The notes under the pieces: generated by a model
The model's database searches: none
What the model was told of the DNA's origin: nothing
Seen by the model: only the letters and a program-made list of their open reading frames with translations
Shown: in pieces, positions 1 through 64,000 of the stretch
Layout: every line of letters begins with the position of its first letter
Numbering within the stretch: position 1 is the first letter of the stretch
Origin: Cupriavidus pauculus
Lineage (GTDB): Bacteria > Pseudomonadota > Gammaproteobacteria > Burkholderiales > Burkholderiaceae
Direction of reading: 5' to 3'
DNA: 64,000 nucleotides
Assembly (NCBI RefSeq): GCF_003854935.1
Contig: NZ_CP033969.1
Location: 3,348,001 to 3,412,000, forward strand
Translations under genes and position numbers: made by a program

Positions 1-67
1 CGGGCTCTCCCGGCCTTCTTCTGAGGCTTCTACCAACGGCTGAACGCCTTCGCCGCAGAAAAGTAGT

Positions 68-121
68 TTGCCTTCTGCTAATCGTTGCGCTATAGTTCGC
101 GCAAACGGCACATGCATTAGC
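68..121 (+). promoter_or_regulatory. Rightward promoter with two operator-like sites
   Basis: TTGCCT (68-73), a 17-bp spacer and TATAGT (91-96) form a sigma70-type promoter. A site GCTAATCGTTGCGC (77-90) fills the spacer, and an inverted site, GCTAATGCATGTGC on the minus strand (108-121), lies over the expected start. Both resemble the dispersed phage operator. It would drive the small ORF at 159, so that transcript is expected to be repressed in the lysogen. Confidence 0.55.
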
Positions 122-158
122 ATGTTGCTCATAGCCCACCCGACAAGGAGTACAGCCT

Positions 159-272
159 ATGAACAACGCCCTCTACACGTCATCCAGCGCCAGAAGACCG
201 CCGGCGCCCGGGTGCCGCAAAAGAAGAGCCCGCGCGCGACCCCAAGTACCTGGCGCACGGGTCGCGCGCTAA
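159..272 (+). CDS. Small Arg/Pro-rich phage peptide (37 aa), hypothetical
   Basis: An ATG at 159 sits 8 bases after an AAGGAG Shine-Dalgarno (145-150). The reading frame runs 37 codons to TAA at 270-272. The peptide starts MNNALYTSSSARRPPAP and becomes strongly Arg-rich, so it is basic and perhaps nucleic-acid binding. The promoter at 68-96 and the hairpin terminator at 330-361 bracket it as a monocistronic unit of about 260 nt. No family is recognised. The open frame in GC-rich DNA could be fortuitous and the RNA itself might be the product, but the good ribosome site argues for translation. Confidence 0.4.
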   Translation: MNNALYTSSSARRPPAPGCRKRRARARPQVPGARVAR

Positions 273-329
273 TCCGGAAGAGCCCGGGGGTTGCCCTCCC
301 GCGCCAGAACACCAGACCAGAACAAGACG

Positions 330-361
330 AGAGCCCCACCGCCGTGGGGCTCTTGGCTTTT
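330..361 (+). terminator. Intrinsic terminator, rightward
   Basis: A perfect 10-bp stem, AGAGCCCCAC with GTGGGGCTCT and a CGCC loop, is followed by TGGCTTTT. It ends the small rightward unit that starts at about 103. The stem sequence is related to the hairpin at 404-427, which faces the other way. Confidence 0.7.
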
Positions 362-394
362 GAGGGCCGCGTAGAATGGTCGGACCCCGTCCCA

Positions 395-427
395 GAAACG
401 CCAAGAGCCCGGACAATGCCGGGCTCT
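395..427 (-). terminator. Hairpin, probable leftward terminator
   Basis: A perfect 9-bp stem (AGAGCCCGG at 404-412 with CCGGGCTCT at 419-427) reads on the minus strand into TTGGCGTTTC. It lies about 50-80 nt downstream of the leftward promoter at 479-507, so that promoter would give a very short RNA unless termination is overcome. The run of T is imperfect, which lowers confidence. Confidence 0.5.
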
Positions 428-478
428 GCTGTTGGGTCGCTTCATTTGGTTCGGGTGACCAGTCTCTAAGCTAGCCGA

Positions 479-528
479 ATCTTAGCAAACTCGGCGCACA
501 TATGCAAACACTTTGCACACATGTTAGC
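479..528 (-). promoter_or_regulatory. Leftward promoter with adjacent operator
   Basis: On the minus strand TTGCAT (507-502), 17 bp and TAAGAT (484-479) preceded by TTTGC form a promoter with an extended -10. Immediately upstream, 515-528 reads GCTAACATGTGTGC on the minus strand, identical to the site at 19824-19837. The architecture matches the promoters at 7792 and 16057. It points out of the window's left edge through the hairpin at 395-427. The 250 bases between 273 and 523 hold only this promoter and the two hairpins. Confidence 0.6.
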
Positions 529-718
529 TCTCGGGGCACAAAGAATGGCGGTTCAATGCCACATCCAGCTTCCTCACTTGGTTGCATGCCGCCAACAGGT
601 CGTCAGCAAATTCACCCATCAACTGGTGCTTGCTAGCGCCGTCGGCTGTCTGATAGGTCAGCACAACGCCGCTGACCTTCCCGGCTTTGAAGTCCTCGAG
701 CAATTGCTCCAGGACCAT
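524..718 (-). CDS. Hypothetical phage protein, second gene of the repressor transcript (64 aa)
   Basis: This small acidic, helical protein (MVLEQLLEDFKAGKV...) lies directly downstream of the repressor gene and is read in the same direction. The chosen ATG at 718 follows GAGGG with a 5-base gap and lies 8 bases after the repressor stop. An alternative in-frame ATG at 760 would add 14 residues and overlap the repressor by 35 bases. It is presumably co-transcribed with the repressor and so expressed in the lysogen. I do not recognise the family; a role in immunity or repressor modulation is only suggested by position. Confidence 0.65.
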   Translation of the reverse strand: MVLEQLLEDFKAGKVSGVVLTYQTADGASKHQLMGEFADDLLAACNQVRKLDVALNRHSLCPES

Positions 719-725
719 GACACCC

Positions 726-1160
726 TCACTTACCACTTCGCTGCTTCTTGGTTTTTCCATCGTCTTCCAGGGTAATGACCCGTCCCGTTTGTTTTTGATT
801 CCCTTGTTGAACAGTCGCCTCGTCTACGGGCATCTCTACATCGTCCGTGCGGACGTCCAGCAACTCCGCGATGGCGCGGAGCTTGTTGCTCGGCACCGTC
901 AGCAGACGATCATAGACCCTACGGGCGAGCAGAATTTCGCTCTCGTCCGTGTGCAGTTCATCCAGCCATCCAAACGGTTTCCCCATGGCGTGCTCGAGAC
1001 GGCGGGCCATCTCGTCACCAATGGATCGAATCGCGGCCGGCCCGACGCACTGCGACAGGTATGACTGAGACGTGCCTGCCATCCGGGCGAGTCCGGAGAG
1101 GCTACCGATATCCCGCTCCAGCAGGCGCACGTTCAGTTTGCGGATAGTTTTGATGTCCAT
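726..1160 (-). CDS. Phage repressor, XRE/Cro-C1-type helix-turn-helix (144 aa)
   Basis: Residues 1-65 form a lambda-repressor-type HTH (IGSLSGLARMAGTSQSYLSQ) with a following helix pair. The rest is short and ends in a charged tail. There is no LexA/S24 peptidase domain, so RecA-stimulated self-cleavage is not expected; induction would need an antirepressor, which fits the ant gene at 15486. Its promoter (TTGACA 1194-1189, 16 bp, TACAAT 1172-1167, minus strand) puts the transcript start at or within a base or two of the ATG, implying a leaderless message as for lambda cI. Operator-like sites overlap that promoter, suggesting autoregulation. It is the best candidate for the protein that reads the dispersed GCTAAC operators. 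Confidence 0.85.
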   Translation of the reverse strand: MDIKTIRKLNVRLLERDIGSLSGLARMAGTSQSYLSQCVGPAAIRSIGDEMARRLEHAMGKPFGWLDELHTDESEILLARRVYDRLLTVPSNKLRAIAELLDVRTDDVEMPVDEATVQQGNQKQTGRVITLEDDGKTKKQRSGK

Positions 1161-1163
1161 TTC

Positions 1164-1239
1164 GCTATTGTATGTGTCACCACATCGCTGTCAACACATG
1201 TTCGTCTAGCTAACCCGTTACTCCTGCTAAACTATTAGC
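1164..1239. promoter_or_regulatory. Immunity switch: divergent repressor and cro promoters with operators
   Basis: Between the divergent repressor and Cro-like genes lie at least three operator-like 14-mers: GCTATTGTATGTGT (1164-1177) over the repressor -10, GCTAACCCGTTACT (1209-1222) and the near-palindrome GCTAAACTATTAGC (1226-1239). A fourth, more degenerate copy (AACATGTGT core on the minus strand) sits near 1193-1203 over the repressor -35. The rightward promoter probably uses the extended -10 TGCTAAACT (1226-1233 region), which the last operator covers. Arrangement and spacing are read directly; binding is inferred. Confidence 0.7.
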
Positions 1240-1267
1240 GTCGCCATCAACAAGGAAAGGACGCGAA

Positions 1268-1651
1268 ATGAACCTCCGGGAATGGCTGGAAGCCACGCGC
1301 ATCAACGGTTCCGACATCACCTCGGGCGAAAGAGAGCGCCGACGCGAGTACAGAGCGCGGGTCCTGAAGCGCGCAAAGACCAGCATGAGCACGATCCGAA
1401 TCTCGCACAGCCGCGGCAAGCTGGGCCGCGACCTGGCGAAACGGCTGGAAGCGGCCACCAAGGGCACCTTTGCCGAGTTCAAGCTGCTCGACCAGATGCC
1501 GGAGCTGCGCGGCAAGGTGGACAACGACCCTCCGCCGGCGGACCTTCCGTCTACGGAACTCCGGCCCGAGGACGCTAAGGGATTGCCCGAGGCCCTCACC
1601 GCGGAACTCAGCAAACGCGGGCAACAAGCCGCCGCCGAAGCCGAATCCTGA
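1268..1651 (+). CDS. Cro-like phage regulator (127 aa)
   Basis: The gene is first in the rightward early series, divergent from the repressor, with AAGGAAAGG upstream of the ATG. Residues 40-80 contain a Cro/YdaS-like pattern (STIRISHSRGKLGRDLAKRLEAATKGTF) in which the last helix resembles the end of an XRE HTH. The C-terminal third is Pro/Glu-rich and probably disordered. Position and the partial HTH make a Cro role likely, though the HTH is degenerate. An operator-like site (1667-1680, two mismatches to consensus) lies just after the stop. Confidence 0.6.
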   Translation: MNLREWLEATRINGSDITSGERERRREYRARVLKRAKTSMSTIRISHSRGKLGRDLAKRLEAATKGTFAEFKLLDQMPELRGKVDNDPPPADLPSTELRPEDAKGLPEALTAELSKRGQQAAAEAES

Positions 1652-1666
1652 CGAACTTCGACGCAT

Positions 1667-1680
1667 GCATACATGTGTGC
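1667..1680 (+). promoter_or_regulatory. Operator-like site in the cro-replication gap
   Basis: GCATACATGTGTGC matches the operator GCTAACATGTGTGC at 12 of 14 positions. It is flanked by short inverted repeats, CGACGCA (1659-1665) and TGCGTCG (1678-1684). The rest of the 180-base gap shows no gene. Confidence 0.4.
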
Positions 1681-1833
1681 GTCGCTTTCGTGCATCACCG
1701 ATCAATCGGGCAGGCGGTGGCCACCGCCGCGCGGGCTCGCCCTGGCTCGCGCCGCCCGGCCTATTTCTTGGGCAGTAGGGACTCAGAATGATGAGATACA
1801 GCAGAGTGGCGGTCGCCCAAGGGGGAGCTCTTC

Positions 1834-2709
1834 ATGAGCGATAGACCCGCACCATACCCAGCCGACACCCGCGCCAAAGGGTGGCGCTTCGAGTTGGACT
1901 TAGAGCAGATCGACCAGTCCGATACATGGGCGCTGACACCCGCCGAGATTCGCCCCTGGCTGCTGATGCTCTGGGCCGTGTCTTGGCGTCAGACCCCATG
2001 CGGCTCCCTTCCCGATGACGACGAGTTGATCGCCGTCCGGCTCGGCATGGACGCAGATCTTTTCGCCAAGCATCGCGCCAAGCTCATGCGCGGCTGGTGG
2101 AAGGCTGAAGATGGCCGTCTTTACCACGACACATTGACTCGACGCGTCGTAGAGATGTTAGCGCTGCGGGACAAGGAGAAAAACCGCAAGGCCGAGTGGC
2201 GCCGGAGGCAGGAAGAAGCGCGGAAGGCTGCGGGAACACACGGGACAACACACGACGTCACTGATTTGTCCCACGGGACAGACGCCGGAAAGACGGTGGA
2301 TTCTCATGGGACGGACGACACCAGAACCAGAACCAGTACCAGTACCTATATCTCTTCTATTCCTGACGGAATAGAAGGCGGCGAGCCGCCTGTGAAGACC
2401 GCCGAGCAGATGACCAAGGACGAGCTATGGGCTGCTGGCAAATCACTGCTGCAGCAGTCCGGCATGCCAAAGGAGCAATGCGGCAGCTTCGTGGGCAGGC
2501 TGGTCAAGGACTACGACCCTCAGATCGTCGTGGACGCCGTGCGAGCGGCGGTCGTCGAACGCCCTGCAGATCCCGTCGCGTACCTCAAGGCAGCCTGCCA
2601 GCGTATGAAGGGCGAACGCAAGCCGCCGAATCGGCAGGAAGCACTCGAAGCGAATAACCGAGCGGTAGCCGAGAGAGCAGCCGCAGAGATCCTTGGAGCC
2701 ACGCAATGA
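1834..2709 (+). CDS. Phage replication protein, DUF1376-type N-terminal domain (291 aa)
   Basis: Residues 1-100 (GWRFELDLEQIDQSDTWA... through the WWKAEDGRLYH region) resemble the DUF1376/winged-helix N-terminus found in lambda O-type initiators. A basic helix (KEKNRKAEWRRRQEEARK) and a low-complexity Thr/Asp/Ser linker (about 130-190) follow. The C-terminal half (TKDELWAAGKSLLQQSG...) looks like a helicase-loading region. A strong GGGGGAG Shine-Dalgarno precedes the ATG. The stop overlaps the next gene by ATGA. As in lambda O, the linker-coding DNA carries repeated sequences that may be the phage origin. Confidence 0.75.
   Translation: MSDRPAPYPADTRAKGWRFELDLEQIDQSDTWALTPAEIRPWLLMLWAVSWRQTPCGSLPDDDELIAVRLGMDADLFAKHRAKLMRGWWKAEDGRLYHDTLTRRVVEMLALRDKEKNRKAEWRRRQEEARKAAGTHGTTHDVTDLSHGTDAGKTVDSHGTDDTRTRTSTSTYISSIPDGIEGGEPPVKTAEQMTKDELWAAGKSLLQQSGMPKEQCGSFVGRLVKDYDPQIVVDAVRAAVVERPADPVAYLKAACQRMKGERKPPNRQEALEANNRAVAERAAAEILGATQ
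2239..2376 (+). other. Candidate phage replication origin inside the initiator gene
   Basis: Three copies of CAYGGGACR start at 2239, 2272 and 2305, exactly 33 bp apart. The middle one is half of a palindrome (TGTCCCACGGGACA). They are followed by an AT-richer stretch (2343-2362) and a perfect 9-bp stem, TTCTATTCC (2355-2363) with GGAATAGAA (2368-2376). Iterons, then AT-rich DNA, inside the initiator's linker, is the layout of lambda ori. The repeats also encode THGT/SHGT peptide units, so a protein-level origin of the repetition cannot be excluded. Confidence 0.45.
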
Positions 2710-3383
2710 CCCCGCAAGACGTCGCCCCCTTTTCCGCATTAATCTCCGACGTGTATGCCTTCTATCGCCAGGACTCATCGACCTTTGCGGTCAAGGTCTG
2801 GTGGCAGGCAATGCAGCCATTCGACTTCACGGCCGTAGCCGACGCATTGAACCGCCATTGCGTCAACCCGGATTCCGGCCAGTTCATGCCCAAGCCGGCT
2901 GATGTCGTCAAGATGCTGCAAGGCTCGACGCAGGATAGCGCGCTGGTCGCATGGGCGAAAGTTGACCGTTCCGTACGGACTGTCGGCACCTATCGGTCTG
3001 TCGTCTTCGACGATCCACTCATCCATCGCGTGCTGACGGAAATGGGGGGATGGATCGAAGTCGGCCGAAAGTCCGAAGACGAATGGCCCTTCGTTCGGAA
3101 CGAGTTCGTAAATCGGTACCGCGGCTATCGCATGCGCAGCGAAACTCCGGACTATCCGCCTCACCTGATTGGCATTTCCGAGGCGCAGAACGCAAAAGCT
3201 GGGTTCCATGTGGAAGCACCGCTGCTGCTGGGAAACCCGGATACCGCTGCCATGGTCGCCAGACGCGGCACCAATACCCCCCTCCTCCAAATCACGAGGC
3301 CCCAAACACAAGCGCTGCGATTGGTAGCGAACGACGCTCGTAAGACGGGTGACGAAACCACTCCCCAAGCCGCCTCTTTTTGA
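2706..3383 (+). CDS. Phage replication accessory protein, DUF6475-like (225 aa)
   Basis: The ATG overlaps the stop of the initiator gene (ATGA), so translation is probably coupled. Residues 1-75 are helical (SALISDVYAFYRQ, WWQAMQPFDFTAVADALNRH...MPKPADVVKML), a pattern shared with phage replication accessory proteins that follow O-type initiators. A central Trp-rich segment (GGWIEVG...WPFVRNEFVNRYRGYR) follows, then a polar tail. The position is that of a lambda P-type helicase loader. I infer that role from context only; no catalytic motif is visible. Confidence 0.6.
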   Translation: MTPQDVAPFSALISDVYAFYRQDSSTFAVKVWWQAMQPFDFTAVADALNRHCVNPDSGQFMPKPADVVKMLQGSTQDSALVAWAKVDRSVRTVGTYRSVVFDDPLIHRVLTEMGGWIEVGRKSEDEWPFVRNEFVNRYRGYRMRSETPDYPPHLIGISEAQNAKAGFHVEAPLLLGNPDTAAMVARRGTNTPLLQITRPQTQALRLVANDARKTGDETTPQAASF

Positions 3384-3390
3384 CTATCAT

Positions 3391-3404
3391 GCTAACGTGT
3401 TAGC
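3391..3404. promoter_or_regulatory. Perfect palindromic phage operator
   Basis: GCTAACGTGTTAGC is a near-perfect 14-bp dyad and the same 14-mer recurs at 15023-15036. TGCTAACGT inside it fits the extended -10 of the other operator-covered promoters, so a start near 3405 for the gene at 3425 is likely. A second partial copy (GCTATTAGC) lies at 3415-3423. Confidence 0.65.
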
Positions 3405-3424
3405 GTTTTGTTTCGCTATTAGCC

Positions 3425-3622
3425 ATGCCGACCTGCCTCACCTGCCAAAGCTGCAACCTCAAGAGCGATCCCGCGATGGCGCGGCTCGGTTGGGGTCACT
3501 GCGAGAAGGATACGCAAGCCGGCAAGTTCCGCGCATTCGAGCGAGAGATTGAATGCGACAAGTTTGAGCGCCTTTCTCAGGACCTCGTCGACAAACGGGT
3601 CCAGTGGGCAAGCCGTCGTTGA
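3425..3622 (+). CDS. Small Cys-rich phage protein (65 aa)
   Basis: Cysteines at residues 4, 7, 10, 26 and 44 (CLTCQSC... GHCEKD... ECDKF) suggest a small metal-binding fold. The gene follows the palindromic operator at 3391-3404 and precedes the gene at 3633 by ten bases. Similar small CxxCxxC proteins are common in phage early regions. No function is known to me. Confidence 0.6.
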   Translation: MPTCLTCQSCNLKSDPAMARLGWGHCEKDTQAGKFRAFEREIECDKFERLSQDLVDKRVQWASRR

Positions 3623-3632
3623 GGTCCCTGTC

Positions 3633-4115
3633 ATGGCTCGAAGCAAGCGCCCTCGCAAGCAGTACCGGCCGAAGCATATCAATCCCGGAGCGATCGTCGA
3701 CGCATTCGCCGCGCGACTGCCGATGGCGGTCGACAAGCAGCAAGACGTTTCACTGGTAGCCCACCAATCCCTGACGGCGCTGACGCAAGGAAAGGGATCG
3801 GATTTTGACGTGGGGTGCCTAGCCGTCGCGATGAACCTGTCGATGCTGCTGTCGGAGATCGGCGTAGGGCGCGAATACCTAAGCATCGCCATTGCAGGCC
3901 AGGAAGCCGTCATGCGCTGTAAGGCGCGTGCCGAGCGCACCGGCAAATGGGGATTGGACGGCCCCGGAATCGCGGCGATTGAGCAGGCAATTGATCTCCA
4001 CGACCAGCAGCTCGAAATCGCAACACAAGCGCAGATGTCTGCCGTGCTGCGCGAGATGAACCGCCGCAAAGCCAACCCGGAACACGTATTCAGAGTCGAA
4101 AAGGAGAACGCTTGA
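3633..4115 (+). CDS. Hypothetical phage protein (160 aa)
   Basis: The start at ATG 3633 follows GAGG and gives an N-terminus (MARSKRPRKQYRPKHINPG) rich in basic residues. The remainder is predicted helical (AVAMNLSMLLSEIG, EQAIDLHDQQLEIATQAQ). It sits between the Cys-rich gene and a winged-helix-like gene, overlapping the latter by one base. It looks like the helical early proteins of Burkholderia/Ralstonia phages, but I cannot assign a function. Confidence 0.65.
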   Translation: MARSKRPRKQYRPKHINPGAIVDAFAARLPMAVDKQQDVSLVAHQSLTALTQGKGSDFDVGCLAVAMNLSMLLSEIGVGREYLSIAIAGQEAVMRCKARAERTGKWGLDGPGIAAIEQAIDLHDQQLEIATQAQMSAVLREMNRRKANPEHVFRVEKENA

Positions 4116-4468
4116 TGCCGTCCCCCGTCATGAGAACCGCGAAGGCCGACCGCGCCCGAACCGTGCGTCAGATCGAGATCGTCGACGCGCTGGTATCGCA
4201 CGCCGGCCAGCAGTTCACCCTTGCGGATCTGGTAGCCCGCTTCGGCTCAACGCCGGAGAAGCTGGCAAAGATCGCCAACCGGGCCTCCGAGTCCGCCCTA
4301 CTCCGCAAGGGTCGTGACGTTGCAGGCGACGTCGTCTACTGGGCGCCGACGATCAGCGAGCAGGAGGTCGAGCGCAACCGCCACAAAGGCGACATGCGCG
4401 GCTACGAAGCCTACGTGTTCTCGCACTGGCGGATCGCCGAAGAAGCTCCCTTTGCGAGGTACGCATGA
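4115..4468 (+). CDS. Winged-helix-like DNA-binding phage protein (117 aa)
   Basis: The ATG at 4115 shares its A with the preceding TGA and follows AAGGAG (4101-4106); a TTG one codon earlier is possible. Residues 15-75 (RQIEIVDALVSHAGQQFTLADLVARFGSTPEKLAKIANRASESALLRKG) have the helix order of a winged helix. The C-terminal part is polar. The stop overlaps the next start by ATGA, making it part of the tightly coupled early series. Confidence 0.6.
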   Translation: MPSPVMRTAKADRARTVRQIEIVDALVSHAGQQFTLADLVARFGSTPEKLAKIANRASESALLRKGRDVAGDVVYWAPTISEQEVERNRHKGDMRGYEAYVFSHWRIAEEAPFARYA

Positions 4469-5013
4469 GGATCTACGTCGCCGGTCCGATGACGGGGATT
4501 CCGGAACTCAATTTCCCCTTGTTTCACGCCACCGCCGAGCGCCTTCGCGCGGAAGGCTACGACGTCGTCAACCCAGCAGAAATCAACGCTGACCCGTCTG
4601 CAGGCTGGCTTACTTGCATGCGGGCCGACATCCGCGAACTGGTGACGTGTGACGCCATCTATCTGCTGCCTGGATGGGAGAACTCGCGCGGTGCGTCATT
4701 GGAAGCGCACATCGCGAGGAAGCTCGGACTCCAGGAATTCCATGACGTCCCGATGGTCACTGCTGATTTTCCGATCATCGCCATGGGTCACGGAAAGATC
4801 GAGGTCGGCGACGCTGTGTGGAGCGGCCTGCCAGCTCTGTGGTTCGGTAACGATGGCCAGGGGATGGGGGTTGTCCGAGATCGCAACGAACCCGCCAAAG
4901 AAGGGGAAACGCTCGCCGTCTTCACGTTCGCCAACATTGGCGGGCTTGAGGCCATCGAAGCGGCGGTCGCGCGCGTGCGCGAAAAAATCCTCGCAACCGA
5001 GGTGCCGGCATGA
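4465..5013 (+). CDS. DUF4406 (deoxyribosyltransferase-like) phage protein with extra C-terminal domain (182 aa)
   Basis: Residues 1-95 (MRIYVAGPMTGI...YDVVNPAEIN...DAIYLLPGWENSRGASLEAHIARKLG) match DUF4406, a Rossmann-like family related to nucleoside 2-deoxyribosyltransferases and common in phages. A second region (about 105-178, HGKIEVGDAVWSGLPALWFG...) is not part of that family and may be fused. It starts and stops with ATGA overlaps. A role in nucleotide metabolism is suggested by the fold relation only. Confidence 0.75.
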   Translation: MRIYVAGPMTGIPELNFPLFHATAERLRAEGYDVVNPAEINADPSAGWLTCMRADIRELVTCDAIYLLPGWENSRGASLEAHIARKLGLQEFHDVPMVTADFPIIAMGHGKIEVGDAVWSGLPALWFGNDGQGMGVVRDRNEPAKEGETLAVFTFANIGGLEAIEAAVARVREKILATEVPA

Positions 5014-5477
5014 CGATCCTCGCCATCGATCCAGGCACGACGGAAAGCGGCTGGTGCCTCTATCACCCCGAGCGCGGCATTCTCGGCGCAGGCGTCAAGC
5101 CGAACGATCTGATGCTGATGGAGATCGGCCACATGCCGGCCGACGCTCTGGCAATGGAAATGATCGCGAGCTACGGCATGGCGGTTGGCCGCGAGGTGTT
5201 CGAAACCTGCGTGTGGATCGGCCGTTTCGTCCAGGCATGGCATGCGCCAAACGAAGTTCGCCTGGTCTACCGCCGCGACGTGAAGCTGCACCTTTGCGGC
5301 ACGACTCAAGCCAAAGACGCCAATGTTCGCCAAGCCCTGATCGACCTAATCGGCCCGCAGGGCACCAAGAAGGCGCCGGGCCCGACTCATGGGGTTCGCT
5401 CCCACGCTTGGGCGGCTTTGGGGGTGGCGGTCACTGCGGCACACCAAATTCGGGAGTCCACATGCCCGAGCCCCTGA
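5010..5477 (+). CDS. RuvC-like Holliday junction resolvase, phage type (155 aa)
   Basis: The N-terminus MTILAIDPGTTESGWCLY carries the first acidic RNase H-fold motif of RuvC. A conserved acidic segment (LAMEMIASYGM) and a C-terminal segment with His/Ala-rich helix (HAWAALGVAVTA) follow. Length and position in the nin-like cluster fit small phage resolvases that process recombination or replication junctions. The final 16 bases overlap the next gene. Confidence 0.75.
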   Translation: MTILAIDPGTTESGWCLYHPERGILGAGVKPNDLMLMEIGHMPADALAMEMIASYGMAVGREVFETCVWIGRFVQAWHAPNEVRLVYRRDVKLHLCGTTQAKDANVRQALIDLIGPQGTKKAPGPTHGVRSHAWAALGVAVTAAHQIRESTCPSP

Positions 5478-5656
5478 TCGCCCTCCCCGGCGTCGAGCAA
5501 GAAGGTGCCGCGGCCTTCGAGCGTGGGCAGGCCATGTGCATGCATGCCATGCCGAAGGGCTTCGCTTTCAACCCCTACCCGCCCGGCACCGTCCTGCACG
5601 ACAACTGGCTGCAGGGGTACGCCGGCGCTTGGCGCGAGTCGGGCAAGCGGAAGTGA
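5462..5656 (+). CDS. Small hypothetical phage protein (64 aa)
   Basis: The ATG at 5462 lies inside the end of the resolvase gene. The protein (MPEPLIALPGVEQEGAAAFERG...) contains NPYPPGTVLHDNWLQGYAGAWRE, resembling the short phage proteins with a ribosome-modulation-factor-like G..W..GW pattern, though I would not press this. The second gene of a coupled pair. Confidence 0.55.
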   Translation: MPEPLIALPGVEQEGAAAFERGQAMCMHAMPKGFAFNPYPPGTVLHDNWLQGYAGAWRESGKRK

Positions 5657-5669
5657 GTACAACCGATAC

Positions 5670-5690
5670 GTTGTAAGCGGAATTTACAAC
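5670..5690. promoter_or_regulatory. Inverted repeat upstream of the small membrane gene
   Basis: GTTGTAA (5670-5676) and TTACAAC (5684-5690) form a perfect 7-bp dyad with 7 bases between. It lies in the only gap (5657-5711) of this stretch. It is unlike the GCTAAC operators, so it could be a different operator or an RNA hairpin. Confidence 0.35.
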
Positions 5691-5711
5691 CTTTGTGATG
5701 TAAGGAGCGCC

Positions 5712-5963
5712 GTGAAAAAGAACATCGTAGTCGCCGTCACCTTGGTCGCCATCGGCTTTGCCTTCGGATTCGGCCTGAAGCTACTGATGTGGCTCCTGAT
5801 CATTGTCGGGGTAGCCGCCGGCGTGGCCTGGTCGCTGACAGCCGGCGGCAAGCTTGGCGAAGACGACGTCGAGGAGGTATTCCCCGATCCCAGACCGGAA
5901 GGAACGCCGGACGTGCGTCACCAATGGCGCGGCAACAGCGCCAAGGCGCCTCACGCGAAGTAA
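5712..5963 (+). CDS. Small inner-membrane phage protein (83 aa)
   Basis: The GTG start at 5712 follows AAGGAG. Residues 5-25 and 27-47 (IVVAVTLVAIGFAFGFGL, LLMWLLIIVGVAAGVAWSL) form one or two membrane segments. The acidic, Pro-rich tail (EDDVEEVFPDPRPEG) is presumably cytoplasmic. Small membrane proteins in this region of phages often affect the host envelope or superinfection, but nothing here proves that. Confidence 0.6.
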   Translation: MKKNIVVAVTLVAIGFAFGFGLKLLMWLLIIVGVAAGVAWSLTAGGKLGEDDVEEVFPDPRPEGTPDVRHQWRGNSAKAPHAK

Positions 5964-5968
5964 AGGCC

Positions 5969-6490
5969 ATGAGCGAAATCACCCTCGTGCGGAGGCCAAC
6001 GGCCGAGATCTCGCAGCCAGACCGGGAGGCAGCTCGACGCGTGCTCTTCGGAGCCGTGGACGGACTTGGGGAGAAGGGTCGGAAGCAATGGCGCAGGTTC
6101 GTCAACGGCCTCTTCAGCCTGGAGCCGGGCGAGATGGTCGAGATCATCACGCACAAGGCGCGCAGCGGGCCGTTTCACCGATTCCATATGGCACTCGAAC
6201 AGCGTGTATTCGAAGCTCAAGAGCGGATCGAAGACTTTGAGCAGTTCCGCCTCTGGCTGAAGCTTGGCGCCGGACACGTGACGTGGATGCCTGGCGCGAA
6301 GGGCGGCGTGTTCCCTGTACCGAAGTCGATTTCGTACGCCAAGCTTGAAGAAGGCGAGATGCGCGAGTTTCACGAGGCGGCCGTCGCGTTCCTGCGCACG
6401 CCGCATGCGCAGCGCTACCTGTGGCCGGCGCTGAAGCCGGGCGCAGCCGAGCAAGCGGTTGAGGCAGTGCTTGCGGAGTTCGAGCGATGA
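5969..6490 (+). CDS. DUF1367-like phage protein (173 aa)
   Basis: The start at ATG 5969 follows AAAGG. The pattern around FHRFHMALEQRVFEAQERIEDFEQFRLWLKLGAGHVTWMPG and PVPKSISYAKLEEGEMREF matches what I recall of DUF1367 (lambdoid nin-region proteins). It overlaps the next gene by ATGA. Function of the family is unknown; its neighbourhood suggests recombination or replication support. Confidence 0.65.
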   Translation: MSEITLVRRPTAEISQPDREAARRVLFGAVDGLGEKGRKQWRRFVNGLFSLEPGEMVEIITHKARSGPFHRFHMALEQRVFEAQERIEDFEQFRLWLKLGAGHVTWMPGAKGGVFPVPKSISYAKLEEGEMREFHEAAVAFLRTPHAQRYLWPALKPGAAEQAVEAVLAEFER

Positions 6491-6927
6491 CCCTACGCGT
6501 CGTACCAATCTCCTTTGCAGAGGCGAATGCGTTTGTCGCACAGCACCACCGCCACCATAAGCCCGTCGCTGGCACGAAGTTCTGCGTGGCTGTCGCAACC
6601 GATGCCGCAGTGTCCGGTGTCGCGCTGATCGGTCGGCCGGTCTCTCGCGCGCTAGATGATGGCTGGACATTGGAAGTGAACAGGTGCTGCACAGACGGCA
6701 CGAAGAACGCCTGTTCGATGCTCTATGCCGCGGCTTGGCGAGCGGCCCGCGCGCTCGGCTATCAGAAATTGATCACCTACACCCTTCCTGAGGAGGGCGG
6801 CGCGTCCCTTCGCGCAGCTGGTTGGCATGTCGTCGCGCAGACGGATGGCGGCACATGGAGTTGCCCAAGTAGACCGCGCGTGGATACGCACCCGACGCAG
6901 GGCAAGCTGAGATGGGAAGCGCAGTGA
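6487..6927 (+). CDS. XF1762-family, GNAT-like phage protein (146 aa)
   Basis: The N-terminus MTLRVVPISFAEANAFVAQHHRHHKP and the central LEVNRCCTDGTKNACSMLYAAAWRAARALGY are typical of the XF1762 family, which has a GNAT acetyltransferase-like outline. The catalytic outcome and substrate are unknown. It ends with a GTGA overlap onto the DUF1364 gene, so the pair is probably translationally coupled. Confidence 0.75.
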   Translation: MTLRVVPISFAEANAFVAQHHRHHKPVAGTKFCVAVATDAAVSGVALIGRPVSRALDDGWTLEVNRCCTDGTKNACSMLYAAAWRAARALGYQKLITYTLPEEGGASLRAAGWHVVAQTDGGTWSCPSRPRVDTHPTQGKLRWEAQ

Positions 6928-7220
6928 GCAAGATCCGCAAATCCGCCAACGGAAAGGACTGCCAAGTTCGTATCGCTGGCGTCTGCACCTTCGACCCGAC
7001 CCACACGATCTGGTCCCACTACCGCGGCTCGGCCGGCGGCAAGGGCCTGAGCATCAAGGCGCTCGATCTGTGCGGCGCCTATGCCTGCACAGCCTGCGAC
7101 GCAGTCTATGACGGCCAGCGCCCTCGCCCCCCAGGCATGACAAAAGAGGAAGTAGACCTCGATTGGATGACCGGTCACATCCGATCGCTCGTGATCCTGG
7201 CGTGCGAAGGTCTGATCTGA
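6924..7220 (+). CDS. DUF1364-family phage protein (98 aa)
   Basis: The GTG at 6924 gives MSKIRKSANGKDCQVRIAGVC, the characteristic DUF1364 beginning; an in-frame ATG at 6912 would add four residues. Conserved features include HTIWSHYRG and the CxxC-type ACTACDAVYDGQ, which suggest a small HNH/zinc-like fold. It sits as in lambdoid nin regions just before a late regulator. No enzymatic activity is established from sequence alone. Confidence 0.75.
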   Translation: MSKIRKSANGKDCQVRIAGVCTFDPTHTIWSHYRGSAGGKGLSIKALDLCGAYACTACDAVYDGQRPRPPGMTKEEVDLDWMTGHIRSLVILACEGLI

Positions 7221-7251
7221 GCCACAGAACGTATTTCGACGGGAGAGATGA

Positions 7252-7773
7252 ATGAAGGTATTCCGGGACACGGACGCCGTACTGCGCTGGGCGTATGCCC
7301 TGCCCCAGCAACCCATTTGCAAGGTGTCTGACGCCCAACGCGCCATGGCCGGCGCCAGCGCTACAAACAAGAGCGCCGACGGTGACCTGAGCATCCAGGA
7401 CCAGCATGCCCAAGCCGCCATGATCCGCGGGCACGTGGAAAACCTGCCGGAGCTGCTCAGCGCCTACTGCTGGGCCGCCTACTCCTGGGAAGACCACGAG
7501 CGAAAGGCCGGCAATCACGTCCTCGACCAACACCTCGCCGAAGTAACAGCGATTCGAAACAACCGGATGCGCTTCTTGCTGATGCGCCGGCACATCGAGT
7601 TCGGCCAACACCGCTGCATGTCCTGCGAACGCATCGCAGAGAAGATCGGCGTCCATAAGAGAACCATCCAACGATACGAACCCGCAGTGAAATCGGCCAT
7701 GCAGGCGGTCACCGCTCAATTTTTCGACGCGCTCGACCCCTACTTTGTGGGGGCTGGCCTGATATTGCCGTAA
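7252..7773 (+). CDS. HTH phage protein in the late-regulator (Q) position (173 aa)
   Basis: The C-terminal half contains an HTH (SCERIAEKIGVHKRTIQRYEPAVKSAM). The N-terminal half is a helical bundle (FRDTDAVLRWAYALP, ENLPELLSAYCWAAYSW). Its location at the end of the nin-like cluster fits an antitermination Q-like or late transcription regulator, but sequence identity to a known Q is not apparent by eye. It is followed by an operator-covered promoter. Confidence 0.6.
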   Translation: MKVFRDTDAVLRWAYALPQQPICKVSDAQRAMAGASATNKSADGDLSIQDQHAQAAMIRGHVENLPELLSAYCWAAYSWEDHERKAGNHVLDQHLAEVTAIRNNRMRFLLMRRHIEFGQHRCMSCERIAEKIGVHKRTIQRYEPAVKSAMQAVTAQFFDALDPYFVGAGLILP

Positions 7774-7791
7774 TTTCTTTTGCTAATGTTC

Positions 7792-7836
7792 TTGCACACG
7801 TGTTATCTGTTTGCTACAGTGTGCACATACGTTAGC
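7792..7836 (+). promoter_or_regulatory. Operator-covered early promoter
   Basis: TTGCAC (7792-7797), a 17-bp spacer and TACAGT (7815-7820) with TTTGC before it form an extended -10 promoter. Inverted operator-like sites flank the -10: 7794-7807 (GATAACACGTGTGC on the minus strand) and 7823-7836 (GCTAACGTATGTGC on the minus strand). A weaker copy starts at 7782. The block aligns closely with 16057-16103. It should drive 7853-9042 and be silent under repressor. Confidence 0.7.
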
Positions 7837-7852
7837 AAACAGGGAGCGCGAG

Positions 7853-8017
7853 ATGAACAATTACCAGGTCACCTTCACAACGAGCCTCGGCACGATGCGC
7901 GTCGACGTTGCCGCATTCGACCGCGACGACGCTCAGGAAGCGGCCATCGACCTGATGGAGCAGGTAGGCGTTTGCCACGGCGAGATCGTCTCGATCCGCC
8001 GCGCCGATCTGCACTGA
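7853..8017 (+). CDS. Small phage protein (54 aa)
   Basis: The first gene after the operator-covered promoter, with GGGAGCG upstream of ATG 7853. The protein (MNNYQVTFTTSLGTMRVDVAAFDRDDAQEAAIDLMEQ...) reads as a compact beta-beta-alpha unit. The gene at 8030 follows after 12 bases. No family recognised; codon use resembles its neighbours, so I take it as real. Confidence 0.6.
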   Translation: MNNYQVTFTTSLGTMRVDVAAFDRDDAQEAAIDLMEQVGVCHGEIVSIRRADLH

Positions 8018-8029
8018 TCGGAGCCGGCC

Positions 8030-8341
8030 GTGGACCGCTACCAAGCCGAGGACGAGATCGAATACAACCTGCGCGCCGGCGCCATCGACGAGTACGTCGA
8101 CGGCGATACGGCACTGGCGGTGTTGGGCAACCTCGTCAAGCTCTTCCACGCCCGAGCCAAGCCGGGCATCCCGATGGTCGAGCACCTGCGCCAAGTGAAT
8201 CTGGCAATTGCCGGCGAACTCGCCAAGTTCACCGAGCAGGTCATCGCCGACAACGTCGATTCCGTGATCACGGCCGCCGCCGAGGATCGTCGCAACGCCC
8301 GCTCCAACTACCGCGAGCGGGTGTCCGAAGCGCACCACTGA
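8030..8341 (+). CDS. Hypothetical helical phage protein (103 aa)
   Basis: GTG start at 8030 after CGGAG. The protein is almost wholly helical and acidic at its N-terminus (VDRYQAEDEIEYNLRAG), with ALAVLGNLVKLFHARAKPG in the middle. It is in the same operon as the outer-membrane-type gene at 8362, which starts 20 bases after its stop. Function unknown. Confidence 0.6.
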   Translation: MDRYQAEDEIEYNLRAGAIDEYVDGDTALAVLGNLVKLFHARAKPGIPMVEHLRQVNLAIAGELAKFTEQVIADNVDSVITAAAEDRRNARSNYRERVSEAHH

Positions 8342-8361
8342 GTCTTCCCAGGAGAAGAAAA

Positions 8362-9042
8362 ATGAAGAAGTTGCTCCTCAGCGTGGCGCTGATTGCGTCG
8401 ACGCTGTTCCCGCTGGCCGCCCATGCCCTGGACTTCGAGGTCGGAGCGGGCGTCGCCCGGTACACCACGCGCGGAAACATGATGTGGTACCAGGAAGGCT
8501 TCCCGCACACACTGGATCTGAACGCCCCCGCCTTCGAGGCCGGTCTCGCAGACAACTTCTACCAGAACGGCCGCTTCGGCATCGACTGGCACGCGAGCTA
8601 CGTCTATATGGGCAACGTCCACTCGGACGCCATTGCGACGCCGGTCGACAGCAACTACGACAAGGTCAACAAGACGTGCTTCGGCGAGTGCTACGCCATG
8701 TCACGGTACGTGGCCAACGGGCACAACCAAGGCATCAAGCTGACCATCGAGCCGAACTACACCTACATGGGATGGCGGTTCGGTCTCGAAGCCGGCGCCT
8801 ACATGTTCCGGCCTACTTGGCACGCCACGGTCTACGACGTGCCTCCGTGCAAGACCTGCGAGCCGCAGACCCTGAATGTTGCTAGCGACAGTCGGATTCA
8901 GGTTGCGCCGGTCGTGGGCGTGTCGATCGGCCGCGGCGGATTCAGCGTTGCCGCCCTCCACTACTTCAACAAGACGCGCGGCGACCCGGCTTTTCCCATC
9001 TGGAAAAGCACCACGACGCTGATGCTCAAGTACCGGTTCTGA
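8362..9042 (+). CDS. Exported outer-membrane beta-barrel-type phage protein (226 aa)
   Basis: Residues 1-22 (MKKLLLSVALIASTLFPLAA, then HA) are a signal peptide cut near AHA-LDF. The mature part alternates polar and aromatic residues in short strands and ends in YRF, the C-terminal Phe signature of outer-membrane barrels. Two Cys pairs (CFGEC, CKTCEP) may form disulphides. GGAGAAG precedes the ATG. In a phage early operon such a protein could mask a receptor or alter the envelope during infection, as lambdoid Cor does; this is inference. Expression is under the operator-covered promoter at 7792. Confidence 0.7.
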   Translation: MKKLLLSVALIASTLFPLAAHALDFEVGAGVARYTTRGNMMWYQEGFPHTLDLNAPAFEAGLADNFYQNGRFGIDWHASYVYMGNVHSDAIATPVDSNYDKVNKTCFGECYAMSRYVANGHNQGIKLTIEPNYTYMGWRFGLEAGAYMFRPTWHATVYDVPPCKTCEPQTLNVASDSRIQVAPVVGVSIGRGGFSVAALHYFNKTRGDPAFPIWKSTTTLMLKYRF

Positions 9043-9053
9043 ACACCCCTTTT

Positions 9054-9098
9054 GCGGTGCCCTGCATCCCCCCGCCGGGGCGCCGCCTTTCTATTTCT
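9054..9098 (+). terminator. Possible terminator after the barrel gene
   Basis: GCGGTGCCC (9054-9062) pairs with GGGCGCCGC (9078-9086) with one G-U and a 15-base loop, followed by CTTTCTATTTC. The long loop makes it a weak terminator; it separates the operon at 7853 from the methyltransferase gene. Confidence 0.4.
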
Positions 9099-9112
9099 AC
9101 TGAGTCTGCCAA

Positions 9113-10930
9113 ATGATCAGAGATCAGTTCATTCTCGACATCGCTCCCGAGATCATCATCGACAACTTCGCCGGCGGCGGTGGAGCAAGCTGCGGTATCG
9201 AACTGGCGCTCGGCCGCCACGTCGACATCGCAATCAACCATGATCCCGAAGCGGTGCATATGCATACGATGAACCATCCGCAGACCGAGCACCACTGCGA
9301 GAGCGTCTGGGACGTCGATCCACTCGCCTTGGTGCAGGGTCGCCCAGTTGGTCTGGCCTGGTTCAGCCCAGACTGCAAGCACTTCAGCAAAGCCAAGGGC
9401 GGGAAGCCGCGGGACAAGAAAATCCGGGGCCTCGCATGGGTGGCGATGCGATGGGCGGCCCTCGTGCGCCCGCGCATCATCATGCTGGAGAACGTCGAGG
9501 AGTTTCAGACGTGGGGCCCCGTGCTCGATGACGGCACGCCTTGCCCGAAACGGAAAGGCGACACATTCCGCTCGTTTGTGCGCCAGTTACAGGAGAAGGG
9601 CTATGCCGTCGAATGGCGTGAGTTGCGCGCTTGCGACTTCGGCGCACCGACTATCCGCAAACGCCTATTCCTGATTGCACGTTGCGACGGGCAGCCCATC
9701 GTCTGGCCCGAGCCGACCCATGGCGCGCCCGATAGCCCTCTCGTTAAGGCGAAGCAGCGCAAACCGTGGCGTACAGCCGCAGAGTGCATTGACTGGTCGA
9801 TTCCCTGCCCGTCGATCTTCGAGCGGGCCAAGCCGCTGGCCGAAGCCACGCAGCGCCGTATCGCGCGAGGCCTGCGGCGCTACGTCATCGGCGCGGCAAA
9901 GCCCTTCATCGTTACGCTTTCCCATGGCGAAGGAAAGCCGGGGGCGGCCCGGCGCTGGGGTTCGGGCGCCCGTAGCACTGACGACCCGTTCCAGACGGTT
10001 ACTGCGAACAGTTCATATGCCGTCGTCGCTCCCGTTCTGACCGAATGCGCCAATGCGTCCGGGCAGCGCAGTTTCCGCACCGACGAGCCCCTGCGCACCC
10101 AGTGTGCCGAGGTCAAGGGCGGCCACTTCGCACTGGCGAGCGCCACGCTTGTGCAGACTGGATACGGCGAGCGTGCCGGCCAGGCGCCACGCGCACCAGG
10201 ATTGGACAAGCCCTTGGGTACCGTCGTTGCTGGCGGAGCCAAGCACGCCGTGGTGTCCGCCTTCCTCGCCAAGCACTATGGCGGGAACTATGAGGGACCC
10301 GGTGTTTCGCTGACCGACCCGGCCAGCACCATCACGACCACCGACCACCACGCGCTGGTAGCGGCGCAGTTGGTCGGTTGCGGCGGCCGAGCCGGTCAGA
10401 GCCGCCCGCGCGACGCAGGCGAGCCAATGCAGACGATCACGGCCAAGGGCGATACCGCCATCACCACGTCGCACCTGGTAAAGCTGCGCGGCCAATGCAC
10501 GGGAAGCGCGACGGGCGAGCCGGTGCCAACCATTTCGGCCCAGGGCAACCACATTGGCGAAGTGCGCGCCTTCCTCGTGAAGTACTACAGCGAAGGCGGC
10601 CAGGATCAGGACTGCCGAGACCCGATGCACACGATTCCGACTAAGGACCGCCTGGGCTTGGTGACCGTCGCCGGCGAGCAATACCAGATTGCCGACATCG
10701 GCATGCGCATGCTGGAGCCCCACGAGCTCTACGCCGCGCAGGGATTCCCTTCCACCTATGTGATTGCGCCGATCATGACCAATGGGAAACCGCTTCCAAA
10801 GCGTGCCCAAGTGCGTATGTGCGGAAACAGCGTCAGCCCTCCCATGGCAGCGGCTCTCGTGCGCGCAAACGCCCCTGAAATGGCTAGTTGGTCGGCAAAG
10901 GAAGCTAACGCAAGCAAGGAGGTCGCATGA
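9113..10930 (+). CDS. Phage DNA C5-cytosine methyltransferase with repetitive recognition region (605 aa)
   Basis: The N-terminal 200 residues carry the C5-methyltransferase motifs: the FAGGGGASCG SAM loop, a variant motif IV (WFSPDCKHFSKA, with Cys as nucleophile but SPDC instead of PPCQ), ENVEEF and TIRKRLFLIAR. From about residue 290 to 515 six to seven units of 31-40 residues recur (DP..T(I/V)....H..(V/L)...L.K..G), followed by the C-terminal motif (MLEPHELYAAQGFP, CGNSVSPPMAAAL). The repeats take the place of the target-recognition domain. It likely methylates phage DNA against host restriction. The ATG has a poor Shine-Dalgarno. The gene ends by ATGA in the next. Confidence 0.88.
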   Translation: MIRDQFILDIAPEIIIDNFAGGGGASCGIELALGRHVDIAINHDPEAVHMHTMNHPQTEHHCESVWDVDPLALVQGRPVGLAWFSPDCKHFSKAKGGKPRDKKIRGLAWVAMRWAALVRPRIIMLENVEEFQTWGPVLDDGTPCPKRKGDTFRSFVRQLQEKGYAVEWRELRACDFGAPTIRKRLFLIARCDGQPIVWPEPTHGAPDSPLVKAKQRKPWRTAAECIDWSIPCPSIFERAKPLAEATQRRIARGLRRYVIGAAKPFIVTLSHGEGKPGAARRWGSGARSTDDPFQTVTANSSYAVVAPVLTECANASGQRSFRTDEPLRTQCAEVKGGHFALASATLVQTGYGERAGQAPRAPGLDKPLGTVVAGGAKHAVVSAFLAKHYGGNYEGPGVSLTDPASTITTTDHHALVAAQLVGCGGRAGQSRPRDAGEPMQTITAKGDTAITTSHLVKLRGQCTGSATGEPVPTISAQGNHIGEVRAFLVKYYSEGGQDQDCRDPMHTIPTKDRLGLVTVAGEQYQIADIGMRMLEPHELYAAQGFPSTYVIAPIMTNGKPLPKRAQVRMCGNSVSPPMAAALVRANAPEMASWSAKEANASKEVA

Positions 10931-11628
10931 AAGAGCGCCCCATCCTCTTCAGCGGCGCCATGGTGCGCGCCATCCTCGACGGCCGGAAGACGCAGACGCG
11001 GCGTGTGGTGAAACCGGTCCCCGACATCGTCCATGGGGACATCGTTGCCCGCCACACGCCGAAGGACATGGCGCTTGGGCGCCTTGGGGAGATCATCCCT
11101 TGTCCTTACGGAGCGCCAGGCGATCGTCTGTGGGTGCGGGAGACTTTCCGGTTCACGTCCGACTTCGACGGCGACAGCCCTGCACGCGTGGGCGAGCGCT
11201 GCATCGATGCCGGCTACACGAAACCTTGGGCCCCGATCCACTACGAAGCAGACGGCGAGCGCCGGGACTGGATGTGGGTCGGCACCCCGCCGGCACGCGA
11301 CGTATCGCCTGGGAAGACTCGCGTCAGCATCCACATGCCGCGCTGGGCGAGCCGCATCACGTTGGAAATCACCAGCGTACTGGTCGAGCGGCTGAACGAC
11401 TGCAGCGAGGAGGACGCGCTCGCGGAGGGCGTCTTCAAACCGGGCCCTAGCGGCAACCTTCCCATCGGCCCGTGCGTCGAGCGAGTCTCGGACGGGAACG
11501 AGATCGTCTACTGCCAACGTGGCATGGCTACCGCCGAGTATCGGGAGCTATGGGACCAGATCAACGGCGCAGGCGCTTGGGCTGCGAACCCGTGGGTATG
11601 GGTCGTCGAGTTTCGGAGGGCAGCATGA
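10927..11628 (+). CDS. ASCH/PUA-like phage protein (233 aa)
   Basis: The beginning MKERPILFSGAMVRAILDGRKTQTRRVVKP is the hallmark of a phage family with an ASCH-like fold, in which the G(R/K)KTQTRR segment lies at the proposed nucleic-acid-binding cleft. GDRLWVRETFRF and the C-terminal WDQINGAGAWAANPWVWVVEFRR also fit. AAGGAGG precedes the ATG, overlapping the methyltransferase end. RNA or modified-base binding is a family-level suggestion. Confidence 0.7.
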   Translation: MKERPILFSGAMVRAILDGRKTQTRRVVKPVPDIVHGDIVARHTPKDMALGRLGEIIPCPYGAPGDRLWVRETFRFTSDFDGDSPARVGERCIDAGYTKPWAPIHYEADGERRDWMWVGTPPARDVSPGKTRVSIHMPRWASRITLEITSVLVERLNDCSEEDALAEGVFKPGPSGNLPIGPCVERVSDGNEIVYCQRGMATAEYRELWDQINGAGAWAANPWVWVVEFRRAA

Positions 11629-11921
11629 AACTCTTCACCGTGGAACTGACCGTAACCGCCGTGGTGATGGCAGATGACGAAAGGCACGCGCGCATTGTGG
11701 CCGACGCTCGAAAGTACGACATCCAGAGCGACAGCCTGGACGACTTCGACGTTATTGGAGAGTTGAAATCTCTGGACAGGCTGCCGGAGGGCTGGGATGC
11801 AGACTGCATCCCCTACGGCGGCGACGGCGAGACGCGCCTGAAGGATCTGCTGCCAGAGACTGAGCCGGTGCGCGACACCCGCACCATCGACATGTTTGAG
11901 GAAGCTGGGAGCCCGGCATGA
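11625..11921 (+). CDS. Hypothetical phage protein (98 aa)
   Basis: The gene starts with ATGA overlap at 11625 and ends by overlapping the next start. The N-terminal half (MKLFTVELTVTAVVMADDERHARIVADARKYDIQSDS) is a beta-alpha-beta pattern resembling small stress or antirestriction-type phage proteins. The C-terminal half is acidic (ETEPVRDTRTIDMFEEAG). No assignment. Confidence 0.6.
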   Translation: MKLFTVELTVTAVVMADDERHARIVADARKYDIQSDSLDDFDVIGELKSLDRLPEGWDADCIPYGGDGETRLKDLLPETEPVRDTRTIDMFEEAGSPA

Positions 11922-12532
11922 AACCCCTGAAGGCATACGAGGTCTACGACGGCGGCGACAACTGGACGATTGTCTTCGCCACCAACTCTGCCACCGCGCG
12001 CCGTGAAGGCGCTAGCGAGTGCGGCTGCGACTGGGAGGACGTCGACCACTGCCGCCGCAGACCCGCGCTCGATCAGTACGCCCCTGGCCCCGTGCCGCCG
12101 CTTGCACTCATCGAGCAAGGCTGGCATTACGAGTGCGGCCACTGCGGCTGTCGCGTTGACGAGGACATGGATGACGTCGAGCCGGACCCGCACTTCGACG
12201 CGTCAGAGGTAGGCCCCGTTGCTGTGGGTCAGATGGTGTACTGCAGCCACTCCTGCGCGGCAATGGAGCGCGCGGAGCGGCAATCCCGGAAAGCCGCCGA
12301 GTCGGCGCTCATTGAGCTGGTGGAAACCAAGTTCCCTGGCAGCGCGGTGACCCACGTCAATGTCTATGGCCACCGCTTGGAAGCCAAGCACGGCCACGAC
12401 CAAGCCTGCTTCACCTTTCCGGGCGGGGCGTTTCCCGCTACGTACAAGTTCGGGGAAGGCGAAAGCGCATGGGTGTCGCAGTGCGATCAGGATGCGTTCC
12501 GGGCGGCGTATCGCGGCGATGCGGAGGACTGA
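11918..12532 (+). CDS. Cys-rich zinc-ribbon-like phage protein (204 aa)
   Basis: Residues 30-75 and 130-160 hold clustered Cys/His (ECGCDWEDVDHCRRR, HYECGHCGCRVDED, VYCSHSCAAMERAERQ), consistent with treble-clef or zinc-ribbon binding of metal. The C-terminal third (THVNVYGHRLEAKHGHDQACFTF) contains another Cys/His group. It is the first of three consecutive Cys-rich genes (11918, 12535, 12894). The function is unknown. Confidence 0.65.
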   Translation: MKPLKAYEVYDGGDNWTIVFATNSATARREGASECGCDWEDVDHCRRRPALDQYAPGPVPPLALIEQGWHYECGHCGCRVDEDMDDVEPDPHFDASEVGPVAVGQMVYCSHSCAAMERAERQSRKAAESALIELVETKFPGSAVTHVNVYGHRLEAKHGHDQACFTFPGGAFPATYKFGEGESAWVSQCDQDAFRAAYRGDAED

Positions 12533-12534
12533 GT

Positions 12535-12897
12535 ATGCTGACCATCCGCCTTCCCCGCCCTGCAGAAATGGATGACGCTCCTCCGCCCGCAAATAGCGCC
12601 AAGCGCTCGAAGGTGGCCATCATCGTCTACAAGTGCCCGGAGTGTTTCGAGGAGTTCGACGACGAAGAGGATGCCGTCGACTGCTGCGATGACGTCGATG
12701 AACCGGAGCGCGACCTAGCGAAGGCATGCTGTCCTCAGTGCGGCAACACCTTCGAAACGATCGAGAGAGCCGTCGACTGCTGCATGTGGCTCACCCATAG
12801 CCCGGCGCAGCGGTGGGAGTTGGCGCGCCAGCTCCGGATGTTCGGGTACCTGCTCGACAGCGCGCTCGTGGGGATGGTGACGGAGGGGCAGCTATGA
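12535..12897 (+). CDS. Tandem zinc-finger phage protein (120 aa)
   Basis: Two copies of one unit are visible: YKCPECFEEFDDEEDAVDCC (residues 32-51) and CCPQCGNTFETIERAVDCC (about 66-84). The shared CPxC-(x)n-AVDCC pattern suggests duplicated zinc-binding knuckles. The rest is helical (WELARQLRMFGYLL). It overlaps the next gene by ATGA. No family name is known to me. Confidence 0.65.
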   Translation: MLTIRLPRPAEMDDAPPPANSAKRSKVAIIVYKCPECFEEFDDEEDAVDCCDDVDEPERDLAKACCPQCGNTFETIERAVDCCMWLTHSPAQRWELARQLRMFGYLLDSALVGMVTEGQL

Positions 12898-13340
12898 CCG
12901 CCCTCACCCCATGGAATCCCGACCCCCGGGCCGTGCGCCGCGTGAAAGCCCCGTTGCCAGCGCCGACGCACTGCCCATGGTGCCAAGCCCGTGTGTCGAT
13001 CGTGAAGAACAGCGAGATCTACGGCAGCCCGCACGGTGACTGGCCGTGGATCTTCCTCTGCGGCAACAAAGAGTGCCGCGCCTACATCGACATGTACCCC
13101 GGCACCGGCATTCCGCGCGGGACGCTGGCCGACTCTGCCACCCGCCAGGCCCGCGGCTGGGCCAAGCAGCTATTCAGCGGCGTCTGGCAGAGCGGCCACA
13201 TGACCAAGGCAGACGCCGTCCGCTGGCTGGCCGGCAAGCTCGGCATCCCAGAGGAGGAGTGCGAGATCGGCCGCTTCGATGTGCCGATGTGCCAGCGGGC
13301 GGTTACGGCTTGTTTGGAGCTGGCAAGAAAGGCGGCTTAA
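12894..13340 (+). CDS. Zinc-finger (DUF3268-like) phage protein (148 aa)
   Basis: Residues 28-60 (HCPWCQARVSIVKNSEIYG...WPWIFLCGNKECRAYIDMYPGT) form a CxxC...CxxxxC zinc ribbon followed by the conserved P.GTLAD..TR..R region, as in DUF3268 proteins. The C-terminal part (WLAGKLGIPEEECEIGRFDVPMCQRAV) fits the family too. Last gene of the rightward cluster; its end meets the convergent gene at 13337 with a 4-base overlap. Confidence 0.7.
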   Translation: MTALTPWNPDPRAVRRVKAPLPAPTHCPWCQARVSIVKNSEIYGSPHGDWPWIFLCGNKECRAYIDMYPGTGIPRGTLADSATRQARGWAKQLFSGVWQSGHMTKADAVRWLAGKLGIPEEECEIGRFDVPMCQRAVTACLELARKAA

Positions 13341-13996
13341 CGCTCGACGTAAAGCAGCGCGTCCATTTCAGCACGCGCCGCCTCCTCCACCACACGCTTA
13401 AATCTTGCCAACGTTTGGTAGTTATCGGCGTACTGTTCTCTTGCTGAAGCCCTCACGACCTCAAGGTCCGGGCTCCGCTCCCTCGTGGCCTTCGATACGG
13501 CAGCCGCCACATCAAAAGCTATGCTCCCCATGCTAAATATATGGTACGCGTAATTTTCCACGGGCATCCGGAGATTTGGAAAGTACAGAGTCGCTATGAC
13601 GCTCGCAGTATCCACGTCCGTCGAATCAAAGCTTTCTACAGTGCCCGTTGCACATTGCTTAAAAAAGTCACTAGCCTTCTGGTGGCTAGCCAGAATATCT
13701 CGAAGAAGTTCCTCAATCTTGACGCGCTTTAGCGCATTGGCTTCCCTCGCCCTCCACTCGGCATGACCGATCTCGGTTTTGATTTCCTCGGTGACTCGCG
13801 TGTTTTCCTGCAGTTGCCGCTTGAGGTCATCGAAATCATCTCGGGTTGCAAGATTCTCGGCACGGCGCTTGATGTATGCGCCTGCGAAGGAGGCAAGGAA
13901 CGATGCTGCCAGGAAGAGGCACCAGTAAAGCCAGTTCTCGGCGATGCGCCTGGAAACGATCTCGGTCACGAAAGCTTGGGTGGTAGCGTCCATCAT
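13337..13996 (-). CDS. Membrane-anchored coiled-coil protein of the accessory operon (219 aa)
   Basis: The gene starts at ATG 13996, overlapping the TGA of the preceding small gene, with CGGGG before it; an ATG at 14026 is possible but has no ribosome site. Residues 20-42 (AENWLYWCLFLAASFLASFAGAYI) span the membrane once. A charged coiled coil (about 45-100: RRAENLATRDDFDDLKRQLQENTRVTEEIKTEIG) and a helical domain follow. Third gene of a leftward, tightly coupled trio. The family is unknown. Topology suggests a membrane-tethered sensor or effector. Confidence 0.7.
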   Translation of the reverse strand: MMDATTQAFVTEIVSRRIAENWLYWCLFLAASFLASFAGAYIKRRAENLATRDDFDDLKRQLQENTRVTEEIKTEIGHAEWRAREANALKRVKIEELLRDILASHQKASDFFKQCATGTVESFDSTDVDTASVIATLYFPNLRMPVENYAYHIFSMGSIAFDVAAAVSKATRERSPDLEVVRASAREQYADNYQTLARFKRVVEEAARAEMDALLYVER

Positions 13997-14202
13997 GACC
14001 CCGTGATCGCGTGGTAGATATGCCATAAGGCGCTGGTTCTACTATCAGCGCTCTTCAGACAGTCGGCTTCAACGATTCCGTCGGAGTTGCGCTGGCACAT
14101 ACCTGTCAGAAGCGCATACCTCTCATTTTCGACCCGCGCTATAACGTGAGAAAGGTAGAGCACTGCTGCAACGAGCATAACGAGAGCCACGTTCTTGAGC
14201 AT
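13993..14202 (-). CDS. Small membrane or secreted protein of the accessory operon (69 aa)
   Basis: The N-terminus MLKNVALVMLVAAVLYLSHVIA is a single membrane segment or uncleaved signal anchor. The remainder has two Cys (TGMCQRNSDG, ADCLKSAD), likely periplasmic and disulphide-bonded. Start and stop overlap its neighbours (TAATG and TGATG junctions), so all three genes of the leftward unit are translated together. No family recognised. Confidence 0.65.
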   Translation of the reverse strand: MLKNVALVMLVAAVLYLSHVIARVENERYALLTGMCQRNSDGIVEADCLKSADSRTSALWHIYHAITGS

Positions 14203-14906
14203 TAATTTCCCCTCCCATCACGTTTGTCCGCCGCCGCCTGTGCCCCCGCAGGAATGGCGCCATACAATGCCTCCATCTCTTTCGGCACTGTAATGGTTGT
14301 CTGAACGACAAAGTTCAAAGCGGCGAACAACCTTGCCACGACGTCTGGCGTGTCGTCGACATTCATCTCACCGGGATGCACCGCGTTGTTCCCAACGACC
14401 CGTATGGCATCAAGTGCATGGCGCGCCGGCTCGGGAAGCCCCTTTTCCTTCACCAGAAACTTGATGTCCTCATTGATGTTTTCGCCCTTACCCCCCAACT
14501 CCCTACACAGCTTTTGTATTGCCAGTCGAAGAAGAGCAGCAGCTCCGCGCGGAGAAACCGCCATGATCGCAGCAGCCTCCTCGTAATCTTGCCTGCAGGC
14601 GTCTGGAAGATCAGGGTTGGCAGGAGGGGCGGCAGTCGCCGTGGGATGGATCAATCTCGGACCGTGCCATAGCGCAACACCCTTGCACGAGGCACACATT
14701 GAGGCAGCAAAATTCTTCATAAGGGGCGCAGTCCGACCAACGTTCTCTGCTAGAGACACTGGCCCGTCTTCTTTGTTCGCGAAAGGTTTGCCGCCTATGT
14801 CCGAAAACGCCAGCGCTCGCACCCAAGTCTGGTGCGCGTACGCTCCGCAGTGCGGGCAGGAAAATCGTTGGGCATCTGCTGATGGGGGTACGTATCCGTT
14901 AGTCAT
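14202..14906 (-). CDS. DUF4145 protein with N-terminal zinc ribbon (234 aa)
   Basis: Residues 15-70 carry CPHCGAYAHQTW and CASCKGVALW, a split zinc ribbon. Residues 115-215 (YEEAAAIMAVSPRGAAALLRLAIQKLCRELG...LPEPARHALDAIRVVGNNAVHPG...LFAALNFVV) are the DUF4145 helical domain, seen both as a stand-alone protein and fused to restriction-type enzymes. First gene of the leftward trio; expressed away from the C4 promoter and lacking an operator over its own start, so probably active in the lysogen. A defence or conversion role is inference. Confidence 0.8.
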   Translation of the reverse strand: MTNGYVPPSADAQRFSCPHCGAYAHQTWVRALAFSDIGGKPFANKEDGPVSLAENVGRTAPLMKNFAASMCASCKGVALWHGPRLIHPTATAAPPANPDLPDACRQDYEEAAAIMAVSPRGAAALLRLAIQKLCRELGGKGENINEDIKFLVKEKGLPEPARHALDAIRVVGNNAVHPGEMNVDDTPDVVARLFAALNFVVQTTITVPKEMEALYGAIPAGAQAAADKRDGRGN

Positions 14907-15022
14907 GTCTGTGGGTTAAAGACGGCCTTCGTTTACCTGCGCAATGATGACGCGGTCATTCTTGGAGTCGTAAGAGCACCGCTGGCCGGAATTCTACGAT
15001 GCAAGGTGTTGCGCGCAGGAAC

Positions 15023-15083
15023 GCTAACGTGTTAGCATAAAATGAAGCTTGACACTCGTGCGTCGCGTGGCTAACCTTTGCTC
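15023..15083 (+). promoter_or_regulatory. Promoter of the C4-icd-ant module with operators
   Basis: A consensus -35, TTGACA (15049-15054), a 17-bp spacer and TAACCT (15072-15077) give a start near 15084. The perfect operator dyad GCTAACGTGTTAGC lies upstream (15023-15036), and a partial copy, GCTAACCTTTGCTC (15070-15083), covers the -10. This implies repressor control on top of antisense control. Confidence 0.75.
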
Positions 15084-15140
15084 ATCGCTGAGACAACAGC
15101 GATACGGGATTGGCGTCCCGGATACACAGGCGCACAACTA

Positions 15141-15170
15141 AGCCGCGCCGCATATGCTCGCGGCTTTTTT
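15141..15170 (+). terminator. Intrinsic terminator inside the ant leader, upstream of C4
   Basis: AGCCGCG (15141-15147) pairs perfectly with CGCGGCT (15159-15165) across an 11-base loop, followed by a run of T. It would end a transcript of about 85 nt that carries the upstream C4-complementary segments, so C4 and ant need read-through. It may serve as an attenuator. Confidence 0.7.
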
Positions 15171-15194
15171 GTTCGCAACGCTTGGCATCTCCTA

Positions 15195-15271
15195 TGGTGG
15201 GCCGGGCGAGGGGGCCGCAAGGCCCACCGGTTCCTGTGTTTCCGGCACGCCAACCTCGTTTCGGTCCACCA
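15195..15271 (+). ncRNA. c4: C4-type antisense RNA (77 nt)
   Basis: The 77-base segment closes with a stem, TGGTGGGCC (15195-15203) with GGTCCACCA (15263-15271). It holds a GCAA-capped hairpin (GGGCC 15212-15216, GGCCC 15221-15225) and a CCGG hairpin whose loop contains CCTGTGT (15233-15239, a'). The segment ACGCCAA (15247-15253, b') follows. Complements of both exist twice: TTGGCGT at 15110-15116 and 15278-15284, and ACACAGG at 15124-15130 and 15306-15312. The last copy overlaps the Shine-Dalgarno of the next ORF. This is the arrangement, and the length, of phage P1/P7 C4 RNA, which blocks antirepressor synthesis. The RNA ends are inferred from the closing stem. Confidence 0.85.
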
Positions 15272-15319
15272 CCCCGATTGGCGTCGGGGGGCGGATTACC
15301 CGCTAACACAGGAGTTGTC

Positions 15320-15484
15320 ATGCAAGTATCGACTCGCCGCGCCGTCGCGCACCCTAAGCTGGACCTCTTCCGCGCTATCGAATGCGCCCGCGAAGCACGG
15401 TTCGACGAATTCCACACTAATCGTCGTCCGCTGCCGCACGCCTCAACGGCACAGCACGCTCATACCACTGGCTTGGGAGCGTGA
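15320..15484 (+). CDS. Small leader ORF in the icd position, coupled to ant (54 aa)
   Basis: The ATG at 15320 follows AGGAG (15310-15314) with 5 bases between; this ribosome site is contained in the C4-complementary copy ACACAGG. The peptide begins MQVSTRRAVAHPKLDLFRAIECARE. Its stop (TGA 15482-15484) is one base before the ant ATG (15486), so ant translation should depend on it, as icd does for ant in P1. Whether the peptide has an icd-like effect on cell division cannot be told; no similarity to P1 Icd is claimed. Confidence 0.65.
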   Translation: MQVSTRRAVAHPKLDLFRAIECAREARFDEFHTNRRPLPHASTAQHAHTTGLGA

Positions 15485-15485
15485 C

Positions 15486-16049
15486 ATGTCGACCCTCTCA
15501 TTCCGTTTTCACGAAGCTCATCCCATCCGAGTAGTCATGGTTCTGGACGAGCCTTGGTTCGTGGCTTCTGACGTATGCGCGGTACTCGACTATCGTGACG
15601 CTTTCAATGCTGTACGCATCCTAGATGCAGACGAGAAGGGTACTCACAATATGAGTACCCCTGGTGGCGAACAACGCGTCACCATCATCAGCGAGTCCGG
15701 CCTCTATGCCCTGGTGCTGCGCAGCCGCAAGCCGGAGGCACGCCAATTCCGCAAGTGGGTGACGGCTGAGGTGTTGCCGGCCATCCGGAAGACGGGGCGC
15801 TACGAGACGCCGGCAGCGCCGGTGGAGAGGAAGGTGGCGACGCCGACCGAGTTCCTGTCGCTTCCGTTCATCGACGTCAACTCCCCCTTCCGCTTCTGGT
15901 GCCTGCCGCTGGATGGATTTCCACATCCTCAAAGGCCACTACTGCGGCTTCTTCGGAACTCTTGGCCACGCCGCGTGGCTGACGGCCCGCAGCCCTGCCC
16001 TGACCCAACTCCACTGATTAATTCGGCGTCGCGCTCCGCGCGGCGCTGA
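15486..16049 (+). CDS. ant: Phage antirepressor, BRO-N domain (187 aa)
   Basis: Residues 5-110 are a BRO-N domain (FRFHEAHPIRVVMVLDEPWFVASDVCAVLDYRDAFNAV...ESGLYALVLRSRKPEARQFRKWVTAEVLPAIRKTG). After residue 120 a Pro/Arg-rich tail ending SASRSARR replaces the usual second domain (KilAC, ANT or P22_AR), so the protein is short and the tail may be an eroded or frame-shifted remnant. In BRO-N antirepressors this domain contacts DNA or the repressor. Translation is coupled to the leader ORF and targeted by C4. It would inactivate the repressor at 726-1160. Confidence 0.82.
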   Translation: MSTLSFRFHEAHPIRVVMVLDEPWFVASDVCAVLDYRDAFNAVRILDADEKGTHNMSTPGGEQRVTIISESGLYALVLRSRKPEARQFRKWVTAEVLPAIRKTGRYETPAAPVERKVATPTEFLSLPFIDVNSPFRFWCLPLDGFPHPQRPLLRLLRNSWPRRVADGPQPCPDPTPLINSASRSARR

Positions 16050-16056
16050 ATCCCAC

Positions 16057-16103
16057 TTGCGCACGCGTTATTCTTTTGCTAATGTGTGTGCATGTCAGTT
16101 AGC
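16057..16103 (+). promoter_or_regulatory. Operator-covered promoter of the recombination operon
   Basis: TTGCGC (16057-16062), 17 bp and TAATGT (16080-16085) with TTTTGC before it. Sites: 16059-16072 (minus strand, AATAACGCGTGCGC), 16078-16091 (GCTAATGTGTGTGC) over the -10 and 16090-16103 (minus strand, GCTAACTGACATGC). The block aligns with 7792-7836 through the GTTAGCAAAC that follows in both. It drives the genes from 16124 on. Confidence 0.7.
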
Positions 16104-16123
16104 AAACCGCCTGCGAGGAGAAG

Positions 16124-17185
16124 ATGAACACTGGAACCGCACTGGCCACCCGAAACGAATTCGGCGCCCAAACCACCACCACCGCGCTCGTCGAGACCGC
16201 GTCCACCGCAGTAGCGGCCCAGGCGAAGGCCATGGTCGAAGCCCGCTATGTCATGGCCATGCAGCGGCCGCGCGACTGGGACCAAGTCCGTCAGACGCTC
16301 CTGCGCGAGTGCCGCCGACCGTCATTCGCCAATAACAAGAGCGCCTACTACCGCAAGCCGATCGGCCAAGGCGTCGAAGGGCTCGGCATCCGCTTCGTCG
16401 AGGTGGCGCTGCGCTGCATGACCAACGTCCTGGTCGAAACGACCATGATCTTCGAGGACGACAGCAAGGAGGTGCATCGCGTCTCGGTGACCGACCTGGA
16501 GTCGAACCTGACCTACCCGCTCGACGTCCGCGTGTCCAAGACCGTGGAGCGCTCGAAGCCGATGGACGATGGCAGCTTCATCTCCATGCGCAAGAACAGC
16601 TACAACAAGCCGGTGTACACCGTGCCGGCCAATGACGACGACCTGCTGAACAAGCGCGCGGCGCAGATTTCCAAGGCCATTCGGACGCTTGGGCTGCGCA
16701 TCGTCCCCGGGGACCTGCAGGACGAAGCCGAGCGGATCATCAAGGACATCCGTATGGACGAGGCGGCGAAGGATCCCGACGCAGAGCGCAAGCGCATTGC
16801 CGATGCTTTCGCCGAGATCGGCGTGAAGGCGTCGGATCTGGTGGCCTACTTGGGTCATGCCCTGGACAGTTGCTCCCCGACCGAACTCGTCGATCTCCGG
16901 GGTATCTACGGCGCAATCCGGGATGGCGAAGCCACCTGGAAGTCCGTCATGGAAAACAAGGCCGAGCACGCCGGGGGCAACAGCGGCGACGAGAAGAAGC
17001 CGGAAACCAAGGTGACCCCTGTGTGCAGCGACGAGCGTTTCAAGGAAAAGACGCCGGAGTGGCGGAAGCTGATCCTCGACAAGAAGAAGACGCCGGCCGA
17101 CCTGATCGCGATGATCGAGACGAAAGAAAAGCTGACCGAAGACCAGAAGAACACTATCGATAGCTGGAGCCACGAGAATGACTGA
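16124..17185 (+). CDS. Putative single-strand annealing or recombination protein (353 aa)
   Basis: The first gene after an operator-covered promoter and directly before a YqaJ exonuclease gene (8-base overlap), the position of RecT/Bet/ERF-type annealing proteins. The sequence is mixed alpha/beta to about residue 270, with conserved-looking stretches (PRDWDQVRQTLLRECRRPSFANNKSAYYRKP, GLGIRFVEVALRCM, KAIRTLGLRIVPGDLQDEAERII, FAEIGVKASDLVAYLGH) and a Lys/Glu-rich tail. I cannot place it in RecT, ERF or Rad52 by eye. AGGAGAAG precedes the ATG. Confidence 0.65.
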   Translation: MNTGTALATRNEFGAQTTTTALVETASTAVAAQAKAMVEARYVMAMQRPRDWDQVRQTLLRECRRPSFANNKSAYYRKPIGQGVEGLGIRFVEVALRCMTNVLVETTMIFEDDSKEVHRVSVTDLESNLTYPLDVRVSKTVERSKPMDDGSFISMRKNSYNKPVYTVPANDDDLLNKRAAQISKAIRTLGLRIVPGDLQDEAERIIKDIRMDEAAKDPDAERKRIADAFAEIGVKASDLVAYLGHALDSCSPTELVDLRGIYGAIRDGEATWKSVMENKAEHAGGNSGDEKKPETKVTPVCSDERFKEKTPEWRKLILDKKKTPADLIAMIETKEKLTEDQKNTIDSWSHEND

Positions 17186-18779
17186 GCGCGTCACACACAG
17201 CCTGGTCCAGGGAACTGATGAATGGGCTCAGTTCCGCCTGACGAAGTTCGGCGCCAGCGAAGCGGCAGCCATGCTCGGCATTTCGACGAAGGTCAAGCGC
17301 AACGAACTGCTTCATATGAAGCACACCGGCACGCCGCAGGAGTTCAGCGACTGGGTACAGACGAATATTTTGGACTACGGCCACGAAGTCGAAGCGCTGG
17401 CTCGCCCGATCATTGAAGAAATCATCGGGCAGGACCTGTACCCGGTGACGCGATCCCTGGGGCTACTGTCTGCGTCCTGCGACGGCCTGACGTTGGACGA
17501 CGAAACCGCGTTCGAGCATAAGCAATGGAACGAGGCTTTGGCCGCCTCGGTGCGGGCCAAGGTATTGCCGGACGAGTATCAGCCCCAATGCCAACAAATC
17601 ATGCTGGTGCATGACGCCAAGCGGGTGATCTTCGTCGTCTCTGACGGCACCCGCGAGAACATGGAATACATGGAGGTCCATCCGGACCAGGCGTGGCAAG
17701 AGCGCATCATCGCCGGCTGGGCGCAGTTCGAAAAGGATCTCGCCGAATACGTGCCCGTCGACATCCCTGTGAAGCCCAAGGCCGAAGCAATGATGGCGCT
17801 GCCCGCGCTGGCTGTCCAGATCCGAGGCGAAGTCATCGCGAGCAACCTGCCGGCGTTCCGTAGCGCTGCCGAGACGTTCATTGCGAACATCAAAACCGAC
17901 CTGAAGACGGACGAAGATTTCGTCCAGGCCGACGCGACGGTCAAGTTCTGCAAGGAAGCCGAGGACAACCTCGAAGTAGCGAAGAACGCGGCCATCGCGC
18001 AAACGGCCAGTATCGACGAACTGATGCGCACGGTCGACCACATCAAGGCCCAACTCCGTGACAAACGGCTTGCGCTGGACAAACTGGTCGAACAGCGCAA
18101 GAAGCAGATCAAGGAAAACGCCGTCGCCGAACGACGCCAGAAGTACATGGCGCACGTTGCTGCGCTGAACGCCGAACTGGGCGAGGTCAGCATCGTCGTC
18201 CAGGCTCCCGACTTCCTGGGCGCGATCAAGGGACTGAAGACCATCGCCAGCCTTTACGACAAGCTCGACACGGCCTTGGCAAATGGCAAGATCGCCGCCG
18301 ATGCGGCGGCCAAGGATCTCCGCGCCAAGCTGGACTGGTACAAGCCGCACGCCGAACACGCTTTCCTGTTCCGCGACCTGCAGACGCTGATTCAGAAGCC
18401 GGTCGAAGATTTCCAATTGGCAGTGACGACGCGGATTGCCGAGCACAAGCGGAAAGACGAGGAGAAGGCGAAGGCTCAGGCAGAACTGCAGCCGATTATC
18501 GAAACGGCAACGCCGCGACCGCTCGACCAATCGCCGATCGTTGTCGCTCGCCCGGTCGTTTCACGTTCGGCCTCGACCAGCGCCCCAACACTCCGCTTGG
18601 GCCAGATCAACGAGCGACTCGCACCCATCACGCTGACGGCCGAAGGTCTGGCTTCGCTCGGGTTCAAGCATGCAGCGACGGACAAAGCCGCACGGCTCTA
18701 TCACGAAAGCGACTTCGAGCTGATCTGCGCAGCATTGACCCGTCATATCGAGGCCGCCCTGCACAAGCAGGCCGCCTAA
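17178..18779 (+). CDS. YqaJ-type phage exonuclease with C-terminal coiled-coil (DUF1351-like) region (533 aa)
   Basis: Residues 1-200 carry the lambda-exonuclease/YqaJ core: QGTDEWAQFRLTKFGASEAAAMLG, the acidic catalytic pair in SASCDGLTLDDETAFEHKQWNE (D ... E-x-K) and the QCQQIMLV helix. From about 230 to 420 the chain is a long charged helix region resembling DUF1351. The C-terminus holds SLGFKHAATDKAARLYHESDFELICAAL, a small domain of its own. It would resect double-stranded ends, giving substrate to the neighbour at 16124. The joining of nuclease and coiled-coil parts in one chain is unusual. Confidence 0.85.
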   Translation: MTERVTHSLVQGTDEWAQFRLTKFGASEAAAMLGISTKVKRNELLHMKHTGTPQEFSDWVQTNILDYGHEVEALARPIIEEIIGQDLYPVTRSLGLLSASCDGLTLDDETAFEHKQWNEALAASVRAKVLPDEYQPQCQQIMLVHDAKRVIFVVSDGTRENMEYMEVHPDQAWQERIIAGWAQFEKDLAEYVPVDIPVKPKAEAMMALPALAVQIRGEVIASNLPAFRSAAETFIANIKTDLKTDEDFVQADATVKFCKEAEDNLEVAKNAAIAQTASIDELMRTVDHIKAQLRDKRLALDKLVEQRKKQIKENAVAERRQKYMAHVAALNAELGEVSIVVQAPDFLGAIKGLKTIASLYDKLDTALANGKIAADAAAKDLRAKLDWYKPHAEHAFLFRDLQTLIQKPVEDFQLAVTTRIAEHKRKDEEKAKAQAELQPIIETATPRPLDQSPIVVARPVVSRSASTSAPTLRLGQINERLAPITLTAEGLASLGFKHAATDKAARLYHESDFELICAALTRHIEAALHKQAA

Positions 18780-18805
18780 CCGCATCCCTGACAGGAAGAC
18801 CGACC

Positions 18806-19423
18806 ATGCAGAGAAGAACGCCCGAGTACATCGAATGCGCGCGCAGCATCATGCGGGACCATTTCGAGGACCTTCCGCCTGACTTCAACGTGCGCGTGCT
18901 TGCCCAACGTATGCCGGAGCACAAGCCATCCATGATTACCAATGCCCTCCGCCACCTGGAGACGACCGGGGTAGTCCATGCCCCGGGCGACAAGACGTAC
19001 GACGGCGCGACCGGCCGGCGCAAGGTGGCAGTCATGGTGTGGCGCAAGGGACCGAACGCCGGCCCCCGAGCGATCGCGCGACGCGGCGGCAACACGCATG
19101 TACCGCCCAGCGAGGCACTGGCCCGGCTCGGCCTGTCTTCGCCACACGACAAGGCGAAGGAACTCCAGTTGTACATGGCGAACGAGATTCCGCTGGAGAA
19201 CATCGCAGGGGCGGGCGAGCACCCGGTCTACTACGTTCCGCGCGCCTGGCTGGATGAGCGGGCGCCTGCGCCCGCAGATCCTGACCAGAGCGCCGAACCC
19301 AATACGACCAGTTCGGAGGGCCTGCCGGCCGACCCGCTGTTCACGCTGCTTTACGAGGTCGTAACGCTGCTCCGCACGCTGGTGTCGCGTACCGGGCCCG
19401 GACAGTACCGCCTTCCGATCTAG
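18806..19423 (+). CDS. Winged-helix phage protein (205 aa)
   Basis: Residues 5-75 (YIECARSIMRDHFEDLPPDFNVRVLAQRMPEHKPSMITNALRHLETTGVVHAPG) have a clear winged-helix order with a recognition-like helix at PSMITNALRHLETTG. The middle is basic and the C-terminus helical (LFTLLYEVVTLLRTLVSR). It follows the exonuclease by 26 bases and is presumably in the same operon. DNA binding is likely; the target is unknown. Confidence 0.65.
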   Translation: MQRRTPEYIECARSIMRDHFEDLPPDFNVRVLAQRMPEHKPSMITNALRHLETTGVVHAPGDKTYDGATGRRKVAVMVWRKGPNAGPRAIARRGGNTHVPPSEALARLGLSSPHDKAKELQLYMANEIPLENIAGAGEHPVYYVPRAWLDERAPAPADPDQSAEPNTTSSEGLPADPLFTLLYEVVTLLRTLVSRTGPGQYRLPI

Positions 19424-19433
19424 GAATTAGGCC

Positions 19434-19733
19434 ATGAACCTCACTCGACTCACATTCGACTTCGACGGCCATAAGGTCGAGGTGACCGGTTACCACTACG
19501 CCGGCTACTCCGGCGACGTATCGCCGCCCGAGCCGGAATCGTTCTCTATCCACCAAGCCGCCATCATCAAGCAGGCTGACGCTGATGACCCCGTTTCCGT
19601 GGACGACCTGGACGAAGACGAGCTCGCAGATGCCGCCCTGCGCGCGTGGAGGGATCGAGAAGACGATGCCCGCTCGGACCTCGCCTATGCATTTGGGGAA
19701 GATCGCTGGATGGAGTCGAGGGGCTACCTGTGA
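19434..19733 (+). CDS. Hypothetical acidic phage protein (99 aa)
   Basis: The N-terminal 40 residues (MNLTRLTFDFDGHKVEVTGYHYAGYSGDVSPPEPESF) form beta strands. The C-terminal half is very acidic (DADDPVSVDDLDEDELADAALRAWRDREDDARSD). Charge and size are compatible with a DNA-mimic or small inhibitor, a weak suggestion only. Its TGA overlaps the GTG of the next small ORF. Confidence 0.55.
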   Translation: MNLTRLTFDFDGHKVEVTGYHYAGYSGDVSPPEPESFSIHQAAIIKQADADDPVSVDDLDEDELADAALRAWRDREDDARSDLAYAFGEDRWMESRGYL

Positions 19734-19828
19734 AAGCGGCCGACGTCAGAGCGGTTATTGCCGGCGCCCTTTACGGGTTGGTGCTCGCCCTGCTTCTTGC
19801 CGCCTTTATTTTTCGCCGCATTGGCTAA
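19730..19828 (+). CDS. Single-span membrane micropeptide (32 aa)
   Basis: GTG at 19730 overlaps the previous stop (GTGA), so it is read by coupled translation. The peptide (VKAADVRAVIAGALYGLVLALLLAAFIFRRIG) is a single transmembrane helix with basic ends. Its last codons overlap an operator at 19824. Such peptides may be holin- or toxin-like, but nothing beyond topology is visible. Confidence 0.45.
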   Translation: MKAADVRAVIAGALYGLVLALLLAAFIFRRIG

Positions 19829-19848
19829 CATGTGTGCGATTTGCACAC
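19824..19848. promoter_or_regulatory. Operator and overlapping dyad before the xis-proximal genes
   Basis: GCTAACATGTGTGC (19824-19837) is identical to the site at 515-528. Its GTGTGC half makes a second dyad, GTGTGC (19832-19837) with GCACAC (19843-19848). TGGCTAACAT may serve as an extended -10 for the gene at 19865; no good -35 is seen. Confidence 0.55.
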
Positions 19849-19864
19849 TCAACAAACATATACC

Positions 19865-20005
19865 ATGAACCACACAACGGACCCGAAGGACTGGATCACC
19901 CCGGACCGATCCCTGTCGGAAGAGCCGGCATCCGAGCCGACCAAGCGCTGCATCGGCTGCGGCGCAGAAGTCATCGACGGCGAAACGCCCCCCTGCGGCC
20001 ACTGA
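19865..20005 (+). CDS. Small zinc-ribbon phage peptide (46 aa)
   Basis: Starts at ATG 19865 just after the operator at 19824-19848. The C-terminal half has CIGCGAEV and PPCGH, a one-knuckle metal site. The N-terminus (MNHTTDPKDWITPDRSLSEEP) is polar and disordered. Two bases separate its stop from the next ATG. No Shine-Dalgarno is obvious, which lowers certainty. Confidence 0.5.
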   Translation: MNHTTDPKDWITPDRSLSEEPASEPTKRCIGCGAEVIDGETPPCGH

Positions 20006-20007
20006 TC

Positions 20008-20532
20008 ATGGAGAGCCTGGCAACCGGCCATTGGCTCGCGGACGAGCGCGGCGACGTCGTGCATGCCCGCCTGCTGCCCGATGTCCGGCTTTCCGTGGAG
20101 GGCGAGTTCGCGTCGCTCGACAAGAAAGTGGCAGCCGCCCGGTACATCGCCCACTGCCTGAACGTGGCGATTGACTCCACGCCTGTAGACGACAACCCGG
20201 CGGCGGAGCGCATCTACGTGGGCGGTTCCGGTGTCAGCTTGACTCCGGTGCCAGACGGCGTCGAGTACGTCCGCGCGGATATCGCCGCGACGCTTTCCAA
20301 GATGACAGGCCGGTTGGCCGAACTGATCAACGCAATGGCTTCCGCCCACGCGAGCGAGCGGGCACGCGTGCTCAAAGCTTTGGAGGCGGCAGCCCACATC
20401 GCCATCATGCCCGACGAATGCAAAGGGCTGGCCCACGACCGGTGCTACGAGATGGGCGCCAGGGAAGGCGGTACCGCCGTCCGCCTAGCCATCAAGCGCG
20501 AGGTCGCGGAAGCAATGAATCTGGAGGAGTAG
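20008..20532 (+). CDS. Hypothetical phage protein (174 aa)
   Basis: The chain begins MESLATGHWLADERGDVVHARLLP and contains a helical middle (DIAATLSKMTGRLAELINAMASAHASERARVLKALEAA). The C-terminal part (MPDECKGLAHDRCYEMGAREGGTAVRLAIKREVAEAM) has two Cys/His but no full zinc motif. It lies in the early operon ahead of the excisionase. Family and function unknown. Confidence 0.6.
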   Translation: MESLATGHWLADERGDVVHARLLPDVRLSVEGEFASLDKKVAAARYIAHCLNVAIDSTPVDDNPAAERIYVGGSGVSLTPVPDGVEYVRADIAATLSKMTGRLAELINAMASAHASERARVLKALEAAAHIAIMPDECKGLAHDRCYEMGAREGGTAVRLAIKREVAEAMNLEE

Positions 20533-20534
20533 AA

Positions 20535-20999
20535 ATGTCCAAGAGGAGACCCCGCGAGCCGGGCAAGACAGTATTTGGAACGAACCGCCTTCGGCGCCCT
20601 GCGGCGATCGGCGAAGAACTCGAACGGCTGGCCGGCGAGGCGATGAAAGCGTTCGCGTCAGTCGGAGCTGGCGGCTTGACGCGCGCCGAACTTCAGCGAC
20701 GCATCGATATCGGGCTCGACGGATCGTTCGCCGCAATTAAAAAGCTCCACAAAGAAGGGCAAATCTACGTCGCTACATGGCGTAAAGGTCAGCCCGCGTA
20801 TGCTGCCGGCCAGTTGAATGACGTGCCCAGACCGGAACCCTATTGGACTGGCGGCATGCGAGGAAAGAAGGCCGAGAACGACGGCAGTGATTTCGCTGAG
20901 ATCGCGCGCACCGAGGTACTCAACGCCCATGCAAAATGGGCTGCAACCTGGGTGCCGCACCGCGACCCGGCCGCAGCATGGATTGGAGGTGCAGTTTGA
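20535..20999 (+). CDS. HTH-like phage protein (154 aa)
   Basis: GGAGGAG precedes the ATG at 20535. Residues 45-85 (GGLTRAELQRRIDIGLDGSFAAIKKLHKEGQIYVATWRKGQP) read as a winged helix. The N-terminus is very basic (MSKRRPREPGKTVFGTNRLRRP). Its TGA overlaps the ATG of the excisionase gene (TGATG), so the two are coupled; it might be an accessory DNA-bending factor, though that is only position-based. Confidence 0.6.
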   Translation: MSKRRPREPGKTVFGTNRLRRPAAIGEELERLAGEAMKAFASVGAGGLTRAELQRRIDIGLDGSFAAIKKLHKEGQIYVATWRKGQPAYAAGQLNDVPRPEPYWTGGMRGKKAENDGSDFAEIARTEVLNAHAKWAATWVPHRDPAAAWIGGAV

Positions 21000-21214
21000 T
21001 GAAACCGATCTATCTTGATCGGCACGCGGCCGCAGCCGCCGTTAGCCTGTCAGACACAAGCCTGGAAAAGTTGGTGCGCGAAGGGAAGTTTCCGAAACCG
21101 CGGGTGCTATCTGGACGCCGCGTCGCCTGGTTGACGCGGGAGGTCGAAGAATGGGCCGAAACACGGCCCGTATCAGACCTCCCTCCTCCCGCCAACACAT
21201 CACGGCGCGGCTGA
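20999..21214 (+). CDS. xis: AlpA/excisionase-type DNA-binding protein (71 aa)
   Basis: The protein is a MerR-like HTH_17/AlpA unit: IYLDRHAAAAAVSLSDTSLEKLVREGKFPKPRVLSGRRVAWLTREVEEWA, with the typical FP.P....GRR.AW wing. Short size and its place at the end of the early operon, converging on the integrase gene with a 15-base overlap, make a recombination directionality factor likely. The gene symbol is functional, not based on identity to a named Xis. Confidence 0.75.
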   Translation: MKPIYLDRHAAAAAVSLSDTSLEKLVREGKFPKPRVLSGRRVAWLTREVEEWAETRPVSDLPPPANTSRRG

Positions 21215-22495
21215 TGGTCGAGCTGACGCCAGCGCCTCAAGCCTGGCGGACAGCTTGCCCAGCCACTCGTGCCGCTCTTTATCGTAGGTGTGCCGATTGT
21301 AAACACCCTGCACGCCGGGAAGCATATGCCCGAGGATCGACTCCGCAACCTCATTTGGACAGCCCATTGAAGCGAGAATCGTTCGGACGGTCCGCCGAAG
21401 GTCATGCGGGGCCCAGTGCGTGACCGTTAGCCGGGCTCGTTTGGCCTTCGGACGAGTCTTAGAGTAAGGCTGGTGATAGAACACCGCGGTCTGGATCGCT
21501 TTTTGTTCGATCGACCCGCCGAATCTTGATGGGAACAGGTAGCCGCTTCCTGCAACCGCAAGCCGACGCCTGACAATTTGCTCGGCTTGACCGAACAGCG
21601 GCACGCGCAAGTCCGTCGCGCCCGCCCGCTTCGCGTTCTTGGTTTTTTCCTTCGGGATCGTCCACCAAAGGCCACCGGACTCTTCCTGGATCTCGCCCGC
21701 TTCCATGCTGACGATCTCGGAGCCCCGCGTCCCGGTCCAAAGATAGAGCGTTAGGACGTCGGCAACGACCCGGCTGAAGTTCGGCAACCAGCGGATCAAC
21801 TCTCCTACCTCAACCTCCGAAAGTACCCGCTTTACCTCGCCGATCGGCTTGCCTTCGATCATCTTGCCGCGGCTCTGCAGCCGGCCGCGCATGATCTGTC
21901 GCCACCAGTTGGCAATGGCCGGATCGAGCCGGCCTGAATCTAGGCCATAGTCCCAGGCGGCGCCCAGTTCCGAGCGCAGCTTCGCGGCCTGGACCGGGAT
22001 ATGGGCATGCGAGTCCAGGAGGTCGAATGCGCGCGCCCTTGTCACCTCTTCCGGTCGCAGGTCGGCGAAGTCCCCCAGCATTGTGTCGAACATTCGACGG
22101 ACTTCCTTTGCTCCCTTGGCTGTTCTCTTGCGCTCAATGTGACCGACAAGGAAGTCATCGCACAGCCGGCGCACTGTATAAGGGCCCGGCTGGGGTAAAC
22201 TGCCCTCCGATACCGACCGCGCCATGGTTCGCGCTGCCTTTTTCTCGGCGGCGACGTCCCGGCCGCTATCGCGCACAGCCCTCAGCCGCTCCCATTCGAC
22301 GATGGCGGCGGCCGGAGACATCGCCGGCCAGGCGCCGATCTTCGACTGCTTCATTTTCCCGTCGATGGGTGACTTGTAGCGGTAGATCCAGGTCCGCCGC
22401 GTGACGGTGCATTCGAGACGCAGACCAGGATGGTCGGCGATTGTCATATGCTCCCCGGGCTTGAGCAGCTTGGCTGCGCGCGCGTCGAAGTACAT
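21200..22495 (-). CDS. int: Tyrosine site-specific integrase (431 aa)
   Basis: The chosen ATG at 22495 gives MYFDARAAKLLKPGEHMTIA, an N-terminal arm-binding/DUF4102-like domain (LRLECTVTRRTWIYRYKSPIDGKMKQSKIG), then a core-binding domain and catalytic domain with Arg in LWTGTRGSEIV, HDLRRT, LGH and Tyr in VYNRHTY. The reading frame is open further upstream to 22669 but that part covers the direct repeats and is not protein-like. It carries out prophage integration and, with the 20999 product, excision. Repeats just upstream (22496-22587) look like its own binding sites. Confidence 0.92.
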   Translation of the reverse strand: MYFDARAAKLLKPGEHMTIADHPGLRLECTVTRRTWIYRYKSPIDGKMKQSKIGAWPAMSPAAAIVEWERLRAVRDSGRDVAAEKKAARTMARSVSEGSLPQPGPYTVRRLCDDFLVGHIERKRTAKGAKEVRRMFDTMLGDFADLRPEEVTRARAFDLLDSHAHIPVQAAKLRSELGAAWDYGLDSGRLDPAIANWWRQIMRGRLQSRGKMIEGKPIGEVKRVLSEVEVGELIRWLPNFSRVVADVLTLYLWTGTRGSEIVSMEAGEIQEESGGLWWTIPKEKTKNAKRAGATDLRVPLFGQAEQIVRRRLAVAGSGYLFPSRFGGSIEQKAIQTAVFYHQPYSKTRPKAKRARLTVTHWAPHDLRRTVRTILASMGCPNEVAESILGHMLPGVQGVYNRHTYDKERHEWLGKLSARLEALASARPSAAP

Positions 22496-22587
22496 GGCGT
22501 AGGTTTTCCCCGGCGTAGGTTTTGCCGCAAAGGGATGGATGCGATGCGGCGTAGGTTTTTTTAGATGATACGCCAAAAACCTACGCC
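22496..22587. other. Integrase-site cluster, probable attachment region
   Basis: GGCGTAGGTTTT occurs at 22496-22507, 22512-22523 and 22548-22559, and inverted at 22576-22587. The last two make a 40-bp inverted arrangement across an AT-rich centre. Directly between the integrase gene and mutS, these are likely arm- or core-type integrase sites. The exact crossover needs the left end. No tRNA lies here. Confidence 0.6.
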
Positions 22588-22610
22588 GACGACTGGAGTG
22601 AAGGCTTGCA

Positions 22611-25340
22611 ATGACGAGTGTTGACGTGGCTGGCGAGATCGAGCCAAAAGACGTAGAAACCGCCCCCACAAAGGGATTGCGGGCGAAAACCGAGGCAGAT
22701 CAAGCAGTTAAGAAGACTGCCAAAGAGACGCATACCCCAATGATGCAGCAATACCTGCGCATCAAGGCGGACCACCCGGACACGCTGCTGTTCTACCGGA
22801 TGGGCGACTTCTACGAACTGTTCCACGACGACGCCGAGAAGGCCGCCCGCCTGCTCGACATCACGCTGACGTCGCGCGGGCAGTCCGGCGGCGTGCCGAT
22901 CCGCATGGCCGGCATCCCGTTCCACTCGGTCGACCAGTACCTGGCGCGGCTGGTCAAGCTGGGCGAATCGGTGGCGATCTGCGAGCAGATTGGCGATCCG
23001 GCCACGAGCAAGGGGCCGGTGGAGCGCAAGGTCGTCCGTATCGTCACACCCGGCACGCTGACCGACGCCGCGCTGCTGCCCGACAAGGTGGACAGCTACC
23101 TGATGGCCGTGCACCAGCAGACGCTGCGCCGCGGCGTGGGCAAGGTCGGGCTGGCGTGGCTGAACCTGGCCAGCGGCGAACTGCGGCTGATGGAATGCGA
23201 CGCGGCGCAGTTGTCGCGCGAGCTGGAGCGGATCCGGCCGGCCGAACTGCTCTATGCCGATGGCATCGACCTGCCCGCTTTCACCTGCGCCCGCACGCGG
23301 CTGCCCGAATGGCATTTCGACCAGGACGCCGGCACCCGTCGCCTGCGCGAGCAGATTGGCGTGGCCAGCCTGGAGCCGTTCGGCTGCGCCGGGCTGGGCG
23401 CGGCGCTGGGGGCCGCCGGCGCGCTGCTCAACTACGCCGCCACGACGCAGGGCCAGTCGCTGCGCCACGTGCAGGGCGTGACGGTCGAACGTGAATCCGA
23501 GTTCGTCGGGCTCGACACCGCCACGCGGCGCAACCTGGAACTGACCGAGACGCTGCGCGGCGGTGAATCGCCGACGCTGTTCTCGCTGCTCGACACCTGC
23601 TCCACGACCATGGGCAGCCGGGCGCTGCGCCACTGGCTGCACCACCCGCTGCGCGACCCGGCGCTGCCGCGTGCGCGCCAGCAGGCCATCGGCGCGCTGA
23701 TCGCCCAGGACCCGGACGCCGTGCGCGCGGCGCTGCGCAAGCTCTGCGACGTCGAGCGCGTGACGGCGCGGCTGGCGCTGCTGTCGGCCCGGCCGCGCGA
23801 CCTGTCCGCGCTGCGCGACACGCTCAAGGCGCTGCCGACGGTGCAGGCCAGCGTCAGCGCCGCCCAGGAATCGCCGTTGCTGGCGCAGACGATGGACGAG
23901 CTGGGCATCCCGGAGGCGTGCCTGTCGCTGCTGGAGCGCGCGGTGGCCGAGGAACCGTCGTCGGTCATCCGCGACGGCGGCGTGATCGCGCGCGGCTACG
24001 ACGCCGAACTGGACGAACTGCGAGACATTTCGGAAAACTGCGGCCAGTTCCTGATCGAACTGGAAACCCGCGAACGCGAGCGCACGGGCATCAACAACCT
24101 GCGCGTCGAGTACAACCGCGTGCACGGTTTCTATATCGAGGTCACCAACGGCCAGGCCGACAAGGTGCCCGACGACTACCGGCGCCGCCAGACGCTCAAG
24201 AACGCCGAGCGCTACATCACCCCGGAGCTGAAGGCGTTCGAGGACAAGGCGCTGTCGGCGCAGGACCGCGCGCTGGCACGCGAAAAACAGCTCTACGACG
24301 CGCTGCTGCAGGCCCTGCTGCCCCATATCGGCCCCCTGCAGCGCGTGGCCGCCGCGCTGGCCCGGCTGGACGTCCTGGCCACGCTGGCCGAACGGGCGCG
24401 CACGCTGGACTGGAGCCAGCCCGAGCGCGTGGCCGAGAACGTCATCGACATCGCGCAGGGCCGCCATCCCGTGGTGGAAGGCCAGTTGGCGGCCGAATCG
24501 GTGGCGTTCATCGCCAATGACTGCCAGCTCAACGAGGCGCGCAAGCTGCTGCTGATCACCGGCCCGAACATGGGCGGTAAATCGACGTTCATGCGCCAGA
24601 CCGCGCTGATCGTGCTGCTGGCCTGCGTGGGCGCCTGGGTGCCGGCGCAGCGCGCGGTGATCGGGCCGATCGACCGCATCTTCACGCGCATTGGCGCGGC
24701 CGACGACCTGGCCGGCGGGCGCTCGACGTTCATGGTGGAAATGACCGAGGCGGCCGGCATCCTGCACAACGCCACGCCGTCGAGCCTGGTGCTGATGGAC
24801 GAGATCGGGCGCGGCACGTCGACCTTCGACGGCCTGGCGCTGGCGTGGGCGATTGCCCGCCACCTGCTGTCCCACAACCGCAGCCACGCGCTGTTTGCCA
24901 CCCACTACTTTGAGCTGACGCAACTGCCGCAGGAATTCCCGCAGGCGGCAAACGTCCACCTGTCCGCCGTGGAACATGGCGACGGCATCGTGTTCCTGCA
25001 CGCGGTGCAGGACGGTCCGGCCAGCCAGAGCTACGGCTTGCAGGTGGCGCAACTGGCCGGCGTGCCGCAGCCCGTGATCCGCGCCGCGCGCAAGCACCTG
25101 GCCTGGCTGGAACAGCAGTCGGCGGACGCCACGCCGACGCCGCAGATGGACCTGTTCGCGGCTCCGGCCACGCCGCTCGACGACGACGAAGCCCCGGAGC
25201 TGGCCGGGGCCCTGGCCGCCGAACACGCGGCCGCGCTCGATGCGCTGGCCGAGATCGACCCGGACAGCCTGTCGCCGCGCGATGCGCTGGAGGTGCTGTA
25301 CCGGCTCAAGGCGCTGGCAGCCCCGACGCGCAACGCATGA
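22611..25340 (+). CDS. mutS: DNA mismatch repair ATPase MutS (909 aa)
   Basis: MutS recognises base mismatches and small loops and starts methyl-directed repair. The mismatch-wedge motif is FYE at residues 67-69 (MGDFYELF). Connector, lever and clamp domains follow, then the ATPase with Walker [10 protein letters not shown] (about 650), Walker [13 protein letters not shown] (about 726) and the dimerisation tail. The first 42 residues are a Lys/Thr-rich extension not usual at this site, encoded in DNA of lower GC content (31 of 60 bases G/C in 22681-22740) next to the prophage end. The original 5' end may have been replaced by phage DNA. Confidence 0.97.
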
Positions 25341-26389
25341 CACCCACCCTCCGCCCCGCGCGCGCGGCCCGGGCCCTGGCGGCCCTGGCCTGCGGTGCCT
25401 GCCTGCTGGCGCCCATGGCGGTCCACGCGGCGCGCGCCGGCAAGGTCGCGCCGCCCGCCGCGGCGGCGGAACCGGTGACGCGCATGGCGCTGATCGCCGA
25501 CGTGCCGCAGTGGCCGACTGCCGAAGCCGACACGTCCGCGCTGTTCGAACAGATGGCGTCGCAGAAGGTGGCGCTGATCGTCCACGCCGGCGGCATCAAG
25601 GGCGACACCGAATCGTGCGCGGACCCGGTGCTCAGCGCGCGGCTGCGGGTGCTGGACGACGCGCCGGCGCCGCTGCTGTTCGTGCCCGGCGAGACCGACT
25701 GGGCCGAATGCCACAAGCCCGTCAACGGCAAGTTCGATGCGGTGGAGCGGCTCAACCGGCTGCGCGAGCTGTACTTTCCGGCCGACACCACGCTGGGCCG
25801 CCGCACGCTGCCCGTGGTGCGCCAGTCGGACCAGGCGATGTTCCGCAGCTTCCGCGAGAACGTGCGGCTGATGATCGGCAACGTGCTGGTCGTCGGCCTC
25901 AACCTGCCCGGCGACAACAACCACTATCGCAGCGAAGGCGGCCGGAACGGCGAGTTCGAGGACCGGCGCGAGGCCAATCGCCAGTGGCTGGGCCGCGCGT
26001 TTTCGATCGCGGGCCAGCGCGACCTGGCCGGCGTGCTGGTGGTGGTGCATGCCGACCCGCAGTTCGGCAACGGCTGGGAAAAGCGCGGCAAGCCGACGCT
26101 GCTCGACGGCTTCCTGCGGCGCGGCACGCGCGATGGCTATCTCGAATTCAAGCGCCAGCTACGCGACCTGTCGGCCAAGTACGCCGGCCAGGTGCTGCTG
26201 GTGCATGCCAGCGACAGCGGCTTCAGCGTCGACAAGCCGCTGCGCGACACCGCCGGCAAGGTCGTCGGCAACTTCACGCGCGTGGCGCTGCCGATCGGCA
26301 ACCCGTCGCGCTGGGTGGAACTGACCGTCACGCCCGGCACGAAGTCGGTGTTCCAGGTGGCATTGGAAGACGGGCCGCGAACGAATTGA
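25337..26389 (+). CDS. Exported metallophosphoesterase-like protein (350 aa)
   Basis: The ATG overlaps the mutS stop (ATGA). Residues 1-31 are a signal peptide ([20 protein letters not shown]). The mature chain follows the calcineurin-like order with altered metal ligands ([53 protein letters not shown]). Catalysis is uncertain because the GNHD box reads GETD. Located in the periplasm if exported. Co-transcribed with mutS but functionally unrelated as far as can be seen. Confidence 0.7.
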
Positions 26390-26447
26390 CGAGACGCCGG
26401 ACGGGCACCCCGCCGGATTTGACCTGCGTCACGCGCGCAGCAATGAA

Positions 26448-26471
26448 AAAAGCCGGCGGGAGCCGGCTTTT
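26448..26471. terminator. Bidirectional terminator between convergent genes
   Basis: AAAAGCCGGC pairs with GCCGGCTTTT across a GGGA loop, with T runs on either strand. It can stop the mutS operon from the left and slyD from the right. Confidence 0.85.
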
Positions 26472-26511
26472 CTCGTGTTCGCGATGACCTGTCGCGTATC
26501 GCTCGACGGGT

Positions 26512-27051
26512 TCAGTGCAGCGTGCGCGGGCTGTTGCCCTCGCCGCCTTCTTCCTCGTCCTCGTCAACGACCTCGATGCCCGAGGCGCCGTGGGCGTGGC
26601 CGTGCTCGACTTCCTCGCTCGTGGCCTCGCGGACTTCCGACACCTTGAGCCAGAAGCGCAGCGCCATGCCGGCCAGCGGATGGTTGCCGTCCAGCACCAC
26701 CTTGTCTTCGGCAACGTCGGTCACCGTGTAGATGATGGAATCTTCGTCGTCGCCGTCCTCGGGCACGCCCTCGAACTGCATGCCCACTTCGAGCGGCTCG
26801 GGAAAACGGTCGCGCGGCTCCACCTTCACCAGTTCGGCGTCGTAGTCGCCGAACGCGTCTTCGGGCTCGAGCTGAAGCTCGGTCTGGAAGCCGGCGTCGT
26901 GGCCGTCCAGCGCTTCCTCGATCTTGGGGAACGTGCCATCATACCCGCCGTGCAAGTAGACCATGGGCTCATCGGATTCCTCGATGAGATTGCCCTGCGC
27001 GTCCGACAGCTTGTACACAACGGACACCACCGTGTTCTTAGCGATTTTCAA
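26512..27051 (-). CDS. slyD: FKBP-type peptidyl-prolyl isomerase SlyD (179 aa)
   Basis: A TTG start at 27051 with GGAG seven bases before it gives the family N-terminus MKIAKNTVVSVVYKLSDAQG; upstream ATGs would run into the divergent gene. The FKBP domain (GYDGTFPKIEEALDGH...FGDYDAELVKV) is interrupted by the insert-in-flap chaperone region and ends in a His/Asp/Glu-rich metal-binding tail (EHGHAHGA...DEDEEEGGEG). It catalyses proline isomerisation and acts as a folding chaperone in the cytoplasm. Confidence 0.92.
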   Translation of the reverse strand: MKIAKNTVVSVVYKLSDAQGNLIEESDEPMVYLHGGYDGTFPKIEEALDGHDAGFQTELQLEPEDAFGDYDAELVKVEPRDRFPEPLEVGMQFEGVPEDGDDEDSIIYTVTDVAEDKVVLDGNHPLAGMALRFWLKVSEVREATSEEVEHGHAHGASGIEVVDEDEEEGGEGNSPRTLH

Positions 27052-27062
27052 TTCTTGACTCC

Positions 27063-28271
27063 ATGAGCGATTCCGCATTATACGCGCAGGCCCTGCCTGC
27101 GGGCCCCCTTGATCCCGACGCACCGCTCACGCTGCTCGGGGGCATGACGCCCGCGGCCTTCATGCGCGACGTCTGGCACCGCAAACCGTTGCTGATTCGA
27201 CAGGCCGTGCCCGGAATCGTGCCCCCTGTGTCGCGCGAAGCGCTTTTCGAACTGGCCGACCGCGACGACGTGGAGTCACGCCTGGTGTCGTACTTTCGCA
27301 ACCGCTGGAAGCTCGAACATGGCCCGTTCGCCGAAGACAACCTGCCGTCACGCAAGACTGGCAAGTGGACGCTGCTGGTCCAGGGCGTGAACCTGCACAG
27401 CCGGGCCGCGGCCGAGCTGATGAGCCAGTTCCGCTTCGTGCCCGATGCGCGGCTCGACGACGTGATGATCAGCTACGCCACAGACGGCGGCGGCGTGGGT
27501 CCGCACTTCGATTCGTATGACGTGTTCCTGCTGCAAGTATCGGGCCGGCGCCGCTGGCGCATTTCGTCGCAGACCAAGCTTGATTTGATCCCGGACATGC
27601 CGCTGAAGATCCTGTCGGACTTCAGCGCCGAGCAGGAGTGGGTACTGGAGCCGGGCGACATGCTGTACCTGCCGCCGCAGTACGCGCACGACGGCATCGC
27701 CGAGGGCGAATGCATGACCGCCTCCATCGGCTTCCGTGCGCCCGCCTATCGCGAGCTGGCCGGGCACTTCCTCGCGTGGCTGTCGGAGACGGTGGAACAC
27801 AACGAGGGGCTCGACGGCCGCTACGCCGATGCCGGCGAGGCCGCCACGGCCACCCCGGCGCAGTTGCCAGCCGGGCTTGCCAAGACCGTGGCCGAGCGGC
27901 TGCAGTCGCTGAAGTGGAACGCGGGCATGGTGTCCGAGTTCCTGGGGTCGTACCTGTCGGAGCCCAAGCCGTCGGTGCAGTTCGACGAGGTGGCCGAAAT
28001 CAGCCTGAAGCAGTACACGAAGCTGGCCAAGGCGCATGGCGTGGTCCTTGCTCCGGCTTCCATAGCGCTATACGATCGCACGCACTTCTTCCTGAACGGC
28101 GAAGCCTACGAGCCGCCCCCGCCGCTAGCAAAATGGCTGCGCAGGCTGGCTGACCACCGTCAACTGACGGCCACGGAAGTGGCCGCGTGCGCGGCGCTTC
28201 CGGATCTCATGGACACGTTCCATGACTGGGCCATGGAGGGCTGGTTGCAGTTTGCGCCGGCACGTGTGTAA
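27063..28271 (+). CDS. roxA: Cupin/JmjC ribosomal oxygenase, YcfD/RoxA type (402 aa)
   Basis: A 2-oxoglutarate/Fe(II) dioxygenase of the Cupin_4 family. HFD at about 147 (GPHFDSYDVFLLQVSGRRRWRI) and a distal His after YLPPQYAHDGI form the iron site. YcfD homologues hydroxylate an arginine of ribosomal protein L16 (uL16); the length fits. The C-terminal winged-helix part (FDEVAEISLKQYTKLAKAHG, LADHRQLTATEVA) also fits the family. It diverges from slyD with only 11 bases between starts. Confidence 0.88.
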   Translation: MSDSALYAQALPAGPLDPDAPLTLLGGMTPAAFMRDVWHRKPLLIRQAVPGIVPPVSREALFELADRDDVESRLVSYFRNRWKLEHGPFAEDNLPSRKTGKWTLLVQGVNLHSRAAAELMSQFRFVPDARLDDVMISYATDGGGVGPHFDSYDVFLLQVSGRRRWRISSQTKLDLIPDMPLKILSDFSAEQEWVLEPGDMLYLPPQYAHDGIAEGECMTASIGFRAPAYRELAGHFLAWLSETVEHNEGLDGRYADAGEAATATPAQLPAGLAKTVAERLQSLKWNAGMVSEFLGSYLSEPKPSVQFDEVAEISLKQYTKLAKAHGVVLAPASIALYDRTHFFLNGEAYEPPPPLAKWLRRLADHRQLTATEVAACAALPDLMDTFHDWAMEGWLQFAPARV

Positions 28272-28307
28272 TTTTGCGTAACAGAATGAACCGGCATATT
28301 TTCGCTG

Positions 28308-28427
28308 TACACAAGGCGGGAAAACGCGGATATAATCGCCCGCTGGCTAGTACTGTGGACCACTGCACTGTCGGCACCCGGGAGAGCCTATATTTGCAGC
28401 ACAAGAGCGATAATTACCGGTAATTAT
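28308..28427 (+). promoter_or_regulatory. Promoter and 18-bp palindrome before the Ala-rich lipoprotein gene
   Basis: TACACA (28308-28313), 17 bp and TATAAT (28331-28336) form a promoter. The leader of about 130 nt contains ATAATTACCGGTAATTAT (28410-28427), a perfect 18-bp dyad. It could be an operator or a transcript-end hairpin; nothing else is seen in this gap. Confidence 0.55.
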
Positions 28428-28469
28428 TCATCGCCTGTTTTCGTTTTATTAAAAGTTAAAGGACGAACA

Positions 28470-28706
28470 ATGAAGAAGTCTCTCCTGATCGCATCCCTGC
28501 TGGCTGCTGTTGCCCTGGCCGCTTGCGGCAAGAAGGAAGAAGCTGCCGCTCCGGCCGCTGACACGGCTGCTTCGGCTCCGGCCGCTGCTGCTCCGGCTGC
28601 TGACGCATCGGCTCCGGCCGCTGCTCCGGCTGCTGACGCTTCGGCTCCGGCCGCTGACGCATCGGCCCCGGCTGCTGACGCTTCGGCTCCGGCTGCCAAG
28701 CAGTAA
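28470..28706 (+). CDS. Small Ala/Pro-rich repeat lipoprotein (78 aa)
   Basis: MKKSLLIASLLAAVALAACGKK is a lipoprotein signal with lipobox LAAC (Cys19). The mature 60 residues are a low-complexity repeat built from ASAPAAD units (five or so copies), with no charged core. It is probably an abundant periplasmic or outer-membrane-anchored spacer. It has its own promoter, a long leader and a strong terminator, so it is monocistronic. Repeat number may vary among strains through slippage. Confidence 0.8.
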   Translation: MKKSLLIASLLAAVALAACGKKEEAAAPAADTAASAPAAAAPAADASAPAAAPAADASAPAADASAPAADASAPAAKQ

Positions 28707-28722
28707 TCGGATCTTTCCGAAA

Positions 28723-28757
28723 AACAAAAAGCCGACCTTCGGGTCGGCTTTTTGTTT
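28723..28757 (+). terminator. Strong intrinsic terminator
   Basis: GCCGACC (28731-28737) and GGTCGGC (28742-28748) with a TTCG tetraloop are extended by A and T runs, ending TTTTTGTTT. It ends the lipoprotein transcript. Confidence 0.92.
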
Positions 28758-28806
28758 GGGCGATTATCTGACGCCTCCACATTAGCGGCGCCGGCGGCCA
28801 CGCCGA

Positions 28807-29595
28807 TTATGCCCGCACCGGCTGCCAGCCCAGCCCTTCCTCCTGATCCGCGATCAGAATTTCCTCAGGCAAGACCCCCAGCGCCGCCGCCAGCGCGCCG
28901 GCCGCCAGTTCCCGCGTGTTGTTCTGCTTGCTCAGGTGCGCCGCCACCACGCGCGACAGCGCCGTGTGGGCAACCCGCGACAGGATGCTGCCGGCGATAT
29001 CGTTCGCCAGATGGCCGAAATCGCCGCCGATCCGCCGCTTGAGCGACCACGGATAGGCCGAGTTCTGCAGCATGTCCCGGTCGTGGTTGCATTCCAGCAC
29101 CAGCGCGTGCACGCCGGCCAGCCGCGCCGTCACATAGGGCGTTTCCATGCCGGCGTCGGTCAGCACGCCCAGCCGCGCGTCGCCATCGGTCAGCACGAAC
29201 TGCAGCGGCTCGCGCGCATCGTGCGGCACCGTATAGGGATGGATCTGGAGCCCGCCTACCGAGAAGACATGGTCGGCGCAGCAGACGCGCACGTCGGCCT
29301 GGTCGGCGCCGCGCATGTGGGACGTGGCCAGCCAGGTGCCGTGGCTCGTGTGGACGGGCAGCTTGTGGCGCGCGGCAAACGCGTAGGCCGAGCCCACGTG
29401 ATCGCCATGCTCGTGCGTGACCAGCACGGCGTCGAGGTCGTCGGGCGATACGCCCAGCCGCTCCAGCCGCCGCGACGTCTCCTTGATGCCAAAGCCGCAG
29501 TCCAGCAGCACGCGCGTCACGGAGACGCCCTCGCCAGCCTCGATCAGCAGCGCGTTACCCTCGCTGCCGCTGCCCAAAAAAGCAAAGCGCATCAT
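28807..29595 (-). CDS. Metallo-beta-lactamase-fold hydrolase, YycJ/WalJ-like (262 aa)
   Basis: The start at ATG 29595 (ATGATG) gives MMRFAFLGSGSEGNALLIE, the family N-terminus. THEHGDHV and DCGFGIKETSRRLERLG mark the metal site of the MBL fold; H-x-DAxE-type and HL-S-x-N motifs follow (LECNHDRDML, AAHLSKQNNT). Homologues are linked to DNA or RNA exonuclease-type activity. It follows bamC and dapA in one leftward operon. An upstream TTG start is open but unlikely. Confidence 0.85.
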   Translation of the reverse strand: MMRFAFLGSGSEGNALLIEAGEGVSVTRVLLDCGFGIKETSRRLERLGVSPDDLDAVLVTHEHGDHVGSAYAFAARHKLPVHTSHGTWLATSHMRGADQADVRVCCADHVFSVGGLQIHPYTVPHDAREPLQFVLTDGDARLGVLTDAGMETPYVTARLAGVHALVLECNHDRDMLQNSAYPWSLKRRIGGDFGHLANDIAGSILSRVAHTALSRVVAAHLSKQNNTRELAAGALAAALGVLPEEILIADQEEGLGWQPVRA

Positions 29596-29665
29596 CGATG
29601 CGCTCGCCGGGTGCGATGCCCGACGGCGGGCGCCGTCGGCATCGAATTGCAACAGAAAACGAACA

Positions 29666-30907
29666 TCAATGCAGTTGTTCGTCCAGCAGCGACAGGATGC
29701 GCTTGCTGACTTCGGTGTTTTCCGGCTGGCCGGCGTCGTTCTGCACGGTGACCGTGGTGCCCGTGCCGCTGCCCTTCAGCGAGACGCGATACTTCTTCGC
29801 GGTCTTGCCGTCGTTGGCCTTGGTGAACAGCTTCGAGAAGAAGCCGCGATCGTCCACCGCCTGCTTCGGATCGACGTAGCGCACGTAGTACAGGCCCTGG
29901 GCGCGGTCGCGGTCTTCCACCGTGAAGTTCACGCGGTCCAGCGACAGGCCGACCGAACGCCAGGCGCGATCGAACGGCTCCGGCAGTTGCAGCGCCGGCG
30001 TGCCATTGACCTGGCTCAGGAAAGACTTGCCTTCGGCGTCGCCGGAGGCACCCGTGGCAGCAGCCGCACCGATGCCGGTGGCGCTGGCCGACGGTGCCGG
30101 CGCCGGCGCGGCGGCGTTGCCCACCGCCGTCGGGTTCTTGGCCATCTGGGTGGCCTGCTCCTTCTGCACGCCCAGGCGCTGGGCCAGGCGCGACAGGAAT
30201 TCGGCTTCCAGTTCCGGATCGGCCGGACGCGGCGTCCAGACCGTCGTCGACTTGTCCACGCCGGTCAGTTGTTCCTGCGCGCCGCGGTGGCTGATGAACA
30301 CCTCCAGCTGGCCGTTCTGGGCCCGCTCCACGCGGGTGCGGAACTTGTCGCGCTCGGAGGTCGAGTACAGGCCGTCGAACACCTTGCCGATCGTGTTGCG
30401 GATGATGTCCTGCGGAATCTTGGCGCGGTTCTCGGCCCAGTCCGTTTCCATGATGCCGGTCTGCGGCGAATCCTGCGTCAGCAGGAAGCCGTTTTCCTGC
30501 CAGAAGCCGCGCAGCGACTCCCAGAGCTGGTCGGCGCGCATGCCGTTGCTGATCACCAGCCAGCGCTGGTTGCCGTCGCGCTCCATGCGGATGCCCTGCG
30601 TGGACGGCAGCACGTTCGTCGCCGGCTCGGCCTCGCGGGTCTTGGTGGCCTGCTGATAGTTCGACAGCGTCGACGTGCCCGCGGCGTCGGGCACGGTGTA
30701 GCGGCGATCGCCTTCGAGCTTCGTCAGGTCCGGCGGAATATCCAGCGAAGCGGTCTTCTTGCCCTGGGACTTGTAGTCGATCTTGTCGGGCTGCATGGCC
30801 TCGTTGATGCTGCTGCAGCCGGCAATCAGCGTCAGCGCCAGCATGGGCGCAACCACTGCGACACGGCGAACCTGCGTCGCGCCGCGACGGTTAAGCTTCT
30901 GTTTCAT
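29666..30907 (-). CDS. bamC: Outer membrane assembly lipoprotein BamC (413 aa)
   Basis: The lipoprotein signal MKQKLNRRGATQVRRVAVVAPMLALTLIAGCSS, then the unstructured N-terminal segment and two helix-grip domains (PTVWTPRPADPELEAEFL, and QLPEPFDRAWRSVGLSLDRVNFTVEDRDRAQGLYYVRYVDP) define BamC/NlpB of the BAM complex that inserts barrel proteins. A GTG two codons upstream (30913) is an alternative start. A Pro/Ala linker lies between the two domains. It follows dapA by 58 bases. Confidence 0.9.
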   Translation of the reverse strand: MKQKLNRRGATQVRRVAVVAPMLALTLIAGCSSINEAMQPDKIDYKSQGKKTASLDIPPDLTKLEGDRRYTVPDAAGTSTLSNYQQATKTREAEPATNVLPSTQGIRMERDGNQRWLVISNGMRADQLWESLRGFWQENGFLLTQDSPQTGIMETDWAENRAKIPQDIIRNTIGKVFDGLYSTSERDKFRTRVERAQNGQLEVFISHRGAQEQLTGVDKSTTVWTPRPADPELEAEFLSRLAQRLGVQKEQATQMAKNPTAVGNAAAPAPAPSASATGIGAAAATGASGDAEGKSFLSQVNGTPALQLPEPFDRAWRSVGLSLDRVNFTVEDRDRAQGLYYVRYVDPKQAVDDRGFFSKLFTKANDGKTAKKYRVSLKGSGTGTTVTVQNDAGQPENTEVSKRILSLLDEQLH

Positions 30908-30965
30908 TGACACGTAATCCTGGTTTCAAGAATCGGCGAATAGCCGAACGTTCAGCCGGCGAATC

Positions 30966-31850
<885 letters not shown>

Positions 31851-32009
31851 ATCTCAGGGAATTCGGGAAATTCGGACAACCGGGATTGTACCGGAACCGT
31901 CAGGGGCTCCGGACCCCCTATCAATGAGGGAAAACGTTAACGGGCGTAACGTGTGGCGGGGCCGTCTCGCTGACAGCGGCGCCGCCCCGCGCGGTGCGCC
32001 CCCGGCGCC

Positions 32010-32585
32010 TCAGCCGGGCAGCCGGTAGCGCGGCGGCGCGCCGTCGGAATGGCCGCCCGGCGCCTCCCGCACGGCACACAGCCGCTGGACGAAGGCGGTG
32101 CGGGGCGATTCCAGCGTGCCGTCCTCGTAACCCACCACGCGCAGCCGGCCGCGCACCACATCGAGCAATTCACCCGGCCGCAGCAGGAAATCGGGCCGCG
32201 ACGGCTTGCCGACCGTCTCGTTGCCGGCCGCGAAGGTCTCGTAGACCAGCACACCGCCCGGCGCCAGCGCGTCCAGCAGGTGCGGCCAGAGCGGGCGATG
32301 GAGGTAGTTGGTGACCACCACGGCGTCGAACGGGCCGTCATCGGCCAGCAGCCAGGTGCCCTGCTCCAGGTCCGCCACGCGCCCTTGCACGCCGGCGGGC
32401 AGCCCCGCCACGGCGTCGGCATCGCGGTCCACGGCCAGCACCGCAAACCCGTGGCCGGCCAGCCAGGCGGCATGGCGCCCGCTGCCGCAGGCCAGGTCAA
32501 GCACCCGGCCGCCGGGCCGGATCAGATGGGCCCAGCGGGTCAGCCAGGGGGAAGGCGCGGCAAGTGGCGGATGCGTCGGGGTCAT
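32010..32585 (-). CDS. Class I SAM-dependent methyltransferase (191 aa)
   Basis: Motif I VLDLACGSGRHAAWLA, post-I AVDRDADAV, motif DAVVVTNYLHRPLWPHLLDALAPGGVLVYETFA resemble the small TehB/UbiE-like methyltransferases. The substrate cannot be inferred. It is short (191 aa), the size of the core domain. It lies alone between dapA and the site-2 protease. Confidence 0.85.
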   Translation of the reverse strand: MTPTHPPLAAPSPWLTRWAHLIRPGGRVLDLACGSGRHAAWLAGHGFAVLAVDRDADAVAGLPAGVQGRVADLEQGTWLLADDGPFDAVVVTNYLHRPLWPHLLDALAPGGVLVYETFAAGNETVGKPSRPDFLLRPGELLDVVRGRLRVVGYEDGTLESPRTAFVQRLCAVREAPGGHSDGAPPRYRLPG

Positions 32586-32634
32586 GCGCGGCGAAGAATC
32601 GGGATATGGGAAACGGCGGGCGGCGGGTATGCCG

Positions 32635-33300
32635 CTACTGGAGGATCATCAGCACCGGCCGCAGCATGAACTCCACCAGCGACAGCAGCGCGGTCATCAC
32701 CGGCTGCATCCAGATCCGCGTGATGACGCCCGCGGCCACCAGCGCCAGCACAATGAAGATGCCATAGGGCTCGATGCGGGCCACCGCAGCGGCCATCGAC
32801 TGCGGCAGGAACGCGGTCAGCACGCGGCCGCCATCGAGCGGCGGGATCGGGAACAGGTTGAATGCGGCCACCACGGCGTTGACCAGGATGCCGGCCCGCG
32901 CCATCTGGGCCCAGAACGGCTCCTGCACCTGGGCCAGCGCCAGCCCCACGGCCACCAGCGCCCACAGGAACGCCTGCGCGATATTGCTGGCCGGCCCGGC
33001 CAGCGCCACCCACATGCCGTGCCAGCGCGGGTTGCGCAGGTGGCTGAACACCACCGGCACCGGCTTGGCAAAGCCGAACACGAACTGCCCGGCCGTCAGG
33101 AAATACAACAGCAGCGGCACGGCCACGGTGCCGATCGGGTCGATATGGCGCACCGGGTTCAGGCTCACGCGGCCCAGCAGCCAGGCGGTGTTGTCGCCGA
33201 AATACTTGGCCACGTAGCCGTGGGCGGCCTCGTGCAGCGTGATGGCGAACAGCACGGGCAGCGCATATACGGCGAGGGTCTGGACGATCGAGGAATCCAT
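32635..33300 (-). CDS. Site-2 protease family membrane metalloprotease (221 aa)
   Basis: The start at ATG 33300 yields MDSSIVQTLAVYALPVLFAITLHEAAHGYVAKYFGD with the zinc motif HEAAH in the first membrane helix. The second metal motif is FNLFPIPPLDGGR. Five or six membrane spans in total. It belongs to the M50 family that cuts substrates in the membrane. No PDZ domain, so it is the small minimal type. Substrate unknown. Confidence 0.9.
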   Translation of the reverse strand: MDSSIVQTLAVYALPVLFAITLHEAAHGYVAKYFGDNTAWLLGRVSLNPVRHIDPIGTVAVPLLLYFLTAGQFVFGFAKPVPVVFSHLRNPRWHGMWVALAGPASNIAQAFLWALVAVGLALAQVQEPFWAQMARAGILVNAVVAAFNLFPIPPLDGGRVLTAFLPQSMAAAVARIEPYGIFIVLALVAAGVITRIWMQPVMTALLSLVEFMLRPVLMILQ

Positions 33301-33422
33301 GCGGGCTATTCTATCGGGCCGCCGGCGCGCGAGGCTGTCCGGCATGTTTGCGGGTGTGCGGTATGTATCAAAAATGGCGGGCCGACGGAAACATGGCGCG
33401 CCACGGCTGCGGGATCAGGTAA

Positions 33423-34058
33423 TCAGGCGGCGGCCGTCAGGCCGAAGCGCTCGACGTCGCCCCGCCCGGCCCGCACCAGTTCGGGCTCGCCGCTGGTCAG
33501 GTCGATCACGGTGGTCGGCTGGGCCGGCGCCGGGCCGCCGCAGATCACCAGGTCGAGCTGCTTTTCCAGCCGGGCGCGGATCTCGGACGGCTCGTTCATC
33601 GGCGCCTCGTCCCCGGGCATCTGCAACGTCGCGGAAATCAGCGGCTGGCCCAGTTCGGCCACCAGCGCCAGCGGAATCGCATGTCCGGGCACGCGCACGC
33701 CGATGGTCTTGCGGGCCGGATGCGACAGCCGCCGCGGCACTTCCTTGGTGGCTTCCAGGATGAACACGTACGGCCCCGGCGTGGCGCCCTTGATCCACCG
33801 GTACTGGCGGTTATCGACCCGGGCGAAGTTGCCGAGTTCCGACAGGTCGCTGCACATCAGCGTCAGGTGGTGTTTCTCGTCGATGCCGCGCAGCCGGCGC
33901 AGCCGCTCCACGGCCGACTTGTCGTCGAGCTGGCAGGCCAGCGCGTAGCTGGAATCGGTGGGCAGCGCGATCAGGCCGCCCTTCTGCACGATCTGCGCGG
34001 CCTGCTTGACCAGCCGCGCCTGGGGGTTGTCGGGATGGATCTCGAAATACTGGGACAT
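33423..34058 (-). CDS. yciO: YrdC/Sua5-family protein, YciO type (211 aa)
   Basis: The Sua5-YciO-YrdC fold is shown by GGLIALPTDSSYALACQLDDKSAVERLRRLRG and KHHLTLMCSDLSELGNFA, then the TPGPYVFILEATKEVPRRL segment. The key KxR and SxN motifs of t6A synthases are partly replaced (DEKHH..., SATLQMPGD), so the YciO subgroup is more likely than TsaC. It may act on RNA or nucleotides; the exact activity is not settled. Confidence 0.85.
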   Translation of the reverse strand: MSQYFEIHPDNPQARLVKQAAQIVQKGGLIALPTDSSYALACQLDDKSAVERLRRLRGIDEKHHLTLMCSDLSELGNFARVDNRQYRWIKGATPGPYVFILEATKEVPRRLSHPARKTIGVRVPGHAIPLALVAELGQPLISATLQMPGDEAPMNEPSEIRARLEKQLDLVICGGPAPAQPTTVIDLTSGEPELVRAGRGDVERFGLTAAA

Positions 34059-34088
34059 GGAGGGCGCGGAAAGTCGGGACGGATCAGC

Positions 34089-34943
34089 TTACCAGTCGTG
34101 CCAGACCGGCGTCACGTCCGACGGCAGCGGGGGCAGCGTGCCGATTTCCACGCGGCCTTCGCCGGGACCGTGGAAATCCGACCCGCGCGAGGCCAGCAGG
34201 CCGTAGTGGCGCGCCACGTCGGCATAGCGGCGGAACTGGTCGGGGGTATGGCTGCCGGTCACCACCTCGACGGCCCGGCCGCCGAGCTGCGTGAATTCGT
34301 CGAACAGCGCGTCGTGCTGCAGCGGCGTGTAGTTGTAGCGGCCCGGGTGGGCCATCACGGCGATGCCGCCGGCGCCGCGGATCCAGCCCACGGCCTCGGC
34401 CAGCGACGACCAGCGGTGCGGCACGAAACCCGGCCGGCCCTCGGACAGGTACTCGCTGAACACGTCGCCGATGGTCTTGCAACGGCCTTCGTCCACGAGC
34501 CAGCGCGCGAAGTGCGTGCGCGAGATCAGGTCCGGATTGCCGACGTAGCGCAGCGCGCCCTGGTAGGCGTCGGGGATGCCCACCTTCGCCAGCGCCTCGC
34601 CGATGTCCTGCGCGCGGCGGGCCCGGCCATCGCGCGTGCGTGCCAGGCCATCGATCAGGTCGGCGTTGAACGGGTCGATCTGCAGGCCGACGATGTGGAC
34701 GGTCTGCCCCGCCCAGGTGACGGAAATCTCGACGCCGGGCACGTAGCGCATGCCCAGCGCCTCGGCGGCGGCGCGCGCCTCGGTCTGGCCACCCACCTCG
34801 TCGTGGTCGGTCAGGGCCCAGAACGCCACGCCTCCGGCATGCGCCCGCGCGGCCACCTCGGACGGGGGCAGCATCCCGTCGGACACGGTGGAATGGCAGT
34901 GCAGGTCGGCGTTGACGGCGTGGGCATTTTGCATGGGTGCCAT
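34089..34943 (-). CDS. PHP-domain phosphatase (3',5'-nucleoside bisphosphate phosphatase-like; 284 aa)
   Basis: DLHCHSTVSDGMLPPSE and VAFWALTDHDEVGG carry the PHP metal ligands; GVEISVTWAG, AHPGRYNYTPLQ and GSDFHGPGEG complete the set. Related proteins (RnmAMP/TrpH) remove the 3' phosphate from nucleoside 3',5'-bisphosphates or trim 5' ends of RNA. The ATG at 34943 has GGGAG four bases upstream and is preferred over 34934. Divergent from the gene at 35060. Confidence 0.88.
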   Translation of the reverse strand: MAPMQNAHAVNADLHCHSTVSDGMLPPSEVAARAHAGGVAFWALTDHDEVGGQTEARAAAEALGMRYVPGVEISVTWAGQTVHIVGLQIDPFNADLIDGLARTRDGRARRAQDIGEALAKVGIPDAYQGALRYVGNPDLISRTHFARWLVDEGRCKTIGDVFSEYLSEGRPGFVPHRWSSLAEAVGWIRGAGGIAVMAHPGRYNYTPLQHDALFDEFTQLGGRAVEVVTGSHTPDQFRRYADVARHYGLLASRGSDFHGPGEGRVEIGTLPPLPSDVTPVWHDW

Positions 34944-35059
34944 TCTACTCCCGGCAGGGTTTTTTAGCCCTGCCGCCAGCGGTGGCGTGTCCGGATTGCG
35001 GCAACCCGCGCGGTATGATGGGGGCCTTGTTGCAACCGCCTCGACCGCCTGTTCCCCCC

Positions 35060-36136
35060 ATGTCCTCCACGCCCAGCGCCCACGCCACCCCGACCCCGGA
35101 AACCATTCAGACCGACGTGCTGATCGTCGGCGCCGGCCCCGTGGGCCTGTTCGCGGCGTTCCAGGCCGGCGTGCTCGGGCTCAGGTGCGAGCTGATCGAC
35201 GTGCTGGACCGCGCCGGCGGCCAGTGCACCGAGCTCTATCCCGAAAAGCCGATCTACGACATCCCGGCCGTGCCGGGCTGCCTGGCGCAGGAACTGGTGG
35301 ACCGGCTGCTCGAACAATGCGCGCCGTTTGCCCAGCCCATGCATTTCGGACAGCGCGCGCAGTCGGTCAGCGACACCACGGGCGCCGACGGCCATCCGCG
35401 GCTGCTGGTGACAACCGACGGCGGCAAGCGGTTCGACGTGGCGGCGGTGCTGATCTGCGCCGGCGCCGGGGCCTTCGCGCCGCAGCGCGTGTCGCTGCCC
35501 GAGGCGGCGGCGCTGGAAGACCGCCACGTGCACTACGCCGTGCGCGACCTGTCGCGCTTTGCCGGCAAGCGCGTGATCGTGGCCGGCGGCGGCGATTCGG
35601 CACTGGACTGGGCGCTGGCCCTGCGCGGCGTGGCCGCGCGCGTCACGCTGCTGCACCGGCGCGAGGGCTTTCGCGCGGCGGACCACACCGTGGCCGCCAT
35701 GCGCGCGGCCGTGGACGCCGGCGAGATGGATTTCGTCGTCGGCATGCTCGGCAGCCTGCAGACCGACGCGTCGGGCGCGCTGACCGAGGCCGGCATCAAG
35801 ACCCGCGACGGCGACCACACGGTACCGGCCGACGAACTCGTGGCGCTCTACGGGCTGGTCTCCGAGCCCGGCCCCATCGCCCACTGGGACCTGGCCATGC
35901 GCGCTGGCCGCATCCAGATCGACGACACGACCACCTACGAAACGTCCCGCCGCGGCATCTTCGCGGCCGGCGACATCGCGGTCTATCCGAACAAGCAGAA
36001 ACTGATTCTCTCCGGCTTCCACGAAGCCGCGCTGGCCCTGCGCAAGGCCTACCACTACGCCTTCCCAGACAAGGCGCTCGTGCACGTGCACACGAGCAAC
36101 AACGCGGCGCTCAAGGAAAAGCTGACGCACGGTTGA
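35060..36136 (+). CDS. Ferredoxin(flavodoxin)-NADP+ reductase, thioredoxin-reductase type (358 aa)
   Basis: FAD-binding VGAGPVGLFAAFQAG, the conserved YPEKPIYDIPA, NADP-site GGGDSALDWA and the C-terminal GDIAVYPNKQKLILSGFHEA are diagnostic of type 2 ferredoxin-NADP reductases, which lack the redox-active Cys pair of thioredoxin reductase (as here). It supplies electrons to ferredoxin-dependent enzymes or reoxidises ferredoxin. ATG 35060 is chosen because sequence homologues begin near the Rossmann strand; an open frame runs to 34937. Confidence 0.92.
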   Translation: MSSTPSAHATPTPETIQTDVLIVGAGPVGLFAAFQAGVLGLRCELIDVLDRAGGQCTELYPEKPIYDIPAVPGCLAQELVDRLLEQCAPFAQPMHFGQRAQSVSDTTGADGHPRLLVTTDGGKRFDVAAVLICAGAGAFAPQRVSLPEAAALEDRHVHYAVRDLSRFAGKRVIVAGGGDSALDWALALRGVAARVTLLHRREGFRAADHTVAAMRAAVDAGEMDFVVGMLGSLQTDASGALTEAGIKTRDGDHTVPADELVALYGLVSEPGPIAHWDLAMRAGRIQIDDTTTYETSRRGIFAAGDIAVYPNKQKLILSGFHEAALALRKAYHYAFPDKALVHVHTSNNAALKEKLTHG

Positions 36137-36202
36137 GGGATTGGGTTCAGCCTCCCTCTCCCGCCGTGCGGGAAAGGGGAGCAAAGCTGGCGAAAATCGT
36201 AC

Positions 36203-37096
36203 TTACGCCAGAAATTCCTCGATCAACCTCGCCACCACCGCTGGCTGGTCGTGGTGCAGCATGTGCCCGGCGTCGTCGACGAACACCTCGCGGAAGTCCG
36301 GGAAGGCGCGGAAGCGTTCCTTGAACTCCTCGATGCTCTGCTTGTGGGCGATATGGGCCAGCGTGGCCGAATCGCGCGCTTCCACGTGCAGCACGGGCGC
36401 GGTGACTCGGGCCCAGATCGCCATGATCTCGTCGATGCGGTACAGCGTGGGGTTGGTCATCTTGTGGGCTGCGTCGCCCAGGATCTCCCAGCGGCCCGCG
36501 TCGTTGCGGCGCGACCAGTGCGCGGCCAGGAACGCCGCGCGGTCGTCGGGCAGGCGCGGGTTGGTCTTCTGCAACCGCGCCGCCACGGCGGCCTCGCTCT
36601 CGTAGGTCTTCAGTTCCGGCGCCGTGCGCAGTTCGTCCAGCCAGCGTGCCAGCCGGCCCGGCGCCTGCTCGGGGCGGGTGCGCGTGAGGCCGAAGCCTTC
36701 CAGGTCCACCACGCGCCGCACCCGCTCGGGCCGCACGCCGGCGTAGATGCACACCACGTTGGCGCCCATGCTGTGGCCCACCAGGTCCACCTGCCCGTCG
36801 GGCTGATAGTGGTCCAGCAGCGCCTCCAGGTCGGCCACGTAGTCGGGGAACCAGTACGAGCCGGTGCCCGGGTAGCGCGTGGGGTAGTCGGTCTCGCCAA
36901 ACCCGCGCCAGTCCATCGCAATCACGTGCCAGTCGCGCGTGAAGGCGTCGACCAGGAACTGGAACGACGCGGCCACGTCCATCCAGCCGTGCAGCATGAA
37001 CAGCTTGGGCGCCCCGGGTTGGCCCCAGTGGCGGACGTGCGTGCGCAGGCCGCGCAGCGTGATAAATTCGGAACGCGAAGTTTCCGTGATGGTCAT
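36203..37096 (-). CDS. Alpha/beta hydrolase (297 aa)
   Basis: The fold is shown by LFMLHGWMDVAASFQFLVDAF (oxyanion region), nucleophile Ser in VGHSMGANVV, the acid near EARDSATLAHIA and catalytic His in DDAGHMLHHDQP. GAGGG precedes the ATG at 37096. It diverges from an acyl-CoA synthetase gene across a palindrome of TetR type. The neighbour suggests an ester- or CoA-linked substrate, but this is not shown. Confidence 0.88.
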   Translation of the reverse strand: MTITETSRSEFITLRGLRTHVRHWGQPGAPKLFMLHGWMDVAASFQFLVDAFTRDWHVIAMDWRGFGETDYPTRYPGTGSYWFPDYVADLEALLDHYQPDGQVDLVGHSMGANVVCIYAGVRPERVRRVVDLEGFGLTRTRPEQAPGRLARWLDELRTAPELKTYESEAAVAARLQKTNPRLPDDRAAFLAAHWSRRNDAGRWEILGDAAHKMTNPTLYRIDEIMAIWARVTAPVLHVEARDSATLAHIAHKQSIEEFKERFRAFPDFREVFVDDAGHMLHHDQPAVVARLIEEFLA

Positions 37097-37169
37097 GGTG
37101 TCTACCCTCTGTGCCCGGGTCTTCTGATGCGCGCGCAGCCTTGGCCACGCGGCGGCCCGGATAAAAATA

Positions 37170-37181
37170 GAACGATCGTTC
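37170..37181. promoter_or_regulatory. TetR-type palindrome in the divergent promoter region
   Basis: GAACGATCGTTC is a perfect 12-bp dyad between the divergent hydrolase and acyl-CoA synthetase genes. The spacing and sequence resemble operators of TetR-family regulators of acyl-CoA metabolism. No regulator gene is adjacent. Confidence 0.5.
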
Positions 37182-37250
37182 GCTCGCCGGATTATAGCCA
37201 AACGGCTACGAAAGGCGCGCCGGGCGATCGAGAACATTGGAGACAATCGC

Positions 37251-38987
37251 ATGACCGCCCTGCCGGCCACGCGCCGTGACGACTATCACGCGCTGCATGA
37301 CGCGTTCCACTGGAACGTGCCCGAGTTCTTCAACCTGGCCGAAGTCTGCTGCGGCCGCTGGGCGCGCGACCCGGCCACGGCCGACCGCATCGCCGTGTAC
37401 ACCGAGCACGACGACGGGCGCCGCGCGGCATACCCCTACGCCCATATCCAGGCCGAGGCCAACCGGCTGTCGCGCGCGCTGCGCGAGTTGGGCGTCCAGC
37501 GCGGCGACCGCGTGGCCATCGTCATGCCCCAGCGCATCGAAACCGTGATCGCCGGCATGGCCGTGTACCAGCTTGGCGCCATCGCCATGCCGCTGTCGAT
37601 GCTGTTCGGCCCGGAGGCGCTGTCCTACCGGATCGACCACAGCGAGACGCGCGTGGCCATTGCCGACGAGACGTCGATCGACAACCTGCTGGCCGCCCGC
37701 CCCGACTGCCCGACGCTGCAGACCATCATCGGCGTGGGCGACGCCACCGGGCGCGGCGACCTGGACTGGGATGCGCTGCTGGCCGCGCAACTGCCCGCCT
37801 TCACCGCCGAGCAGACCAAGGCCGACGAAGCCGCGGTGCTGATCTACACCAGCGGCACCACCGGGCCGCCCAAGGGGGCGCTGATCCCGCACCGCGCGCT
37901 GATCGGCAACCTGACCGGCTTTGTCTGCTCGCAGAACTGGTATCCGCAGGACGACGACGTGTTCTGGAGCCCCGCCGACTGGGCCTGGACCGGCGGCCTG
38001 TGGGATGCGCTGATGCCGGCGCTCTACTTCGGCCGGCCCATCGTCGGCTACCAGGGCCGGTTTTCGGCCGAGCGCGCGTTCGAGCTGCTGGCGCGCTACG
38101 GCGTGACCAACACGTTCCTGTTTCCCACGGCGCTCAAGCAGATGATGAAGGCATGCCCGGCGCCTTCGGAAAAATATGATCTCAAGCTGCGCGCGATCAT
38201 GAGCGCCGGCGAGGCCGTGGGCGAAACCGTGTTCTCGTGGTGCCGCGACGCGCTCGGCGTGATCGTCAACGAGATGTTCGGCCAGACCGAGATCAACTAC
38301 ATCGTGGGTAACTGCACCGCCCAGTACGACGACGACCGGCTCGGCTGGCCGGCGCGGCCGGGATCGATGGGGCGCCCCTACCCCGGCCACCGCGTGGCCG
38401 TGATCGACGAGGACGGCCGGCCCTGCCCGCCCGGCGAGGACGGCGAGGTGGCGGTCTGCGCCACCGACATCCACGGCCATCCGGACCCGGTCTTCTTCCT
38501 GGGCTACTGGAAGAACGAGGCCGCCACGGCCGGCAAGTATTCGGAATACGACGGGCTGCGCTGGTGCCGCACGGGCGACCTGGCGCGCATCGACGCCGAC
38601 GGCTACCTCTGGTACCAGGGCCGCGCCGACGACGTGTTCAAGTCGTCGGGCTACCGCATCGGCCCCAGCGAGATCGAGAACTGCCTGCTCAAGCATCCGG
38701 CCGTATCGAACTGCGCCGTGGTGCCGTCGCCGGACCCGGAGCGCGGTGCCATCGTCAAGGCGTTCATTGTGCTGACGCCGGCCGTGGCGCGGTCGTTCGA
38801 CAACGATGCGGCGCTGGTGGCCGAGCTGCAGCAGCACGTGCGCGGCCAGCTGGCGCCGTACGAGTACCCCAAGGCCATCGAGTTCATCGACCAGTTGCCG
38901 ATGACCACCACCGGCAAGATCCAGCGCCGCGTGCTGCGGCTGTTGGAGCAGGAGCGCGCGCAGCAGGCGGCACAGCGCGCCGGCTAG
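37251..38987 (+). CDS. AMP-forming acyl-CoA synthetase (578 aa)
   Basis: ANL-family adenylating enzyme: the phosphate loop [22 protein letters not shown] equivalent [35 protein letters not shown] and the catalytic Lys in [12 protein letters not shown] are all present. The [22 protein letters not shown] region and the overall shape fit short- to medium-chain acyl-CoA ligases (acetyl/propionyl or related). It activates a carboxylic acid using ATP and CoA. Last bases overlap the convergent gene by four. Confidence 0.9.
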
Positions 38988-39832
38988 CCGGCCGAGGCTT
39001 CGAGCCAGGCCAGTTCGGCGTCGTCGAACCCGGCGGCGCGCCGGGCGTCGAGATTGAACGGGCCGCGCAGCTTGGGCGCCTGGTACTGCTCGGCCAGCCG
39101 CGCGTAGGTGGCTACCGGCTCCAGCCCGCGCCCGGCGCAGAGCCAGCGGTACCAGCGGTTGCCGATGGCGACGTGGCCCACTTCGTCGCGCAGGATGATG
39201 TCGATGATCGCGGCCGCGGCGGCGTCGCCGGCCTCGGCCAGCTTGGCACGCACCGGCGGCGAGGCATCGAGCCCGCGGGCCTCCAGCGTGCGCGGCACCA
39301 GCGCCATGCGCGCGAGCACGTCGCCGGACGTCTTGTCGGTCATTTCCCAGAGGCTGTTGTGCGCCGGAAAGTCGCCATAGGTGGCGCCCAGCGTCTGCAG
39401 GTGGTCGGCCAGCAGCGTGAAGTGGTACGCCTCTTCGTCGGCCACGCGCAGCCAGTCGCGGTAGTAGTCGTGCGGCATGCCCGCGAAGCGCCAGACGGCG
39501 TCCAGCGCGAGGTTGATGGCGTTGAACTCGATGTGGCACAGCGCGTGGATCATGTTCGCGCGGCCCGCCGTGGTGTGGATGGACCGGCGGCGCTCGACGC
39601 GCATCGGCGGCACCAGCTCCGGGCGCGCCGGCCGGCCGGGCACGGCACCGGGCGCCGCCACGAGGACTTCATCGGGATCGACCATGGTGTCCTGGCCGGC
39701 CTGCAGCCGGGCGTACAGCGCCCGCGCGGCGGCGGCCTTGGCGCGGGCATCGGTCATGCACAGCACGTCCAGCGCCTGCCGGCGTGCGGAATGTGGCGCT
39801 TCAGCGATGTCGGCGGGTGCGATCACTGGCAT
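38984..39832 (-). CDS. DUF455 ferritin-like protein (282 aa)
   Basis: The chain is rich in helices with E..H pairs characteristic of a diiron ferritin-like core ([49 protein letters not shown]). DUF455 members resemble MiaE-type hydroxylases. The ATG at 39832 ([14 protein letters not shown]) has no clear Shine-Dalgarno; an ATG at 39892 adds 20 residues and has AGAG close by. Function unknown. Confidence 0.85.
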
Positions 39833-39949
39833 AGGCGTAAAATTCGGGAAGCCGCCATTGTAGAGCTTCGCCGGCACCGGTCCGGCCCCCATCGGGCTCT
39901 TTTAATCGGGGCGGCCATCCCCAATTACGCACATTCAGCAGGAGACCCC

Positions 39950-40474
39950 ATGGCGCTTTACCAGCTCGGCGATATCGCCCCGTCCATTCACGAGGATGCC
40001 TATGTGGCGGCCGAGGCCACCATCATCGGCAACGTGACGCTCAAGGCGCGTGCCAGTGCCTGGCCGGGCGTGGTGATCCGCGGCGACAACGAGCCGATCG
40101 TCGTGGGCGAGGACACCAACATCCAGGAAGGCTCTGTGCTGCACACCGATCCCGGCCGGCCGCTGACGCTGGGCGACAAGGTGTCCGTGGGCCACCAGGC
40201 CATGCTGCACGGCTGCACGGTGGGCGAGGGCTCGCTGATCGGCATCCAGGCCGTGGTGCTGAACGGCGCCGTGATCGGCAAGGAATGCCTGGTCGGCGCC
40301 GGCGCGGTGATCACCGAGAACAAGGTGTTCCCGGACCGGTCGCTGATCCTGGGCGCGCCCGCCAAGGTGGTGCGCGAACTGACCGACGACGACGTGGCCA
40401 ACCTGTACCGCAACGCCGAGACGTATGCCCGGCGCCAGGCCGTCTACAAGACACAACTGAAGCGGATCGGCTGA
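39950..40474 (+). CDS. Gamma-class carbonic anhydrase-like hexapeptide-repeat protein (174 aa)
   Basis: Left-handed beta-helix built from hexapeptide repeats ([48 protein letters not shown]), with metal His residues at [13 protein letters not shown]. Family members (YrdA/CaiE/PaaY type) include weak carbonic anhydrases and acyl-CoA-linked proteins. A short C-terminal helix ([29 protein letters not shown]) packs on the helix. AGGAG precedes the ATG. Confidence 0.92.
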
Positions 40475-40513
40475 CCCCCGCCGACCGCCACTTTCAACCG
40501 ACAGACCAGAACC

Positions 40514-41518
40514 GTGACCGCTTCCCAGAATCCCGATACGCTCCAGAAATTCCTGTTCGACGCCGCCCCCGTGCGTGGCGAACTGGTCCGCATGGAGGCC
40601 TCGTGGCAAGAGGTATTGAACCGCCACGCCTACCCGCTGCCCGTGCGGCGCGTGCTGGGCGAGATGATGGCGGCCGCGGCGCTGCTGTCGGCCAACCTGA
40701 AGTTCAACGGCGCGCTGGTCATGCAGTTGCACGGCGACGGCCCGGTGCGGATGCTGGTGGTGGAATGCCTGTCCGACCTGTCGCTGCGCGCCACGGCCAA
40801 GCTGGCCGAGGGCGCCGAGGTGCCCGACGACGCCACGCTCAAGCAGCTTGTGAACGTGCACGGCAAGGGCCGCTTCGCCATCACGCTGGACCCGCAGGAC
40901 AAGCTGCCGGGCCAGCAGCCGTACCAGGGCATCGTGCCGCTGGCCGACGAGCACGGCCCGCTGGCGACGATGACCGAGGTGCTGGAGCACTACATGAAGG
41001 CGTCCGAACAGCTCGACACGCGCCTGTGGCTGGCGTCGAACGACCAGGTAGCGGCCGGCATGCTGCTGCAGAAGCTGCCCGCCTATGGCGGCACGGCCGG
41101 CGCGGGCATCGGCGAGACCGGCAGCGCGCTGACCGACGAAGGCCAGCCGCAGGACCTGGACACCTGGGACCGCGCCTGCCAGCTTGGCGCCACGCTCAAG
41201 GAAGACGAACTGCTGGCCGAATCGCCCGAAACGCTGCTGCGCCGCCTGTTCTGGGAGGAACTGCAGAACGCCGGCCTGCGCGTGTTCGAGCCGATGACGC
41301 CGCACTTCGCCTGCTCGTGCTCGCGCGACAAGGTGGCCGGCATGCTGCAGACGCTGGGCCAGGAAGAGATCGAAGGCATCATCGCCGAGCGCGGCGAGGT
41401 GGAAATCCACTGCGACTTCTGCGGCCAGCGCTATGCGTTCGACCCGGTGGACGCGGCACAACTGTTCACGTCGCCGGTGGCGACCGGTGCCGGCGACGGG
41501 GCGAAGCAGCAGCATTGA
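40514..41518 (+). CDS. hslO: Redox-regulated chaperonin Hsp33 (334 aa)
   Basis: GTG start at 40514. The N-terminal domain runs through PLPVRRVLGEMMAAAALLSANLKFNG and the linker. The C-terminal zinc/redox switch has the cysteines in CSCSRDKV and HCDFCGQRY. Oxidation with loss of zinc activates this holdase in the cytoplasm during oxidative stress. Full-length. It lies downstream of the hexapeptide gene in the same direction (39-base gap). Confidence 0.95.
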   Translation: MTASQNPDTLQKFLFDAAPVRGELVRMEASWQEVLNRHAYPLPVRRVLGEMMAAAALLSANLKFNGALVMQLHGDGPVRMLVVECLSDLSLRATAKLAEGAEVPDDATLKQLVNVHGKGRFAITLDPQDKLPGQQPYQGIVPLADEHGPLATMTEVLEHYMKASEQLDTRLWLASNDQVAAGMLLQKLPAYGGTAGAGIGETGSALTDEGQPQDLDTWDRACQLGATLKEDELLAESPETLLRRLFWEELQNAGLRVFEPMTPHFACSCSRDKVAGMLQTLGQEEIEGIIAERGEVEIHCDFCGQRYAFDPVDAAQLFTSPVATGAGDGAKQQH

Positions 41519-41670
41519 CCTGGGCGGCGCCGTTTCCGCAATGCGGCAGACCGGCGCCCACCATCGGCCAGGCAGGCGCACCGTACGGAACCACACACCC
41601 GGTCCGCCGGGTCCAATGGCATGCTTGGCGATGGCAGGCCCGCTTTTCCGGCCGCCGAACGGAGTCCGAC

Positions 41671-42069
41671 ATGACTGCGATCTTTCCTTCCCTGCTGGCC
41701 GTGGCCGTCGGCGCGGCCGTGCTGGCCGGCTGCGCGGCGCCGGTGCCGCGCGATGTGAACGGCGTGCCCGCCACGGCGCGCCTGGCGCCGGGGTCCACCC
41801 CGCCCGCCCCGCTCAACGACGCCGAGCGCGAGCGGCTGGCCACGCTGAACCAGCAGATCCTGCGCGAGCAGGCCGCCGTGATGGCCAGCGAGCAGCAGGC
41901 CGCGGCATGGAGCCGCGCGGCGTACGCCTACCCGAACACGAGCATGAGTCTCTACTACGGTGGATGGGGCGGGGGCGGATGGGGGAGCGGCTGGGGCGCC
42001 GGCGTCGGATTCAGCACACCGGGCTACGGCGGCTACGGCTGGGGCGGCTACCCGTACGGCTGGTGGTAA
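41671..42069 (+). CDS. Lipoprotein with Gly/Tyr-rich C-terminus (132 aa)
   Basis: The signal MTAIFPSLLAVAVGAAVLAGC carries lipobox LAGC. The middle is a helix (LNDAERERLATLNQQILREQAAVMASEQQAAAWSRA). The last 35 residues are Gly/Tyr/Trp-rich (YYGGWGGGGWGSGWGAG), typical of surface or periplasmic flexible tails. ATG follows GGAG. No functional family recognised. Confidence 0.8.
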   Translation: MTAIFPSLLAVAVGAAVLAGCAAPVPRDVNGVPATARLAPGSTPPAPLNDAERERLATLNQQILREQAAVMASEQQAAAWSRAAYAYPNTSMSLYYGGWGGGGWGSGWGAGVGFSTPGYGGYGWGGYPYGWW

Positions 42070-42144
42070 CCGGCGTACCGGTTTGATGGAGGAGGCGGGG
42101 ACGGCAGCGGCCCGCCAGCCAGGTAGCTCTGGTGGCCCTGATGG

Positions 42145-42486
42145 CTAGTGGCCGCCGCGTCCGGCGACGGAATTCGCGGGCGGCGGCAGCGGCGGCGTGG
42201 CGCTGACCTTCGGCGCCGGGGCGACGAACTGGACGAATACCTCGTCGTCCTTGACCATGCCGAGTTCGTAGCGGGCTCGTTCCTCAATGGCGCCGGTGCC
42301 GTCCTGCAGGTCTTTCACTTCCCCTTCCAGCTTGGCGTTGCGCAGCTTCAGGCCCTGGTTGTGCGTGGCCTGCTCGGTCACCTGGCGGTTCAGGTCCCAG
42401 ACGCGCAGCCAGCCGCCCTTGCCCAGCCAGAGCGGGTACTGAATGGCCAGCAACAGCACGAACAGCAGCAGGGAAATCAGGCGCAT
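42145..42486 (-). CDS. ftsB: Cell division protein FtsB (113 aa)
   Basis: A single N-terminal membrane span ([24 protein letters not shown]) followed by a coiled coil ([56 protein letters not shown]) is the FtsB signature, acting with FtsL and FtsQ at the divisome. It lies downstream of eno with a terminator in between; the usual partner order is kept. Starts at the common MRLI sequence. Confidence 0.92.
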
Positions 42487-42652
42487 CGGAGCAAAAGCCG
42501 CTAGGGAAAGGGCGTGTCAGGGCGTGTCGGACGTTTCCGATGGGCACCAATGATCCATCAAGCGGCCGAAGATTGCAAAACAAAAGACGCTACAAAGCGC
42601 AACAACGGTGCGCCGGCCGTCCGCCATCGGCACAATCGCCACAGCTTCGATG

Positions 42653-42692
42653 AAAAAAACGCCGCGCCGGCAATCCGGCAGCGGCGTTTTTC
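42653..42692. terminator. Terminator between eno and ftsB
   Basis: AAAAACGCCGC (42655-42665) and GCGGCGTTTTT (42681-42691) close a hairpin whose 15-base loop holds an inner GCCGG/CCGGC pair. A and T runs on either strand make it bidirectional. The gap 42487-42652 shows no other gene. Confidence 0.85.
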
Positions 42693-42729
42693 ATGCGTGC
42701 GGGCGGCCAGGCCACCCGCGCGCCGGGGC

Positions 42730-44055
<1,326 letters not shown>

Positions 44056-44082
44056 CTACGTGCAAGATGACGGGTGGAAGTC

Positions 44083-44373
44083 TCAGGCGCCTTCCACGAC
44101 GATCATGTTCATCTTTGCCGCGTGCTCGCGGGAGCGGCGCGCCGCCAGGTATTCCTCGCTGTCGTAGAAAGCCTTGGCGGCCTCGTAGCTCTGGAACTTC
44201 AGCACGACCACGCGCGTCGGCGCCCAATCCCCCTCCAGCGGCTCGGTCCGGCCGCCGCGCACCAGCACCTCCGCGCCGTGCGCCTGCATGGCGCGCGTGG
44301 AAAGCACCTTGTATTGCTCGTACTGCTGGGGGTCGGTCACGTCGACGTACGCGATGATAAGGCCGGCGGCCAT
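44083..44373 (-). CDS. DUF1330 domain protein (96 aa)
   Basis: Short dimeric alpha/beta-barrel type protein (YVDVTDPQQYEQYKVLSTRAMQAHGAEVLVRGGRTEPLEGDWAPTRVVVLKFQSYEAAKAFYDSEEY), which is the complete DUF1330 domain. It stands between kdsA and eno as in other Burkholderiaceae. Function of the family unknown. Confidence 0.9.
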   Translation of the reverse strand: MAAGLIIAYVDVTDPQQYEQYKVLSTRAMQAHGAEVLVRGGRTEPLEGDWAPTRVVVLKFQSYEAAKAFYDSEEYLAARRSREHAAKMNMIVVEGA

Positions 44374-44473
44374 ACGCTATCTCCGAATCTTTTGTATTGT
44401 CTTTCGATACCGGCGCGTCGCCGGAAGCGACACCGCCCGCGGCGGGCGCGGGCGGCGGGTACTGCAGGCTGGG

Positions 44474-45343
<870 letters not shown>

Positions 45344-45370
45344 GGCTTCTCTCTCCTTCGTCGCGCGGCG

Positions 45371-47050
<1,680 letters not shown>

Positions 47051-47162
47051 TTATACATGAGAGCCCGAGCGCCGCCGACCCGGAATTTGTGACAACGGGG
47101 TGTCCCGGGGCCCTGCCCGGCCGCCTGCGGCGCATGCGCCGCCCGGCAGCGGCGCGCCGCCG

Positions 47163-47996
47163 TCAACGCCCGGCCTGCCCCTCGGCCTGGCGCATTCCGC
47201 CGATCAGGTCGCGCACCACGCCGGCCGTCTCCAGCGGGCGTTCCATCGGATAAAGATGGCCGCCCTCGACAAAGCGCAGGCGCTCGCCGACGAGCCTGCG
47301 CGTGGCGCCCAGCCCCACCTGCCGCACCTCGCGCGAGCGCGTGCCGGCGACAAAGCCCACCGGCACCGGCACGCCTTGCGCCACGCGGCGGCCCAGGCTG
47401 GTCGGCAGCGTGCGGTAGATCCGGTATTCGACGTCGCGGTCGAAGCGCAGGCGCCGTTCGGCGGCGCGGCCGGTGGGCTCGGTGCCGTGTTCGGCATAGT
47501 CGCGCAGCACGTCGGGGTCCCAGACCTGGAAGTTGCGCTTGGCCTGGAAGTGAGTCCAGACCGATTCGGCATCGGGCCAGTGGGTGCGGCGCTTTTTCGT
47601 CACCGCCGCCGGGCTGGGTTTCTCGTCCAGCCCCAGCACCTGCGACGCCCGCAGCAGCGACGCCCGCCAGCCGGCGATGATCGGCGAATCGAGCATGACC
47701 ACGCCGCGCACGTGCCGGGAATCGCGCAGTGCCGCCATCAGCGACAGAAAGCCGCCCAGCGAATGGCCGACCAGCCAGACCTTGCGCGGATCGTCGCCGC
47801 CGCGCCGGGCCTGCGCCATCTCGCGCAGCAGTTCCTCGACGAGGTTCGGCCATTCGCGCGTGACCGGCAGGCGCGGGTCGTGGCCGTAGCGCTCGACCGC
47901 GCGGATCTCGAATTCGTCTTCGAGCGCGCCGAACAGCTTGCGGTAGGTCGGCACGGGGAAGCCGTTGGCATGGGAGAACAGCAGGAGGTCGCGCAT
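47163..47996 (-). CDS. Alpha/beta hydrolase (277 aa)
   Basis: The start at 47996 (MRDLLLFSHANGFPVPTY) fits the first beta strand. The nucleophile elbow VGHSLGGFLSLMAAL and catalytic His in VEGGHLYPMERP are clear. A cap domain lies at 120-200. The open frame continues upstream only by chance in GC-rich DNA. Substrate unknown. It is alone between pyrG and the Anbu cluster. Confidence 0.88.
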   Translation of the reverse strand: MRDLLLFSHANGFPVPTYRKLFGALEDEFEIRAVERYGHDPRLPVTREWPNLVEELLREMAQARRGGDDPRKVWLVGHSLGGFLSLMAALRDSRHVRGVVMLDSPIIAGWRASLLRASQVLGLDEKPSPAAVTKKRRTHWPDAESVWTHFQAKRNFQVWDPDVLRDYAEHGTEPTGRAAERRLRFDRDVEYRIYRTLPTSLGRRVAQGVPVPVGFVAGTRSREVRQVGLGATRRLVGERLRFVEGGHLYPMERPLETAGVVRDLIGGMRQAEGQAGR

Positions 47997-48126
47997 GGGG
48001 GCGATGGCGTCGGGAAGATAAGGATCGCCGCAGAGTGTAATGCCGCGCCCGCGCCGTTCGGGGCCCCCGACCCGTCCGGCGCGTAGGGGAATCCTTCTAC
48101 CCGCCGGGCGTCGGCCGCCGGCCGCC

Positions 48127-48930
48127 CTACCGCTCGCGGCGCGCGCGCACCGGCTGGCCCCAGCGGTCCACGTCGTCGCGGGCCAGCGGAAATTCGGCCG
48201 GCTGGGTGGCGTCCCACTCGGGGTTGCTGATTTCGCCAAAGACCTGCCGCAGGCGATGGCCCCAGGTGTCGCGGATCATCCGGAAGTAGGCGTTCTTCTC
48301 GTCGATGTTGACAAAGCGCGTCACGCGCAGCGAATCGGTCTCGTAGACCAGCAGGTCCAGCGGCAGGCCCACCGAGATATTCGACTTCAGCGTCGAATCC
48401 ATGGAGATCAGCGCGCACTTGGCGCCTTCGCCCAGCGGCAGCGACGGCGACACCACGCGGTCGACGATCGGCTTGCCGTACTTGGCCTCGCCAATCTGGA
48501 AATAGCAGGTCTCGGGCGTGGCCTCGACGAAGTTGCCCGCCGCGTAGATGTTGAACAGCCGGTGGCGCTCGCCACGGATCTGGCCGCCAAAGATCATGCT
48601 GACGTTGAAGTCGATGCCGGCCTCGCGCAGCGCGTGGGCGTCGCGCTTGTGCACGGCGCGCACGGCGTCGCCGACGATGGAGGCGGCCTCGAACATGTCG
48701 CGGGCCGTCCAGAGCGACCGCTTCTCGTCGCGCGCCTCGGCCAGCAACTGGCGCACCGACTGGCTGATGGCCAGGTTGCCGGCCGTCATCAGCACCATCA
48801 CGCGGTCGCCCGGTTCCTCGAAGACGGTCATCTTGCGGGCCGTGGAAATGGCGTCCACGCCGGCGTTGGTGCGGGAATCGGACAGGAATACCAGGCCGGC
48901 ATCGAGCCGCATGGCTACGCAATACGTCAT
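48127..48930 (-). CDS. Anbu-type proteasome homologue (267 aa)
   Basis: The start at ATG 48930 gives MTYCVAMRLDAGLVFLSDSRTNAG; removing Met leaves Thr as the N-terminal nucleophile of the Ntn-hydrolase fold. AGNLAISQSVRQLL, FGGQIRG..HRLFNIYAAGNFVEATPETCYFQIGEAKYGKPIVDRVV fit the Anbu (ancestral beta subunit) family rather than HslV. It ends a leftward set with transglutaminase-, alpha-E- and ATP-grasp-type genes, the classical Anbu neighbourhood. Peptidase activity is not proven for most members. Confidence 0.88.
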   Translation of the reverse strand: MTYCVAMRLDAGLVFLSDSRTNAGVDAISTARKMTVFEEPGDRVMVLMTAGNLAISQSVRQLLAEARDEKRSLWTARDMFEAASIVGDAVRAVHKRDAHALREAGIDFNVSMIFGGQIRGERHRLFNIYAAGNFVEATPETCYFQIGEAKYGKPIVDRVVSPSLPLGEGAKCALISMDSTLKSNISVGLPLDLLVYETDSLRVTRFVNIDEKNAYFRMIRDTWGHRLRQVFGEISNPEWDATQPAEFPLARDDVDRWGQPVRARRER

Positions 48931-49065
48931 GAGTATCAATGGTTGGCGACGGCAAGCTTGCATTCTAGCCGGTCGCGGAAATGGGGAAGCCCTGGGGGTC
49001 AAGCGTTTGAACGGCGCGCGGACATTCTGCCCGGCGCCCGCCCCCCGGAGCGGGCGGAACAACCG

Positions 49066-49908
49066 TCAGGAAACGGGCGTGATCGAGATATCGACTTCCA
49101 GCGTCTCGCCGGCGCCGCCTTCCAGGATGCCCCGGATCGGTGCGGCCGACGCGTAGTCGCGCCCCACGGCAAGCCGCACATGGCGCGCGTCCGTCACACA
49201 ACGGTGCGTGACGTCGATGCTGCACCACAGGCCCTGCGCCGCGTCCAGGCAGACGTCGGCCCAGGCGTGGCTGGCCAGCGCCGTGGCGGCCGGGTCGTAG
49301 AAGTAACCGCTGACATAGCGCGCCGGGATGCCGAGCGCCCGGCAGGCCGCCACCATCACCTGGGCCTGGTCCTGGCAGACGCCGCTGCCTTCGCGGAACG
49401 CCTCGGCGGCCGACGTGCCGACGTGGGTCGTATTGGCCTGGTAGCGCACGCGGTCGGCAATGCCGCCGGCCAGCGCCACCAGCGCCGGGGCGTCGTGGCC
49501 GGCCGCCAGGTACGGCGCGGCGAACGCGCGCATGTCGGCCGGGGCCTCGGTCAGTGGCGTGCCGGCCATGAAGTAGAGCGGCGACACGCGCGACTCGCCA
49601 GGCACAGGCACATCAACGAATGCGCGGTGGTCGCCACCCTCGCCGGCCGTCACCTCCACCTCGCCCGACGCCGCGATGGCGATCGTATGGGCCGGGCCCG
49701 TCATCGTGAAGTTGTGGACGATGTTGCCAAAGCCGTCGCGCGCCTCGGACAGGTTGCCCGGCGCCGAAAGCTGCCACGTCTCGACCGACTGCAGCGGCCC
49801 CGAACGCGGCGCCAGCCGCAGCTCATGCACGCTGCGGCGGACCGCTTCGGTGTATCGGTAGACGGTGTTGTGGTGGATCTTGTATTTCACGTTGCGTATC
49901 GCGCACAT
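49066..49908 (-). CDS. Transglutaminase-like protein of the Anbu cluster (280 aa)
   Basis: Residues 5-120 form the N-terminal beta domain (YKIHHNTVYRYTEAVRRSVHELRLAPR). Residues 150-260 hold the catalytic triad: Cys in GSGVCQDQAQVMVAACRALGIPARYVSGYF, His in SHAWADVCLD, Asp in CSIDVTH. Family members are proposed to cut or join isopeptide bonds. The ATG at 49908 follows AAGG; a GTG six codons in (49890) is possible. Confidence 0.88.
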   Translation of the reverse strand: MCAIRNVKYKIHHNTVYRYTEAVRRSVHELRLAPRSGPLQSVETWQLSAPGNLSEARDGFGNIVHNFTMTGPAHTIAIAASGEVEVTAGEGGDHRAFVDVPVPGESRVSPLYFMAGTPLTEAPADMRAFAAPYLAAGHDAPALVALAGGIADRVRYQANTTHVGTSAAEAFREGSGVCQDQAQVMVAACRALGIPARYVSGYFYDPAATALASHAWADVCLDAAQGLWCSIDVTHRCVTDARHVRLAVGRDYASAAPIRGILEGGAGETLEVDISITPVS

Positions 49909-49966
49909 GGCATGCCTTGCCGCCCTGCCGGCCAGCGACGTGGCGTGCCCGGCACCCGGGTGGCGC

Positions 49967-50926
49967 TCAGGCCGCCAGCAGCGGCACCAGGAAGTCCTGG
50001 CTGATGCCGTTGCCCAGGTCGCCAATGCGTTCGAGGAAGCTGGTCAGGAAGGCGTGCAGCCCGACGGCAAAGATGTCGTCGATGCGCGCGTATTTGAGGT
50101 CGGCGTGGAGTTTACCAGCCTGGCGCTCGGTCTCGGCCGACTGCTGGTTGCGCACCAGCGCCAGGATCGCCACCACCTCGTCCAGGCTGGACACCAGCGA
50201 GCGCGGCATGTCCGGCCGCAGGATCAGCAGCTCGGCCACGCGCTGCGGCGTGATGACGGCGCGGTAGATCTTGCGGTAGACCTCGAAGCCCGAGACCGAC
50301 CGCAGCACGGCGGCCCAGTGGTAGAAGTCGTTCTGCTCGCGGTTCGGGTCCAGGTCGCCGTGCTCGCGCGCCGACGCCTGGAACTTGACATCGAGGATCC
50401 GCGCCGTGTTGTCGGCCCGCTCCAGGAACGTGCCCAGCCGCATGAAGTGGAACGCGTCGTCCTTGAGCATCGTGCCGAACTGCACGCCGCGCGCCAGGTG
50501 CGAGCGGAACTTGACCCATTCGAAGAAGCGCGACGGGTCGTCGCGCAGCTCGCCATCGGCGATCATGCGCTGGACGTCCAGCCACGTGGTGTTGATGGTC
50601 TCCCAGACCTCGGTCGTCAGCGACCCGCGCACCGCCCGCGCGTTCTCGCGCGCCGCGCGCAGGCAGCTCATGATCGACGACGGGTTGGTCATGTCGCGCA
50701 CCATGAAGTCGATCACGTCGTCGCGGTGCAGCAGCCCGTACTTGTGGTCGTAGGCGCGGGTCAGCTCGGAGATGTCGAGCATCGCCCACCAGCCCTGCTC
50801 GGCCACCTCGGCCGACTGCGGCAGCAGCGAGGTCTGGTAGTTGACGTCGAGCATCCGCGCGGTGTTTTCCGCGCGCTCGGTGTAGCGGGCCATCCAGAAC
50901 AGGTGGTCGGCGGTGCGGCTCAGCAT
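49967..50926 (-). CDS. Alpha-E domain protein of the Anbu cluster (319 aa)
   Basis: The helical alpha-E (DUF403) domain runs the whole length: MLSRTADHLFWMARYTERAENTARMLDV, WETINTTWLDVQRMI, FFEWVKFRSHLARGVQFGTMLKDDAFHFMRLGTFLERADNTARILDVK. GGGAG precedes the ATG 50926. It lies 33 bases after the ATP-grasp gene. Alpha-E proteins are thought to work with the permuted ATP-grasp enzyme in making peptide-type bonds. Confidence 0.9.
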   Translation of the reverse strand: MLSRTADHLFWMARYTERAENTARMLDVNYQTSLLPQSAEVAEQGWWAMLDISELTRAYDHKYGLLHRDDVIDFMVRDMTNPSSIMSCLRAARENARAVRGSLTTEVWETINTTWLDVQRMIADGELRDDPSRFFEWVKFRSHLARGVQFGTMLKDDAFHFMRLGTFLERADNTARILDVKFQASAREHGDLDPNREQNDFYHWAAVLRSVSGFEVYRKIYRAVITPQRVAELLILRPDMPRSLVSSLDEVVAILALVRNQQSAETERQAGKLHADLKYARIDDIFAVGLHAFLTSFLERIGDLGNGISQDFLVPLLAA

Positions 50927-50958
50927 GGCAGGTTCTCCCGGCGGTCGGCGGTCATGGA

Positions 50959-52434
50959 TCAGCGCTCCAGCACCCAGGTGTCCTTGGTGCCGCCGCCCTG
51001 CGACGAATTCACCACCAGCGACCCCTCGCGCAGCGCCACGCGCGTCAGGCCGCCGGGCACCATGCGTACCTCCTTGCCCGACAGCACGAACGGCCGCAGG
51101 TCGATGTGGCGCGGCGCGATGCCCGATTCCACATAGGTCGGGCACGTGGACAACGCCAGCGTGGGTTGCGCGATGTACTGCTCGGGGCGGGCCTTCACGA
51201 CTTCGCGGAACTGGTCGATCTCGGCCTTCGTGGCCGCCGGCCCCACCAGCATGCCGTAGCCGCCCGCGCCGTGCGTTTCCTTGACCACGAGGTCGGCCAT
51301 GTGGTCCAGCACGTACTGCAGGTCGTCCGGCCGCCGGCACATGTAGGTCGGCACGTTGGACAGGATCGCCTCCTCGCCCAGGTAGAAGCGGATCATGTCC
51401 GGCACGTACGGATAGATCGACTTGTCGTCGGCCACGCCGGTGCCGATGGCGTTGCAGATGGTCACGTTGCCGGCCCGGTAGACCGACAGCAGCCCGGCGG
51501 CACCAAGCGCCGAGTCTGGCCGGAACACCAGCGGGTCCAGGAAGTCGTCGTCCACGCGGCGGTAGATCACGTCGATGCGCTGCGGGCCCTGCGTGGTGCG
51601 CATGTACAGGTGGTCGTCGTCGACGAACAGGTCGCTGCCTTCCACCAGCTCCACGCCCATCTGCTGGGCCAGGAAGGCGTGCTCGAAGTAGGCGGAGTTG
51701 TACATGCCCGGCGTGAGCACGACCACGGTGGGATCGGCGATGTTCTGCGGCGACACGCTGCGCAGCATGTCGAGCAGCAGGTCCGGGTAGTGGGCCACGG
51801 GCGCCACGCGGTTGCGCGCGAACAGGTCCGGGAACAACCGCATCATCATCTTGCGGTTTTCCAGCATGTACGACACACCGGACGGCACGCGCAGGTTGTC
51901 CTCCAGCACATAGAACTCGCCCTCGCCGGCACGCACCACGTCGATGCCGGCCACATGGGCGTAGATGTCGCGCGGCACGTCGATGCCGAGCATCTCGGGC
52001 CGGTACTGGGCGTTGTTGTAGATCTGGTCCGGCGGGATCACGCCCGCGCGGATGATGTCCTGCCCGTGGTAGATGTCGTGGATGAACCGGTTCAGCGCCG
52101 CCACGCGCTGGCGCAGGCCGCGCTCCAGCGTGGCCCATTCGCTGGCCGGAAACACGCGCGGGATCACGTCGAACGGAATGGTGCGCTCGGTGCCGCTGTT
52201 GGACTCGTCCTTGTCGCCGTAGACCGCGAACGTGATGCCCACCCGGCGAAAGATCAGGTCGGCCTCGGCACGCTTGTTGTCCATCGTCGCCGCCGACTGC
52301 CGGCCCAGCCAGTCGGCAAAGCTCCGGTAATGGGGCCGCACCGCGCCCTGCGGCAACGCCTGCCCGGCCTCGATGGCCGGCACCGTGCCGTCCTCCCGCC
52401 CTTCCAGCATCTCGTCGAAAAACCGCGCCGCCAT
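50959..52434 (-). CDS. Circularly permuted ATP-grasp protein of the Anbu cluster (491 aa)
   Basis: The CP_ATPgrasp family (DUF404/DUF407) is shown by IPFDVIPRVFPASEWATLERGLRQRVAALNRFIHDIYHGQDI, YVLEDNLRVPSGVSYMLENRKMM, VVLTPGMYNSAYFEHAFLAQQMGVELVEGSDLFV and the nucleotide-binding VVKETHGAGGYGMLVGP. Such enzymes are predicted to ligate amino acids or small peptides with ATP. First gene of the leftward Anbu cluster. Confidence 0.92.
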   Translation of the reverse strand: MAARFFDEMLEGREDGTVPAIEAGQALPQGAVRPHYRSFADWLGRQSAATMDNKRAEADLIFRRVGITFAVYGDKDESNSGTERTIPFDVIPRVFPASEWATLERGLRQRVAALNRFIHDIYHGQDIIRAGVIPPDQIYNNAQYRPEMLGIDVPRDIYAHVAGIDVVRAGEGEFYVLEDNLRVPSGVSYMLENRKMMMRLFPDLFARNRVAPVAHYPDLLLDMLRSVSPQNIADPTVVVLTPGMYNSAYFEHAFLAQQMGVELVEGSDLFVDDDHLYMRTTQGPQRIDVIYRRVDDDFLDPLVFRPDSALGAAGLLSVYRAGNVTICNAIGTGVADDKSIYPYVPDMIRFYLGEEAILSNVPTYMCRRPDDLQYVLDHMADLVVKETHGAGGYGMLVGPAATKAEIDQFREVVKARPEQYIAQPTLALSTCPTYVESGIAPRHIDLRPFVLSGKEVRMVPGGLTRVALREGSLVVNSSQGGGTKDTWVLER

Positions 52435-52669
52435 GATGGCCGCTCCTTCGTGGATGTGGGCGCCCGCCGCCCGGGCCGTGCCGCCAGCCAGCTACCGGTC
52501 CCGTCCCGCACGGCCATACCGCCAGCCGCCCTTGTTATCGATGCCTCGTCGAGTCGACGCTTGAAGCATATCCGTACCGGCCAAACCCGCAAGGGGCATG
52601 CATCTGGCAGGGTTGGGGTACGCGGAACGATTTAGCAAGATGCGCGCCAGGGGGTGGGGGTGGCAGGCC

Positions 52670-53194
52670 CTACGGCCTGGTTTGCTCGCCTCTCCCGCAC
52701 GACACCGAATCCGGCGGGCACTTGCTCAGGATGTCCTGCACCAGTGCCTCGGGCGGGCGGCGGATGTCCAGCACCAGCGCGTCGTGCGGTTCTTCGAGCG
52801 TGTCGAACTGGCTCTGCAGCAGCGCCGGGTTGAAGAAGTGGTCCGAGCGGACCGACAGCCGGCTGCCGATCGTTGCCGCATCGCCCTTCATGAACACGAA
52901 CGTCACGCCGCCGTCGGACGGGGTCAGGCGGTCGCGGTAGGCCTGGCGCAGCGCGGAGCAGGTGAACACGTGGGTCCGGCCTTCGGCGCGGGCGGTGTCG
53001 ATGGCCGCGCGCATGGCATCCAGCCACGGCCAGCGGTCTTCGTCGGTCAGCGGCACTCCAGCGTGCATCTTGGCCTTGTTGGCCTCGCTGTGGAAGCTGT
53101 CGGCGTCATGAAAGCCGCAGTGCAGTTGCTGCGCCAGCAACTGGCCGACCGTGGTCTTGCCGCTGCCGGAAACGCCCATCAGGATATAGATCAT
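52670..53194 (-). CDS. gntK: Gluconokinase (174 aa)
   Basis: [22 protein letters not shown] is the Walker A start (residues 8-15); [33 protein letters not shown] is the gluconate-binding region, and [12 protein letters not shown] and [21 protein letters not shown] follow. It phosphorylates gluconate to 6-phosphogluconate, the substrate of Edd encoded next. GGAG precedes ATG 53194. The 52435-52669 gap shows no gene. Confidence 0.93.
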
Positions 53195-53339
53195 GTCTGC
53201 TCCATCGAACATGGTGTCGGGTGGTGTTGCCACCCTTGTCGGTAGCCGCCGGCCACGTGCGGCGCGGCACGGCGGTGCCCCGGCACGCCCTGGCCGGGGA
53301 ATACAAAGTTTCGGAAGAAAGCCGGCGCCCTGACGGCGC

Positions 53340-55232
53340 CTATTGTGCGACGGCGGCGCCCGTTTGGACAGCCGCGTCGGCCTCGGACAGGTCCAGCGCG
53401 CTGCCGCCCTCCTCGGCGATGCGGGCGTGGCGTCGGAACAGGCCGAACAACCCGCGACCCATGCTGAAGTCCGCGAACGGGTCGGCCGGTGCCGGCGCGG
53501 CCGGACGGGCCGCGAACGCCTGCTGCGCGGCGGCGTCGCCCACCAGTTCGAGCGTGCCGGCCACCGCATCGACGCGGATGATGTCGCCGTCACGCACGCG
53601 CGCCAGCGGGCCACCGGCCAGCGCCTCGGGGCCGACGTGGATCACAGCCGGCACCTTGCCGGACGCGCCGGACATGCGCCCGTCGGTCACCAGCGCCACC
53701 TTGTGGCCCGCATCCTGGAGCGCGCCCAGCGCCGGCGTCAGCCGATGCAGTTCGGGCATGCCATTGGCATTCGGCCCCTGAAAGCGCACCACGGCCACGA
53801 CGTCGCGGTTCAGCTCGTCGGCCTCGAAGGCGGCCTGCAGCGCCTCTTGCGAGTCGAAGACGCGCGCCGGCGCCTCGACCACGCGGTGTTCGTCGGACAC
53901 GGCCGAGACCTTGATCACGCCGCGTCCGAGGTTGCCGGCCATCAGCCGCAGCCCGCCCTCGGCCGAGAACGGCGCCGACGCGGGCGCCAGCACGGCGGTA
54001 TCGCCGCTCGTGGTGGGCCCGTCGCGCCAGCGCAGCTTGCCGTCGGTCATGACCGGTTCCTCGGTATAGCGGGCCAGCCCGCGCCCGACCACGGTGTTGA
54101 CGTCCTCGTGCAGCAGCCCGGCGTCCAGCAGTTGCCCGATCACGAAGGCCACGCCGCCGGCCGCATGGAAGTGGTTCACATCGGCCGACCCGTTGGGATA
54201 GACCCGGGCCAGCAGCGGCGTCACGGCCGAGAGCTGGTCGAAGTCGTTCCAGTCGATCAGGATGCCGGCCGCCCGCGCCATAGCGACCAGGTGAATCGTA
54301 TGGTTGGTCGACCCGCCCGTGGCCAGCAGGCCCACCATGGCGTTGACGATGGCGCGCTCGTCGACGATCTGCGCCAGCGGCGTGTACTCGCGCCCGCGGG
54401 CGATCAGCGCCAGCGCCCGCTGGGCCGCCGCCGTGGTCAGCGCATCGCGCAGGCCGCTGTCCGGATGCACGAACGCCGCGCCCGGCATGTGTAGGCCCAT
54501 GACTTCCATCAGGAACTGGTTGCTGTTGGCGGTACCGTAGAACGTGCAGGTACCCGCGCCGTGGTAGGCCGCGCATTCGGCCTCCAGCAACGCATCCCGG
54601 CCCACCTGGCCCGTGGCGTAGAGCTGCCGCACGCGCGCCTTTTCCTTGTTCGACAGGCCCGACGCCATGGGGCCTGCCGGCACGAAGACGACCGGCAGGT
54701 GGCCGAACTGGAGCGCGCCCATCAGCAGGCCGGGCACGATCTTGTCGCAGACGCCCAGCATCAGCGCGGCGTCGAACGTGTTGTGCGACAGCGCCACGGC
54801 GGTACCCATGGCGATGGCGTCGCGCGAGAACAGCGACAGCTCCATGCCGGCATTGCCCTGCGTGATGCCGTCGCACATGGCCGGCACCCCGCCCGCCACC
54901 TGCGCCACGGCGCCCACGGCACGGGCGGCCTCGCGGATCACGGCTGGGTAGCGCTCGTAGGGCTGGTGCGCCGACAGCATGTCGTTGTAGGCGGTGACGA
55001 TGCCGAGATTCGGCGCATGCTCGACGCGCAGCTTGAGCTTGTCGTCGGCCGGCAGCGCCGCATAGCCATGGGCAAGGTTGGCGCACGACATGCCGCGCAG
55101 CGGCCCGAGGTCCTGCTGCGCGCGCGTGCAGCGCGCCAGGTAGGCGGCGCGGCTGGTGCGGCTACGTTCGATGATGCGCTGGGTCACGGCCGAGATTTCG
55201 GCGCGGACATTGCCACTGGCGGCTTGGGTCAT
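53340..55232 (-). CDS. edd: 6-phosphogluconate dehydratase (630 aa)
   Basis: Entner-Doudoroff enzyme converting 6-phosphogluconate to KDPG. An IlvD/EDD-fold [4Fe-4S] protein with the cluster cysteines in [30 protein letters not shown] and [27 protein letters not shown]-type C-terminus. The ATG at 55232 is favoured over one at 55274. Two HexR-type operators lie upstream, so expression should rise with sugar acids. No eda gene is in the window. Confidence 0.95.
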
Positions 55233-55297
55233 GGCGGAATGGGTCCTCGTGGGGCGATCCGAACGGGCAGTCAATGCAGCCCGGGGCCGTCCGAATC

Positions 55298-55464
55298 TGT
55301 AGATTTTCTACATTATAGCCACGGCCGGGAGGCGCCCGGAAGCCTTGCCTCGGCGGCGAAATGGCGTTATACGCGCAAATTCCAGTGGAATCCGGGTAAA
55401 TCCCGAGGGCGACGTCACGCAACAATGGTTCGATTTCATGATTCAAATGTGTAGAATCTCTACA
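55298..55464. promoter_or_regulatory. Two HexR-type operators between edd and its regulator
   Basis: TGTAGATTTTCTACA (55298-55312) and TGTAGAATCTCTACA (55450-55464) are both TGTAGA-N3-TCTACA dyads, close to the HexR consensus (TGTARTWWWWYTACA). They lie 138 bp apart between divergent edd and the RpiR-type gene, so the regulator probably controls both. The remaining intergenic DNA (55233-55628) shows no ORF of note. Confidence 0.78.
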
Positions 55465-55482
55465 AAATTCAGGGCTGCCACC

Positions 55483-55560
55483 GAAGCCGAAAAGCGAAGC
55501 CGAGAAGCGAAGCCGAGAAGCGAAGCCGAGAAGCGAAGCCGAGAAGCGAAGCCGAGAAGC
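55483..55560 (+). repeat. Six tandem copies of a 13-bp repeat in the regulator leader
   Basis: GAAGCCGAGAAGC occurs six times without gaps (first copy has one A for G), ending 68 bases before the regulator ATG. The unit is not a multiple of three and no ribosome site is included, so it is non-coding. It looks like a variable-number repeat between operator and gene. Confidence 0.9.
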
Positions 55561-55628
55561 TGAAGCTCGAAGCCCGGTACAACCAGAAGCCCGGTACGAC
55601 ACCCACGACCTCCCGTCCGACCCTCACC

Positions 55629-56609
55629 ATGCGCGACAGAATCCTCGCCGTCTACGACACGCTACGCCCGTCCGAACGCCGGCTGGCCGACTATGTGGCC
55701 CGCCACGGCGCCAGCGTCATCCGCCTGACCATGCCGGAACTGGCCGAGCGCGCCGGCGTCTCGCAGCCCACCATCGCCCGCTTCTGCGCCGCGCTGGGCT
55801 ACGACGGCTTCAAGGAATTCAAGCTCCAGTTCGCCCAGAACGTCGGCGGCGGCACGCCGTTCGTCCACCAGGACGTGGAAGCCAGCGACCGCCCGGCCGA
55901 CATCGCCGGCAAGGTGTTCGACCGCACCATCGCCACGCTGATGAGCGTGCGCAACGCGCTGTCCGCCGACCAGATCGAGCACGCAATCCGCCTGCTGGCC
56001 AGCGCCCGGCGCATCGAGTTCTACGGCTGCGGCAACTCCGGCATCGTCGCGCTCGACATCCAGCACAAGTTCTTCCGCCTGGGCATTCCCACCACGGCCT
56101 ACTCCGATTCGCACGTCTTCAGCATGTCCGCCGCCCTGCTCCGGCCCGGCGACGTGGCCGTGCTCGTGTCCAACAGCGGCCGCACCTGGGACATGCTGGC
56201 CGCCGCCACGCTGGCCCGGGGCAGCGGGGCCAGCGTGCTGGCGCTGACCCACAGCGGGTCGCCGCTGGCCCGGCTGGCCGACGTCTGCGTGTTTTCCGAC
56301 GTCGAGGAGGACAGCGAGGTCTACACGCCGATGACCTCGCGCATCTGCCACCTCGTCCTCGGCGACGTGCTGGCCGCCGGCGTGGCGCTGGAACGCGCGG
56401 AGTCTGTCGCCGCCGGCCTGCAGCGCGCCAAGGCCCACCTGCGCGAGCGCCGCATCGCCGGCGCCGACCCGGCCCCGCTGGCCGCGCAGCCCGAGGACAC
56501 CGACACCCCCGCCACCACACGCGCCCCAAGGAAATCCCCCAAGCCAGCATCCAAGGCGTCCCCGGCCCCGTCCGCCCGGCGCGGCAGGACGCCCGCCAAG
56601 GTCGACTAG
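55629..56609 (+). CDS. hexR: MurR/RpiR-family regulator, HexR type (326 aa)
   Basis: Residues 1-75 are an HTH_6 domain (LRPSERRLADYVARHGASVIRLTMPELAERAGVSQPTIARFCAALGYDGFKEFK). Residues 110-250 are a SIS domain (RRIEFYGCGNSGIVALDIQHKFFRLGIP, VLVSNSGRTWDMLAAA) that binds KDPG in HexR. The C-terminal 60 residues are a Pro/Ala/Lys-rich tail not usual for the family. It is divergent from edd and flanked by the two HexR-type dyads, so it is expected to repress both. The symbol is by family and context. Confidence 0.85.
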   Translation: MRDRILAVYDTLRPSERRLADYVARHGASVIRLTMPELAERAGVSQPTIARFCAALGYDGFKEFKLQFAQNVGGGTPFVHQDVEASDRPADIAGKVFDRTIATLMSVRNALSADQIEHAIRLLASARRIEFYGCGNSGIVALDIQHKFFRLGIPTTAYSDSHVFSMSAALLRPGDVAVLVSNSGRTWDMLAAATLARGSGASVLALTHSGSPLARLADVCVFSDVEEDSEVYTPMTSRICHLVLGDVLAAGVALERAESVAAGLQRAKAHLRERRIAGADPAPLAAQPEDTDTPATTRAPRKSPKPASKASPAPSARRGRTPAKVD

Positions 56610-56613
56610 CCCT

Positions 56614-59145
56614 TCAACGCGGCGCCGGCGGCCGGTCGCGCCAGTAGCGGCGGACATGCTGCCGATACGGCACCACCCGCAGCCCGTCGCCATCCGTGAC
56701 GATCGTGACCGCGCCGGTCTCGTCGGTCCGGTACCTTGCGATGCCGGCTCGCCCGTACCGCTGCCAGACGTCCTCGCGCGGATGCCGGTAGCGGTTCGCA
56801 AACCCGAGCTGGAAGACCGCCACCGCCGGCTGGACGGCCCGCAGGAACGCCACATGCGACGACGTGCCGCTGCCATGGTGCGGCACGACCAGCACGTCGG
56901 CCCGCACCTGGGCCGGCGGCGCCCGGGCGATGAACCCCAGCTCCTCGTTCACGCCAATATCGCCCGTCAGCAGCACGCTGCGGTGGGCCGTTGCCACGCG
57001 CAGGACACAGCTTCTGGCGTTGCTCGATAGCGTCGCGCGCGTCAGGTCTTCCGCCGTGGGATGCATCACGTCGAACCGGACGCCGTCCCACACCCACCCT
57101 GCCCCGGCAGCACAAGGTACCCACGGCCGTCCCGGCAGGGTCAGGAGCCGGTGACCGGGCGCAGCGGCGGTCTGGCGCGCGCTGACCGGCACCGCGCGCA
57201 TGACATCGAGCACGCCACCCGCGTGGTCCGCGTCCTCGTGGCTGACCATCAGCATGTCCAGCCGGCGCACGCCGACGGCACGCAGGTACGGCACGACGAC
57301 CTGCGCGCCCGCGCTGGCGCCCGATACGTAGGACGGCCCCGCGTCATAGAGCAGCGCATGCCGGCGCGTTTCGACCAGCACGGCGGTGCCCTGCCCGACA
57401 TCGAGCGCGGTGACCCGCATTTCCCCTTCCGCGATGGCGTCGCGCCCGCCGAGCAACATCGGCAGCATCAGTACCGCACCGGGCCAGCGCGGCAGTGCCC
57501 GGCCACCCGCTTTCGCCCGCAACCGGGGCAGCCGCACCCGGCCCGGTGTCAGCAGCACCACCACACCGGCCAGCGCCAGGCCGGTGACCAGCCACCCCGG
57601 CTGCGCGGCTTCCCATACCGCCCATGACGGCGCCGCCAGCCACGCCAGCCCGTCCACCAGCGATGCCAGCAGCGCGTGGGCCACGCCGAGCAGCATCGTC
57701 GCCACGTCGGCGGGCAGTACGGCGCTGGCCAGCGCCATTGGCGTCACGAACAGGCTGACGACCGGTATTGCCACGGCATTGGCCAGGCACGAGACCACCG
57801 ACACCTGCCCGAACAGCAGCAGCGTCAACGGCACGAGCCCGACGGTCACCGCCCACTGCGCCCGCGCGGCCTCGACCAGTGCCCGGACAATCCGCCGCCA
57901 GCAGCGCGCGACGAACCCGCCGAAGCCCTGGCCGATGACAGGCGCCCCGCCGCCCCGCGCTTCCTGCCCCGCCGCTTCCTGCTCGCCCGCCTCCGGCCGC
58001 CGCGCATGGAAGAAGATCACCGCCACGGCGCCAAACGACAGCCAGAAGCCGGGCGACATCACGGCCCACGGGTCGATGGCCACCGCCACCCCGGCCGCCC
58101 ACGCCAGCACGACCGACACCGGCGGCGCCCGGCCGCTCCATAGCGCGACGGCCGCCACGATCAGCATCGTGACCGTCCGCAGCGCCGGAATCTGCATGCC
58201 GGCCAGCAGGCCATAGCCGAGCGCGGCCAGCACCGTCACCACCAGTCCGGCCTGCTGCGCCGGCCAGCGCAGCGGCAAGGGCCGCCGCAGCACGCCGCCC
58301 AGGCCGAACGACCGTCGCCACAGCCCGCGCGCCACCGCGCCGGCCGCCCCGGCGACCATCGTGATATGCAGGCCCGAAATGCTGACCAGATGCGAGATGC
58401 CGGTGCGCCGGAACACCTCCCAGTCGGCCTGCGCAATGCCGCGCTGGTCGCCGATCACCAGTGCCACCAGCACCGGCCCGTACCGCGCATCGGCCGGCAT
58501 CGCCGCGCGCAGGTGGTCGCGCACGGCCGCCCGCCACGCCGCGACGCGGACCATCCACGGCAGCGCGCCGTCGTCGCCCCCGGCTGGCTGGCCCTCCCGC
58601 ACGTAGCCCGTGGCGTCGATCCCTTCGGCGAGCAGCCAGTACGCGTAGTCGAACCCATGCGGATTGGCCAGCCCGCGCGGCGGCCGCAGCCGCACCGTCA
58701 GCCGGTAGCGCTGCCCCGGCACCAGCCGTTCCGGTGGATCGCGCCACGTCAGCATGACCGACGACACGCCGGCGCGTTGCGCCCGATCGTCGTCCCAGCG
58801 CGCCACGTTGAAGCGGAACCGCGTGCGATGGCCGGCGTCGTCGGGCAGGCCCGCCACCACGCCCTCGGCAACCAGGTCGCGCGCCATCAGGTCCGGCGGC
58901 AGCCAGCGGTCCATGCGCAGCTCCGCGCGCCACGCGGCCCAGCCGAAGGCCGCCAGCGCGGCCAGAGCGATGACCAGTGCCCAGCGCGCATCACGCCAAC
59001 AGGCCGGGCGTCCGCGCACCAGCAGCGCGCCCGCCAGCATGGCCGCCACGGCCCAGCCGATCCACCACGCGCGCGACGCCGGCAGTTCAGCCTGTTGCTG
59101 CAGCAGCCAGCAGCCCGCCACCAACGCCAGCAGCAGCACGCGCAT
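56614..59145 (-). CDS. comEC: ComEC/Rec2 competence DNA channel protein (843 aa)
   Basis: The three parts of ComEC are present: an N-terminal membrane/DUF4131 region (RVLLLALVAGCWLLQ ... FRFNVARWDDDRAQRAG), the competence domain with many spans (GISHLVSISGLHITMVAGAAGAVARGLW) and a C-terminal metallo-beta-lactamase domain (LDVGQGTAVLVETRRHALLYDAG, LMVSHEDADHAGGVLD, VLVVPHHGSGTSSH). It takes up single-stranded DNA in natural transformation. GGAGGG precedes the ATG at 59145. Ends close to the convergent HexR gene. Confidence 0.92.
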   Translation of the reverse strand: MRVLLLALVAGCWLLQQQAELPASRAWWIGWAVAAMLAGALLVRGRPACWRDARWALVIALAALAAFGWAAWRAELRMDRWLPPDLMARDLVAEGVVAGLPDDAGHRTRFRFNVARWDDDRAQRAGVSSVMLTWRDPPERLVPGQRYRLTVRLRPPRGLANPHGFDYAYWLLAEGIDATGYVREGQPAGGDDGALPWMVRVAAWRAAVRDHLRAAMPADARYGPVLVALVIGDQRGIAQADWEVFRRTGISHLVSISGLHITMVAGAAGAVARGLWRRSFGLGGVLRRPLPLRWPAQQAGLVVTVLAALGYGLLAGMQIPALRTVTMLIVAAVALWSGRAPPVSVVLAWAAGVAVAIDPWAVMSPGFWLSFGAVAVIFFHARRPEAGEQEAAGQEARGGGAPVIGQGFGGFVARCWRRIVRALVEAARAQWAVTVGLVPLTLLLFGQVSVVSCLANAVAIPVVSLFVTPMALASAVLPADVATMLLGVAHALLASLVDGLAWLAAPSWAVWEAAQPGWLVTGLALAGVVVLLTPGRVRLPRLRAKAGGRALPRWPGAVLMLPMLLGGRDAIAEGEMRVTALDVGQGTAVLVETRRHALLYDAGPSYVSGASAGAQVVVPYLRAVGVRRLDMLMVSHEDADHAGGVLDVMRAVPVSARQTAAAPGHRLLTLPGRPWVPCAAGAGWVWDGVRFDVMHPTAEDLTRATLSSNARSCVLRVATAHRSVLLTGDIGVNEELGFIARAPPAQVRADVLVVPHHGSGTSSHVAFLRAVQPAVAVFQLGFANRYRHPREDVWQRYGRAGIARYRTDETGAVTIVTDGDGLRVVPYRQHVRRYWRDRPPAPR

Positions 59146-59281
59146 CGAAACCCTCCGACCGGTTGAACAACGGGCGTAGTTGTACCGCGCCGGCACACGG
59201 CAAAACGTGTCCGTCTGCTGCGGCGATGTGTCAACAGGTTAAAACGGAGGGAAAGCGGAGGAAAAAGGAGGAAAGACGCGC

Positions 59282-60109
59282 TCAGCGCGGCGCCATCACG
59301 TCGGCAAAGGCGGCCAGCCGTGGCAGGGCCGCCACGGCGTTGCGCCACATGGCATCGGCCAGTTCGCGCTCGGGCAGGCCGCGCAGGTCGGCCATCACGC
59401 GCGCCACGCCGGCTACCTCGCCGGGCGTGTTGCGCGCCTTGTGCTGCTCGCCGAACTGGTCGTCGGACAGCCACGCCGGGGCGATGTCGGGCGCGTCGGT
59501 TTCCAGCACGATGGCCTCGATCGGCAGTTCGCCCGCCAGCCGGCGGATCTGCCGCGCCCGCGAGAACGTGACGTTGCCGCCAAAGCCGAGCTTCATGCCG
59601 TGCTCGACATAGCGGCGCGCCTGCTCGTGGCTGCCGTTGAACGCGTGGGCAATGCCCTGCCGCACGCCCACCCGCCGCAGCCCCGCGTACACCTGGTCCT
59701 GCGACTTGCGCACGTGCAGCAGCACCGGCAGGTCGAATTCGCGGGCGATCTTGAGCTGCTCGGTGTAGAGCCAGGTCTGGTGCGCGGCGTCCAGGCCGGG
59801 CACGAAGAAATCGAGCCCGATCTCGCCGATGGCGACGAGGCGCGGGTCGTCGATGGCCGCGGCCACGCGGGCGCGCAGCGCATCCAGGTCAGCCTGGCCG
59901 GCGCCGGGCGTGCACAGCGGATGGATGCCCAGCGCGTAGACGCAGTGCGCGTGGCGCTGGGCCAGCCCGCTCACGGCGTCGAAGTTGGCCACCGCCACGG
60001 CCGGCAGCACGATGCCCGAGACGCCCGCCGCCGTGGCGGCCGCGATCACGGCGTCACGGTCGGCGTCGAACTCGGCCGCATCGAGGTGGCAGTGGGTATC
60101 GATCCACAT
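59282..60109 (-). CDS. tatD: TatD-family metal-dependent deoxyribonuclease (275 aa)
   Basis: MWIDTHCHLDAAEFDADRD carries the first metal ligands; EIGLDFFVPG, HVRKSQDQVYAGLRRVG, HAFNGSHEQARRYVEHGMKLGFGGNVTFSRARQIR and ETDAPDIAPAW complete the amidohydrolase-like set. The family has 3'-5' DNase or D-aminoacyl-type activity. Follows lolD by 12 bases and is co-transcribed. Confidence 0.93.
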   Translation of the reverse strand: MWIDTHCHLDAAEFDADRDAVIAAATAAGVSGIVLPAVAVANFDAVSGLAQRHAHCVYALGIHPLCTPGAGQADLDALRARVAAAIDDPRLVAIGEIGLDFFVPGLDAAHQTWLYTEQLKIAREFDLPVLLHVRKSQDQVYAGLRRVGVRQGIAHAFNGSHEQARRYVEHGMKLGFGGNVTFSRARQIRRLAGELPIEAIVLETDAPDIAPAWLSDDQFGEQHKARNTPGEVAGVARVMADLRGLPERELADAMWRNAVAALPRLAAFADVMAPR

Positions 60110-60121
60110 GGGCCGGCCGGG

Positions 60122-62111
<1,990 letters not shown>

Positions 62112-62216
62112 GAGGAGAGTCCTGTTGTTCTGGGAATGCGCCGGGCGGCAGTCTACCCTGTCACGGGTGACGGAAAACTGGCGCCAGCCAGCCGGAAGTT
62201 TACAATCTCGCGAACC

Positions 62217-63344
62217 ATGATGACGCACCTGACCCTGATTGTGCCCTTTTCCGTCCCGCCTGGCGCCGGCGACGACGCCACGGACGACGTCGTCCCCGGC
62301 GCGCTGCTGCGCCAGTTGGAGTTGCCCGCGCTCGGAAAGTTGCTGACGCGCGCCACCCCGGGACCCCGCGAAACGCACGACGACCCGTACCTGCGATCGC
62401 TGCCGCAGGAACGCTGGCTGGCCGCCCGCGCCGGGCTGGACACGGCCCGGGTGCCGACTGCGCCCTTTATGCGGCTGGCCGACCGCGCCGCCGCCGGTCT
62501 GCCGGCCACGCCCGATGCGCCCGATGCCGCCCCGGCCGGCTGGGCCTGCCTGCAGCCGGTGCACATCCATGCCGCGCGCGACCACCTGGTGCTGCTGCAT
62601 CCCGACCAGATCGCCATCCGCCCGAACGAGGCCGACGCGCTGCGCGCCGCCATTGCCGACCTGATGGCCGAGACCGGCATCCCGCTGGAGGCGCCCCACC
62701 CGGCCCGCTGGTACGTGCCGGCCGACGTGTTCGGCGACCTGGAAGCCACCACGCCGGTGCGCGCCACCGGCCGCAATATCGACATCTGGATGCAGGCCGG
62801 CCCGCGCGCCCGCGACTGGCGCCGGCTGCAGAACGAGATCCAGATGACCTGGCACGCCCATCCCGTGAACGCGGCCCGCGAGGACGCCGGCGAGCTGCCG
62901 GTCAACTCGGTCTGGCTCCATGGCGGCGGCCAGGCCGGCACGGTGCGCAAGCTGGCCGACACGGTGCTGACCGACGACCCGTTCATGGCCGGCCTGGCGC
63001 TGGCCGCCGGCAGCCGGACGGGCCCGGCGCCGGCCCGCTTTGCCGCGCTGGACGCCACGGACGGCAGCGCGATGGTGATGCTCGACGGCGCCACGCAGGC
63101 CCATATCGCATCGGACTGGGGCCTGTGGCTGGACCAGATGCACGCGCTCGATGCCGACTGGTTCCAGCCCGTGCTCGACGCGCTGGCCGCCGGCCGGCTC
63201 CAGGCCGTCACGCTGGTGCTGGGCGGGGAAAACCACTTTGCCGAATTCACCGTCACGCGCGCCGACCTGCGCAAGTTCTGGCGCGGCATGGGTGCCCGGG
63301 GCGACTGGCGCGCGCTGCTTTCGAACCTGGCCATGGCCGCCTGA
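62217..63344 (+). CDS. Uncharacterised protein between lolC and recJ (375 aa)
   Basis: The chain begins MMTHLTLIVPFSVPPGAGDDATDDVVPGALLRQLELPALGKLL and contains LQPVHIHAARDHLVLLHPDQIAIRPNEADALRAAIADLM and RDWRRLQNEIQMTWHAHPVNAAREDAGELPVNSVWLHGGGQAG. Homologues in Burkholderiaceae carry the same core and are sometimes labelled phosphoglycerate mutase-like, but I see none of its phosphatase motifs. ATG at 62217 or 62220. Conserved synteny with recJ. Confidence 0.8.
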   Translation: MMTHLTLIVPFSVPPGAGDDATDDVVPGALLRQLELPALGKLLTRATPGPRETHDDPYLRSLPQERWLAARAGLDTARVPTAPFMRLADRAAAGLPATPDAPDAAPAGWACLQPVHIHAARDHLVLLHPDQIAIRPNEADALRAAIADLMAETGIPLEAPHPARWYVPADVFGDLEATTPVRATGRNIDIWMQAGPRARDWRRLQNEIQMTWHAHPVNAAREDAGELPVNSVWLHGGGQAGTVRKLADTVLTDDPFMAGLALAAGSRTGPAPARFAALDATDGSAMVMLDGATQAHIASDWGLWLDQMHALDADWFQPVLDALAAGRLQAVTLVLGGENHFAEFTVTRADLRKFWRGMGARGDWRALLSNLAMAA

Positions 63345-63359
63345 CCGACTTATCCAGAC

Positions 63360-64000
63360 ATGACCCGGATCGCCATTCGCTCCCATTCCCACGAACACGC
63401 CGGCGTGCTGGCCGCGGCCGGCCTGCATCCCACGCTGGCCCGCATCCTGTCGGCGCGCGGCGTGCTGCATCCGTCCGAACTGGCCACCGACCTGCCGGAA
63501 CTGGTGCCGCCGTCGCGGATGAAAGGCATCGGCCACGCGGCCACCTACCTGGCCGACGCCATCGCCGCGGGCCGCAAGCTGCTGATCGTGGCCGACTACG
63601 ACTGCGACGGCGCCACCGCCTGCGCGGTGGGCGTACGCGGCCTGCGCATGCTGGGCGCGCGCGTGGACTACATCGTGCCGAACCGGTTCGAGTACGGCTA
63701 CGGGCTGACGCCCGAGATCGTCGAACTGGCGGCCCGGCAGCAGCCCGACGTGATCGTCACGGTCGACAACGGCATCGCCAGCGTCGACGGCGTGGCGGCC
63801 GCCAATGCGCGCGGCATCGACGTCGTGGTGACCGACCACCACCTGCCCGGCGCGGTGCTGCCCGACGCGGCCGTGATCGTCAACCCGAACCAGCCCGGCT
63901 GCGAGTTCCCGAGCAAGAACCTGGCCGGCGTGGGCGTGATGTTCTACGTGCTGCTGGCGCTGCGCGCCGAGCTGCGCCAGCGCGGCGTCTACACGAAGGA
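63360..64000 (+). CDS. recJ: Single-stranded-DNA exonuclease RecJ, 5' part (213 aa visible)
   Basis: Starts 15 bases after the preceding gene and continues past the window edge. The DHH motifs are visible: ADYDCDGATACAVGVRGLRMLG (about 76-97) and VVVTDHHLPGA (about 157-167), plus PNRFEYGYGLTPEIVELAA. RecJ degrades single strands 5' to 3' in RecF recombination and base-excision repair. Incomplete only because the window ends. Confidence 0.96.
   Translation, partial: MTRIAIRSHSHEHAGVLAAAGLHPTLARILSARGVLHPSELATDLPELVPPSRMKGIGHAATYLADAIAAGRKLLIVADYDCDGATACAVGVRGLRMLGARVDYIVPNRFEYGYGLTPEIVELAARQQPDVIVTVDNGIASVDGVAAANARGIDVVVTDHHLPGAVLPDAAVIVNPNQPGCEFPSKNLAGVGVMFYVLLALRAELRQRGVYTK

Follow-up and report, generated by a model that had tools for sequence, protein, structure and literature searches.

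A C4-type antisense RNA module as the likely controller of the antirepressor operon in a myophage-like Cupriavidus prophage

The antirepressor operon of a myophage-like prophage in the soil bacterium Cupriavidus is probably controlled by a C4-type antisense RNA module, and the locus adds another such module to an already known family. The module lies in the window, the 64-kb stretch of DNA analysed here, which contains the right part of the prophage, and its C4 RNA probably keeps the prophage's own wake-up gene silent. Family membership, predicted structure, the positions of the parts, co-variation and protein families were observed, and from these we infer repression, translational coupling and ant as the gene that matters. 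In the proposed mechanism, a single promoter (15049-15077) would be read through a leader carrying a target copy and a terminator-like hairpin, then through C4, a 54-aa ORF and ant. RNase P would release C4 from the readthrough transcript, as in P1, and of the two C4 strands one would pair with a hairpin at 15272-15289, the other with the Shine-Dalgarno that serves the 54-aa ORF. This pairing would block translation of the 54-aa ORF and, via coupling across one base, that of ant too, so that the repressor would stay active.

The Rfam scan revealed a match to the C4 family (RF01695) at positions 15190-15276 of the forward strand (71.3 bits against a cutoff of 45, E 6.6e-12), which spans model positions 1-87 of 87. 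It was the sole Rfam match across the 64-kb window at curated cutoffs, and no second C4 match was found beyond it in the 6.18-Mb genome. The C4 identity put forward in the original prediction is borne out by this score. The prediction had drawn the RNA as a 77-nt segment at 15195-15271; C4 is present there, but the GG start of P1 C4 aligns with G15196, which places the mature 5' end at G15196 and not at 15195. A paper on C4-like RNAs of Acinetobacter (PMC5320573) cites such a GG start as the place where RNase P cuts C4 of P1 and P7, and the 5' end that RNase P would leave on the window C4 is predicted near G15196. The 77-nt C4 alone gave a stable predicted fold (-44.6 kcal/mol). Both pairing strands had been assigned to the hairpin loop, which is right for CCTGTGT (15233-15239, forward strand, complementary to ACACAGG), whereas ACGCCAA (15247-15253, forward strand, complementary to TTGGCGT) is an unpaired strand of the closing junction in the Rfam structure; each of the two co-varies with its targets, as described below.

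The C4 element by itself is ordinary, since a match at E <= 0.001 was obtained in 191 of the 399 genomes sampled from the same family, in 185 of them above the cutoff. A listing from 2010 (PMC2864571) already had C4 in Proteobacteria and phages and c4-a1b1 in gamma-Proteobacteria and phages; it is cited for C4 in Burkholderiales by the Acinetobacter paper (PMC5320573). The only match found in the literature for C4 antisense RNA and Cupriavidus concerned Xylella vesicles. Among the matches listed for literature joining IsrK, C4-type RNAs and antirepressors, both subjects are touched by the IsrK paper (PMC4825925) and by a review of 2025 (PMC12197685), the review handling IsrK and c4 separately in its passages on them. 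Clusters of C4 were also seen: one genome had three matches inside 1 kb (locus L014; 1501-1590, 2216-2307 and 2347-2437), and nine genomes of one genus (g24) and a few genomes of other genera had at least 10 matches each. Several C4 loci (L087:2-1084, L059:2-1060 and others) encode Toprim/PriCT_2 primase-like proteins after a small ORF and are somewhat P4-like, a call made through Pfam for two proteins and through shared ORF groups for the others; P4-like elements may be the source of many C4 copies in these genomes. Among the isolated phages listed as matches to the leader plus C4 (query 15083-15296), the Bordetella avium phages IFTN4, IFTN5 and IFTN6 showed 69.5% DNA similarity, and IFTN3, IFTN7 and IFTN9 matched in the antirepressor gene instead.

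Re-reading of the sequence confirmed the positions originally given for the promoter hexamers, the pairing sites, the 54-aa ORF and the Bro-N ATG. The letters assigned to the sites were reversed, however, with respect to the P1 annotation, in which the C4-proximal site is called a and the SD-proximal site b. In the leader, TTGGCGT (15110-15116, forward strand; formerly b1, a1 in P1 terms) is the complement of C4 ACGCCAA and lies in a stem-loop of the predicted fold, and ACACAGG (15124-15130, forward strand; formerly a1, b1 in P1 terms) is the complement of the C4 loop and is predicted to be unpaired. Downstream, a hairpin directly 3' of C4 (15272-15289, forward strand) presents TTGGCGT (15278-15284) in the predicted fold. 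The second downstream target, AACACAGGA (15305-15313, forward strand), contains ACACAGG at 15306-15312, has a 9-bp match to the C4 loop and overlaps the Shine-Dalgarno of the 54-aa ORF, as had been claimed.

The complementarity noted between 15110-15130 and 15233-15253 was found again at 19 of 21 positions. When the region was shuffled 500 times with dinucleotides preserved, a pair as good came up in 3 shuffles; by itself this complementarity is suggestive, and the comparative data decide. The exact pattern TTGGCGT-N(0-12)-ACACAGG is present in the genome in the leader only, plus its complement in C4. The predicted pairing energies in the window were -37.3 kcal/mol for leader:C4 versus -29.2 kcal/mol for target:C4. 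A nested co-fold of C4 with the mRNA target gave no gain, loop-loop contacts being outside this model.

Co-variation was analysed with 90 loci oriented from the best C4 matches plus the window, of which 76 were left after thinning. The longest Watson-Crick run between a C4 strand and its own site was compared with the runs of the same strand against the sites of other loci; kinship was handled by the thinning and, in the cross comparisons only, by exclusion of identical loops. The 76 loci contained 59 distinct hairpin loops and 28 distinct junction strands. The mean longest runs, own versus other, were 7.2 versus 4.4 and 6.9 versus 4.6 at the two leader sites, and 8.2 versus 4.6 and 6.9 versus 4.5 at the two downstream sites. 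In 10,000 permutations the observed match was never reached for any of the four pairings, and the own run was above at least 95% of the non-cognate runs in 59 and 56 (leader) and in 65 and 56 (downstream) of the 76 loci. The pairing between C4 and its targets thus looks selected, as both C4 strands change together with both target copies.

The position of the SD-proximal target recurs as well. The run was at least 6 bp in 69 of the 76 loci (5 bp or shorter in the other 7), and in 68 of these 69 an ATG or GTG starts 2-18 nt after it; a run together with an SD-like tetramer before the start codon was found in 66 of the 76. Among the same loci, junction-strand targets of at least 6 bp lay within a stem of at least 4 bp at all 74 sites in the leader and at 69 of the 71 found downstream, compared with 55% (leader) and 64% (downstream) of random positions in the same stretches, which points to a modest excess. 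When the downstream ORFs of the 76 loci were compared by blastp with the Bro-N part of the window protein, L010 supplied the sole match; nine first ORFs of other C4 loci gave no Pfam matches.

The 54-aa ORF (15320-15484, forward strand) occupies the icd position as a leader cistron and, as originally claimed, ends one base short of the Bro-N ORF, whose ATG is at 15486. The label icd holds for the position only. Homology to Icd was rejected, as the ORF did not align to P1 Icd, and the Icd model NF033153 matches P1 Icd and not the 54-aa ORF; no family match was obtained for it in Pfam, PHROGs, NCBIfam or PADLOC. In the closest relative, the IMG/VR contig 3300039918_000043 (hereafter L094), the homologous ORF has equal length and the identical one-base gap to ant. 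Codon-position bias was considered as proof of coding and discarded: the mismatches to L094 numbered 11, 17 and 17 at positions 1, 2 and 3, and this lack of a third-position excess gives no support for coding. Three loci (L010, L099 and L016) are without a small ORF and have the SD-proximal target right where the Bro-N or KilA-N gene begins, which fits antirepressor silencing and the idea that the first start codon of the operon is what counts.

The antirepressor gene ant (15486-16049, forward strand) encodes 187 aa with a Bro-N domain (PF02498; 85.2 bits against a cutoff of 25.6, E 4.8e-24) and matches the PHROG anti-repressor Ant (E 7.1e-49), in support of the family originally named. The likeness to P1 is weakened for this protein, as only chance-level segments to P1 Ant1 were obtained (E 26 or worse), with no meaningful alignment. 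The window Ant is 76% identical to the L094 Ant (239 aa) over residues 1-144. Residues 145-205 of the latter have no counterpart in the window ant, which lacks these 61 internal codons, and a frame other than that of ant at 15913-16017 matches the last 34 residues and stop of the L094 Ant. The window ant thus has an internal loss and a frame change relative to L094, and its product may be inactive. The module had been called complete; it keeps an intact Bro-N domain, small ORF and set of RNA parts, but the altered C-terminal part of ant makes this word doubtful. An identical altered Ant is encoded on the IMG/VR contig L093, perhaps from the same strain. A protein search of genome contigs returned one distant relative and nothing more.

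C4 is no fixed partner of Bro-N genes. Among 14 loci chosen for Bro-N similarity (L092-L097 and L099-L106), C4 at the curated cutoff was found within the fetched stretch in three (L093, L094 and L099), and no such match was found in the fetched stretches of the other 11 (L092, L095-L097 and L100-L106). In L095, an sRNA-Xcc1 match and a tRNA were seen 5' of the Bro-N match. As for the partner of Ant, the original prediction had spoken of a non-cleavable-type repressor. This fits a putative helix-turn-helix protein encoded at 726-1160 on the reverse strand (PHROG transcriptional repressor, E 1.8e-14; Pfam HTH_3, E 6.3e-4, below the cutoff), for which no peptidase or cleavage-domain match was obtained in Pfam or PHROG; it is a candidate prophage repressor and a possible target of Ant. 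Induction through a failure of C4, with no SOS cleavage, was the route originally proposed, and it may apply here.

The prophage extends beyond the window. By the coordinates of L093, a contig of 56.2 kb, the left end lies some 34 kb beyond the window. PHROG matches to tail sheath, baseplate wedge, portal and large terminase were obtained in this left part, so the phage looks myovirus-like. Within the window, an integrase gene (21200-22504, reverse strand) adjoins an AlpA-like gene, and the protein starting at 22611, recognised by eye, is presumably MutS. Just 5' of the C4 promoter, on the opposite strand, a DUF4145 gene (14202-14906, reverse strand) matches the PADLOC model PD-T7-4 (E 9.8e-75) and, together with its neighbour (13337-14026, reverse strand), looks like prophage defence cargo; the neighbour had no family above the curated cutoff in Pfam or PADLOC. 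A large cytosine methyltransferase-like gene (9113-10930, forward strand) is also present on the C. malaysiensis plasmid NZ_CP017756.1 with 80% DNA identity. The stretch at about 8360-9042 (forward strand), within the ORF 7780-9042, has by eye a signal-peptide-like start and an outer-membrane look and is a possible cargo gene.

The sigma-70-like promoter (15049-15077, forward strand) consists of TTGACA (15049-15054) and TAACCT (15072-15077) separated by a spacer of 17 nt, as originally placed. The -10 is weak, and a generic promoter scan did not return this promoter; yet both hexamers recur in L094, and L099 has similar ones. The distance from -10 to C4 is 123 nt in the window and 125 nt in P1 (P1c4, -10 at 48218), and the promoter is presumably used.

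The original prediction had taken the upstream sites for target copies and nothing more. A relaxed-threshold scan of the leader RNA gave an isrK-like match (RF01394) at 15084-15170 on the forward strand (41.8 bits, E 7.8e-8, under the 50-bit cutoff) and a c4-a1b1-like match (RF03163) at 15071-15124 (39.3 bits, E 1.3e-8, under the 46.7-bit cutoff). The predicted leader fold comprises, in order, a hairpin, the target hairpin, the free second target and a terminator-like hairpin with a U run. The last of these (15140-15170, forward strand, 5' of C4) has an 8-bp stem; 1.1 such sites are expected by chance in the 1231 bases scanned. A hairpin of the terminator type was present within 80 nt 5' of C4 in 55 of the 76 loci and absent in 21; L055 has the feature at a different place. 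In the controls it was found in 3.4% of other stretches taken from these loci (18 of 525) and in 21.5% of shuffles (327 of 1520), the latter probably because T runs survive shuffling. Among 20 hand-picked loci, isrK lay beside C4 at E <= 1e-3 in 16 and exceeded the isrK cutoff in 8.

The locus may yield a pair of small RNAs that oppose each other: a terminated leader containing a copy of the target, and C4 from readthrough. The co-variation of the leader copy with C4 is hard to explain unless this copy does something. Tentatively, the terminated leader would be an IsrK-like RNA and would bind C4 in trans, with higher ant expression as the outcome. It is likewise conceivable, though we would not count on it, that C4 modules are two-RNA switches in general, in which the isrK-like leader acts as a trans decoy of C4 and readthrough at its terminator determines how much decoy is made relative to C4, timing ant without SOS. 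If true, this would unite P1 c4-icd-ant, Gifsy-1 isrK-orf45-anrP and P4 CI in one scheme, and loop, decoy and target sequences would evolve jointly as specificity groups. The idea that the leader is generally a stronger C4 partner than the mRNA target was rejected: by pairing energies this was true in just 35 of the 76 loci, so C4 has no general preference for the leader. The decoy idea has a precedent in the Gifsy-1 work, whose authors discuss neutralisation of a CI-like RNA by IsrK together with contrary evidence of their own (PMC4825925); what the present comparison adds is the recurrence of the arrangement with co-varying sequences. The same authors reported that IsrK-mediated growth arrest was more pronounced when the C4-like region was co-expressed (PMC4825925), a result that counts against a decoy role of the leader.

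Other explanations of the module were weighed. A chance hairpin without function is extremely improbable, and the 71.3-bit score together with the co-variation across loci rules it out as to family membership. A rather unlikely explanation is that C4 acts as in P4, mainly by ending transcription early, within the leader and first ORF, and not by a block of translation. The P4 CI region itself matches RF01695 with isrK just 5' of it, P4 CI RNA terminates transcription through upstream and downstream sites (PMC4825925), and the terminator-like hairpin of the window leader adjoins the C4 target copy. Against this, the gene under control is an antirepressor, as in P1, and not a primase operon. The SD-proximal target also overlaps the window Shine-Dalgarno, with the SD-like tetramer and start codon recurring at the 66 loci mentioned above, but this argument is weak because it holds for P4-like loci too.

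A cis attenuator, in which the leader would pair with C4 of the same molecule and the processing or folding of C4 rather than trans action would set ant expression, is unlikely. The minimum-energy fold of 15084-15490 does contain the long-range 19-of-21 helix between leader and C4 instead of the C4 fold, but C4 is stable when folded alone, and work by Citron and Schuster in 1990 is said to have found that C4 of P1 and P7 acts in trans. A decaying module, with C4 and its targets intact and ant inactive, is possible, though we think it less probable than a working one; the prophage would then be left with C4-based immunity against related phages, or with nothing. The C-terminal change of ant and the same protein on L093, a contig possibly from the same strain, are in its favour, whereas the intact Bro-N domain, RNA parts and small ORF speak against it.

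Control of an antirepressor operon by C4 is the arrangement of phage P1 (NC_005856, immI), with which the window shares the order of promoter, two upstream targets, C4 of about 77 nt, two downstream targets of which one is close to the SD, small ORF and antirepressor, and in both the C4 matches RF01695. The P1 annotation gives a1 at 48255, b1 at 48269, C4 at 48343-48419, a2 at 48423, b2 at 48452, icd at 48470 and ant1 at 48688. With the window C4 taken as 15195-15271, the upstream targets lie at -88/-74 (P1) and -85/-71 (window) relative to the C4 start, and the downstream targets at +4/+33 and +7/+35, and the ORF start at +51 and +49, relative to the C4 end. The P1-like layout with targets on both sides, as originally proposed, is therefore correct, the spacings being within 3 nt of P1. 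The two differ in that the small ORF of the window is not Icd and its Ant is of the Bro-N type without meaningful alignment to Ant1; the P1 small ORF overlaps ant by 4 nt, whereas that of the window stops 1 nt before it. P1 is a plasmid prophage, whereas that of the window is integrated. The c4-a1b1 score is 51 in P1, above the cutoff of 46.7, compared with 39.3 in the window.

In Gifsy-1, according to the published description, IsrK is a terminated leader and readthrough gives a bicistronic orf45-anrP mRNA (PMC4825925), which resembles what is predicted for the window, namely a terminated leader small RNA and readthrough that reaches a small ORF with coupling to an antirepressor. Translation of orf45 is required there and is coupled to that of anrP, and IsrK supplied in trans raised anrP translation 140-fold (PMC4825925). 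A further likeness is the stable RNA STnc1160, which is processed 3' of IsrK (Hershko-Shalev et al. 2016, PMC4825925). However, the window leader scores 41.8 bits, below the isrK cutoff of 50, and the model of the Gifsy-1 authors has IsrK acting on its own mRNA and not on C4 (PMC4825925). The same authors regard the P4 SeqA RNA as a structural homologue of IsrK (PMC4825925). P4 CI RNA/seqA shows the isrK model followed by the C4 model in the same order as the window, both over the cutoff in P4; P4 controls replication genes by transcription termination (PMC4825925), whereas the window C4 precedes an antirepressor.

The nearest comparison is L094, which shares the promoter, leader layout, C4, 54-aa ORF and Bro-N ant with the window and in whose leader a comparable hairpin plus U run is present. 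Apart from its longer Ant (239 aa), it differs in loop specificity: its loop reads CCTTGAG instead of the CCTGTGT of the window, and matching changes are present in both of its target copies. L094 can thus serve as a naturally occurring compensatory variant of this module, and the comparative set as a whole, with 59 natural loops of which most have matching targets on both sides, makes the role of the upstream copies testable.
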